From a virus: a stretch of DNA of 41,867 nt. The DNA is taken from positions 1 through 41,867 of the IMG/VR virus record IMGVR_UViG_3300025617_000045. The stretch is one strand, 5' to 3'. Of this stretch, positions 1-41,867 are shown one piece after another; within the stretch, counting starts at the first letter, position 1; each line of letters begins with the position of its first letter. A program made the translations under genes and the position numbers. The notes beneath the pieces were generated by a model, which was given only the letters and a program-made list of their open reading frames with translations, had not been told where the DNA came from and ran no database searches.

Positions 1-96
1 TTGCTTTGCCACAAATATATCATCGACATTGCCTTCAGGCCAAAAGCCTTTTTCTTTTGCTGTTGCATGTACTTGTGCTGCTCTCTCATCAAACAT
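1..96 (-). CDS. MazG-like nucleotide pyrophosphohydrolase, N-terminal fragment
   Basis: Partial gene: the ATG is at 96-94 and the frame stays open to the left window edge, giving 32 residues. A GGAGG ribosome binding site at 107-103 sits six bases before the ATG, and the start overlaps the polymerase stop codon by eight bases. The peptide contains AAQVHATAKEKGFW, which resembles the start of phage MazG-like enzymes (helix 1, then a Lys-Gly-Phe/Trp-Trp turn). These hydrolyse NTPs or dNTPs to monophosphates, and next to a polymerase the role would be nucleotide-pool control. The metal-binding EExxE motif would lie outside the window, so the assignment rests on the N-terminus alone. Confidence 0.55.
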   Translation of the reverse strand, partial: MFDERAAQVHATAKEKGFWPEGNVDDIFVAKQ

Positions 97-3000
97 TTAT
101 ATCCTCCAATATTACCGTTCCATCTCTTGTTTTTCCGAAAGAAAATGTATAAGCACTTCCCTCCTGAATTCTCATGTACGCCTTTGCAAATGTTGTGGGG
201 AACACTACGACAGAGTGCATATCCCTGGACGAATCTGCAAGGGTAAGGGTTGCCATCTTCTTTCCTGCCTTTGTAATACGAGGCTTGAAAGATACTACGA
301 ACATCTCTTCATCCTTGTATGGCAGTTGTTTGTAGTTTAGAAACTTAACCAGTGCTGCGTCAGAAGTCTTAATTTCATCTGACGGGATAGCAGAAACAAT
401 CCTGTTATCGCTGGCGAGAAGAAGGTAGGTCTTACCGCTTTCTATTGCAGTCTGCTCTTCATCAAAGATCCCAACAGAGCCAGTCTTGTCCAGAACCTCC
501 ACCCTGGACCAGCCTTTGCCACGCTTAATGCTCTTAACCATGCCCATAAGGATAAACGAACCTTTTTCCTCAAAGTCTTCTACAGAATTTAGGAATGCAT
601 GGTAGTGCGAAGGAACCGTAACATTAAACTCTGGTAGGTTGAGATACTCATAAAGATTGTCCCTAATCTCTTCTTCATTACGGGGATTATCCTCGAAGTT
701 AGCCGCACCGATAACTCTAAGTGCCTGCAAAGATCTGCTGTTTACACCAGTGCCCTTCTTCATACTAAACTCTTCCAACTCTTTGTATGAGCTAAATGGT
801 CTAGCCTCTAGGTACTTGCTAGCAATGTTGTCTGATATGTATTTAATTCCAGACAAGCCAAACCTAATTCCCTTACCCTCGATTTTAAAGTCGATGTCTG
901 AGTCGTTAACGTGTGGCAGTCTAATAGGAATACCCATACGCTTTGCCTCAATCAGATACTCTGTGCGAGCATCCTTATCTTTCTCGTTCTTGAGGATGGC
1001 AAACATAAACTCAAGAGGGTAGTAGTACTTTAGCCATGCTGTCCAGTACGATAGTGTAGAATACGCAACAGCGTGAGACTTATTAAAGGAGTAGCCAGCG
1101 TGTGCTTCAAAGTCTTGCCACAGCTCTTTTGCCAGGTTTGGAGCCATGTACTTAGACGCACCTTCAACAAACTTATCTTTGAATACATCGAACTCTTTGG
1201 CATCTTTCTTTTTACCAATAATCTTACGAACCTTGTCGGCTTCAACCATAGACATACCCCCAAGATTTACACAGGCCTGCATAACCTGTTCCTGATACAG
1301 AATACATCCGTAAGTTTCTCCAGTAAACTCTTTCATGACATCGTGGTGAAAGGTAATTCCCTGACGACCCTTCTTGCGCTCAATGTAGTCTTTGCCGATA
1401 GTATTCATTGCACCAGGACGAACAAGAGCGTTTGAGGCCGCTAGCTCATCAAAGTTGCGGACGCCCATCTTCATCAAAAGGTTTGTATATGGCGTTGCCT
1501 CACATTGGAAGATTCCTTTTGTGTGACCACTAGAAAGCATGTCATATACCTTGTCATCTTCTAGATCAATCTTTAATAGATTAATTTCTTTACGGTGACG
1601 CTCTTTGATAATGTCTAGGGTGTTCCTTAAAACACTAAGTGTCTTTAGGCCTAGGGCATCAATCTTGATTAGACCAATTCGTTCTGCCTCTTCCATATCT
1701 ACCGCAACAACTGGGATGCGGTCGCCAGACCCTGGTGCCTTCCTGGTTTCCATTGGCGCATGTCTAAAGATTGGCTCCTTGGCGGTAACAACACCAGCAG
1801 CGTGGATACCAGTACCACGAATACGACCCCTTAGCTGATCGCCGTATTTCTCAATCTCTGGATACTTCTCACGAAACTCGCGTGTCTGCTTAGACGTGCA
1901 ATACTCATCCCAGGTATCAAACAGCTTACTTACTTTGTTTACATCTGTAAGTGGAATGTGCAAGACTCTAGCAATGTCTCGGATAACACCCTTGTCTTTG
2001 AACTCAAGGAATGTGGCAATAGAGGCGACGTGTCGATACTGCCTAACTAGATAATCCTTTACCTCTTCACGACGGGTGTCCTGGATATCAGTATCAATAT
2101 CTGGGAAGTCATTACGTTCTGGATTAATAAATCGGAAAAACAGCAATCCATATTTAATTGGATCGATATCTGTGATACCCAGTGCGTAACACAGCAGGGA
2201 ACCAGCAGAGGAGCCACGCCCAGGACCTACCTGGATGCCTTCTTTCTTTGCCCAGTTAATCATATTGCGTACAACTAGGAAGTAAGGACTAAACCTTTTA
2301 GATTCGATGACTTCCATCTCTTCCTCTAGCCTATCCAAATATTCCTGACCGTCAACGCCTCTGAGCTTAAGGCCTTCAAGGGCCAAGTCTCTCAACTCTT
2401 GGTCTGGGCTTTGATACTGTGCGGGAAGAAGATCTAGCCCATCTTTGATGTCGTAGTTTTCTACCTTGTTAGCTATTTCAATAGTGGCTTCGTAGATATC
2501 TTCACGATCGATACCCTGAGACTTCATGGCTTCACGCATCTCTTCGTCTGAAAGAAGGTGGATGTCAAAGTTGTCAAAGCTGATGTCTCGCTCGCCGTAA
2601 AGATAGTTAAGTCTATCTTTTAGATTCTCGTGCTTCTTTGACTTTTCAAAGGTGGCGTCTTTCTGAATCTTATTGCTGTATGTATTAAGAATAAGTTTAA
2701 GCTCTTGAATCTCTTTTTGCCCCGTGTGTGCGTGGTGACAGTCTGGAGTTACTACCGCTTTGATTCCATACTCATCTGCCAAAGCCAGTAGTTGGTGATT
2801 CATCTCTGCGGGGTTGTGAGGCATTACCTCGATGTAGTAGTCGTCACCGAATACCCCGTGGTGCCATTCAATTTGACGCTTAGCCTCAGCTAGCTCGCCA
2901 GCCTCAATGGCTTTAGCGATAGTGCCACTAAGGCACCCAGAGGTTACAATGATACCTTCTTTGTATTTTTCTAAAACATCATAGTCGATGCGTGGCTTTT

Positions 3001-3358
3001 TGTAAAAACCCTCTGTCCAGCCAATTTCATTTAGCTTGTTTAAGTTTTCCAGCCCTTGCTGGTTCTTAGCAAGGAGGACTATATGGTTGTAGACAAGGTC
3101 TAAAGGCCCTTCTCTACTGTCCCGATCACGTTGATCGAACCTATCTTCGGTTATATAGCCCTCCACGCCAAGGATTGGCTTAATGTTCTTTTCTTTTGCA
3201 GCCCGAAACATCTCCCTGTGACCAGAAAGAGAACCGTGGTCAGTGATCGCCAAAGCGGTCATGCCCAGTTCGTGGGCACGATCTACATACTCTTGTGGGG
3301 TAGCAATACCGTCAAAGAGTGAGTAGTGCGTGTGAACATGTAAGCCAACATATACCAT
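89..3358 (-). CDS. dnaE: DNA polymerase III alpha subunit (DnaE type)
   Basis: Replicative DNA polymerase, 1089 residues, slightly shorter than the roughly 1160 of E. coli. The N-terminal PHP domain has all nine metal ligands of an active site: H7, H9, D16, H41, E66, H92, C142, D206 and H208. In actinobacterial DnaE1 this domain is the 3'-5' proofreading exonuclease, so the enzyme may proofread by itself. The palm has GPGRGSSAGS followed by PDIDTD (419-424), and the third catalytic aspartate is D567 in KIDALGL. A conserved FNKSHAVAY block lies near residue 755, and an OB-fold-like segment starts near 933. The start codon is seven bases after the stop of the putative ssDNA-binding gene and has no clear Shine-Dalgarno, which suggests translational coupling. 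No clamp or clamp-loader gene is visible. Confidence 0.97.
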   Translation of the reverse strand: MVYVGLHVHTHYSLFDGIATPQEYVDRAHELGMTALAITDHGSLSGHREMFRAAKEKNIKPILGVEGYITEDRFDQRDRDSREGPLDLVYNHIVLLAKNQQGLENLNKLNEIGWTEGFYKKPRIDYDVLEKYKEGIIVTSGCLSGTIAKAIEAGELAEAKRQIEWHHGVFGDDYYIEVMPHNPAEMNHQLLALADEYGIKAVVTPDCHHAHTGQKEIQELKLILNTYSNKIQKDATFEKSKKHENLKDRLNYLYGERDISFDNFDIHLLSDEEMREAMKSQGIDREDIYEATIEIANKVENYDIKDGLDLLPAQYQSPDQELRDLALEGLKLRGVDGQEYLDRLEEEMEVIESKRFSPYFLVVRNMINWAKKEGIQVGPGRGSSAGSLLCYALGITDIDPIKYGLLFFRFINPERNDFPDIDTDIQDTRREEVKDYLVRQYRHVASIATFLEFKDKGVIRDIARVLHIPLTDVNKVSKLFDTWDEYCTSKQTREFREKYPEIEKYGDQLRGRIRGTGIHAAGVVTAKEPIFRHAPMETRKAPGSGDRIPVVAVDMEEAERIGLIKIDALGLKTLSVLRNTLDIIKERHRKEINLLKIDLEDDKVYDMLSSGHTKGIFQCEATPYTNLLMKMGVRNFDELAASNALVRPGAMNTIGKDYIERKKGRQGITFHHDVMKEFTGETYGCILYQEQVMQACVNLGGMSMVEADKVRKIIGKKKDAKEFDVFKDKFVEGASKYMAPNLAKELWQDFEAHAGYSFNKSHAVAYSTLSYWTAWLKYYYPLEFMFAILKNEKDKDARTEYLIEAKRMGIPIRLPHVNDSDIDFKIEGKGIRFGLSGIKYISDNIASKYLEARPFSSYKELEEFSMKKGTGVNSRSLQALRVIGAANFEDNPRNEEEIRDNLYEYLNLPEFNVTVPSHYHAFLNSVEDFEEKGSFILMGMVKSIKRGKGWSRVEVLDKTGSVGIFDEEQTAIESGKTYLLLASDNRIVSAIPSDEIKTSDAALVKFLNYKQLPYKDEEMFVVSFKPRITKAGKKMATLTLADSSRDMHSVVVFPTTFAKAYMRIQEGSAYTFSFGKTRDGTVILEDINV

Positions 3359-3364
3359 ACTTAA

Positions 3365-4021
3365 TTACCACTCCACATTAGATGCGGTGGTAGCAGAGGG
3401 TGTGTCAAAGCCAAGGTAGAAGGCTTCCTGCTCTGCGTATGGTACGTGGTTAAGAGCGACGTCAAGGTCAAATGGACTGACGGTCTCCCAGTTGTGGGGC
3501 TCGCTGTCTGGAGCACCTGGAATAAGGGTGTAGCTTGTCTCTACTCCCTGGCCATTACGCTTAAGCTTCCAGGTAAGATTAGAAATGCTACCCGTCTCAA
3601 GTGCGTAGTCACGAATGACATTGAAAGGCGACTGCTTTCCAACACCAATGGACCAGATTGCAACGTATGGCTCTTCGATCCCGTCGTCTACCAGCACGTT
3701 GCAGTAGAAGCGGAGTCGTCCACCCCAGCCAGCCTTGGGGTCTTTTCTGTGCATTTCATCTGCCCAGTCACGGCCCTCGGTGTCCATAGTATCTACTGCC
3801 TTGCGACGATAGTCCTTGGGGTTGGTGTGTTCTTTCACAACAAGCGAAAGGCCACGCTCTGCATTATAGTTTGCAGAGTCTTCATCCAGCTCTTCGATAA
3901 AGCGGATCTTGACAGACTGACCGTCAGCGAGCTTAAGCCACTTGACTCGGGGCTTGTCGCTATCGTATTTTGGTCGGTCCAATAGTGCGTTGATATTCTT
4001 CAACCCTTTTACTACACTCAT
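3365..4021 (-). CDS. putative single-stranded DNA-binding protein
   Basis: 218 residues. The N-terminal part reads like phage gp32-type or OB-fold proteins: a basic stretch, then KWLKLADGQSVKIRFIEEL, a pattern often seen where phage ssDNA-binding proteins enter the OB core. Aromatic and basic residues continue through the middle (RLRFYCNVLV, YVAIWSIGVGKQ, LTWKLKRNGQG). I see no CxxC zinc motif and no typical acidic DDIPF tail; the protein ends NVEW. It lies between primase and polymerase, as expected of a replisome component. An AGGAG site seven bases before the ATG supports the start, and the 50-base gap upstream is very A+T rich. The functional label comes from context and general pattern, so it is only moderately supported. 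Confidence 0.45.
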   Translation of the reverse strand: MSVVKGLKNINALLDRPKYDSDKPRVKWLKLADGQSVKIRFIEELDEDSANYNAERGLSLVVKEHTNPKDYRRKAVDTMDTEGRDWADEMHRKDPKAGWGGRLRFYCNVLVDDGIEEPYVAIWSIGVGKQSPFNVIRDYALETGSISNLTWKLKRNGQGVETSYTLIPGAPDSEPHNWETVSPFDLDVALNHVPYAEQEAFYLGFDTPSATTASNVEW

Positions 4022-4071
4022 ATATTTTCTCCTATATTTGATTGATACTTGATTTGTATTTTTTATATATA

Positions 4072-5016
4072 TTATTTTAGTATTGATGATATTGAGTCTG
4101 CGAAGTCAAAGCTTAAAGCCTTGATATCTACATCATCCATATCGCCAATGTCTTTGTATTTTGTTTCTAAATGAAGAACAGAAACCTTGGCAGAAAGCTT
4201 CTCTTGAAGCCGTTTAGCCATACTGTTTCCTGCATCATCATTATCAGCAATGACAATTATATCATTGAAGTATTTATTTAGCAACTCCGTCTGTATATTA
4301 GATACGTTAGAGCCCAGTGTTGCAACCGCAGGCATTCCGCACTGGTCAAGCCTGATAGCGTCAAAGGATGACTCTACAACATAAACCTTACGAGATGCCT
4401 TTACCCTATTTAGATTAAATAGTGTCTTTCCTTTTGGTAGCTTGGGAGTGTTCTTAAACTCTTTACCCTCGACAGAACGGCCCACAAAGCCAACCAGCAT
4501 ACCGTCTGGTGAGTGAACGGGTATCGTAACCATGTCCTGGCTCTCTGAATATCCAAGATCAAACTTTTTAAGAGACTCTTCTGTAATCTTTCTTCCAAGA
4601 TAGTAAGTCTTGGCTCTGGGCGACTCTAACGCTGTTGTAGCCAACCTCTTTACGAGAAGCTCGTCAAAGGGGACGAAGTCTGGCCTTTTGTTTAACCTAT
4701 CTGAGACTTCTTCCTCTAAGCTGCTTTCGATCTCCATAGACTTTACAAACCTAATAGCCTCAAAGTAGGTCTTCTTGGTTTGATGCATAACAAGCTCTAC
4801 TAGGCTTTCAACGTGGTGGCAGGAAAAGCAGAAAAATGTTCCTCTGACCTTGTCTACTTCTCCGGCAGGGGTTCTGAAGTTGGCGTGGAAGGGGCAAAAG
4901 ATTAAGAAGTCTGTATCTACCTCAGACTCTACGTTTATGCCGCTTCCCGCAAGTACTCTTCTAACTTGTTCTGCTGTATAGGTATGACCGTTGCTTCGTC
5001 TACCCCGAATATCCAT
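4072..5016 (-). CDS. dnaG: DnaG-type DNA primase
   Basis: 314 residues; makes RNA primers for replication. The N-terminal CHC2-like zinc-binding region has C41, H44, C63 and C66 (CPFH, then CFSC). The TOPRIM domain has its acidic glutamate E215 in VVESSFDAI and the metal-binding DNDDAG at 258-263. It is much shorter than bacterial DnaG (about 580 residues) and lacks an obvious C-terminal helicase-interaction domain, as in many actinophages. The residues before the zinc region (YTAEQVRRVLAGSGI) match the actinophage primase N-terminus as I know it. This supports the start at 5016, even though it overlaps the preceding gene by 82 bases. There is only a weak purine-rich stretch as ribosome binding site. 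Confidence 0.93.
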   Translation of the reverse strand: MDIRGRRSNGHTYTAEQVRRVLAGSGINVESEVDTDFLIFCPFHANFRTPAGEVDKVRGTFFCFSCHHVESLVELVMHQTKKTYFEAIRFVKSMEIESSLEEEVSDRLNKRPDFVPFDELLVKRLATTALESPRAKTYYLGRKITEESLKKFDLGYSESQDMVTIPVHSPDGMLVGFVGRSVEGKEFKNTPKLPKGKTLFNLNRVKASRKVYVVESSFDAIRLDQCGMPAVATLGSNVSNIQTELLNKYFNDIIVIADNDDAGNSMAKRLQEKLSAKVSVLHLETKYKDIGDMDDVDIKALSFDFADSISSILK

Positions 5017-5261
5017 TCGCTCTTTCTCTTCCCCACATAAATACCGTATAGTGATAATTCAAAATTAAAGCTTTCTGATTTCTCATTATAGCTTATAGTA
5101 AAGTCTGGCGCAATGTCAATTCTAGGAACATAACCAGACAAACGCATTTCTGAGATTATTAATCTCATGTATTCTATTTTTAATCTCCAAATAGCAGAGT
5201 CATCGTATATAGATCCGTCTAGTCCAAATCTCTTTAGTGGCTTATGATGTACGTTTGTCAT
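4935..5261 (-). CDS. conserved small phage protein between helicase and primase genes
   Basis: 108 residues, function unknown. The text (RFGLDGSIYDDSAIWRLK near the N-terminus, YGIYVGKRKSEW in the C-terminal half) resembles small proteins I associate with actinophage replication modules. It looks like a compact mixed alpha/beta fold without signal peptide or membrane segment. The ATG has no Shine-Dalgarno. A TATAAT box ends six bases before it, so the mRNA probably starts at the ATG and is leaderless. Its last 27 codons overlap the first codons of the primase gene in another frame. Its position suggests a replication accessory role, but that is inference. Confidence 0.75.
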   Translation of the reverse strand: MTNVHHKPLKRFGLDGSIYDDSAIWRLKIEYMRLIISEMRLSGYVPRIDIAPDFTISYNEKSESFNFELSLYGIYVGKRKSEWIFGVDEATVIPIQQNKLEEYLREAA

Positions 5262-5267
5262 ACCACT

Positions 5268-5273
5268 ATTATA
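5268..5273 (-). promoter_or_regulatory. -10 box of a leaderless promoter for the 108-residue gene
   Basis: On the minus strand TATAAT occupies 5273-5268, followed by six bases and the ATG at 5261. With transcription starting about seven bases after the box, the RNA would begin at the A of the ATG. No Shine-Dalgarno and no convincing -35 box are seen. A 12-base palindrome lies immediately upstream (5279-5290). Confidence 0.6.
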
Positions 5274-5278
5274 TAAGC

Positions 5279-5290
5279 TAGTTTAAACTA
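5279..5290. promoter_or_regulatory. 12-base perfect palindrome upstream of a promoter, possible operator
   Basis: TAGTTTAAACTA is a perfect palindrome that spans the stop codon of the dnaB gene and lies six bases upstream of the TATAAT box at 5273-5268. This is where a repressor dimer could block the -35/-10 region. No second copy was noticed elsewhere, and a short A+T-rich palindrome can occur by chance. Confidence 0.3.
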
Positions 5291-6506
5291 AATCTTCCAT
5301 ATCCTTGTATTTATACCAACCTTTATCAAAATCAACCTGGACCATGAACTCGCCCATGAAGCCGTGCCTGTTTTTTCTAAACACACATTCCATAACATCA
5401 CTATTGCTACCACGACCAAGTGCCATGACCCAGTCAGCATCATAAGCAATTTGACGAGACCAAGCGGTCTGGCCAAGCGTAGGAACAGTGTCCAGCTTTG
5501 TAACGTCATCTGGAGTAGCAGAAGAAATTGCAATGATCGGAACCTCTTCGGAGATAGCCATAAGCTTTAGCTCACGAGAAAGATTTTTCATTCTAACCGT
5601 TTCATTGTCTGACTTCTGGTTTGGGCTCATAAGCTGCAGGTAGTCAACAACAACAAAGTCTGGTTTGTACTGATCCATCTTTCCTCTTAGAACAGATGGA
5701 GTGATGTCTCCACCAGTATCATTAGAGACAATTCTAAATGGAGGCTTGTCCTTGATGTGCCCCTGGTGCCAACGCTTAAGGTCATCGATGTCGATCTCTC
5801 CGTTAGCTATCTTTCGGTGAGACCAAAGCCCCTCGCCCATAATAGTAAATACACGATTACGAACCTCTGTCTCGGACATCTCAAGGCTGACCACTAGAGG
5901 AGACTTCCCCTGCTTCCATGCTTGAACAGCAAAGTACAGGCTTAGCCAAGACTTACCAATGCCAGGATAGGCCAAGAAAACTCCAAGCTGTCCCGGCATA
6001 ATGCCTGAAGGCAAGTAGTTGTCAAACCCTGGCAAGCCAGTCTTTATCCCTAGAACCCCAAGCTCTTTTTGCTTTTGGACATTTTGGAAGTACATAATTG
6101 CGTCTTCAATGTCTGTGGCATCAATGTCTTTGATTACTGAAGTGTTCTTCTTAAGCTCTGATGTTTTGTTAATCAGCTCTTCGAGAGCCCCGCCGCTTTG
6201 ACCGTCCTGAATCTCAGATGCTGCGGTACGGATGATTTCCTTAAGGCTACCGCTAAGGTACTCTGCCTGCAGCTCTTCCAAGTGATGCTTTGTGGCACCA
6301 ACGTCTTCTACAAGATTAAAGTCAGGAAATTTTTGCTCAACCAGCTTTACTGGGGGTAGCTCGCTATTGCTCTCTGTGTACTTCCTAACAAACTCCCAAA
6401 TGTCTCCATGCGTAGTCATCAGGTTGTCTGCATTTGCCTGCAGCAATACGTGAATCTGTTTGTCTTTTAGTACTGCAGACAAAACCCTTGCTTCGGCGCT
6501 ATCCAT
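5283..6506 (-). CDS. dnaB: DnaB-like replicative DNA helicase
   Basis: 407 residues; ring helicase that unwinds the fork ahead of polymerase and primase. The N-terminal helical domain (about 1-125) is followed by a RecA-type ATPase. Walker A is AYPGIGKS at 179-186, the conserved glutamate is in SLEMS (E209), and Walker B is FVVVDYLQLM with D288. An SRELKLMA segment near 310 and GQTAWSRQIAYDADWVMAL toward the C-terminus match DnaB motifs. It is slightly shorter than E. coli DnaB (471), mainly in the N-terminal domain. The ATG overlaps the end of the 102-residue gene by eight bases, so the two are probably coupled. The primase lies just downstream with one small gene between. Confidence 0.95.
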   Translation of the reverse strand: MDSAEARVLSAVLKDKQIHVLLQANADNLMTTHGDIWEFVRKYTESNSELPPVKLVEQKFPDFNLVEDVGATKHHLEELQAEYLSGSLKEIIRTAASEIQDGQSGGALEELINKTSELKKNTSVIKDIDATDIEDAIMYFQNVQKQKELGVLGIKTGLPGFDNYLPSGIMPGQLGVFLAYPGIGKSWLSLYFAVQAWKQGKSPLVVSLEMSETEVRNRVFTIMGEGLWSHRKIANGEIDIDDLKRWHQGHIKDKPPFRIVSNDTGGDITPSVLRGKMDQYKPDFVVVDYLQLMSPNQKSDNETVRMKNLSRELKLMAISEEVPIIAISSATPDDVTKLDTVPTLGQTAWSRQIAYDADWVMALGRGSNSDVMECVFRKNRHGFMGEFMVQVDFDKGWYKYKDMEDLV

Positions 6507-6807
6507 TCAGCCATTCCTTTGCCATTTTACGTCTCTCTGCTCTCTCTTTTTTGTCTTCTTCAAACTGTTCTTTTGCCTGTAAAATCTTCTCTGCATAATT
6601 AGCAAAGTACCCCCAGCTTGGGGAGTCGGCCACGTCAAAGTAGTAGCTCAAAAGATCGTAGCATCCAGGTAGCCCGTAGGACTCTATTAGTGAGTCGGCT
6701 GCCCATTGCTCTTTGTTAATGTTATGTGTTGGCTTTGTATTATACTTAAACGTATAAAGTTTTGCATATCTGCTGAGCAAAGCCATTCGGTCTTTGCGCT
6801 CAGCCAT
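6499..6807 (-). CDS. small helical protein preceding dnaB, function unknown
   Basis: 102 residues, predominantly helical and rich in charged and aromatic residues. The C-terminal third is strongly charged (KEQFEEDKKERAERRKMAKE). The middle part (SLIESYGLPGCYDLLSYYF) recalls short proteins found just before helicase genes in siphophages. Its start overlaps the previous stop as TAATG, and its end overlaps dnaB. Helicase loaders often sit here, so loading is a candidate role by position only; no AAA+ or known loader motif is visible. Confidence 0.75.
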   Translation of the reverse strand: MAERKDRMALLSRYAKLYTFKYNTKPTHNINKEQWAADSLIESYGLPGCYDLLSYYFDVADSPSWGYFANYAEKILQAKEQFEEDKKERAERRKMAKEWLNG

Positions 6808-7013
6808 TATTGACTAGCTTCTGCCGATGCTTCTTTGACCTTGTCAGCAAGCTTCTGTTCTACAAAAGCATAAACTCTTTCAAAGGCCTCGTTAATGTTT
6901 TCTCCGTCACGCTCTGAGTCTTCTACGCCCAGATCGATACGCAACGACTGAAAGTTTCCTAGATTGAGCGTATAGCCCAATGCAACGTTTACCTTAGCAC
7001 TGCTGTTTTCCAT
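6807..7013 (-). CDS. small conserved-looking phage protein, function unknown
   Basis: 68 residues, acidic. An N-terminal beta-rich half (KVNVALGYTLNLGNFQSLRI) leads to an amphipathic helix (INEAFERVYAFVEQKLADKV). The LNLGNF-x-S-[L/V]-R pattern is one I associate with small proteins in phage replication regions, without a known activity. An AGAAGGG site lies upstream of the ATG. Its stop overlaps the next start as TAATG, so it belongs to the replication operon. Confidence 0.7.
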   Translation of the reverse strand: MENSSAKVNVALGYTLNLGNFQSLRIDLGVEDSERDGENINEAFERVYAFVEQKLADKVKEASAEASQ

Positions 7014-7024
7014 CTCATACCCTT

Positions 7025-7546
7025 CTAAATAGACTCTGTCCAGATTGGGACAAAGTTTCCGTCTTCTGTTCTCGTATAAGTCAGGATACCATCCCCCATC
7101 CTCCTTGTCAACTCCTGAATTGTAGGTGTTGAATCATTGGTGATCAAGCCGTCTTTTCTTGGTCTACCCATGTGCTGCTTAGCAAGAATGTCCCGAATTT
7201 CTTTTACCATTGTTTCAGAGTAGTAGGCCCGAACTCTCCAGGCCCTCTCTCCGTCCTTGGTTGCCCCCATAGGAGGAGGAATTAGCCCATTGTGCATCAA
7301 TCTATATAGATGTTTTTGATGCCTGTTAACAAGCTCTGCAGTCTCTTTTACGCTAAAGGCTCTTTCCCGATTTTTCTTAAAGTCAGAAATCAGACAGCTT
7401 TCAATCTGATCTTTAGTTATATTAAAAACAGACATGATGCCGTTTGACCTGTTAAAGTGATGTTTTCTAACAAGACAATTGTTTAAAAACCAAACACGCT
7501 TACTGCCGACAATTGCAGGAGCGTTGTTGTACGCCTCTCTATCCAT
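7025..7546 (-). CDS. MerR/excisionase-like helix-turn-helix DNA-binding protein
   Basis: 173 residues. A winged helix-turn-helix of MerR or excisionase type lies at about 63-120: AFSVKETAELVNRHQKHLYR forms the helix-turn-helix and AWRVRAYYS the wing. A basic GRPRKDG segment at 127-133 resembles an AT-hook core. It stands at the border between the tail and replication modules and is the only recognisable regulator here, so control of replication-gene expression is a reasonable inference. The ATG at 7546 has an AGGAGAG site close upstream. An alternative internal start is M38 (7435), which would remove an unusual aromatic and basic N-terminus but has no Shine-Dalgarno. Without an integrase nearby, an excisionase role is not supported. 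Confidence 0.75.
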   Translation of the reverse strand: MDREAYNNAPAIVGSKRVWFLNNCLVRKHHFNRSNGIMSVFNITKDQIESCLISDFKKNRERAFSVKETAELVNRHQKHLYRLMHNGLIPPPMGATKDGERAWRVRAYYSETMVKEIRDILAKQHMGRPRKDGLITNDSTPTIQELTRRMGDGILTYTRTEDGNFVPIWTESI

Positions 7547-7553
7547 CTCTCTC

Positions 7554-8000
7554 CTAGACTGGGATACCGACCATTAATAAGTTAATTCCTACAGATGCCA
7601 CACCAATTGTGTTAAACTTTACAACGCCCTCGACCCTGTTATTTGTAACCTTGGTCAGGATTACTGAAATGTCTTTTCCAGACTCAGTAGAGCTTTCATC
7701 AATTAGCAACGGTGTTGCTGTTACTACTGGTGCGTACTTGAAGTCACTAAAGTTATAGCTAAACGTACCCTCGCCATCTGGGCTAGTTGTAGAGTTGTTT
7801 GTTACTGTGACGTATCCGCCAACAATCCTAGCGTCAGAGGTTCTAACACTCTGGTTTCCAGCAGATGCTGTATCGATGCTGGTGTACCTTCCTGTGGTTG
7901 GTGAAAGCTGTGTTGCAATATCGTTTACAGCGTTTGCTACTTGATAAATATAAGACAGGTCTAATGGCTGTCCTCGTTCTGGTAATGGTATCTTTGACAT
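7554..8000 (-). CDS. minor tail / virion-associated beta-rich protein
   Basis: 148 residues. The N-terminal helix (SYIYQVANAVNDIATQL) is followed by a beta-rich C-terminal domain with many Thr, Ser and Val residues (ITV-type strands ending in INLLMVGIPV). This resembles a small trimeric fibre tip or a jelly-roll/H-lectin-like fold. It is the last gene of the tail module, where such appendages are common. The ATG has an AGGAG site eight bases upstream. No enzymatic motif is seen, and the exact role is unknown. Confidence 0.65.
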   Translation of the reverse strand: MSKIPLPERGQPLDLSYIYQVANAVNDIATQLSPTTGRYTSIDTASAGNQSVRTSDARIVGGYVTVTNNSTTSPDGEGTFSYNFSDFKYAPVVTATPLLIDESSTESGKDISVILTKVTNNRVEGVVKFNTIGVASVGINLLMVGIPV

Positions 8001-8009
8001 AAAATTCTC

Positions 8010-8450
8010 CTAACTAAAGTCTACCAGGTCTGTGGGGTCACTTTCAAATATTGTTATGCTTTCTGCTCTTTCTTTTTCTATGCTAGATATTTGGATGGCA
8101 ACTCTAACGACAGATGCTGGCTCAGCCAGAAAAGAGTACTGATGCGTAGGTGTCGTTCCGTGATAAAAATAATCCCCCTCATCAAACTTTACGAACACAT
8201 CATAATTTGGTCTTTCTTCTTCGTCTCCCCAAACAGACTGAACAACTGAGCCATTGACAACTACTGCACCATTAACTGGCTCCAAGTTGTTAACCGGAAT
8301 TTCTCTAATGGGAGACCAGTGAGAATATCTGTTTTGGTCCTCAGAGATAATCCTGTACCTTACGACATATCCGTAAGACCCGTCTGATAGCTTACCGACT
8401 GGTGGGAGATCTTCTTTAGAGACTTGAACCTTTTGTTGTCCCCTGGGCAT
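8010..8450 (-). CDS. minor tail protein with Ig/fibronectin-like fold
   Basis: 146 residues, beta-rich. The stretch YGYVVRYRIISEDQNRYSHWS followed by PNYDVFVKFDEGDYF has the alternating aromatic pattern of a fibronectin type III or similar sandwich, as found on tail tips. The ATG overlaps the preceding stop (TAATG), so it is translationally coupled to the 392-residue gene. It is probably displayed at the tail tip; no catalytic residues are recognised. Confidence 0.65.
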   Translation of the reverse strand: MPRGQQKVQVSKEDLPPVGKLSDGSYGYVVRYRIISEDQNRYSHWSPIREIPVNNLEPVNGAVVVNGSVVQSVWGDEEERPNYDVFVKFDEGDYFYHGTTPTHQYSFLAEPASVVRVAIQISSIEKERAESITIFESDPTDLVDFS

Positions 8451-9628
8451 TACGCAACATCCAAACCATATCTAAACTCTACAAGGTTTGAGGAGTTTGC
8501 CTCTTTAATAATTGGCTGACCGTCTTCAGTCTTAATAACGGTGTACCCAGTCATGCCATAAAGTGGGTTCTGCGATGTAACGTTTTCAAGCCTTAGACCA
8601 TCTAAAGCAACATAAAAGTTATCTGATGGCTCACCGCTTCCAGAACTGTCATAAACCATTGCGTAAACTTTAACAACGTTAATAGTGTTCCATGTAAAGG
8701 AGGTACTCTTTTTTAGGTCGCCCAGAGTTTTAGTTACAACAATATATCTATTTGTAATAAAGTCAACATCTGATGGGTCTAGGTCCACCTCTAACCTAGC
8801 AAAGTTTTGTGGGTCTAAAACATCACTAGCGGCAAACTCAACAATAATTCTGACGCCACCGACCCTTCCCTCTGCAGAAGTTCCCTGCTCAGCATCCTTA
8901 TCTAGAATAGAAAAGGCTAGCTTAAACTGGTCTTCGGCAGAGTTTCTATTGAAGTTTGCTGAAATTCCTGTTAGGTGAAGGTGGGTAGCGTAGTAGTCTA
9001 GCTCGGTAGAATCTTTAATAGAAAGCTCTCCAGCATTTTCTTCAATATAAGACATATCTCCAGAGATAAGTAGTGCTCTGTCAAGAAATCTTGGAAGCTC
9101 GTACCTGTTTGCCCTTGCATCACTGTTAAAGATAGCGTTGCTAGAGTTTGTTGTGAATACTGGGACTGGGTTACCAGTTTCATCTAGAGGGTTAATTATG
9201 CTACCCTCTAGCTCTCCGTTTAGGGGCTCGACAATTTCAGGAATGGCACTGGCATTGTTTCTATTGTGATACTCCCAATTTTCTGATGGAGAGAATGTAT
9301 AAATCATTCTACTATCTTCAGTTCCCGCTGCTGGGTTTGACTTTGCAGAGAATATGCCAATTTCGCTAAACAGGTATCTTTGATCACCTGGTAGCTCTCC
9401 AGCAAAAACAATGTTCGCAACCCCCGCCTCGTCGTAGACATATCCACGAGAGCTAATGGGAATTCTCAAAACTTCAAAATCTAAATTTCTTTTAGCTGAG
9501 TAGTCGTCAAAAGACTCTAGCTCGCTCAGGGGTGTCGCACCCACGCCTAAAGATATATGAGAAGCATAGGCTGGTGCCTGACCAATAAGATACTTGGCCA
9601 AAATTGTTCTTCCGGTGTTAGTAATCAA
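8450..9628 (-). CDS. minor tail / baseplate protein
   Basis: 392 residues. The N-terminus (MITNTGRTILAKYLIGQAPAY) is typical of tail proteins that begin 'I-T-N-x-G-R' and bind the tail tip, while the central and C-terminal parts are beta-rich. The start is a TTG at 9628, chosen because GGAGG lies four bases upstream and because it forms a TTGA overlap with the previous stop. A carbohydrate-binding jelly-roll domain is possible around residues 180-350 (alternating strands, DNFYVALDGLRLENV near the end). It is likely part of the tail tip made with the hub protein upstream. Confidence 0.7.
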   Translation of the reverse strand: MITNTGRTILAKYLIGQAPAYASHISLGVGATPLSELESFDDYSAKRNLDFEVLRIPISSRGYVYDEAGVANIVFAGELPGDQRYLFSEIGIFSAKSNPAAGTEDSRMIYTFSPSENWEYHNRNNASAIPEIVEPLNGELEGSIINPLDETGNPVPVFTTNSSNAIFNSDARANRYELPRFLDRALLISGDMSYIEENAGELSIKDSTELDYYATHLHLTGISANFNRNSAEDQFKLAFSILDKDAEQGTSAEGRVGGVRIIVEFAASDVLDPQNFARLEVDLDPSDVDFITNRYIVVTKTLGDLKKSTSFTWNTINVVKVYAMVYDSSGSGEPSDNFYVALDGLRLENVTSQNPLYGMTGYTVIKTEDGQPIIKEANSSNLVEFRYGLDVA

Positions 9629-10152
9629 GATTCCTCCGTATATATTGTATCACTCAAGGCCGAGCCACTTCTTAGAATCTCTACATCAACCCTCTCGTTT
9701 GTTTCCATATTAACAACATCTATGATTAAGTCTCCCGCCACAGCGGTAGCCGAGTCTTGGTTTACGAGGTATACCCTCTGCCCCTCTGGCCCCGTACCAT
9801 TTTCTGGAACGTGTACCGCAAAATTAATAGAAAAGTTGCTAAAGTATTTTTCTATTGTCTCTGGCAGCGAGAATATATTCTTAGAGTTGTACCTTCTTTG
9901 TAGGCCATTTAGGTTTCCAATTAAACTATAGGAGACTTCTTGTCCATTAACAATATCGTTTCTGGCAATTGAGATAATTTCTTGGCCACCAATTTCTTCA
10001 AAGATTAAATCTGCTAAGGCATCTACAGGGATAGCCGACTCGTCAAAAAGAATAATGTCTGGGGTTGCAACCTTGACGGCAGATCTTGAACTTGACACCT
10101 CTGTCTTTTGAATTTCTGGAACATCGGGAATTGGACTAACTGAATCTGACAC
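9625..10152 (-). CDS. minor tail protein
   Basis: 175 residues, acidic. A low-complexity N-terminus rich in Pro and Ser precedes alternating strands and one helix (LPETIEKYFSNFSINFAV). The start is GTG at 10152-10150, overlapping the TAG stop of the hub gene (TAGTG) with GAGG nearby. Its coupling to the tail-tip genes suggests a structural partner. No similarity is recognised beyond that context. Confidence 0.65.
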   Translation of the reverse strand: MSDSVSPIPDVPEIQKTEVSSSRSAVKVATPDIILFDESAIPVDALADLIFEEIGGQEIISIARNDIVNGQEVSYSLIGNLNGLQRRYNSKNIFSLPETIEKYFSNFSINFAVHVPENGTGPEGQRVYLVNQDSATAVAGDLIIDVVNMETNERVDVEILRSGSALSDTIYTEES

Positions 10153-13100
10153 TACACAACCTCACTTAGATAGACGTTCATGCTTGGACCATCCTGCTTT
10201 CTAGAATAATCTATGTAGTAAACTACAAACCTAGAGTCTTCTGGGGCAATTTCGTCTACCCCGTTTTCATTCTTGTATTTGACCTGGACAATATCTCCAA
10301 GCTGCAAAATTGGTAGACCAAAAACCTCTACGCCAACAGACTTTCTGGGCTTCATTATTTTGTCAGTGAGCCATGCCATCAGGCTGTTTGCGGTATCTTG
10401 GCTCTGAATGTACGGAGACTGAATGCTAAAGGAATTCTTTCCCTGTGTTAGCCTGCTGAGCTTGATGTCTGCATACTTTTGTTTTGCTACCTCTGGCGAC
10501 CTTACTAGCTGATCCCCAGCAAACTCTGGATCTGAAAGATTTCCAATTCTTTCGTAGTACTCGTCTACGCTTAGTTCATTGTCTGACTGCTGCGTAAAGG
10601 TGACTCCTTGTATTCTTAGGTAGTTGCCACTTTCAGAGTCTAAGCTTAAAGCGGTATCTGTGTTGTTAAATATCAAAAACTCTGCACCGTAAGACCCAGC
10701 TCTAAATCCAGAAATGGTATAGCCCTTAAGTCTGTTAAATGTGGGGGATATCTTTGCAGAAAGTGCTGGATAGGCTTTGTCGTACCTAACGTCAAAGTAT
10801 GCTGCCTCTCTCATAATTGTTCCAAACTCTTCAAAGTATATGTTGTACTTTGGGGGCTCGTTTGAACCAATCCCAGAGAGGTATGTTGACTGAATCAGTC
10901 CGCTCATTGCATACTTTCTAAATGCTTTATTAGCGTTTATCTCATCGTCACCAAAAGCTGCCACGGCAGGAGTCTCTAGGCTAAAGCTTGTGTTTTGGCT
11001 ATAGTTTTCTGTTAAGGCATACACGTTTTCAAACATAGCCTTGCTAGCCCCACGAACGAACAAAGCCATGCTATTGTATGTTGGGAGAGGGTCTTCGTCG
11101 TCAACAATGCCAACAATGACGTTGTTTATATAAAGATAGAATCTTCTTGACTCTCCTAGATCTTCGTACTCTACCGCCAGATCGTATACTGTGGTGCTTT
11201 CTTCATTAGCCATTCTCGACTGCCCCACAAAGTTTCCACTATCTACCAGGATGCTTGCCACGCCCTCAAAAAGTTTTACGGGTACGGCCTTCTCGTCATC
11301 TCTTGTTGCGGAGCTATCTCTCTTAACCTTGTAGAAGAAAACATTATTGACGGTCTCGTTATCTTCGTAGTCAGATAGGTTTGCTGCTGTTAGTGCCGCT
11401 ATCTCAAAATAGTAACCGTTATTTGTTTCTGGATTGATTAAAACTGCTACCCCAGCAGACCCACCAGCAATTGTAACGTCTTGATCTGTCCTGGTATTAG
11501 TCGTGGTAAAGTATGTGATTGCACCGTTTGGAGTCTGAGACCTAATTTCTCCACTTTCAACCCTGCCCACAATCCTTAGCCTTGTACCAAAATGTCTAAA
11601 CTTATTGTCCAAAGGCTTGTAGACATAAGACAAGAGATCTCTAGACCTTTGCTCGGAGCTGCCGCTAAACACAAAGGCTGAAGACTGTGTTGTGGCTGGG
11701 TACTTCTCAATACTTTTGTTTTCTTCTGAATATTCTGCAGCAAAGAAGTTCTTGATAAGTCCAGTTCTTACAGACTGGTTAGCTAGGTTTTGAGATAGCC
11801 CAGCTGGTCCGATTTCAGTTTCTGTGTCATCGCCTAAGCCAAGGTTTTTTCTTACAACCTTTAAAGAAGTTATTGGGTCCGATTCATTTAAAGACAAAAT
11901 TGGCTTATTGGTTATGATGGTGCTGTTTTCAAGATCTAGATCGACGATCTTAGTGTTTGGCTGTATAAAGTTTGAAAGCTGAGCAATCTCTGCTTCACCA
12001 CTTTCAAAATATTTTTCTATGTATTCTCCAACGTTAACAAAGGAAAGATCTGGAACCTCGAAGACAGCTACGGGGAAGTTTGACGTAAGGGACACCGTGT
12101 CTAGAACTCTGAATGTTTCTGTTCTGCCAAAAATAAATTTTGATTCCATGTCAACTCCACGAACGTTAGAGTTGTTAGTCCAGTATGAGCTTAAGCCAGC
12201 ACTGTGGCTTACAATTGTTGTACCGAACTGACCCCTTCCATGCTTTGCAACCGCACCATTTGACAACCTTGCATTGTCACCGGCGATCTCATAGTTTGGC
12301 TCAGAGTAAATTCTTACGAGGCCAGTGGGGTAAATCTTTCCATTAAAAGGCACCTTTGAAAAGTATCTCCTGTACTCTCTGGTGCTACTAATCCAAACGT
12401 TGTCGCCATCCCCCTCAGTTTTTTCAAGGTCAGAAAGGCCAGGTATGCTATATTGAACTGCGTCGTATCTGATAATTTCACCATTGGCATAAAAATATCC
12501 GTTATATCTTGAAAGCCAATAAACGCCGTCCCCTAAGTCCATAACATTGTTGATCAGGGAGAAGTTGTCTACTGCAGGAATTTCTGCCGATAGGTCTGAA
12601 TTAAGAGGAATAGCAGCCAAGGAGTATGCAGACTGTGTAGACACTTCGTTGTTTACTGACCTAGAAGACTCTTCCCCTGCAACTTCCCAGAGCAGGGCTG
12701 GTTTGTATATCCAGGTTTTATCTCTATCTAGGAGGGCCGCCTGCCTAATCGACCCATAGGACTTTTGAATATACCTTGAGGAATAAGTAATTGTTCCATC
12801 GTTAAAAACCTTGTTGTCTTTGGAAGCAATGCTTACGATGTTTGTCAGCCCCCCCCCTGTCTTTTCATTTTTTCTTACACCAGTATCTGAAAAATCTTTT
12901 GTGCCATACAAAACAATGTCAGTGTCTCTTTCTTCTGGGGAAGGCATAATATAGCCTTTGCTCATTACTACAAAATTGTTGTACTCATCAAAGAACATTG
13001 ACGACTGGGAAGACCTTGCAATATCGTTTAGAGTTTCTGCAATTGACTTGTCTGGCTCTATGTAGAAATAAGGAATTACCTCTTCTGACTCGCCCTCGTT

Positions 13101-14759
13101 TCTTAAAAATACATAATTTGAGAAACCGATAGAGTCTAAGAGAAGCGAGACGGCGTAGCTAAGAGATGCATCCTGAATTAGCATTTGGGGAGCCATCGTA
13201 GACTCAAAATAAAAGAATAAGTCTCTTAGGCTAAGGGCTACAGATCGATCAGTATTGTTAATGCTGGGGAAGCCTTCAGAGTACATAGTTTTAATTGGAA
13301 CAAAGAAGTCTAACCCATTTACGTCTACAACAATTTCGTATAGCTTAATTTGTATATTTTGAGAAGTATAGTCTTTTACTATACTATTAGTATTTTCTTT
13401 AAAGAATGCCTGGTCGAAATCAAATATGTTTAGGGATCCGGTTGAGGCCAATAGTTGACCCACTGGCAATCCGCTAACGCCAAGATCTGATGCAGACTTT
13501 TTAATTGAAAACCCTGTTACCTTGTCTGAAAGATCTACCGATAGTCTTGGGGACATCTCAATCAAGTCGAAGGTAGCGTCAAATGTGTTCATGGTTTCTA
13601 CAACTACCCGAACTCCAGAAACATACTCAAACTCTCTATAGACTGTGTCAATAGAGTTGGCGTTGTTAAATTTTGGTGGAGAGGTAAGGTCTGTGACAAA
13701 GCTAACAGACCTGGTGATCTCATCTAAAAGGTCCCACCCGTAATTTGCTGGGTAAGAGTTGTACTCTTCGTTGTCTGCAATGTATATCCTACCCCTATCT
13801 AAATCTGAAGATCTTACTAAGAAGGCTGTTCCCTTGGCAAGGTTTGTGGGGTCTGGCAACAAGGTTTCGGATGAGAGTGTCTTTTCATATCTAAATGTAC
13901 CGTAATAGTCTTCTGGAATCAGGAGCCCGTAATATATTTCGACGTATCCGTCGGAACTAATAACATCTTCTCCATTTCTCCTGATTGAGTTTTGGTTAAA
14001 AGAAATAGCGTCTGACCAGTTATCACCTTTAAGATATTGTATCTTCCAGGTAACAGGAGTGGTCTTGTTTGAATCCCCAAACAATGGGTCGTCAAAGGTA
14101 CCCGAGGAGTTCGTGAATGGACCAAGATCTATATCTCCAACATTGGTCTGCATCTTTACGACAATTCTATTTGCTGGAACTGGGTTTTCGTACACAACGT
14201 ATGGTGCTGCGTCTTCGATATAAAACTCTGTGCCAGTAGCATTAGGCACATTTGCAATGCCTCTCTCGATCCCGCCTTCTGTTCTGTAAGATGACCAATA
14301 CTTAAAGGGGTCGTTCTTGTCGGCCATGTAGTAACGTGGTCTTCTGGCTAAGTTTAGGGTGTCGTGATGAGAGTACTTGTTGTCAAAGTATCTAAGCTTA
14401 TTGATTCCAGATCTTGGCCTAAATCTTCCTAGACAATCTTCTAGAGAGTATAAAAGTTTTTCTTTGTCTTTTTTTGCAGTAAACGCGATAGGCTCGTTGT
14501 TATCCTCAAACCCTCCGTCTATTACGACGTCTGCATCTGTCGCACCAGTGTAGAAGAGGGACTCGCTATCATCAAAACTAAACGACTGAGCAACACTGCT
14601 GTATCTGCTATCTTCTGAATCGTTTGGCCTGTACCTGTAATTGCCTGCCTGAGCAATGTTTTCGGCAACGTTCATGTTCCACTCTGCGATAACGGCAGAC
14701 TGCAGCCTGATCGCAGAAGAATTTTCTAGGTGCTCTTGAAGCTCTGGATTGGTAAACAT
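10152..14759 (-). CDS. large tail-tip / hub protein
   Basis: 1535 residues, the largest tail gene after the tape measure. Around residues 430-640 the text fits the hub fold of tail-associated proteins (T4 gp27-like): strands, then SIAETLNDIARSSQSSMFF, then a substrate-like loop. The C-terminus (GLPILQLGDIVQVKYKNENG near 1490) matches the final strand pair of tail-tip proteins that sense or contact the receptor. The middle part has beta-sandwich character (FRHFGTRLRIVGRVE, YYFEIAALTA, YLYINNVIVGIV), consistent with a LamG-like insertion near 1050-1210. A nine-base G tract near residue 635 encodes three glycines. The ATG overlaps the previous stop (TAATG) with GGAAGAGG upstream. I see no peptidase motif. 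Confidence 0.8.
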   Translation of the reverse strand: MFTNPELQEHLENSSAIRLQSAVIAEWNMNVAENIAQAGNYRYRPNDSEDSRYSSVAQSFSFDDSESLFYTGATDADVVIDGGFEDNNEPIAFTAKKDKEKLLYSLEDCLGRFRPRSGINKLRYFDNKYSHHDTLNLARRPRYYMADKNDPFKYWSSYRTEGGIERGIANVPNATGTEFYIEDAAPYVVYENPVPANRIVVKMQTNVGDIDLGPFTNSSGTFDDPLFGDSNKTTPVTWKIQYLKGDNWSDAISFNQNSIRRNGEDVISSDGYVEIYYGLLIPEDYYGTFRYEKTLSSETLLPDPTNLAKGTAFLVRSSDLDRGRIYIADNEEYNSYPANYGWDLLDEITRSVSFVTDLTSPPKFNNANSIDTVYREFEYVSGVRVVVETMNTFDATFDLIEMSPRLSVDLSDKVTGFSIKKSASDLGVSGLPVGQLLASTGSLNIFDFDQAFFKENTNSIVKDYTSQNIQIKLYEIVVDVNGLDFFVPIKTMYSEGFPSINNTDRSVALSLRDLFFYFESTMAPQMLIQDASLSYAVSLLLDSIGFSNYVFLRNEGESEEVIPYFYIEPDKSIAETLNDIARSSQSSMFFDEYNNFVVMSKGYIMPSPEERDTDIVLYGTKDFSDTGVRKNEKTGGGLTNIVSIASKDNKVFNDGTITYSSRYIQKSYGSIRQAALLDRDKTWIYKPALLWEVAGEESSRSVNNEVSTQSAYSLAAIPLNSDLSAEIPAVDNFSLINNVMDLGDGVYWLSRYNGYFYANGEIIRYDAVQYSIPGLSDLEKTEGDGDNVWISSTREYRRYFSKVPFNGKIYPTGLVRIYSEPNYEIAGDNARLSNGAVAKHGRGQFGTTIVSHSAGLSSYWTNNSNVRGVDMESKFIFGRTETFRVLDTVSLTSNFPVAVFEVPDLSFVNVGEYIEKYFESGEAEIAQLSNFIQPNTKIVDLDLENSTIITNKPILSLNESDPITSLKVVRKNLGLGDDTETEIGPAGLSQNLANQSVRTGLIKNFFAAEYSEENKSIEKYPATTQSSAFVFSGSSEQRSRDLLSYVYKPLDNKFRHFGTRLRIVGRVESGEIRSQTPNGAITYFTTTNTRTDQDVTIAGGSAGVAVLINPETNNGYYFEIAALTAANLSDYEDNETVNNVFFYKVKRDSSATRDDEKAVPVKLFEGVASILVDSGNFVGQSRMANEESTTVYDLAVEYEDLGESRRFYLYINNVIVGIVDDEDPLPTYNSMALFVRGASKAMFENVYALTENYSQNTSFSLETPAVAAFGDDEINANKAFRKYAMSGLIQSTYLSGIGSNEPPKYNIYFEEFGTIMREAAYFDVRYDKAYPALSAKISPTFNRLKGYTISGFRAGSYGAEFLIFNNTDTALSLDSESGNYLRIQGVTFTQQSDNELSVDEYYERIGNLSDPEFAGDQLVRSPEVAKQKYADIKLSRLTQGKNSFSIQSPYIQSQDTANSLMAWLTDKIMKPRKSVGVEVFGLPILQLGDIVQVKYKNENGVDEIAPEDSRFVVYYIDYSRKQDGPSMNVYLSEVV
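12849..12857 (-). repeat. homopolymeric tract G9 inside the tail-hub coding region
   Basis: The plus strand shows nine consecutive C, which read as GGG GGG GGG (three glycines near residue 635) in the hub gene. It is the longest G/C homopolymer I noticed in a sequence of moderate G+C. Slippage by one or two bases would truncate the 1535-residue protein at about 40% of its length. Confidence 0.9.
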
Positions 14760-15361
14760 TAAACCTCTTCCAGGCTCAAAGATATATTCCAGAAGTCGTG
14801 AGTCGCTCGACCTCGTGCAACTATGTCATACTGAAAGTCATCAAAAAACACTTCAATTATCTCGTTGTATCTATCTAGCTTATTGTAGTTGTCATCCGTA
14901 AAGTTTGTCAACTTGTCGTAAGCTAAGAAAACCCAGAAGGAGCCTTGGTGATTCTCGTACCAGTTTAAAAGATCTACACCCCCAGCCCCACCATCGGCTG
15001 TGTAAACTAAATCGTTAGCTCCTACGATCAAGGTTCCTGACTCATCAGGGTTTAGCTGTGCAGAAGATGCTCTAGATGGCAGGTTGTCCCAAGAGGTAGA
15101 AATAGAGAGCTTGTCTGCAACGTGGTAAGACCTCATTCTTCCGTTAACCGTTCTAACTTTAGTTTCAATTCTGTTTGGCTTAAACTGAATTTGTTTTCTG
15201 TTATGGTCGGAAACTAAAATAAAATCTTCAAACTCTTGCCCCTGTGGAATGTAGTAACCATCCTGCAGAATTCCAGGGTTTTCTGAAAACAGCATGGCCT
15301 GTGGCCTGCCAGCATTTAGCATTCTGCGATTATTTAAATAATCTTTGTCAATGTCTGTCAA
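14759..15361 (-). CDS. distal tail protein-like minor tail protein
   Basis: 200 residues, directly after the tape measure and before the hub gene, the usual place of the distal tail (Dit-like) protein linking tube and tip. The text alternates strands and loops (FILVSDHNRKQIQFKPNRIE, YHVADKLSISTSWDNLP). It ends with a domain typical of tail-ring proteins (ATHDFWNISLSLEEV). The start is TTG at 15361, overlapping the tape measure stop by four bases (TTGA). The assignment rests on position and secondary-structure impression. Confidence 0.65.
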   Translation of the reverse strand: MTDIDKDYLNNRRMLNAGRPQAMLFSENPGILQDGYYIPQGQEFEDFILVSDHNRKQIQFKPNRIETKVRTVNGRMRSYHVADKLSISTSWDNLPSRASSAQLNPDESGTLIVGANDLVYTADGGAGGVDLLNWYENHQGSFWVFLAYDKLTNFTDDNYNKLDRYNEIIEVFFDDFQYDIVARGRATHDFWNISLSLEEV

Positions 15362-18300
15362 AGCTTGTTGCCCCTAATTCTTTGGTTTTCTACACCCTTA
15401 ATCTGAGTCATTACAGCTCTTGCAATTCTGTTTGGATCTGAGTCAGACTTAACGTTAACCGCTAAGTTATAATTATACACGGAACTGTCGCTGTATGTTC
15501 CGTTGTTAATGTCTTTAAGCTTATCTACCCCGATTTTATTTACGGCTGGGCGACGAACAACAAACTCGCCTGGAGTAAGGAGTGCTGGGATGGTGTCTGA
15601 GCCCATAGATAGACCACCCATTGCCATCTTAATTAATCCACCGTTTGCTGGAGTCAATACTGAGTCTAGGCCTCTGTTTTCATTATAGAATGTGGTCCAG
15701 TGCTTACCAGCTTCTGCTGCTAGCTGTCCAAGAGTTTTTCCTGTAGAAGTGTCTACCCAGCCAGACTTTCCTGCTGGGGCAGACCCACCGCCACCACCGC
15801 TGCTAGAACGTCTTGCTGGCTTTTTCTTATTTGCGGGATTTGCTGGATCGTTGGGGAATGCCTTGAAGTAATCTTCATCTTTTTCTCCAGTTTCCATAAA
15901 TCTTGCAAGAGCAGCAAATCTCTTAGTTGCGTCAACAAGATCTTCCATGTTTAAGTATGCCAGTCTAGCTTTGTCTGCAACGTTTTCAAACTCTTGTCTT
16001 GACTGACCGTTTAGCTCTAGCTGCTCAATAGCCAAGTCTCTCTGCAGCTCTGCCAGTCTTATTCTTTCTTGTGCTGGCTCAAGCATACCCTCTTCAATTT
16101 CAAACATCTGCTGTTCTAGATTTTTAACTTGTTCTTCTAGCTGGTCTCTCGTCATCCCAGTTCGGCCAGTTACTGCCCCCAACTCTGCCTCTCTAGATCT
16201 TTCAAGCATATCTTGCTGAGAGGCTTGAGCGTCGGCTGCCTGCTTTGCCCTTAGCTCTGAAGCTGCCTTAGCTGCGGCTGCAATGTCTCCTCTAGAAAGA
16301 GCATCTGCAATGTCTAGCTGTGCCTGTTGCTGCTCTGCAATTTTTTGATTAGTATCTGCAATTTCTTCTAAGGCTTCAGAACGCTTATCGTATCTCTCGT
16401 TAATTTCATCTTCTTTAAGAGAAATTCTTTCAAGCTCTGCGTTGTAATCATCCAGCTTATACTCAATAGCTGCAAGTTGATTTTCTGCATCTTTAACTAG
16501 GTCGTTGTCATCAGCCATCTTCATATCATACTGAAGGTTAACGACTGCCTCTTTTTTATCAAAGTAATCCTGAATAGCTGATAGCTCATCTTCCATTGGA
16601 ACGTCAGCTTCACCTTTTGCAATAGATACCGCAACGTCCATATCTGCTTGAGCCTGTGCATTCTTAAGTGCTTGCTCCAAAGCCTTGGGGTCAATGTTGG
16701 GTTCCAGGACCAGGTTTTGCAAATCTTTATTGCTTAAGATAGAGCCAATCTGAGCCTCGCTTAACTTAGATCTGTTTGCATTAATGTAGTCTAGAATCTT
16801 AGCCTGGTTGGAGAACTCTTTGTTCATGTCTCTAACAGCTTCGCTAATGCGCTTCTTTCTTTCTTCCTCTTCGTTAATCTTTTCAAGCTCTTCCATCTTG
16901 GCCTGAGCTGCCATAGCGGCTTCTGCTGCTGCCTGGATTTCTGCAGAACTCTTAGCTGTGGCAATAGCTGCTGCAAAAGCGGTATTCTTAACTGCGTTAT
17001 AGGCTACCTCGTAGCTAGCGCCAGCTGCAGTAAGTCTGTCAAGTGCTGTGATCTGATTTCCAACACTGGCGGTAATGTTTTCTTGCTCATCTATAAAGTT
17101 TCCTATTTCTACAACATTAAGAGCGTCTTGGACAGCCTGACCGGCAGCAGTCATTCCTGTGATGTTGCCCATAGCGTCAAAGTTGAACAGCTGCTTTTTC
17201 TGCTTCTCCCACTCGTCTGGGTCCATTCCCAATAGCTGCTCTGCAAAACCTTCAGATGCTCCAGCGTTTCTTAGCTGAGATGAAAGACCTCTAACACTTC
17301 TTGCACCAGTCTTACCAAAAGCTACAATTGCGCTCAGAGATGACTTAAATCCTTTGGTGACCTTGGTCTGTGCCGAGGAAACATTTCTTAGGGACTTTAC
17401 GGTTTTATCTAAGAAGGATGTTGGGGTAGAACCTCCCCCGCCACTTCGTCTTGTCACCGATGGGTTGCCTTCTAGCTCGCCTATCTCCGCTCTTAAATCT
17501 GCCTCTTCTTTTAGCTTTAAGATTAGGGCATCCGTGGCGTCTGAGTTGCCGTTCTTTGCGTCTGTGCTTTGAGCAATGGCAAATGCCTCTGAAAGAGCAG
17601 CATCTGCAGATATCTGGTATGCAATTGCCTGCCCCTCTTCTTGTTCAACTAGTCCAGCAGTTGCCGCGGTAGCAGCTTCATAGGTTGAAACCTGCTCTTG
17701 CATAGTTGAAATTCTAGATTCTAGGTCAGCCTCTGCCTGCTGTGCATTTATTTGATCCTGTAGCGTTGACTGCTCTTGCATTGCCGCAATAAATGACTCT
17801 GTGGCCAGAGTGTTTCCGTTTTGCTGGTCTACCAGCTGGGCTGAAGCCCACTGTTGTCTAAGGGTCTCATCTGCAGCTATTTTTTGTGCAAAGGCTGCCT
17901 TGTCTTGAATTTCATTGTTTGACGATATCGCATCAGACACTTCGTCATAGGTATCGATCTGATTCTGCAGTTCTTCATTTTGTTTTTCAGCTTCTGAGAC
18001 AAAGTTTTCTGTAGACTCTACAGCATCGTCTACTTCTTTCTGTGCTTCAGCCTGCTCTTTTAGTCGAGCGGTCTTCTTCTCAATTGCAGTTATGACGTTG
18101 TTTGCTTGCTCAATTTCTTTGGAGGATGCCCCCGCAGCAGAGCCAGCCCTCAGAAGGTTCATCTGGCCCTCAGTAACATTTGTTCCTGCTGCCCTAGCAG
18201 ACATAACGGTGCTAGCGGCATCCAGACCACCGGCAGTATTAAAGTCTAAGAATTCCTGAACATCTGCACCAATACCCTCGAAGCCTGCGGCTTCCATATC

Positions 18301-21300
18301 CTTTGCCATTTGTGCAACTAGCAAGCTAGCGGAAGCAAGACCGCTAGCATCTGTGGATGCAATATCCTGAATAGTTTCTCCAACACCAGCTATTGCAGCG
18401 TTATACTCATCAATAGTAATTAGGCCATCATTCATTTGCTGGTTAGCATCTAGGATCAGGGAGGAGAGGGCTCCAGCGGCAAGCAGTCTGTCCGCTTCTG
18501 TCTCTGAGTCTCCTACGCTTCCGATGTATCCAGAAACACCACCTCCAGCGGTTGTGGAGGCTCCAGCTATAACTCTTTCTTCTGATATGTTCTTTGTTGA
18601 GTTAGCAAAAGCATCTGCGTATGAACGGGCAGCCTCGGCAGCAGAATCTTCTGCCGTTGCAATTGATATGCTACTAAAGTCTAGGTTTACGTCTGTGCGA
18701 CCAGCCTCTACAAGCAGGGCATTTACAATTCCTGCAATCGCCTCTTCCGATGCCCCTGCTGTTTGCAAGGTTACCGCCATAGAGGTAAGGGCCTGCTCAG
18801 ATGCCTTGACAGAAGAGTCTTTGAGGGCGTCAATGGTTCCCTTAAATTCTTTCTTAAAGTCTTCACTATCTAGTAGCTGATCCTGAATTCCCTTGGCGGA
18901 CTCTTGAGTTTCTTGGTCTCCAGCCCTTGCCCCAGTACCCTCGGCACCAACACCACCAACTCCACCAAGCTGTCTTTCTTTGAGATCTGTTCCTAGAATT
19001 TCGTTTAGGGTGCTTAGCTTGTCTCCAGAAAGCTTCGCGGCATCTCCCAACCCTTCTACCTTTGCTTTTTGATCCTTCATTACCTTTGCAAGCAAAGCAA
19101 CGCCTCCAGCCAACAAGGCAAACCCAGCTATAACCGCCCCCACTGGTCCCAACAAGGCAAGGATTCCTCTAAACAGTCCGGCGGCTACAGACTTAATACC
19201 TGCAAAAGCTTTTGAAAGCATCGAACCAGATTTTGCTATTTTTACATTGGCTGCGGCCGTTACTCCAGCAGCTATCGAATCGTCTATCCTTGTTCCAATT
19301 GAAGCAATCGTTTCAGCATTAAGCATTTGCATTGCAAAAGTTAAACCGGTAATGGCGCTAGTCAGGGGGAACAGCTTGCCAGCTAGATCTCCAAGTGGGC
19401 CCTCTACCATAGATAGTCCACCAATCAAAGAGCTTATTCCGATACCGACTGTCCCCAGCATGTTTGACATACCGGCAAGATTTTTAGCTGCATTGCCAAC
19501 CCTTGTGCCAAATGAAGCGGTTGTTTTAGAAGCCTTAAGTATTTCTCCGTTAAGAATAGAGTAGTTTATTGGCTGGCCTGGTGTGGTTACCCCAGCTGTT
19601 TGAGCCCTGCCTTTTCCGCCCCTAGTCCCTGGTGTTGATCCTTCTGCTGGGAAGTTGTTAAAGCCACTAGTTGCTGACTGTGCAAGCTGCTGACCCGCCT
19701 GCTGAGCATCGTCAACCTGCCCCTCCATCCCAAGGATGGCGCCCCGACCAATATTTGCACCAACCTCTTCTGCAACTTTTGATGGAGATGCCTGTCTAGT
19801 AGCTTTCCTTGCCCCACTGGTAATTGATTTCTGTGCAGCTATGATTAGCTGAGCACCCAGTTTTTCAAAGTCTTGACCGGTAGAAGCAATTGCCTGCCTT
19901 GCAGAGTCACCAGCTATTGGGTTTTTTCTTCCCTTATAGGTTCTAGTTATAAAGGTAGAGGTATCTAAGCCAGCCTGCTTTCTTCTTGCTCGGGCGGGGT
20001 CGCTAGTTGCATAACTCTTCCCGGCCATAAATGCTCTTAGCCTGTCTGTGCCCTCTGCTGCAGGTGCCGCTCCAAACTCGTTTGCGGTCTCAATCATTCT
20101 TGCCTTTAGCAACATCCTTGCGTCACTGAGGGCTTGCTCTTCTGAAACCCCTTCCTGAATCTGTCTTGCATAAAGTTCTTCTGCTTGCTCAACTCGTCTT
20201 CCGGCCTCAATTTCTGCCTCGTCCTGAGCCATTCCTTCTTTTGCGACTAATCCAAAAGCAATAGCCTGTCTAGCTCTTTCTTTGTCAAAGGATAGCTTCG
20301 TTCTTGCTTGATCATTAGATTGTGACAAGACGATCCTGGCTTCTTGTGCTTCTGCAAGAAGCCTCTCGATTTCCTGAGTGTGTCTCTGATAAGACTCAGT
20401 GTTTTGACTTTTTGCCTGAAGCAAAACAGATTCTTGCTCGAAAAGCTCATCCATGTTTCCGTAAGCACCGGCAATCCCTGTTGCCTCGTACATGGCATTT
20501 CGTTCTGCAGTCTCTGGCACAGTTGTTCCACTAAAGGATGCCCCGCCTGCCATTAACAAATCTCCAGACTGGGTTAGCTCATGAAGCATTCCTTCAGTCT
20601 TGTCAATGGTAATACCCAGGCCGTCAGCATTTTCTGTAACCCTGTAGAGGGTTGTTTCAAAAGTGTATCCAAGATCAGCAAGTCTCTGGATTACGCTGGA
20701 AAGCTGTCTTGGGTCAAATCCAGCGACGTGAGATGCAACAGGAGAGCCTGTTCCTGTTGTAAGACCTTTGGCATATCCAGGAATAGAGCCATCGATCATG
20801 GCATTGATTAGTGGGCCGTATTTGTCTGCCATTGCAGCAGGGATTACCGCTTCACCAGGAGCCAGCATGGCTGGCTGAATGTCTCCAGCACCCTTTGGTC
20901 CTGGGACAGTTACAACGCCATCCTTATATCCAGGAACCTTTTTGCCTTTAGCAAATCCTGGTGCTGCAGAAGATGTTGTCCTCATTGGAATTCCCAAAGA
21001 GCTTCTCTGAGCGGCGACTAGTTTTTGATACTCTGTAGTCAGCCTCTGTACGGCGGTAGCCTCTGAGGTAAATGTTTGTGCTAGGTTAGCGTGAGACTGG
21101 TTTAGGGAAGATGCTACAGAAGCTGCCTCTAGCTGCTCCTGGCTCATATACTGAGTCTGCCCCGCCAGCTCTGTTGACTGTCCACGAAGCTTTTGGAATA
21201 CGGTTTGCAGCCCAAGGAACATCTTCATGATGTTTGCTATACCGTTAGCTAACAGACCCACAGTCATCAATAGGACTGGTCCAACTGCCCCTACAATACC

Positions 21301-22944
21301 CAGCAAGGCGACAATAAACCCTTTGGCACCATCATTAAGATTATTAAAAGCATTAAGAACCTTGGCCCCAAACTCAACTATTGGGGTTACAAGCTTTAGG
21401 AACGACTCTCCAATTGGAGCTAGTGCAGCCTGGAATTGCTCTACGGCAGATCTAAACTTCGTAGCCGCTGACTCTTCAACTCTTCCAAGCTCTTTGCTTG
21501 CCAGGGCTCCTAGCTCCGAAGCATTAGTATTGATTAACTCTAGAACTGTAGCTGCCTGGCTACCGTCGTCCATAATGTTATTAAACAGGGCAGACATTCT
21601 TGCGAACTGGAACTTACCAAAGAGTCTTTCGATCGCTCTTGATTTTTCCAGTGGGTCTAGCTGTTCGAGTGCTGCACCTAGGTCAAGAACTGTTTGTCTT
21701 AGATTGCCAGCATTGCTTTCAACAATGTTTACGACGTCAATGCCGTAGCCCATAAGCTCTTCTCTAGCTCTTGCCGTTGGGTTTACCAATCTACCAAGGG
21801 ATGTCTTCAGAGCGTTAGCACCCTGAGAGGCCTCGATGCCACCCTCACGCATTGCTGTCAGGAAGAAGGCTAAGTCTTCTACGTCTCCACCTAGCTGTGC
21901 GACAACGCTACCTGCTCTTGGGACAGCTTCGTTAAAGTCCTGAATAGATAGAATCGTCTGGTTTTCTGCAGCATTCAGGAAGTTAATCTTGCCAGTAAGA
22001 TCTTCTGCGGCAACGCCAAAAGCGTTAGTAAGTGATATAGTTGTATTCAGAGCTTCCTCTTGCTCCATACCACCCAAAACTGCAAGCCTTGTTGCCTCTG
22101 TAACCTGTGCAGTTAGGTCTGCCCCCATCATACCCATCTGGGCAACGCTAGCAGCTAGACCAATAGTCTTTTCTACTGCAACGCCAAACTTGGTAAACTC
22201 CAAGCCAAGATTCTTCATGTCATCGAAGGCTTCGTTTGCCTGCTGTGGTGTTGTGAATAGGTCTCCGTATACACGCTTGAATCTAATTGCTTGCTCTTCT
22301 AGATCCATAAAGGTTTTGGCAGCCAGACCACCGAAAATAGTCAAGGGGATTGTAAAACCAACCATGAGCTGACGACCAGCCCACTGAGTGTTTTTACCCC
22401 AGTTAAGAAGGTTGGTTGATCCCTGTCTTAGAAGCTGGTTAAGTATCTGTTGCTTCTGAGCTGCCATTGCAGTTCTAGTAGCAAGGTTGTCCATGTCTAG
22501 AGCAAGTGGTCTAACGGCAATAGCCTTAATAGCTCCGTTGGCATCACGGCCCATCTTAACGTACTGGGTCTGGATGGTCTTTACTCTTTCACGAGCAACC
22601 TTTTCAATAGTATCAAATTCACCTTTGAATAAGCTACCAAACTTTTTAGTGGATGCCCCCGCATAGCGGAAGGTCTGCCCCATAGTGAGCTTGTTCTTTT
22701 CAAGAGCATTTGTAAAAGATTCTGTTGTACTTTTGATTCTTGTCATGGAAGCAGAAAACTGGCCAGTAGCATTGATACTACTGACCAGCTCTTGCTGCAT
22801 ACCTGCCGCAGCAGCAGCGGCTTTGCCGCCGCCTCTTGCGATCTCAGCATTAAAAACAGATATTTGACGCTGAAGATTTTTCAGCTGAGCCAATGCCGCT
22901 GTGGCGTCAATATTAACGCCAATATTAGCCTGTACGTCAGCCAT
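15358..22944 (-). CDS. tail tape measure protein
   Basis: 2528 residues; sets tail length and is delivered with the DNA. The N-terminal part has coiled-coil character and matches the TP901-type tape measure core at about 200-500 (EEQAIRFKRVYGDLF, then LGGMEQEEALNTTISLTNAF). Hydrophobic segments lie at about 535-573, 1151-1215 and 1251-1290 and could insert into the host membrane. Two P-x-L-x-PGE-x-V boxes, common in tape measures, lie near residues 690 and 2455. Two repeats of about 71 residues lie around 1655-1822, and a long charged coiled coil fills about 1950-2350. At 0.15 nm per residue the tail would be about 380 nm. AAGGGAG precedes the ATG. No lysozyme or peptidase motif is seen. Confidence 0.97.
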   Translation of the reverse strand: MADVQANIGVNIDATAALAQLKNLQRQISVFNAEIARGGGKAAAAAAGMQQELVSSINATGQFSASMTRIKSTTESFTNALEKNKLTMGQTFRYAGASTKKFGSLFKGEFDTIEKVARERVKTIQTQYVKMGRDANGAIKAIAVRPLALDMDNLATRTAMAAQKQQILNQLLRQGSTNLLNWGKNTQWAGRQLMVGFTIPLTIFGGLAAKTFMDLEEQAIRFKRVYGDLFTTPQQANEAFDDMKNLGLEFTKFGVAVEKTIGLAASVAQMGMMGADLTAQVTEATRLAVLGGMEQEEALNTTISLTNAFGVAAEDLTGKINFLNAAENQTILSIQDFNEAVPRAGSVVAQLGGDVEDLAFFLTAMREGGIEASQGANALKTSLGRLVNPTARAREELMGYGIDVVNIVESNAGNLRQTVLDLGAALEQLDPLEKSRAIERLFGKFQFARMSALFNNIMDDGSQAATVLELINTNASELGALASKELGRVEESAATKFRSAVEQFQAALAPIGESFLKLVTPIVEFGAKVLNAFNNLNDGAKGFIVALLGIVGAVGPVLLMTVGLLANGIANIMKMFLGLQTVFQKLRGQSTELAGQTQYMSQEQLEAASVASSLNQSHANLAQTFTSEATAVQRLTTEYQKLVAAQRSSLGIPMRTTSSAAPGFAKGKKVPGYKDGVVTVPGPKGAGDIQPAMLAPGEAVIPAAMADKYGPLINAMIDGSIPGYAKGLTTGTGSPVASHVAGFDPRQLSSVIQRLADLGYTFETTLYRVTENADGLGITIDKTEGMLHELTQSGDLLMAGGASFSGTTVPETAERNAMYEATGIAGAYGNMDELFEQESVLLQAKSQNTESYQRHTQEIERLLAEAQEARIVLSQSNDQARTKLSFDKERARQAIAFGLVAKEGMAQDEAEIEAGRRVEQAEELYARQIQEGVSEEQALSDARMLLKARMIETANEFGAAPAAEGTDRLRAFMAGKSYATSDPARARRKQAGLDTSTFITRTYKGRKNPIAGDSARQAIASTGQDFEKLGAQLIIAAQKSITSGARKATRQASPSKVAEEVGANIGRGAILGMEGQVDDAQQAGQQLAQSATSGFNNFPAEGSTPGTRGGKGRAQTAGVTTPGQPINYSILNGEILKASKTTASFGTRVGNAAKNLAGMSNMLGTVGIGISSLIGGLSMVEGPLGDLAGKLFPLTSAITGLTFAMQMLNAETIASIGTRIDDSIAAGVTAAANVKIAKSGSMLSKAFAGIKSVAAGLFRGILALLGPVGAVIAGFALLAGGVALLAKVMKDQKAKVEGLGDAAKLSGDKLSTLNEILGTDLKERQLGGVGGVGAEGTGARAGDQETQESAKGIQDQLLDSEDFKKEFKGTIDALKDSSVKASEQALTSMAVTLQTAGASEEAIAGIVNALLVEAGRTDVNLDFSSISIATAEDSAAEAARSYADAFANSTKNISEERVIAGASTTAGGGVSGYIGSVGDSETEADRLLAAGALSSLILDANQQMNDGLITIDEYNAAIAGVGETIQDIASTDASGLASASLLVAQMAKDMEAAGFEGIGADVQEFLDFNTAGGLDAASTVMSARAAGTNVTEGQMNLLRAGSAAGASSKEIEQANNVITAIEKKTARLKEQAEAQKEVDDAVESTENFVSEAEKQNEELQNQIDTYDEVSDAISSNNEIQDKAAFAQKIAADETLRQQWASAQLVDQQNGNTLATESFIAAMQEQSTLQDQINAQQAEADLESRISTMQEQVSTYEAATAATAGLVEQEEGQAIAYQISADAALSEAFAIAQSTDAKNGNSDATDALILKLKEEADLRAEIGELEGNPSVTRRSGGGGSTPTSFLDKTVKSLRNVSSAQTKVTKGFKSSLSAIVAFGKTGARSVRGLSSQLRNAGASEGFAEQLLGMDPDEWEKQKKQLFNFDAMGNITGMTAAGQAVQDALNVVEIGNFIDEQENITASVGNQITALDRLTAAGASYEVAYNAVKNTAFAAAIATAKSSAEIQAAAEAAMAAQAKMEELEKINEEEERKKRISEAVRDMNKEFSNQAKILDYINANRSKLSEAQIGSILSNKDLQNLVLEPNIDPKALEQALKNAQAQADMDVAVSIAKGEADVPMEDELSAIQDYFDKKEAVVNLQYDMKMADDNDLVKDAENQLAAIEYKLDDYNAELERISLKEDEINERYDKRSEALEEIADTNQKIAEQQQAQLDIADALSRGDIAAAAKAASELRAKQAADAQASQQDMLERSREAELGAVTGRTGMTRDQLEEQVKNLEQQMFEIEEGMLEPAQERIRLAELQRDLAIEQLELNGQSRQEFENVADKARLAYLNMEDLVDATKRFAALARFMETGEKDEDYFKAFPNDPANPANKKKPARRSSSGGGGGSAPAGKSGWVDTSTGKTLGQLAAEAGKHWTTFYNENRGLDSVLTPANGGLIKMAMGGLSMGSDTIPALLTPGEFVVRRPAVNKIGVDKLKDINNGTYSDSSVYNYNLAVNVKSDSDPNRIARAVMTQIKGVENQRIRGNKL

Positions 22945-22965
22945 TCAGTGTTGCTCCCTTATTTT

Positions 22966-23274
22966 TTAGCTAATAAGAGAATCTGTCAGTCTCACTCCAG
23001 ATGCCTCTTCAACAATTTGATATACCGTTGGTAGATCAAGAAGTTCTTCTAGTGCGTTGATGTCGTCTGCGATCTCTGGCTTGTACTGCTTCATAGCGAT
23101 CTGTACACACTCCATCAAAATGCCAATTGCTTTTTCGTTGTTGTCTGATGCTCCTTGGATACCTTCAAATTTTGACATAAAGGTTCTCAACAGAGAAATC
23201 TTTAGTGGTCTAATCTTAATCTTTGTTCCATCAACTAGAACGATCTCTTTTGCTTCATTTACTGTTGTTGCCAT
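22966..23274 (-). CDS. tail assembly chaperone, short paralogue
   Basis: 102 residues. It aligns along its whole length with the N-terminal half of the upstream 232-residue gene: both start MAT-V, then [I/N]xLVDGT-[K/E]-I, PLKI, L-x-x-FM, A-I-x-[I/V]-L-x-E-C, MKQ-x-[K/Y]-P-x-I, DLP-x-VY, and a final 'G-[V/I]-[R/K]-[L/I]'. It lacks the C-terminal domain of the long form. By position (just before the tape measure) and by this relation it corresponds to gpG-type chaperones. I see no slippery heptamer joining it to another reading frame. An extended -10 promoter lies in the gap upstream, so it may be transcribed separately. Confidence 0.8.
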   Translation of the reverse strand: MATTVNEAKEIVLVDGTKIKIRPLKISLLRTFMSKFEGIQGASDNNEKAIGILMECVQIAMKQYKPEIADDINALEELLDLPTVYQIVEEASGVRLTDSLIS

Positions 23275-23307
23275 TTTTATTCCTGTCTCCTTTTATTAGG
23301 CTACTAT

Positions 23308-23316
23308 ATTATAACA
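23308..23316 (-). promoter_or_regulatory. extended -10 promoter before the short chaperone gene
   Basis: Minus strand reads TGT-TATAAT at 23316-23308. A weak -35-like GTGACA lies 19 bases upstream, inside the end of the long chaperone gene. Transcription would begin near 23301 and give a leader of about 27 bases with a GGAG/AGGA ribosome binding site. Confidence 0.55.
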
Positions 23317-23327
23317 TAGAAGGGGTA

Positions 23328-24026
23328 TTACTTGTCACGCAAATCCTCGTAACCAAGCCCCATCCCAATACCAAAACCATTCTGCTGGGCCTTTACCCCT
23401 TGGAATGATGCTATGTCGTTTGGATTGTCTGTAGTACCACCACTAAACACTCTGGCTTTCATTTCTTCCCAAGCATTCTTATTTGATTGTCCAGACTCCT
23501 TATCAAGGTCTACCCCCTGGATTGCAGCCAAGAACTTCTTTTCTTGGTAGTCTAGCTCTCTACCTCTTTCAATGACCGCCAGCAGCTCTGACATGGTCAT
23601 AGAAATCTCTAGTGCTTCAAAGTTTTCCCAGGCACCGACAAGAAAAACCTCTGCCTCTAGCGATGCTAGATCTAAGTCTTTCCAGCTATTCTTGTCTTCT
23701 GACTCACCCTTTGCTTGCTTTTCAATGTTATTTTTGCTATCTTTAATCTTAATTCCAGCACAGATATCTAATAGCTTATAAACATTGGGCAGGTCCATCT
23801 GATCCTCTAGCTCTTCCCTTGTTTTTATTGTTGGGTAGAACTGTTTCATACACACTACTGCACACTCAGTAAGCACAGCTATTGCCTGATCATCGTTTTT
23901 AGTAAGCTGAATTAAATCAAACACATCCATAAACTCTCTTAAGTACTTAATCTTAAGAGGGGATGCCTCAATCTCTGTACCGTCAACAAGATTGATGTTG
24001 CCGAACTCATATACCCGCGTTGCCAT
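23328..24026 (-). CDS. tail assembly chaperone, long paralogue
   Basis: 232 residues. Residues 1-95 are the same domain as the downstream 102-residue gene. A charged linker (about 96-120) leads to a second, helical domain (ENFEALEISMTMSELLAVIE; ELDYQEKKFLAAIQGVDLD) of the kind normally reached only by frameshifting in gpG/gpGT pairs, and the C-terminus is glycine-rich (QQNGFGIGMGLGYEDLRDK). It therefore looks like a fixed 'GT' version made without frameshift. The ATG has no Shine-Dalgarno. An extended -10 (TGG-TACACT) ends six bases before it, so the transcript is probably leaderless, starting directly after the terminator of the major tail protein gene. Confidence 0.8.
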   Translation of the reverse strand: MATRVYEFGNINLVDGTEIEASPLKIKYLREFMDVFDLIQLTKNDDQAIAVLTECAVVCMKQFYPTIKTREELEDQMDLPNVYKLLDICAGIKIKDSKNNIEKQAKGESEDKNSWKDLDLASLEAEVFLVGAWENFEALEISMTMSELLAVIERGRELDYQEKKFLAAIQGVDLDKESGQSNKNAWEEMKARVFSGGTTDNPNDIASFQGVKAQQNGFGIGMGLGYEDLRDK

Positions 24027-24032
24027 ACAACA

Positions 24033-24041
24033 AGTGTACCA
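24033..24041 (-). promoter_or_regulatory. leaderless extended -10 promoter for the long chaperone gene
   Basis: TGG-TACACT at 24041-24033 is followed by six bases (TGTTGT) and the ATG at 24026. It directly follows the T-tract of the terminator, which leaves no room for a -35 box outside the stem. TACACT fits the relaxed TANNNT -10 of actinobacterial primary sigma factors. Confidence 0.5.
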
Positions 24042-24072
24042 AAAAAGTAATGCCCAGGCCGAAGCCTGGGCA
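24041..24072 (-). terminator. Rho-independent terminator after the major tail protein gene
   Basis: Minus-strand RNA forms a perfect nine-base-pair stem, TGCCCAGGC with GCCTGGGCA, capped by a TTCG tetraloop, followed by TTACTTTTTT. The stem lies about 22 bases after the stop codon of the major tail protein gene. The plus strand has no comparable T-run, so it acts leftwards. Confidence 0.9.
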
Positions 24073-24094
24073 CTACATTGTATTTAGTTAATAA

Positions 24095-24721
24095 CTACGA
24101 ACCAGCAGGAACGGTACGATCAACAATCTTACCGTAAGAAGCATCGTCGTTGGGGAGCAGACGGAACGAAACCTCAAACATTGTAGGTTCGTCACGCTTT
24201 GCGGATACTGTAACGTTCTCGATTGAGAGCGCACGGTAAGCCACATAGACTCGCTCTAGCTCGGACCCAATCGCACAGTCTCCGGTACCTGGACCAACTG
24301 CAACCATACCGCGCTCAACGGGACATTCTCCAATGTCACCAGCGGTTAGGTCGAGTGTGGGGTTACCGGAAACGGTGGTTAGATCGGCATCTTTACCAGC
24401 AATAGAGAAAAGCAAGTTCTCTAGAGTGGCTTCAGCAAATGCAGTGTTAAGGTTAACCTGCATACCTTGCTTGTATAGCTTAGCTACGTCGAGAAGCTGA
24501 TCTACCTGGACCTCGCCGAAGTCTGGCTGGAAGTTTAGTTCCAAACCATTCATCGTGTATCCAACGTTACGGAATGAAGCGTCATCAGACAGAGTTGATC
24601 TGTAGGATGTGCCATCCACATATGCTGGAAGGTCTACGTCAGTTAGCTCACCATCTTCGTACGTGAACAGTGCTGCTGCACCAACAATAATGTTGGCGCT
24701 AGAACCACGTGTATATGCCAT
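24095..24721 (-). CDS. major tail protein (tail tube)
   Basis: 208 residues, beta-rich. It sits between the tail terminator gene and the chaperone pair ahead of the tape measure, the standard place for the tube subunit. The N-terminus (AYTRGSSANIIVGAAALFTY) and the C-terminal strand pair (NVTVSAKRDEPTMFEVSFRL) fit tail-tube sandwiches. Its own extended -10 promoter, a leader of about 46 bases, a strong AGAAGAGGTGA ribosome binding site and a terminator just after the stop form a monocistronic, high-output unit, as expected for a protein needed in hundreds of copies. Confidence 0.85.
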   Translation of the reverse strand: MAYTRGSSANIIVGAAALFTYEDGELTDVDLPAYVDGTSYRSTLSDDASFRNVGYTMNGLELNFQPDFGEVQVDQLLDVAKLYKQGMQVNLNTAFAEATLENLLFSIAGKDADLTTVSGNPTLDLTAGDIGECPVERGMVAVGPGTGDCAIGSELERVYVAYRALSIENVTVSAKRDEPTMFEVSFRLLPNDDASYGKIVDRTVPAGS

Positions 24722-24773
24722 ATTTTTTCACCTCTTCTTTCTTAAGAAATTTAAGGCGCGTTTCCTCGGTATA

Positions 24774-24782
24774 AGTATATCA
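24774..24782 (-). promoter_or_regulatory. extended -10 promoter of the major tail protein gene
   Basis: Minus strand TGA-TATACT at 24782-24774, with a predicted start near 24767. The leader of about 46 bases contains a 12-base palindrome (TTTCTTAAGAAA, 24738-24749) just before the AGAGGTGA ribosome binding site. Confidence 0.55.
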
Positions 24783-24806
24783 CCCGTTTTAGAAATAGCT
24801 TTATTA

Positions 24807-25613
24807 TTAAGAAGACTTGTGCCAGCAGTACTCTATGATAACTTTGTTACCCGCGTAAGTTCTGGCTGTGCCAAAATCAATAATGTCTCTGGCCTCTTCC
24901 AGCTGGTAAATTTTTGTTTCATGAAAGTATGGCAAGAAGAAGTCTTTTCCGTTAAACCTCATGGTTGGGTGGCCTATGCCTACAGTAGGTGAGCCTTGGG
25001 CATCTCTTTCTGAAACGTCTACCCCGGTTTTTGCATAACTAACCTGATTGTTGGCGGGAACGTCAGTTACTGTGAAGGTTCCAGCAAATGTTGTAGGGGC
25101 ATTAGTCAGTGGGTTGGTTTCCTTCACGACAATGACATCCCCCACCTTGAATGGGTGACTTTCGCTTGTGGTCAATGTAGCCACATTGCTGGTTATTGAC
25201 TTTCTTGTAAAGCGAAGAGATTTTCTTGTGGCGTAGTCTCCAGGGCTAACCTCTAACTGATCTTTAATCCACAAGTTTAAATCTTCTGCCGACTCATCTC
25301 CGTCGTCTAAAAGATCGGCAACAGCTTGCACAGTTTCGATTAACGCATCAATTCCACCAGATGTTTTGTAGAAGTAATAAAGAAGCTGCTCTGTTCGTTT
25401 GTGAGGAAACGGACCTCTACGCATTCTAAACATTCTGTCGTATACGGCAAATGGCTCTTCTGCTGATTCTGGGAACTCTTCTGTAAACGTGTCAATGGTT
25501 GTTGGCTGGGTTGGGAAAAATCTCATATCTCCAGCAAAATAATCTGGTAGGTCAGAGGGAATTCTCTCTGCCAAATACTTATTAATAAAAACTGGTGGGT
25601 AGTCAATAGCCAT
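24807..25613 (-). CDS. probable tail terminator / tail completion protein
   Basis: 268 residues, just before the major tail protein gene, where the tail terminator usually lies. The N-terminal half is helical with a conserved-looking aromatic patch (EQLLYYFYKTSGG), as in tail terminators. Between about 140 and 205 a beta-rich insertion (IVVKETNPLTNAPTTFAGTF) looks like a small SH3- or Ig-type domain. The family usually has 130-150 residues, so the extra length is unusual. The ATG overlaps the previous stop (TAATG). Confidence 0.65.
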   Translation of the reverse strand: MAIDYPPVFINKYLAERIPSDLPDYFAGDMRFFPTQPTTIDTFTEEFPESAEEPFAVYDRMFRMRRGPFPHKRTEQLLYYFYKTSGGIDALIETVQAVADLLDDGDESAEDLNLWIKDQLEVSPGDYATRKSLRFTRKSITSNVATLTTSESHPFKVGDVIVVKETNPLTNAPTTFAGTFTVTDVPANNQVSYAKTGVDVSERDAQGSPTVGIGHPTMRFNGKDFFLPYFHETKIYQLEEARDIIDFGTARTYAGNKVIIEYCWHKSS

Positions 25614-26287
25614 TATCTAGCCGCCTTCGCTGCAATCCATCTGTAGCCTACGTCAAAGCCTTTAGATCTTCCGCCAGCTTTTGCCCTGGGAAGGTTCTGC
25701 TTAAATCCTACAGTGTTATTAATTATATCGGATATTCCACTTGTCTTTAGAAAAGACTGTCTCCAGTATGAATTAAAAAATGAGTCTACAGTTTCTTGAA
25801 AGCCACCAGTCGTTTCGCTTCCTCCAGGATTTGGATTTCTTACTGGAGCCTTGGTGAATACCTGCTCCCCGTCCTCTTCAAATACGAGAACATCAGACTT
25901 TCTAGGTCTAATTGTTACTGGGATTCCTTGCTCCATGATCCGAGCTTTATCATAGAATGGAACGTTGGAACCATCTCTAATGCTAGTAGACTGACTAAAT
26001 GTTGACTTAAAGGTTAGTCCAGCTCCAGTGGTGATGTAGTCTATGTCAAAAAGCCTGGCGTTTGGAGATCCAGACTCTGACCACTCGTAAACGTGATTAA
26101 GAACTGCCTCGTTTGCCCTGGCGTTTGAATCTATGTACTGATTTAGAAATTCTTTTGTCTTTTCTCCAATTGTTATGAGAAGCTCTTGCTTACCTGCCTT
26201 AGCACCGTCAACAAAGCCATTGGAGTATGCAATAATGCCACTCATTTCTTTTGCAAAGTCTGCTGTGTTAAAGTTAACCTTGATCAC
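25613..26287 (-). CDS. HK97 gp10-like head-tail / tail completion protein
   Basis: 224 residues. An N-terminal helix (FAKEMSGIIAYSNGFVDGAK) is followed by a segment with many charged and aromatic residues and a basic C-terminus (AKAGGRSKGFDVGYRWIAAK). Gene order (connector, stopper, this, terminator, tube) matches the HK97 gp10 position. The start is GTG at 26287, overlapping the preceding TGA. Confidence 0.6.
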   Translation of the reverse strand: MIKVNFNTADFAKEMSGIIAYSNGFVDGAKAGKQELLITIGEKTKEFLNQYIDSNARANEAVLNHVYEWSESGSPNARLFDIDYITTGAGLTFKSTFSQSTSIRDGSNVPFYDKARIMEQGIPVTIRPRKSDVLVFEEDGEQVFTKAPVRNPNPGGSETTGGFQETVDSFFNSYWRQSFLKTSGISDIINNTVGFKQNLPRAKAGGRSKGFDVGYRWIAAKAAR

Positions 26288-26730
26288 ACGTCTACCGCCT
26301 GATTTTCTGATCTACGCAGGATAACTCTGTAATACTCAACGCTTCCAAATGGTCCAACGTGAGGGGTAACTGTTGCAACCTCAAAGATCGTAGACTCTCC
26401 CAGCCTGGGGCCAGCGGTCTCAACATATACCTCTTGACAAGATCTGTCTTTTACATTGCTAATTACAATGTTTGTAATAGCCTTGCCGCGATCATCCTTG
26501 GAAAATCTAATGTCTTCTTTAAATCTACCAACAAGTAAAGACTCCATGCTAATGTCAACATTAGGAGTCAGTTCTTCTTTAAACTTAGACCCTGCAGGGC
26601 CTAGGCTGCAAACCAGGGTCCTGTCTTTGTTCCACGACTTAGAAACATTGCCGTACGCGCCTTGTGAGACCTCTGGGTAGAAAATATCGGCCTGCATGGG
26701 GTAGAGTGGGTCTTTAGATCCGCAATTCAT
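26284..26730 (-). CDS. head-tail stopper-like protein
   Basis: 148 residues with the strand pattern of small beta-barrel head-closure proteins (SPP1 gp16-type): ADIFYPEVSQGAYGNVSKSW, RTLVCSLGP, then TPHVGPFGSVEYYRVILRRS at the end. The N-terminal DIFYPEV and the closing EYYRV-x-LRR are typical. The ATG overlaps the previous stop (TAATG), so it is coupled to the connector gene. Confidence 0.65.
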   Translation of the reverse strand: MNCGSKDPLYPMQADIFYPEVSQGAYGNVSKSWNKDRTLVCSLGPAGSKFKEELTPNVDISMESLLVGRFKEDIRFSKDDRGKAITNIVISNVKDRSCQEVYVETAGPRLGESTIFEVATVTPHVGPFGSVEYYRVILRRSENQAVDV

Positions 26731-27608
26731 TACAGCACCCCAAGCTTAGTAATAGACTTAGCATAATTAGATAAAATCTTGTCTACTACGAAATTCCCCG
26801 TTCCCTCATAAACCCTATTGTCAAAGCCGATCTTAAACTGGTCTGTCTGATAAGACTTCATGTAGCGCTCTACATAGTCTAGCTTCCCACAAGCAATATC
26901 GTCTACAAGAAGTTCTGCGGCCCTAACGATGTCTGTAGGGATGTTGGGATAGCCCACTGCTAGCAAAATGCTGTAGTCAAAAGTTCTGGGGAAGCCTCTG
27001 TAAACGTACTTAATATCCACGATGTCAGAACCGCTTGTGGGCATTGCCAAGTTTGCAGACTCTAGCCTATTAATTCTTCCATCGTACATCTCTACAATAG
27101 CTGTGCCATCTTTTGTAATTCCATAAGATGTGCTATAGCTTTCTGGGTCTGATGAATCATAAAGTAAAACATTGTTTTCGTGAAGCTTTAAAACCTTTTT
27201 ACCATTAACCCATAGGGGGATGTAGTCTGCACCAAGACCTGTTGTCTCAATTGTCTTCTTCTTGTAATAGAAGCCTTCGGTAATTACTGAATCGATAATT
27301 GATCTTGCAATAGATTCGTACTTTGCATACTCCGCAATTTCTGATGCAGTCTCTCCCTTAGTTGTTGGGTCAACATAGGGTCGAACGACGTCGATATAGT
27401 TATCGGTAGAGTCTACATTGACAATGTAGGATCCGTCGTACTCTGAGGGCAACGCAACAGTGACCTTGGAATCAGAGGTAGAGGTTGCTGTCCCCATAGA
27501 TACTGACTGGTCCGCCATATCCGTAATTGTATATTCGTACTCAGTAGAAGCACTGGATACATTAACAATAGCATTAGTTGAATATGACGGTACCCTCAGT
27601 AGTTCCAT
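26730..27608 (-). CDS. head-tail connector (adaptor) protein with N-terminal beta extension
   Basis: 292 residues. An N-terminal region of about 85 residues looks like an Ig-type extension (strands separated by Ser/Thr/Asp-rich turns). It precedes the helical adaptor core (ASEIAEYAKYESIARSIIDS; PTDIVRAAELLVDDIACGKL) characteristic of gp6/gp15-like head-tail adaptors that bind the portal. It lies two genes after the capsid gene. The ATG has no clear Shine-Dalgarno and follows the previous stop by two bases. Confidence 0.7.
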   Translation of the reverse strand: MELLRVPSYSTNAIVNVSSASTEYEYTITDMADQSVSMGTATSTSDSKVTVALPSEYDGSYIVNVDSTDNYIDVVRPYVDPTTKGETASEIAEYAKYESIARSIIDSVITEGFYYKKKTIETTGLGADYIPLWVNGKKVLKLHENNVLLYDSSDPESYSTSYGITKDGTAIVEMYDGRINRLESANLAMPTSGSDIVDIKYVYRGFPRTFDYSILLAVGYPNIPTDIVRAAELLVDDIACGKLDYVERYMKSYQTDQFKIGFDNRVYEGTGNFVVDKILSNYAKSITKLGVL

Positions 27609-27610
27609 TG

Positions 27611-27973
27611 TTAGTTACCGTATTCTCTAGCGACTTCTTCTGGAGTTGCTTCACGAACATGGCTACGAGTGAGCCATTCTTTTGCGTGAGCGGCTGAAAC
27701 AATGTTGTAGCCTTTATCGATTTTGCCAACGCCTTCCCAAACTACATTCTTAGTAGAGTGGAGAGCTACCGTAGGCTTGTGCTCTTTTTTGGGTGCAGCC
27801 TTTTTAGCTGTAGACTTGTTTTTAGGTGTTTGAGTTACACCAATTGCACCCGTCTCAATTGATCCAACAGAGTCTGTACCGTCGCCATCTGATCGCTTCT
27901 TTGTTGCCTTTGCGTTAATCAGATCCGCGTGACTATCAGACACTGGACCATTCCATGCATCATTTTCTGACAT
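27611..27973 (-). CDS. conserved actinophage-type protein following the capsid gene
   Basis: 120 residues. A low-complexity N-terminus includes a basic KNKSTAKKAAPKKEHKP segment. The C-terminal domain (VVWEGVGKIDKGYNIVSAAH, then HVREATPEEVAREYG) resembles small proteins found just after the major capsid gene in many actinophages. Its function is not established; the basic arm could touch DNA or the capsid. An AGGAGG site six bases before the ATG and an extended -10 promoter just upstream show that this gene opens the connector operon. Confidence 0.75.
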   Translation of the reverse strand: MSENDAWNGPVSDSHADLINAKATKKRSDGDGTDSVGSIETGAIGVTQTPKNKSTAKKAAPKKEHKPTVALHSTKNVVWEGVGKIDKGYNIVSAAHAKEWLTRSHVREATPEEVAREYGN

Positions 27974-27999
27974 TAAATGCCTCCTATATAGATATCTCT

Positions 28000-28008
28000 A
28001 TTATAACA
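28000..28008 (-). promoter_or_regulatory. extended -10 promoter opening the connector operon
   Basis: TGT-TATAAT at 28008-28000, consensus in all six -10 positions, with predicted start near 27993 and an AGGAGG ribosome binding site at 27985-27980. It starts three bases after the T-rich tail of the capsid-gene terminator, so a -35 box would fall inside the terminator stem. Confidence 0.65.
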
Positions 28009-28045
28009 GAATAAATAAAGGGGCAGGAACCGAAGTCCCTGCCCC
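28009..28045 (-). terminator. Rho-independent terminator after the major capsid gene
   Basis: On the minus strand GGGGCAGG pairs with CCTGCCCC, extended by three inner pairs (one G-U) to 11 base pairs, with a TTCG tetraloop. It is followed by a T-rich TTTATTTATT tail. It lies 23 bases after the capsid stop codon. The loop and design are the same as in the terminator after the major tail protein gene. Confidence 0.88.
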
Positions 28046-28068
28046 TCTATTGGGTATTAATTTATGGT

Positions 28069-29187
28069 TTAGGAATCGGCAGCTGCATCAGCGAATGATA
28101 CGGCGTCCTCTTCTTCCCACTGAATACCGAAACGAACGAATACGGTGTACTCAATCGTGTCCTTCTTGGCAACATACTCACGGTTTACTGTGATGTCGCG
28201 CTGGAAGCCCCATACACGGTTAGAGGGGAATGTAAGGTCTACATAGCCCTCTGGGTAGTAAGGTACTTCCTGAACGTCGATACCGAGAACGCGAGTGGTG
28301 CGAGCAGTACCCATTGTCTGGGCCTGACCGTCAAGGTATGCCTGACGGTTGCTCTCTGTACCAGCTGGTGTTCCAGCAAATGCTTCAGCAATAGCGTCAG
28401 CAAGTGTACCGTTGTTCTTGACAATGCCCTGGAATGCATCAGTACCTGCATAGAACTTAAGGTTGTTCTTGATTGCACGGTACTTGCGAGGCATTGCAAG
28501 GAGAATTCCCTGCATGACCTCTGTAGTCCAAGCGTTGTCTGCGACTGTAGCAACGTACTCGTGTGCGTCACCGTTAGTCTTAATGCGGTTTACGAACCCG
28601 TTAAGGATCGAAAGGAAGTTACCAGTTGCACCGTCACCATTAATGGCTAGGTCTTCGATGTCATTTGCAAATGCATTTGTCATCAAACGAACCAGGTGGT
28701 CTTCCAGACCAGCACCCTCGATGTTGTCTTCGAGTGCTTCAGCGCTAACCTCCCAGTCAAGACGAATCTTCTTTGTAGTGAGTTCGACCTTGCTGAACGT
28801 TGCGCCGGTGTTTGTGTAGTCACCTACACCCTGAGAAGCCGCACGAATGACGCGCTCACCTACGTTAACTTTTTCAAGTTCCATAGTGTTCGCACGCATA
28901 GTTACGCGACGACCATCCTTGGCGAGAACAGTACCATCCCACACGTAGTCAATAAAACGACGTGCTTGTTCGGGACGGAGAATACCACTGCCTGCGTCAC
29001 CTGAAGGGTTTACAGCGTTTGGTCCTGTTGTAACACCAAACTCGGCAGTTGGAACGTTACCTAGTGTGTCTGCACCAGGGTTAGATACGCCTCCAACGCC
29101 ACCAGACGCGAATGCACCTTCTGCGTTGTAACGACCGGAATCGTCACCACTTGCATCTGGGTTGTTTTTCTTAATCTCTTCCGACAT
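28069..29187 (-). CDS. major capsid protein (HK97 fold)
   Basis: 372 residues. A long Gly/Asn/Pro-rich N-terminal arm (about 1-70) precedes the HK97-like core: an E-loop-like region (TMELEKVNVGERVIRAASQG), the spine-helix region (LEDHLVRLMTNAFANDIEDL) and the A-domain with VLGIDVQEVPYYP, closing with NREYVAKKDTIEYTVFVRFG. The ATG is preceded by AGGAGGTGA, a nine-base match to the 16S rRNA 3' end, three bases before the start, and the gene is followed directly by a terminator. Codons favour C-ending forms more than neighbouring genes, fitting very high expression. It follows the protease/scaffold gene by 24 bases. Confidence 0.93.
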   Translation of the reverse strand: MSEEIKKNNPDASGDDSGRYNAEGAFASGGVGGVSNPGADTLGNVPTAEFGVTTGPNAVNPSGDAGSGILRPEQARRFIDYVWDGTVLAKDGRRVTMRANTMELEKVNVGERVIRAASQGVGDYTNTGATFSKVELTTKKIRLDWEVSAEALEDNIEGAGLEDHLVRLMTNAFANDIEDLAINGDGATGNFLSILNGFVNRIKTNGDAHEYVATVADNAWTTEVMQGILLAMPRKYRAIKNNLKFYAGTDAFQGIVKNNGTLADAIAEAFAGTPAGTESNRQAYLDGQAQTMGTARTTRVLGIDVQEVPYYPEGYVDLTFPSNRVWGFQRDITVNREYVAKKDTIEYTVFVRFGIQWEEEDAVSFADAAADS

Positions 29188-29211
29188 ATTTCACCTCCTA
29201 AGTGATTTTGC

Positions 29212-29814
29212 TTAATTGAATAAGTCGGCAGTTTTGAGGAAACGACCGCCCCATAGGGATTTTTCAACCATTTCTGGTTGTTCCTGCACGATCTCGCCTA
29301 GATCGCCAGATTTACGGAAAGCAGTGTCTTGCTCTACAGCATCGACACGCTTACCAAACTCATCAAACTGGCCCTTAGCATCAGCAATTTCTTTTTTAGT
29401 TGCTGATAGCTCATCGGATACACCAGTAATTGACTTGTTGAGTGCATTAACCTGCTCGTGTAGAGACTTAACGGTTTCTGCTAGATCGCTAAAGGCTGAT
29501 GAGAGGGTATCCTGGATTCCAGCTACTGCTTCAACAACAGCTGCATCGTCGGATTTGGCTACCTCTTCTACCTCGACAGCATCGGCCTTTTCGACATCGG
29601 ACTCTACGTCGTCAGCCTTTTCAACGTCAGCTTCAGCAGCGTCGGCCTTTTCAACCTCGGCTTCTGCGTCCTCAGAGTCTTCAACGGAATCTGCTTTCTC
29701 AGCAACTTCCTCTTCGACAACTTCTTCTGTCTCAGCTTCTGCCTCTGGAGCGACCTCTACTTCTTCAACAACCTCATCAGATTTTTCTGTGAGATCTTCT
29801 GTTGTGTCAGTCAT
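29212..29814 (-). CDS. probable internal translation product: scaffold (nested, in frame)
   Basis: An in-frame ATG at 29814-29812 (M253 of the protease gene) is preceded by AGAGGAGGTAAG, with AGGAGG eight bases before the ATG. The product would be 200 residues: an acidic repeat-bearing part and a coiled coil, without the protease. Lambda C/Nu3 and other phages make scaffolds in just this way from the 3' part of a protease gene. What is seen is the strong site and the fitting domain boundary; translation itself is inferred. Confidence 0.6.
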   Translation of the reverse strand: MTDTTEDLTEKSDEVVEEVEVAPEAEAETEEVVEEEVAEKADSVEDSEDAEAEVEKADAAEADVEKADDVESDVEKADAVEVEEVAKSDDAAVVEAVAGIQDTLSSAFSDLAETVKSLHEQVNALNKSITGVSDELSATKKEIADAKGQFDEFGKRVDAVEQDTAFRKSGDLGEIVQEQPEMVEKSLWGGRFLKTADLFN

Positions 29815-30570
29815 AGGACTTACCTCCTCTGTCATCTTAGAAAGATTCATGCCTTTAGCACTATCAACTAAGAACTTAATCATGTCGGTTTTCTCTGCAT
29901 CAGTTTTTTCTACAAAACCAATGTTCTTCATCGATACCCCCGACACTGGGTGATTCTCGGATTCATTATCAGACAGTATGACAAGGCCTGACTCTGCTTC
30001 CCAGAATACATTCTCCAACTCTGCAACGCCGTCGCCCTTAAGGACTGTTGCGTCATCTACCTTTTCGATAGATAGGATGTTGGCAAACTGATTTGCGGGG
30101 GAGTCAACAAGTGAAAGCTCTACGAGATCGTACTCTTTAATAATACGCACCTGAGAATCTGCCTTCTCATCGTATGCGTCGTCCCACTTTAACATTCTCC
30201 CACCAATTGAAAAACCTGTGTAGGTGCCGTCCATGACCTTTTCCCAGGTATCCTGGGCACCCTTAGAAATATACGCAGAAACATAAACGCCGCTATAGAA
30301 TTTTTTGGTGTCGGGATCGAAATACTTATCCTCTTTAAAGGACACCATGCGGCCAACAGCAGAAGGCTGGTGCATCTCACGAATGTTTCCGCGAAAATTA
30401 GCGAAAGCCCCAAGGGATGCATCGGTTGTTACGATGTCATACTGCTTGTCTACATTGTCCAAAGTTGCAAAACCAGAAACTATTCTACGCTCTTCGTCAA
30501 CTTTTGAGAACGGCATTGAGAGGCGAACGTCGTCGCCTTCAGTGTCCCAGTGGGCTTTAAAGATAGTCAT
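29212..30570 (-). CDS. prohead protease fused to a scaffold-like C-terminal region
   Basis: 452 residues. Residues 1-175 are a phage prohead serine protease of the HK97/XkdF group: SGFATLDNVDKQYDIV, then REMHQPSAVG with candidate catalytic H67, and VELSLVDSPAN with candidate nucleophile S153. A region to about 250 is followed by an acidic linker with three 10-residue VEKAD repeats, then a coiled-coil tail (about 355-430) ending SLWGGRFLKTADLFN, as in scaffolding proteins. A second start at M253 with a very strong ribosome binding site could give the scaffold part alone. The ATG at 30570 has TATAAT nine bases upstream, and GGAG lies in that gap. Confidence 0.9.
   Translation of the reverse strand: MTIFKAHWDTEGDDVRLSMPFSKVDEERRIVSGFATLDNVDKQYDIVTTDASLGAFANFRGNIREMHQPSAVGRMVSFKEDKYFDPDTKKFYSGVYVSAYISKGAQDTWEKVMDGTYTGFSIGGRMLKWDDAYDEKADSQVRIIKEYDLVELSLVDSPANQFANILSIEKVDDATVLKGDGVAELENVFWEAESGLVILSDNESENHPVSGVSMKNIGFVEKTDAEKTDMIKFLVDSAKGMNLSKMTEEVSPMTDTTEDLTEKSDEVVEEVEVAPEAEAETEEVVEEEVAEKADSVEDSEDAEAEVEKADAAEADVEKADDVESDVEKADAVEVEEVAKSDDAAVVEAVAGIQDTLSSAFSDLAETVKSLHEQVNALNKSITGVSDELSATKKEIADAKGQFDEFGKRVDAVEQDTAFRKSGDLGEIVQEQPEMVEKSLWGGRFLKTADLFN
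29578..29667 (-). repeat. three 30-base tandem repeats in the acidic linker
   Basis: Three consecutive 30-base units encode AEAEVEKADA, AEADVEKADD and VESDVEKADA within the protease-scaffold gene. The unit length is a multiple of three, so gain or loss of a unit would keep the frame. Confidence 0.8.
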
Positions 30571-30579
30571 ACTAGCTCC

Positions 30580-30585
30580 ATTATA
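30580..30585 (-). promoter_or_regulatory. -10 box upstream of the protease-scaffold gene
   Basis: TATAAT at 30585-30580 is followed by GGAGCTAGT and the ATG at 30570. A transcript from this box would be leaderless or nearly so, whereas readthrough transcripts would carry the GGAG site. A near-perfect 14-base inverted repeat lies at 30605-30618. Confidence 0.5.
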
Positions 30586-30604
30586 TACTGTGTTTTTTAA
30601 AATA

Positions 30605-30618
30605 TTACGTTAATGTAA
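30605..30618. promoter_or_regulatory. near-palindrome upstream of the protease promoter
   Basis: TTACGTTAATGTAA is palindromic except for one symmetric pair and lies in the gap between the portal stop codon and the -10 box at 30585-30580, 19 bases upstream of that box. It could be a regulator binding site or overlap the -35 region; this is tentative. Confidence 0.25.
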
Positions 30619-30624
30619 CATTCT

Positions 30625-32229
30625 TTATTGTGAGGCTTCGCCTTCACCTTGTGCGTTGCGACCGCTAACAGTAGACGGACTATCTGATTGATTGTTAGAT
30701 CTTTCAGAGTCTCTCTCCCTGTTACCCGCCAAGTTTGCTCTTGAGTCTGTAAGCTGACGAGCAGACATCTCAAATGGGTCGTCCCCGTCTGGGCGCTGTG
30801 GAAGGCCAAGCTCTTGACGTGCCTCGTTAGGTGTCATTACCTGAGTCTTTACGTAACGCTCAATGATTTGGGATTGTGCAATCTCGTCTGTTAGAGTTAG
30901 CTCATTAAACTTGAATTCAAGAATGTCTGTCTTTTCTTTGACAACCTTGTTGATCATCTTTTCCAGGTTCTTCTGAGCTGGTCTCGCTACCTGCTCTTTA
31001 AAGGTGCGATCCTGTGCAAGAGCAGAGGCAATGGAAGAAGCGTCTCCACCACCAATCTTAGAAAGTGGCACTTGGTGTGCAACCAAGATGTCATCTCTAT
31101 TACGAACGCGGTATTCATTAAAGGATGCTTCTTGCACACCGTTTTCGATTGGTTCCATTTTGAACTCTACCTTGTTCCCATCACTGTCTCCAGGAAGAGG
31201 GATGTACAGAGTTCTGTGTGACTGGCCCCGTAGGCTGGTCTGGAGGAAACGGAACATTTTGTCTTCTGCTTCAGCAGATAGTTTTGCGCCTTTAAGAGTT
31301 ACAACATAGCGGGGTACAGCTTTATTACCGAAGTAATCAATGTTGTACTGTGATGCTAGCTGGTCTCCGTGTAGTGAGGAAATGGCAGACATGATATCTG
31401 GGATACCATAAAAAGTGTTTAGTGGTGAGTATTCTTTGTAGTGAATAATTTCGTTAGGTCTTGAGTCATCAGTAATTGGGTTCTGGTTACGTGCCCCAAA
31501 GTTTCTAAAGTATACAACCTTGTTCCCAATTATTTGCACGTACCCGTCACGCAGTCGGCGCACACGCATTGTAGTTGATGGGATGTGTCCGACATATCCG
31601 ATCTCTCCTTTTGTTGTTCTACCAATCTCAAGGTAACCGTTTCCGGTAGCCTGTACATCGGTGTAAAATTTCATAAGTGTGTGAGTGAAAGACTCTTCAT
31701 CATTAAGAGTTTCTAGCCAATCCCGAAGCTCAATTCTTGCTCGCTCAATTCTATTACGAGCACGTTTTACAGCTTCTCTATCTTCATTAGTCTCAAGGCG
31801 AAGCATCGTTCTCTCGGAAAGGTGGAAGTCGTATCCTAGACCAACAATGTTTTCGACCTTTGCGTCTATAGCTGCGTGATTGGCGAAAGAGGTGTCGTAA
31901 TAGTTTGCTAGTTCGTAAAGATTCCAGGGTGGTGTAATAACATCAAACATTCCGTATCCATTACGGAATACATCTCCTGGATTAATTTCTTTTGACTGTG
32001 CCCCGTCGATTCCTACCTGGTTAGTACGGGCACTTCTCATGTACTGATCAGATGGTGGCATCTGAAGGTTCTTAGCGATCCTATTAGAGCGTCGCTTAAA
32101 GTTTGTTTCAATACCTCGGTAGGACTTTAAGTTTTCCCAACTCTGATTAAACGGATCTTCTTTCTTGAACTGATCTTCGATCTGCTCTACATCATCAATT
32201 CGGGCACCAATAGTCCACTCGTTAGACAT
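30625..32229 (-). CDS. portal protein
   Basis: 534 residues; forms the dodecameric ring through which DNA enters the capsid. The text fits the PBSX/HK97-type portal family: PPWNLYELANYYDTSFANHA, then ATGNGYLEIGR, VGHIPSTTMRVR and IIHYKEYSPLNTFYGIPDIM, the central clip region (LRGQSHRTLYIPLPGDSDG), and a C-terminal EARQELGLPQR. A disordered, polar C-terminus follows from about 490. Its ATG overlaps the stop of the preceding small gene (TAATG). Directly downstream is the protease gene, the usual head order, but no terminase gene precedes it here. Confidence 0.95.
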   Translation of the reverse strand: MSNEWTIGARIDDVEQIEDQFKKEDPFNQSWENLKSYRGIETNFKRRSNRIAKNLQMPPSDQYMRSARTNQVGIDGAQSKEINPGDVFRNGYGMFDVITPPWNLYELANYYDTSFANHAAIDAKVENIVGLGYDFHLSERTMLRLETNEDREAVKRARNRIERARIELRDWLETLNDEESFTHTLMKFYTDVQATGNGYLEIGRTTKGEIGYVGHIPSTTMRVRRLRDGYVQIIGNKVVYFRNFGARNQNPITDDSRPNEIIHYKEYSPLNTFYGIPDIMSAISSLHGDQLASQYNIDYFGNKAVPRYVVTLKGAKLSAEAEDKMFRFLQTSLRGQSHRTLYIPLPGDSDGNKVEFKMEPIENGVQEASFNEYRVRNRDDILVAHQVPLSKIGGGDASSIASALAQDRTFKEQVARPAQKNLEKMINKVVKEKTDILEFKFNELTLTDEIAQSQIIERYVKTQVMTPNEARQELGLPQRPDGDDPFEMSARQLTDSRANLAGNRERDSERSNNQSDSPSTVSGRNAQGEGEASQ

Positions 32230-32609
32230 TAGCCCTCGTCTCCATATTGCTGAAGAGTATTCTTTGCTGCAATAACGGCACCAAGGTCGTTCATGTTAGG
32301 AATTAGGCCTTCCTTCATTCTGTCCACTTGCTCGCTGTGCTCTTCGTCTGAAATTTTTCGCATGTTTGAATAAAACTTTGCATTGCCTTCTTCTTGACCA
32401 TAATATCTGGCAGCGTCCTGCAACTCTTGAATACGTGTAAGGTCACCCTTCATCGATTCAATTGACAAGGCGTTGCCATTACCGTCTGTAAAAGCTTTGC
32501 CGTTTGGTTTGTGCCACACGTATGTACCAAAGTTAGAGAAGTTCTCCTCGATAACCTGTACCTTCGTGTCACCAATTTGGCCTGGGAAACGTGGTTTTGG
32601 TTCTTTCAT
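32229..32609 (-). CDS. small protein preceding the portal gene, function unknown
   Basis: 126 residues from the ATG at 32609. A GTG two codons earlier (32615) is possible but would lie between the -10 box and the ATG. The N-terminal half has strands and conserved-looking aromatic residues (NFSNFGTYVWHKPNGKAF), and the C-terminal half is helical and charged (ARYYGQEEGNAKFYSNM). It overlaps the portal start as TAATG, so it is made with the portal. A role in head assembly is inferred from position only. Confidence 0.7.
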   Translation of the reverse strand: MKEPKPRFPGQIGDTKVQVIEENFSNFGTYVWHKPNGKAFTDGNGNALSIESMKGDLTRIQELQDAARYYGQEEGNAKFYSNMRKISDEEHSEQVDRMKEGLIPNMNDLGAVIAAKNTLQQYGDEG

Positions 32610-32616
32610 AACCACA

Positions 32617-32625
32617 AGTATAGCA
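32617..32625 (-). promoter_or_regulatory. leaderless extended -10 promoter for the portal operon
   Basis: TGC-TATACT at 32625-32617 is followed by seven bases (TGTGGTT) and the ATG at 32609. There is no Shine-Dalgarno, and the upstream part lies at the very end of the LamG-like gene. Confidence 0.6.
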
Positions 32626-32627
32626 CA

Positions 32628-35600
32628 CTATGCAGAATCTAGTATCTGTCGTGACCATCTAACGTCTTTAAAGGCACTATATCGGTAATTTCCTACATTC
32701 AATACGTAATTATCTGCAAAAACTATCCTATCTGTACCAACATATTGCTTATATATCTTACCTGGATCTAAGACAGTTGGTTCGGACTCAGAAAGGAATA
32801 GCACTTCTTGCCAAAGACTTTCATCCCAGTAGTCCCAGTTTAGAACATTGTCTGGCTCTGACCTTACCGCATACCATTTACGATATGCAAACCTTTCGGC
32901 TTCATCTTGCTCAGTTATTTGGTAAAGAGATATAGCGTTAAACAGTATAGGGCTAGTTACTCTGTAAGACCCACTGAACTCAGAGAAGTCGAGGGGCTCT
33001 GTGAAAGCTAGACCTATAACCGACCAAGAGTTTTGGCTAAGTACTGGTTTCTTTACGGACTTACCATCCATATTAAAGATAACGTTTTGATCCTGACTTC
33101 CAGTATTTCCATCAATTGCAAAGATGTAGCCCCTCTTGTTTGTTGCCTGCTCTCTAACAAGATAAAACTTTATTGTTTTTCCTTTTTCCTGTATTTCAAA
33201 TATTTGAACGGGTGCTTCTGGGAAAAGGCCACTGTCATATCTCATAGCCATCTGGAAAGCACCTACCTTAAAAAATGAATTACGATTACTGTTAATTGGT
33301 AAAGATAACCCATGGTTGTCAGATATGCTAAAGTCCCCCCGCATTCTTAGCCCAGAGTTGCCAGTAAAGTACAGGTGTGGCGTTGACTTTTTATATATGC
33401 TGAATGGAAAAACTTCTTTGTAGTCAAAGGCTTGACCGTATTTGGTGTAGGGGAAGACTTCGGCACCAAACTTTGTCCCAATCTTGTTTGGTGAGGAACC
33501 CAGTGCTTGCGAAGATAGCTGCAGAGAGCTTATCCTTAGTGGGTTTGAAAGTATTCCGCCCACACTAACCTCTATGTGTATGTTGATAGACAGAGAGCTG
33601 AAATCTATTCCTGGTGGTGGATAGATAATGGTATCGTCTAGAACTTCGTATTTAGAGTTTAACCATTCATCCCCTGGCCTTACGACACCACCTTTATCTA
33701 AAAGAACTGTATTAGTAAATGTGCTTTGTGTGCTGTTTGATCCACTAGCTAGATACTGAAAGGTTATGTAAGTCTTTACTAGGGCACCTTCCGTATTGTA
33801 CTTGTCTAAAGAAAAGTTAGACATTTTTGGATAATCTATATTTAATTGCAAAAAGTCTAAGTCTAGGTACTTTCTATTTGCTGGGTCAGAGACATACTTT
33901 CCAAAGTAACTAAGTGGCACATAGTCTTCCCAGTAGGAGTCAATGCCTATGTCTAATTTAAAGCTGTTAAACTCTATTTTTGGTATAAGGGTGTAGCTAG
34001 CTAAGTGAGGAAGAATATCTACCTTGTCAAAGTCCGGTGGGCCTCCACCATCTAGCTCCAAAGGCCAGAAGTCTGTGTCTGGATTGCCACCATCGTAGAA
34101 TAAGCTTCCTCCATAAAGATCAAAAACATTTTCGTAATCTAAGGGAATTCCTCTAGAAGAAAACAGAGTCTCTATCTTTTTTAAGTTACGACTGGTAGAA
34201 AATCCTATCCTGTATATCTTGCCCTTAAATGTTTCAGAAAGGTTTGAGCTTCCTCCGACAAAAACTTTTATATTTTGTTTTGTTCCAAAGAAGGAGGCCA
34301 TCTGCTGACCAAAGTTAGAAATTAGTCTAGGAAGATGTAGCCCGACTAAAAAAATTTTTGAAGCTTGGTGTCCGTAAGATTTGTATATTTGCTGGGTAAC
34401 AGTCTGTCCATTTGTAGACTTGTATTTAAAATCATAAGAAACAACATAGTCTTCGTATGTGTCTGATCCAATTATCGTTGTTTCTTTTTCTAAAGCTATT
34501 GTAAGTCTGGAGCCTTTGATGTCATTTACAAGCTCAAAAAGGACTTGCCTATCATCGCTTAGCTCTTCTATTTCAAAAACTCCATAGAGGCATTTTGTGT
34601 CATCCTGAAGAAGGTTTAAGTTTTCAAAGAAAATATGCCCCTCAGTATTGTCCCATCCAGAGTTTGGTTTTAGACTTATAAAATTGCTTCCTAAGAGTGG
34701 CTGAGCATTTTCCAGATCAAAGTACCACTGCTGCAAAGACTGGTCATTAAACTTGATGGTTGGCAAGGTATAGTCTGGAAGAGATAGCGACTGAGCCTCT
34801 GGAGTTAAATTTTCTACAACGGCGTCGCTCCAAGTTCCCATTCTTGGATAGTAATAGTTTTTTGCATAATTAGAAAAAGAGTAATCTACAAACATTGAGT
34901 CGGACGAGTTGAGACCTTTAATATTGTTAGGCGACTCTACGCCCTGACCATATACAAACCTTCTCTTAGCAACAATTGCAGCAACCTCATATGGATATAT
35001 TCCCACACAGTCTAGCTGAATAAGGGGCACCTCGTCATAAGCATAAAACCCGAGCCAATCCTGATCGTTATCTTCTTCGTCAAACTTTTCTGGATACTCA
35101 GTAATTTCTGGATCTGTACTAAAAGATATAACCTCTTCGCCATTAAGAACAAGGCTTGCCCTCTCTGGCTTTAGCCTAATATCAATTAGCATGGGCCTGT
35201 CCCATTCTCCAACATAGTGGGATGCTACGGAGTCATTAATCTTTAGCTTTAAGAAAGGTCCCTCGACATAGAGACCATCTGTAGATGATATTGGTCCAAA
35301 TATTCTTTTTGGCAAAATACTATTTGATTGAATCTTTGTCCAGAACTCTACAGTAAAGTTTTTGTATTTCCCTGACTCATTCATAAAGCCAAAGCCAGGA
35401 ACAATTAGTGATGGCCTGTTTGTGTTGGGGAATATAACTGTGCTGTTAAAAGCCCCATACACCAGGGGAAGTCCAGAGTTCTTTGCATATAGAATTTTGT
35501 CTCTTGACAGGTAATACCCTTGGGCACCATCTAATCCATAAGGCAAAGCTGGTACGCCCTCAGAGTCAATGTTTATGTTGTCGGGAAGTGCCTCTGGAAC

Positions 35601-36218
35601 AACCCCCAGAGACTCTAGATGAAACTCTTCTGCCCACTGTCCGATATTGATACCGTTAACAGCAAACTGATACGGTGTTGCATTTTCTTCAAAAGCTACC
35701 CTAATGACAAACCTTAGATTGTAGTATTCATCTGGCAGGGTAAAAGTCTCTGATATAAAAGCCCATTTACGCTCTGGGGAGATTGTGGTACTTCTTGTTA
35801 CTACTAACGGATCAGGTCCGCCGCTTGGGCTTTCGTCATACTGATATTCAATAAATACCGTTGCTGTTCTGTCATATGTAAAAAAGTAAGCACCAATTGC
35901 AACTGAGCCAAGTTCTGAGCTAAGCTCTCCCGTGTCAAAGCTGTTGGGGCTGATAAAAGTAGTGTTGCCACTATTTCCGGGTGTTTCAATTACTCCACTA
36001 ACATAGGAGTTTCTGAATGGTGCAAACGGTGGCTTTTCTGCAAAAGGCAGTCCAGCGTTAGCGTCAACTACAGTCGCCCCTTCTTTTGTCCAGTTATCTA
36101 GGTTTTGATTTGCTTCGCTAATTAAGGAGATGTAGTCAGTAGTATCGTCAAGAGCCCAAAGAGCAGTTGGCTGCTCAGAAAACACCTTTGTGGCGTATAG
36201 GTTAAGGGATGTGGTCAT
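32628..36218 (-). CDS. large LamG-like (concanavalin A-like) structural protein
   Basis: 1196 residues, beta-rich throughout. A concanavalin A-like/LamG sandwich is visible around 240-410 (NFTVEFWTKIQ, LYVEGPFLKLKINDS, RASLVLNGEEVISF, DWLGFYAYDEVPLIQLDCVG). Similar strand patterns recur near 560-720 and 1000-1130 (FFKVGAFQMAMRYD, SVIGLAF), so several LamG-type domains are likely. Such proteins are usually sugar-binding tail fibres or large tail appendages. Its position before the portal gene, after the fibre cluster, supports a receptor-binding role rather than a head role. AGGAG (36228-36224) precedes the ATG but lies in the 3' arm of a predicted hairpin. Confidence 0.8.
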   Translation of the reverse strand: MTTSLNLYATKVFSEQPTALWALDDTTDYISLISEANQNLDNWTKEGATVVDANAGLPFAEKPPFAPFRNSYVSGVIETPGNSGNTTFISPNSFDTGELSSELGSVAIGAYFFTYDRTATVFIEYQYDESPSGGPDPLVVTRSTTISPERKWAFISETFTLPDEYYNLRFVIRVAFEENATPYQFAVNGINIGQWAEEFHLESLGVVPEALPDNINIDSEGVPALPYGLDGAQGYYLSRDKILYAKNSGLPLVYGAFNSTVIFPNTNRPSLIVPGFGFMNESGKYKNFTVEFWTKIQSNSILPKRIFGPISSTDGLYVEGPFLKLKINDSVASHYVGEWDRPMLIDIRLKPERASLVLNGEEVISFSTDPEITEYPEKFDEEDNDQDWLGFYAYDEVPLIQLDCVGIYPYEVAAIVAKRRFVYGQGVESPNNIKGLNSSDSMFVDYSFSNYAKNYYYPRMGTWSDAVVENLTPEAQSLSLPDYTLPTIKFNDQSLQQWYFDLENAQPLLGSNFISLKPNSGWDNTEGHIFFENLNLLQDDTKCLYGVFEIEELSDDRQVLFELVNDIKGSRLTIALEKETTIIGSDTYEDYVVSYDFKYKSTNGQTVTQQIYKSYGHQASKIFLVGLHLPRLISNFGQQMASFFGTKQNIKVFVGGSSNLSETFKGKIYRIGFSTSRNLKKIETLFSSRGIPLDYENVFDLYGGSLFYDGGNPDTDFWPLELDGGGPPDFDKVDILPHLASYTLIPKIEFNSFKLDIGIDSYWEDYVPLSYFGKYVSDPANRKYLDLDFLQLNIDYPKMSNFSLDKYNTEGALVKTYITFQYLASGSNSTQSTFTNTVLLDKGGVVRPGDEWLNSKYEVLDDTIIYPPPGIDFSSLSINIHIEVSVGGILSNPLRISSLQLSSQALGSSPNKIGTKFGAEVFPYTKYGQAFDYKEVFPFSIYKKSTPHLYFTGNSGLRMRGDFSISDNHGLSLPINSNRNSFFKVGAFQMAMRYDSGLFPEAPVQIFEIQEKGKTIKFYLVREQATNKRGYIFAIDGNTGSQDQNVIFNMDGKSVKKPVLSQNSWSVIGLAFTEPLDFSEFSGSYRVTSPILFNAISLYQITEQDEAERFAYRKWYAVRSEPDNVLNWDYWDESLWQEVLFLSESEPTVLDPGKIYKQYVGTDRIVFADNYVLNVGNYRYSAFKDVRWSRQILDSA

Positions 36219-36223
36219 ATGAT

Positions 36224-36251
36224 CTCCTAATATATTTTAACATAATAGGAG
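36224..36251 (-). promoter_or_regulatory. hairpin that would cover the ribosome binding site of the LamG-like gene
   Basis: On the minus-strand RNA, CUCCUAUUAUGU and AUAUAUUAGGAG pair over 12 positions with one mismatch and one G-U pair around a UAAA loop. The 3' arm contains UAGGAG, the Shine-Dalgarno, six bases before the ATG at 36218. An extended -10-like TGT-TAAAAT (36242-36234) lies within the same element. Confidence 0.45.
36234..36242 (-). promoter_or_regulatory. possible extended -10 promoter of the LamG-like gene
   Basis: TGT-TAAAAT, one mismatch from the extended -10 consensus, with predicted start near 36227. That start would remove the 5' arm of the hairpin at 36224-36251 and leave only about nine bases of leader. 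Confidence 0.35.
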
Positions 36252-36255
36252 TTTC

Positions 36256-37050
36256 TTAAATCTTGTATATCTTGTATCTAATAATAGCAATACCTGATGC
36301 TCCAGCAGCTCCAGCTTGGTGATAGTTCTCATACCCCCCAAAGCCTGCGCCTCCACCAGAACCGGTCCTAGCCTGTCCAGCACTTGGTGCATAGTTGTCG
36401 TTTTCTCCAACAGTGGCACCTCCCCGGCCTCCGCCACCAATTCCACCATTTCCTCTGGCCCCTCTATTGGCGGTTTGACCGCTTCCACCACCACCGCCAG
36501 CAAAGTGTCCCGAAGAACCCGTTCCGGTTGCCGCTGTCCAGTCTGAAAGACTCGTGCCAGCTCCACCTGTATACCCAGATCCATCGGCCGCAGAGCCACC
36601 CGCCCCGCCTCCTCCGGTTGCATAACCTCTGAGGAATCCATTTCCAGATGTACCATCAGTATTTCCACCAGAAGCTTCGTGTCCGTTAAAGAATGAAGAG
36701 GATCCAGGGTATGCCGGAGCCATTGATTTGCCAGAGAAGTGCGGTCTGCCCTGTGCCCCAGCGCCACCACCACCAATGGTTATTGAGTACTGACCAGCCT
36801 CTAAAAATTCTTCCCCAACTAGAACTTCTCCGGCACCGCCACCTAAGCCTTTTCCGCCACCTGCTCCTCCACCAACAACCATATACTCGATTGTTCCTCT
36901 AACATCAAGAGTAAATGTTCCTGAGTTGATAAAAGTGTGATACTTGTACCCCCCGGCAACGGTAGGCTGTGTAATAACTCCACCGGAAGCTATGATTTCT
37001 CTAAAGCCTTTATTGTTTCCTCTAAACCTAAGTCCTATTTGGGGGTACAT
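36256..37050 (-). CDS. glycine-rich tail fibre / adhesin-like protein D
   Basis: 264 residues. The N-terminal part (YKYHTFINSGTFTLDVRGTI) is a beta-domain also found in the other glycine-rich genes. It is followed by a long Gly/Ala/Ser-rich region (about 60-250) and the shared C-terminal strand GIAIIRYKI. Phage adhesins of the Gp38 type form polyglycine helix bundles that bind surface receptors, and this protein has a comparable composition. The ATG has no Shine-Dalgarno; TGG-TATAAT ends six bases before it, so it is probably leaderless. Confidence 0.75.
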   Translation of the reverse strand: MYPQIGLRFRGNNKGFREIIASGGVITQPTVAGGYKYHTFINSGTFTLDVRGTIEYMVVGGGAGGGKGLGGGAGEVLVGEEFLEAGQYSITIGGGGAGAQGRPHFSGKSMAPAYPGSSSFFNGHEASGGNTDGTSGNGFLRGYATGGGGAGGSAADGSGYTGGAGTSLSDWTAATGTGSSGHFAGGGGGSGQTANRGARGNGGIGGGGRGGATVGENDNYAPSAGQARTGSGGGAGFGGYENYHQAGAAGASGIAIIRYKIYKI

Positions 37051-37056
37051 GTATTA

Positions 37057-37065
37057 ATTATACCA
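37057..37065 (-). promoter_or_regulatory. leaderless extended -10 promoter of adhesin gene D
   Basis: TGG-TATAAT at 37065-37057 is followed by TAATAC and the ATG at 37050, the same six-base spacing as at the 108-residue replication gene. No Shine-Dalgarno is present. Confidence 0.65.
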
Positions 37066-37076
37066 TTAAGAAAGTG

Positions 37077-37913
37077 CTATACCGGAACTCTGATGATGGC
37101 TAGCCCCGAGCCCCCGCCATTACCGTTTGATCCACCGCCACCAGTATTTGCTAGGCCTGCAGCATTTCCTCCGCCGCCTCCTAGACCTCCCGCACTAATG
37201 CTAACTCTTCCATCGTATGCGCTGCCTGATCCTCCACCACCATAATACACTGTTCCAGAAACGTTCTGTCCTGTTGTTGTGGCCAAGCCCCAGTCTGAAT
37301 AGGCGGATGTTCCGACACCCCCAGCGCCGCTTACACTCGAGGTTGAGTTTAACCCTGCGCCTCCAGCACCACCACCGCCACCGCCGCCTTCTACATATAC
37401 CCCGTTGCCTCCAGCATTTCCATAGAATGTATTATTAAGAAGTGGGAAGCCTCCACTTTCGTAAATACTACCACCAGAACCAGATGCGCCACCCCTATCT
37501 ACTGGTCCTTGATAATTTCCGCAACCAGAACCACTACCAAAAGCAATAGCCCTGTTTTGTCCTGGGTTAGAACCTGTTCCTATGAGGGTGTCTGATCCTC
37601 TGGTATAACATGTCCCTGGACCTCCCGCAGCAACAGAAACCGGATATGTTCCAGCCTCTAAAACTATAAAGTCGCTAAATACTTGGCCAGCACCGCCACC
37701 GCCGCCACCACCGGTACCACCTCCGCCACCGCCTCCAACTAAAAGAACCTCAACCCTTCCTGATCTTTGAACAGTAAGTGTGCCGGAAGTCGTAAACGTG
37801 TGATACTCATACCCACCAGAGGTTACCACCGTACCATCAGAAGTGATAGTTGCGTCAACATCTGCTGTAGTTACCCAAGCAGTGCCGTTCCATATTTTTG
37901 CATTAGTTACCAT
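37077..37913 (-). CDS. glycine-rich tail fibre / adhesin-like protein C
   Basis: 278 residues. The N-terminal beta-domain (YEYHTFTTSGTLTVQRSGRV, then EVLLVGGGGGGG) is the same as in adhesin D. The remainder is glycine-rich, with two cysteines (about 100 and 130), and the end is GLAIIRVPV. The start is the ATG within a TAATG overlap with the linker gene, without a good Shine-Dalgarno, so coupling is likely. The first 25 residues (NAKIWNGTAWVTTADVDATI) resemble the linker repeats of the upstream gene, as if derived from it. Confidence 0.75.
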   Translation of the reverse strand: MVTNAKIWNGTAWVTTADVDATITSDGTVVTSGGYEYHTFTTSGTLTVQRSGRVEVLLVGGGGGGGTGGGGGGGAGQVFSDFIVLEAGTYPVSVAAGGPGTCYTRGSDTLIGTGSNPGQNRAIAFGSGSGCGNYQGPVDRGGASGSGGSIYESGGFPLLNNTFYGNAGGNGVYVEGGGGGGGAGGAGLNSTSSVSGAGGVGTSAYSDWGLATTTGQNVSGTVYYGGGGSGSAYDGRVSISAGGLGGGGGNAAGLANTGGGGSNGNGGGSGLAIIRVPV

Positions 37914-38329
37914 TAAGGTGTCTCAATCCACAGGTCTCCGGTTTGCAAAGTATAAGCAATTGATGGATCTGTTGCTCCAACATAAATCTTTGTACCAGGA
38001 TCTCCGTCTGTATTAATAATAGTTGCATCATTGACCCAAGCCGATCCGTTGTATACCAAAGACTCTCCAGTGGTTGGTGAATCAATGGTCGTGTCTGTTA
38101 GGCTGTCAACAGTAGAGGCTGGAGTTTCATTAACCCAGTCCCCCGAAGCAGAATCAAAAACTAATGCCTGACCATCTGTAGGCGATGTAATCGTTACATC
38201 ATTAAGATTATCAAGATTAGCGTTGGGAGCTTCTGGATTTAAACGCCATACCGCCTTGGTGCCATCGTAAATGTACTGCTCAAAGGTGTCACCGTTTGAT
38301 GGGTTAGCAGGAAAATCCAAGGCTGCCAT
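37913..38329 (-). CDS. fibre-linker protein, paralogue 2
   Basis: 138 residues. The N-terminus ALDFPANPSNGDTFEQYIYD is shared with the 154-residue gene (ALDFPSSPSEGD-I-YGSYIYD). Two repeats follow (about 42-67 and 77-101) of the form LTDTTI-D-SP-x-x-G-E-S-LVYNGSAWVN, common in tail-fibre shafts. The C-terminal VGATDPSIAYTLQTGDLWIE is a collar-like end. It precedes adhesin C with a one-base overlap, which suggests the two assemble together. A GGAGAG ribosome binding site lies upstream. Confidence 0.75.
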   Translation of the reverse strand: MAALDFPANPSNGDTFEQYIYDGTKAVWRLNPEAPNANLDNLNDVTITSPTDGQALVFDSASGDWVNETPASTVDSLTDTTIDSPTTGESLVYNGSAWVNDATIINTDGDPGTKIYVGATDPSIAYTLQTGDLWIETP

Positions 38330-38334
38330 TTAAA

Positions 38335-38721
38335 CTACTCTCCAGCCTCTACGAGTTCCCAAGATTTAGAGCTTTCATCCCATGTATACAGCCCTCCATC
38401 TTCTGGGTAAGAAACCGGAGCAATCCAAGAGTAGGTTTCTTCGTCCAAAGTCCAGGAAGCATAAGCCTGGGGTGGCAAGAAGGCATCTAGCGCCTCATCG
38501 TATGTATATCCGATACCGGCGTAATTTCCACGGAAAGGTGTTCCACCCTCAACGTGCTCTCCTGCACGGGTATTGTAAGAAGTACGCTTACAAACCTGAT
38601 TCTTCATTTCGCCGTAGTACTCTTCCCAAGAAGTAATTCCTTCTGCAAGATCTTCTTCGTCCTTACCCACAATAACCTGAGTAACGACATTGTTTTCATC
38701 TAAAAATGCATAGTGTGCCAA
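38335..38721 (-). CDS. aquatic-phage conserved protein, paralogue 2
   Basis: 128 residues from the TTG at 38721. An upstream ATG at 38763 would add 14 residues. TTG is preferred because GGAGG lies five bases before it, because the predicted transcript starts at about 38762, and because the protein then aligns from residue 1 with the 122-residue paralogue (AHYAFLDENNVV against SHWAEINEDNIV). Shared core: TSYN, then FRGNYAGIGYTYD, a PPQ-x-x-x-SW segment and C-terminal tryptophans. I know this family from cyanophages and other aquatic phages near fibre genes; the function is unknown. Confidence 0.7.
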   Translation of the reverse strand: MAHYAFLDENNVVTQVIVGKDEEDLAEGITSWEEYYGEMKNQVCKRTSYNTRAGEHVEGGTPFRGNYAGIGYTYDEALDAFLPPQAYASWTLDEETYSWIAPVSYPEDGGLYTWDESSKSWELVEAGE

Positions 38722-38767
38722 TTTTTCCTCCATTTGTTGTGGACTGTTTGGTTTCAGCCGCATAACT

Positions 38768-38795
38768 ATAATATCATATTTGTGCAGCTTGTTAA
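38768..38795 (-). promoter_or_regulatory. promoter before aquatic-phage paralogue 2
   Basis: TTAACA (38795-38790), 16 bases, then TGA-TATTAT (38776-38768): the only site here with both a good -35 and an extended -10. The start near 38762 leaves a leader of about 41 bases before the TTG at 38721. Confidence 0.6.
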
Positions 38796-38817
38796 ATAAT
38801 TATGAATCTGTCTACTT

Positions 38818-39645
38818 TTAGAATGATATCGTTCCGGTACCAGCCGTAAAGGTAATTACGGTGTCGCCATCAACTGTATCTGTGGAATATGTTAGGCCTG
38901 GAGATATTGTTGGTGTTCCGTATATGTTGCTAAACCTAACAATTACAATCCCAGACCCTCCCGCGGGTCCAGTGCCTACTTTGCCGCCGCCACCATCGCC
39001 AGTGTTTGCTGCACCCGCCACACCAGACTGATTTCCACCCTCCCCAAAGCTAGCCTGAGTTCCGGTAATGCTTGAGCTAAGTGGTGGACCAACCGTACTG
39101 CTATTAGGCGCGTCCCCACCGGCACCACCGCCGGTTCCTCCGTCACCATTGCCCCCACCGGCAGTTCCATTACCGCCTTGAAGGTCTGTCCCCACTCCAC
39201 GAGGTCGGCCACCGTCACCACCGCCGCCGCCGCAGCCCCCGTTTCGACCACCTGTGCTTCCGGCGCGACCGCCACCACCACCGCCAAGAACAGTAATTGT
39301 GCCAAAAATTGAGTCCCCACCATTGGCACCCTGTGCGCCATCTGCGGTACCGCCGCCAGCGCCGCCTGCACCAACTGTTACCGCATAAACAGATCCAGGC
39401 GTTCCTGGCAGGGGGTCGCGAGTGTCTGAATTGTCTCCAGATCTATCTGTAGCAAAGTTAGAAAAAGCTCCTCCAGCGCCTGCGCCACCGCCTAGACGAC
39501 CTCCTGTGGGACTCCCTCCACCACCACCACCACCTGCAATAGCAAAAACATAAATATCAGAGTCACCTTGTCCGAACGATGTAGACATTCTGCGATATCT
39601 AACAAAATTTGACAGAGAGCTGTTTGCCATAGAATTAACAGCCAT
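38818..39645 (-). CDS. glycine-rich tail fibre / adhesin-like protein B
   Basis: 275 residues. A short N-terminal part (SNFVRYRRMSTSFGQGDSDI) and strands lead to a long Gly-rich stretch (about 35-225). It then has GSGIVIVRFS, shared with the other adhesins, and here a C-terminal extension of about 40 residues (TYSTDTVDGDTVITFTAGTG) absent from C and D. AGGAGGG precedes the ATG by about seven bases. No terminator is visible after it. Confidence 0.75.
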   Translation of the reverse strand: MAVNSMANSSLSNFVRYRRMSTSFGQGDSDIYVFAIAGGGGGGGSPTGGRLGGGAGAGGAFSNFATDRSGDNSDTRDPLPGTPGSVYAVTVGAGGAGGGTADGAQGANGGDSIFGTITVLGGGGGGRAGSTGGRNGGCGGGGGDGGRPRGVGTDLQGGNGTAGGGNGDGGTGGGAGGDAPNSSTVGPPLSSSITGTQASFGEGGNQSGVAGAANTGDGGGGKVGTGPAGGSGIVIVRFSNIYGTPTISPGLTYSTDTVDGDTVITFTAGTGTISF

Positions 39646-39656
39646 TGGTTACCCTC

Positions 39657-39986
39657 CTAGCTAATCTCAGATCCGAATGCGTGAAAACAAGTGTCGTATG
39701 CTGAGCTTTTAACCTGAATAGAATCTCCGGCAGACAGTGTAATCCCTAAAGTAAGGGTTGTCGTGTCACTAGCTGGCAAAGCCACTTCTTTGGCCAAAAC
39801 GTTTCTGACGCCAGCGGTATCGCCACTTGGAACAACGTGAATAGTAAAGTCTGTTGCTGTAACTGCAACGTTTGCAATTGAAATTGTTGAGACTACCGCT
39901 TCCGTTGCAGCTGGAACCGTATAAAGTGTTTGCAAAATACCTGCATCATCTCCGGTCTGCCCTAGAATTTTATAGTTTGTTGCCAT
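39657..39986 (-). CDS. small beta-rich fibre-associated protein
   Basis: 109 residues. Pattern: GDDAGILQTLYTVPAATEAV, then VATDFTIHVVPSGD, then SAGDSIQVKSS. This is the two-sheet composition of small virion or fibre attachment proteins often found beside fibre genes in environmental phages. It is coupled to the linker gene upstream (one base between stop and start). No catalytic feature is seen. Confidence 0.65.
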   Translation of the reverse strand: MATNYKILGQTGDDAGILQTLYTVPAATEAVVSTISIANVAVTATDFTIHVVPSGDTAGVRNVLAKEVALPASDTTTLTLGITLSAGDSIQVKSSAYDTCFHAFGSEIS

Positions 39987-39987
39987 G

Positions 39988-40452
39988 TTATGCTCCCATT
40001 AATAAAAAGTTTGTTTCAAATCCTCCTGCGGAGGCCCCATTAACCCATTCAGATCCATTATACACTAACGCTTGGCCAATAACTGGAGAATCTGGATTAA
40101 TTTTAACTCCATCAATCCACTCAGATCCGTTGTATTGAAGCACCTGCCCATTTGCGGGGGATGTAATTGTGGTGTCTGTAAGGTTTGAAATGTTGTTATA
40201 GCTCAGAACCTGGTTTCCGGACTCTACCCACTGAGCAGAATTTCCATCGTCATAGTAAACATAAGTAATGCCTTCGGTCGTGTCAAACCATGCGTCACCA
40301 CTGGTTGCTGGATAAGGCTTGGTGTCTGAAACAATAAACCTGGTAGCAACGCCTTGTGCGTTTACATTCCACACCCCGCGAGTAGCGTCATAAATGTAGC
40401 TACCATAAATGTCACCTTCAGATGGTGAAGATGGGAAGTCTAGAGCTGTCAT
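39988..40452 (-). CDS. fibre-linker protein, paralogue 1
   Basis: 154 residues. The ALDFPSSPSEGD-I-YGSYIYD N-terminus is followed by a segment (VSDTKPYPATSGDAWFDTTE) absent from paralogue 2. Two shaft repeats at about 91-115 and 121-139 carry LTDTTITSP-x-x-G-Q-V-L-Q-YNGSEW and GQALVYNGSEWVN. The ATG has no Shine-Dalgarno; TATAAT ends seven bases upstream, so it is probably leaderless. Confidence 0.75.
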   Translation of the reverse strand: MTALDFPSSPSEGDIYGSYIYDATRGVWNVNAQGVATRFIVSDTKPYPATSGDAWFDTTEGITYVYYDDGNSAQWVESGNQVLSYNNISNLTDTTITSPANGQVLQYNGSEWIDGVKINPDSPVIGQALVYNGSEWVNGASAGGFETNFLLMGA

Positions 40453-40459
40453 AGTTTAT

Positions 40460-40465
40460 ATTATA
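40460..40465 (-). promoter_or_regulatory. -10 box of a leaderless promoter for linker paralogue 1
   Basis: TATAAT at 40465-40460 is followed by ATAAACT and the ATG at 40452. No Shine-Dalgarno is seen. The next gene upstream ends at 40473, so the promoter overlaps its last codons. Confidence 0.6.
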
Positions 40466-40472
40466 CACTAAT

Positions 40473-41174
40473 TTAGTTATACTGTTTTCTAGTCCAAAAA
40501 AAGTCGCGGTATCTATTCCAGAACCTGCTAGAAAGTTTCGCTGCCTGTCTTTCAATTCTCTTAAAGTCTTCTTCTCCAGAGAATGACATCTTGTAAGACT
40601 CTCTCTTGAATGGAATGACTTGTGCCATTGGTGTTCCTGCGGGTACAATTCCCGTCCAATCAGGATCATTCATTAAGAAAGGAAAGTTGCCATTTAGATT
40701 AAACTTATCTGTATCCATTACCCCAGAGAATATCTCAAAAAGAGAGTCGTCTCTGTTTAGCGGAGGAACGACTAGGCATGAGTATCCTGCGGGAGTTTTG
40801 ATTCCCCAGGGGTTAAACATCTTTGGTACGGCAGGTACTTTCTGAGCCCCCTTGTGTGTTTCTAGTTGAAACTGGTGGTGAAACTCAATGAAGTCTAGAC
40901 TAGACCACTGAAAATATTGTTCGCCATCTTTTTTGACAACGTTAAAATCTGTTGGCGTTGGTATGATATAACCAGCAGTCAAAGAGTCGAAGAATGGCAT
41001 ACATTTTTTGACGGTAGAGCTTGGCTTGTTAGTTTCAAACTCCATTTCTTTAATGTTGTTTCTGTATGACTTAATGTCTTTATACCACTGAGGAAGTCCA
41101 TTCTTTGCTGGATAAGGATAAAACTCTTCGTCTATCAAGCCTGTTGTATCTGTAAATTTTACATTTACAGCCAT
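40473..41174 (-). CDS. conserved environmental-phage protein of unknown function
   Basis: 233 residues. Text such as YPYPAKNGLPQWYKD, KKCMPFFDSLTAGYIIPTP, WGIKTPAGYSCLVVPPLNR, GVMDTDKFNLNGNFPF and IVPAGTPMAQVIPFKRE recalls a family found in cyanophages and other aquatic phages. The centre looks like a double-stranded beta-helix-type core. I do not recognise an activity: single Cys and His residues are present but no clear metal triad. AAGGGG lies six bases before the ATG. It sits in the fibre cluster, so it could modify or chaperone fibres, or be an auxiliary gene. Confidence 0.7.
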   Translation of the reverse strand: MAVNVKFTDTTGLIDEEFYPYPAKNGLPQWYKDIKSYRNNIKEMEFETNKPSSTVKKCMPFFDSLTAGYIIPTPTDFNVVKKDGEQYFQWSSLDFIEFHHQFQLETHKGAQKVPAVPKMFNPWGIKTPAGYSCLVVPPLNRDDSLFEIFSGVMDTDKFNLNGNFPFLMNDPDWTGIVPAGTPMAQVIPFKRESYKMSFSGEEDFKRIERQAAKLSSRFWNRYRDFFWTRKQYN

Positions 41175-41191
41175 AGAATACCCCTTAAAAA

Positions 41192-41560
41192 TTAACTATC
41201 TAAAACTTCTGGCAGATCAGTTGCGTACCAGTCCCAGTCGTCCAAACCAAAATTCCAGAAATATTCTTTTCCTGGTTCTTCTGGTTTTGGAGTTGCTGGC
41301 TCCCAGTCTAGCAGATCTTCATTAAAAATCCAAGATGGGCTTGGCTGTGGTCTAATAAAAACATCGCTTTCTGGATCGTATAAATATCCAGTACCAGCAA
41401 ACCTACCTCTAAAGTTACCATTATAGCTAGTTTGAATCCAGACACCGCCAAATTTATTTACTATTCTTTGATACCCCTCGTCACCATTAGGGTCATCGTT
41501 ATTGCCAACCACAACCCTTAAAACAATGTTGTCTTCGTTAATTTCTGCCCAATGTGACAT
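41192..41560 (-). CDS. aquatic-phage conserved protein, paralogue 1
   Basis: 122 residues. Same family as the 128-residue gene: SHWAEINEDNIVLRVVVGN, WIQTSYNGNFRGRFAGTGYL, then RPQPSPSW and Trp-rich ends (NFGLDDWDWYATD). It lacks the insert around GEHVEGGTPF of paralogue 2. The ATG follows the stop of the glycine-rich gene by two bases; the ribosome binding site is weak. Function unknown. Confidence 0.7.
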   Translation of the reverse strand: MSHWAEINEDNIVLRVVVGNNDDPNGDEGYQRIVNKFGGVWIQTSYNGNFRGRFAGTGYLYDPESDVFIRPQPSPSWIFNEDLLDWEPATPKPEEPGKEYFWNFGLDDWDWYATDLPEVLDS

Positions 41561-41562
41561 GC

Positions 41563-41867
41563 CTACTCGCTAACCGGATACCTAACAACTACTACGCCAG
41601 AGCCTCCACTTGTTCCGCCGCCACCGGCGCCACCTCCAGTATTTTCTGTACCAGGGCTTCCTGCTTCACCTGGTCTTGTACCATATCCGCCGCCACCGGA
41701 GCCGCCGCTGCCGCGGGAGCCCCATCCCCAGGGATAAGCCACCTGGGCACCACCCCCACCGGCATAAAAAACAGAAGAGCCGGTAATAGTTGAAGCTACT
41801 CCGGCCCCACCAGCACCACCATAGGCTCTCTTGTTGTCTCTGTTACCGTTTACGTTTCCATAGCCAC
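41563..41867 (-). CDS. glycine-rich tail fibre / adhesin-like protein A, C-terminal part
   Basis: The gene enters from the right edge; 100 complete codons are visible before the TAG at 41565-41563. The text is Gly/Ser-rich with aromatic residues (AGGGGAQVAYPWGWGSRGSG) and ends GSGVVVVRYPVSE, the same closing strand as adhesins B, C and D. It is followed two bases later by the 122-residue gene, just as adhesin B is followed by the 128-residue paralogue. The N-terminus is outside the window. Confidence 0.75.
   Translation of the reverse strand, partial: GYGNVNGNRDNKRAYGGAGGAGVASTITGSSVFYAGGGGAQVAYPWGWGSRGSGGSGGGGYGTRPGEAGSPGTENTGGGAGGGGTSGGSGVVVVRYPVSE

Follow-up and report, generated by a model that had tools for sequence, protein, structure and literature searches.

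Does evolution guard the ribosomal slip that yields both forms of a phage tail assembly chaperone from one mRNA, or just two products in a ratio? The -1 frameshift of siphophage tail assembly chaperones is conserved (Levin 1993, Xu 2004, 2013, 2014, cited in PMC5009743), and excerpts of two reports describe chaperone frameshifting as widely conserved in long-tailed phages, though not in every genome (PMC5009743, PMC10885494). The lambda G to GT ratio is given as 30:1 in one of these excerpts (PMC5009743), and part of a further paper reports a 6–7% shift for HK97-like chaperones (PMC3711429). The window, by which we mean the whole 41,867-nt virus record analysed here, carries two genes at the corresponding place. 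Its first-pass annotation had proposed that duplication stands there in place of recoding, with a promoter before each copy that could set the ratio. The features of the locus, from upstream to downstream, are as follows:

24095–24721, minus strand: major tail protein gene (phrog_2175 'protein with Ig domain', 3.2e-31; phrog_885 major tail protein, 0.0091)
24041–24076, minus strand: intrinsic-terminator-like hairpin with an 11-bp stem and a T-run, between the major tail gene and the long gene
24033–24041, minus strand: extended -10 promoter-like element TGGTACACT, 6 nt from the ATG of the long gene; predicted leaderless start
23328–24026, minus strand: putative long tail assembly chaperone gene, N and C domains in one frame, GT-like, 232 aa
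23727–24026, minus strand: N domain of the long protein, about residues 1–100 (phrog_10504, 2e-23)
23331–23693, minus strand: C (T-like) domain of the long protein (phrog_10474, 8.5e-12; alignment with Streptomyces phage -1-frame ORFs)
23308–23316, minus strand: extended -10 promoter-like element TGTTATAAT, 33 nt from the ATG of the short gene
23281–23292, minus strand: Shine-Dalgarno region (AAGGAGACAGGA) of the short gene
22966–23274, minus strand: putative short tail assembly chaperone gene, N domain only, G-like, 102 aa (phrog_10504, 1.5e-19)
15358–22944, minus strand: tape measure protein gene (phrog_10030 tail length tape measure protein, 1.4e-80)

The pair thus lies between the major tail gene upstream, whose product is homologous to Streptomyces phage proteins annotated 'major tail protein', and the tape measure gene downstream, which is the position of a tail assembly chaperone. 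Over their first ~99 residues the two proteins align with a score of 197, compared with a maximum of 55 in 1000 shuffles, and their N domains are 44% identical. The profile search that the first-pass annotation had named as a check places both proteins in one family (phrog_10504) rather than in unrelated ones, and its claim that the same N-terminal domain opens both genes holds on both grounds. A second domain confined to the long protein had also been claimed, and phrog_10474 is indeed matched by the long protein only. The fact that the C domain has a family of its own was a hint that it might lie in a different frame in other phages, and in the frameshifting relatives described below its homologue does sit in the -1 frame.

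Homology supplies further evidence of identity. Searches with tblastn matched Streptomyces phage proteins at ~36–43% identity with E values down to 3e-33, many of them annotated as tail assembly chaperones, and the joined chaperones of Rhodococcus phages are also homologous to the pair. The two genes are predicted to give the short and long products with a common N domain that are expected of such chaperones; programmed frameshifting, which is typical of them without being universal, does not seem to be used, the C domain being in frame 0 and no slip site being conserved. Pfam searches with the long and short proteins returned no chaperone family, and the PHROG matches better than 1e-5 for the pair are families of 'unknown function'. 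AlphaFold2 models (mean pLDDT 73 for the short protein and 76 for the long, with ~90 for the long protein's N domain) have a beta hairpin followed by helices. When the N domain was compared with solved structures using VIA-align, the HK97 tail assembly chaperone gp13 (2ob9_A) ranked first, with a modest Z of 5.2 over 81 residues at 9% identity and the next chain at 3.8, although helical matches at such Z can arise by chance. The HK97 chaperone is made with frameshifting, unlike the window pair. Foldseek found no match in the PDB at E 0.001, and a sequence search of solved structures with two profiles (A4 and A1) gave nothing meaningful; viral structure models matching the pair include named tail assembly chaperones. 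Overall, three lines of evidence point to a long-tailed phage's pair of tail assembly chaperones: homology to chaperones annotated as frameshift pairs, the order of the genes and the modest HK97 fold match.

To compare the locus with its relatives, we collected loci from viral contigs (several queries, best 80 matches per query) and one MAG contig, and typed 585 loci and the window by running HMMs on every stop-to-stop frame of the plus strand. Because only the best 80 matches per query were taken, the shares of layouts among them are not population estimates, and since the same contig can recur, we counted unique unit sequences. Among the matches listed, a fused long gene followed by a short gene was found in 304 of 586 sequences, the window included (204 unique units), and an N gene followed by the C domain in an overlapping -1 frame in 269 of 586 (200 unique units). 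The other 13 were not typable: 11 were cut at the locus edge and 2 were the window's own pieces in the other orientation. One locus (L037) without a start codon near the expected place was excluded. None of the complete loci typed had the fused gene alone, and none had a frameshift pair with an extra copy. The comparison with related phages that had been suggested for this locus therefore yields two exclusive layouts.

Among the 130 records of closest cultured relatives, each with one place, 127 are Streptomyces phages and 3 are Rhodococcus phages. Stanwilliamsviridae, which are Streptomyces phages, and the Rhodococcus phages NiceHouse and Francesca have homologous N and C domains in the same gene order, but differ from the window in having a single copy with C in the -1 frame, and in an SD-led start in the five examined. 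Five Streptomyces phages examined in detail have one N gene and then the C domain in an overlapping -1 frame. In the four that could be parsed, the C homology ([ST]WEELDLA) begins before any start codon of the -1 frame; in the fifth (L101), the equivalent peptide carries a D (SWDELNLA). The annotations of Yaboi, NiceHouse and Francesca give the chaperone as one gene joined across the frameshift. Streptomyces phage Faust (L586) has two separately annotated chaperone genes, the second of only 60 nt, with unannotated C homology between them, and this annotation is probably a missed frameshift. Regarding hosts, the window has no tRNA and no plasmid match. The sole match in a genome contig (L267), in a MAG titled as a cyanobacterium, bears a frameshift unit and so says little about the host.

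Both copies appear to be maintained. Median dN/dS was 0.142 for the long N domain, 0.074 for the long C domain and 0.088 for the short protein (first 150 of 256 close pairs, with dS often near saturation), low values that point to purifying selection on long and short alike. Although the window comes from a metagenome collection, the selection on both copies and the recurrence of the layout in 303 other loci leave a negligible chance that the pair is an assembly error or a decayed gene. A different concern is that the short copy might do another job, such as binding another tail part, with the long protein alone as the working chaperone, so that the pair would not correspond to G and GT. The long and short N domains of the window differ at more than half of their positions, and the short copy is more conserved than the long N domain (mean column identity 72% compared with 58%), which is compatible with specialisation. 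However, every complete two-gene locus keeps both copies, none being long-only, and each frameshift locus can yield both kinds of product from one gene. We therefore consider a separate job for the short copy quite unlikely, and take the pair as equivalents of G and GT in what follows.

We then asked whether a slip site persists in the two-gene phages. An in-phase slippery heptamer lies in the overlap of 198 of 200 unique frameshift units, as CCCAAAC/T in 188 and AAATTTN in 10. The ten units with AAATTTN (L365, L380 and similar) carry it right after GATCC instead of CCCAAAY (GATCCAAATTTG), a switch of slip site. The two units without a heptamer in the overlap are those of Streptomyces phages Coruscant (L100) and Braelyn (L101), in which the C domain is in the -1 frame and CCCGGAA replaces the CCCAAAC/T of relatives.

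The scan of two-gene phages covered 181 unique long and 176 short genes, a smaller locus set than the 204. CCCAAAY was found in none of the 176 short genes and anywhere in just 9 of the 181 long genes. In the junction zone (codons 85–130), 126 of 181 unique long genes have no in-phase XXXYYYZ; the other 55 have some in-phase heptamer, with no site common to them. We therefore reject a conserved slip site in the long gene; its presence would, according to the first-pass annotation, have refuted the proposal. TTTTTTG/A accounts for 27 occurrences in the long-gene junction zone, mostly at ~codons 124–125 within the FLL motif of the C domain, and is not conserved; judged by sequence, such T-run heptamers could conceivably act as occasional slip sites in some long genes. 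The window's long gene contains one in-phase XXXYYYZ, AAAGGGT at 23706–23712, a heptamer that just 2 of the 181 unique long genes carry in their junction zone. The original statement that the locus has no slippery sequence is thus not literally exact, but it stands in the sense that no site is conserved across the 181 long genes.

The history of the two layouts was examined with trees. In a five-gene concatenation (major tail, three upstream genes and the N part of the tape measure; 59 phages, 1073 columns), the two-gene phages come out as a single clade (100/100), and the sister group is a clade of frameshifting L409-like phages; the two together are supported at 100/100, and the other frameshifters fall outside. 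The C-domain tree, for which a regular expression retained 397 of 404 units, agrees (two-gene phages with sister, 100/98; two-gene phages, 92/87). In L409 a single N gene carries CCCAAAC, the C domain is in the -1 frame with the same extended tail as in the two-gene phages, and the tape measure gene comes immediately next. CCCAAAC/T is common to sister and outgroup, at the same N-D-P-N position and in the same -1 phase. Given that the two-gene phages form one clade sister to frameshifters, duplication most likely replaced recoding once. The simplest reading of these sequences, leaving aside the order of duplication and branching, is that frameshifting was lost once, through duplication and in-frame fusion.

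Two trees leave some room for the opposite polarity, in which the two-gene layout is ancestral and the frameshifting of the sister clade is a reversal. In the N-domain tree, which used 34 of 54 long representatives, long copies form one clade (99/87) and short copies another (99/95), and the L409 sister groups beside the short copies instead of falling outside both (99/87), although alternatives to this placement were not rejected (p 0.35–0.41). The tree of the major tail gene alone nests the frameshifting sister inside the two-gene group (98/94), although a single two-gene clade was not rejected (p 0.229). A reversal would require the same CCCAAAC/T to have evolved again at the same N-D-P-N position and in the same phase, and the five-gene tree gives the two-gene and sister groups each as a clade; we consider it improbable. 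The exclusive layouts and the single two-gene clade beside a frameshifting sister thus favour duplication in place of recoding, as had been proposed for the window.

How might the ratio be set without a slip? We compared the start regions of 204 long and 204 short genes, 69 genes from the sister clade and 131 from the outgroup, taking four further gene sets as controls; the promoters in this comparison were called by consensus to an extended -10 element rather than from mapped start sites. A Shine-Dalgarno 4-mer precedes none of the 204 unique long genes, whereas an extended -10 box lies 3–12 nt before the start in 191 of 204 (3.9 in shuffles), at exactly 6 nt in 132, as in the window, and at 5–9 nt in 188. 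The motif as defined is absent from the other 13. Of the 181 unique long genes, 180 were scanned for a terminator-like hairpin and T-run, and 152 of these have one just upstream (3 of 180 in mononucleotide shuffles), compared with 1 of 176 short genes; in the window its T-run adjoins the -10 element. Among the 204 short genes, 203 have an SD-like 4-mer and 201 an extended -10 box 20–40 nt upstream (5.0 in shuffles). Frameshifting N genes resemble the short gene, with SD in 69/69 sisters and 131/131 outgroup members and the upstream box in 69/69 and 129/131. Long and short genes alike begin with ATG in 202 of 204 cases. According to our start calls, 99 of 131 outgroup frameshifting chaperone genes begin with TTG (64 of 69 sisters with ATG), and this weak start may be part of chaperone control in the outgroup.

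The lack of SD, the adjoining -10 box and the upstream terminator together indicate that the long gene should yield a leaderless mRNA behind the terminator, while the mRNA of the short gene should be leadered. Alternatively, duplication may have replaced recoding while the long gene is read from the upstream operon or from a leader starting elsewhere, with promoter strengths alone setting the ratio. The promoters being consensus matches, and 13 of 204 long genes lacking the motif, this version deserves some attention; but the tight 5–9 nt spacing, the uniform lack of SD, the ATG starts and the terminator all argue against it, as do the control genes of two-gene phages (major tail, tape measure and two upstream genes), which have no box within 3–12 nt (0/193, 0/194, 0/187 and 0/137). 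We consider it unlikely and favour the leaderless start. The earlier suggestion of a ratio-setting promoter before each copy fares well in part: a conserved promoter-like element fronts each gene, and its role in the ratio finds support in anatomy only. The start anatomy suggests that long and short genes differ in initiation mode, leaderless or Shine-Dalgarno, as much as in promoters. Elsewhere in the window, genes starting at 37050 and 38763 (minus strand) have an extended -10 box 4–6 nt before the ATG and no SD; they may also be leaderless, so that such starts would not be unique to the long chaperone gene. Nearby, three neighbouring proteins (36256–37050, 37077–37913 and 38818–39645, minus strand) match the glycine-rich domain PF21722 and are likely a paralogue set upstream of the packaging and head genes.

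We consider it probable that an ancestral frameshift chaperone was replaced by a duplicated long/short pair with separate starts. As the comparison suggests, one ancestral gene would have given both forms via -1 ribosomal frameshifting at CCCAAAC/T; its N domain would then have been duplicated, with an in-frame fusion joining the first copy to the C domain and the second copy left as an N domain alone with no slip site. The long gene, now the GT equivalent, would be transcribed from a promoter behind the terminator, so near the start codon that its leaderless mRNA begins there with no Shine-Dalgarno. The short gene, the G equivalent, would still be organised as in the ancestor, with promoter, leader and Shine-Dalgarno. 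The long protein would most likely be scarce and the short one plentiful, in place of the frameshift-set ratio. By homology with lambda gpG/gpGT, coating of the tape measure protein would fall to the short form, and recruitment of the major tail protein to the C domain of the long form. The window pair resembles gpG/gpGT in its position between major tail and tape measure genes, in its short and long products with a common N domain and, presumably, in its chaperone job, but differs in having two genes, an in-frame fusion, no conserved slip site, and separate predicted promoters and start modes.

Precedents for leaderless starts come from actinobacteria. Their leaderless mRNAs, as described in parts of two papers (PMC3898074, PMC4351075), likewise have a TANNNT -10 element near the start codon and no SD, and cluster O mycobacteriophage promoters are predicted to be leaderless (PMC4351075); in these accounts such mRNAs do not serve to produce two forms of a protein separately, and the leaderless start in the window is itself a prediction. 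In M. tuberculosis, one excerpt states, leaderless genes make up a quarter of those with a primary start site, and their proteins tend overall to be less abundant, though the lower expression is not provably due to translation (PMC3898074). Since the effect is not pinned on translation, the direction of the long:short ratio is a guess.

These findings bear on annotation. The authors of PRFect report 342 SEA-PHAGES genomes in which two chaperone genes are left unjoined, and regard it as a reasonable presumption that they belong together as one joined gene (PMC10885494). The two-gene clade is a case in which adjacent chaperone genes should not be joined, and neighbouring chaperone genes need not mean a missed frameshift. 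In the mostly open-access literature searched, we found no prior report of a chaperone frameshift being replaced by duplication; what is new here is that the long and short genes seem to start differently. With moderate confidence, we propose that this phage clade lost the normally conserved chaperone frameshift and now controls the ratio through duplication and a split start mode, the rare form being leaderless behind a terminator and the abundant form translated from a Shine-Dalgarno mRNA. The frameshifting sister and the two-gene clade provide a natural before-and-after experiment, with matched relatives for testing. That the clade retained both products and dropped the slip argues that selection guards the products in ratio rather than the slip itself.
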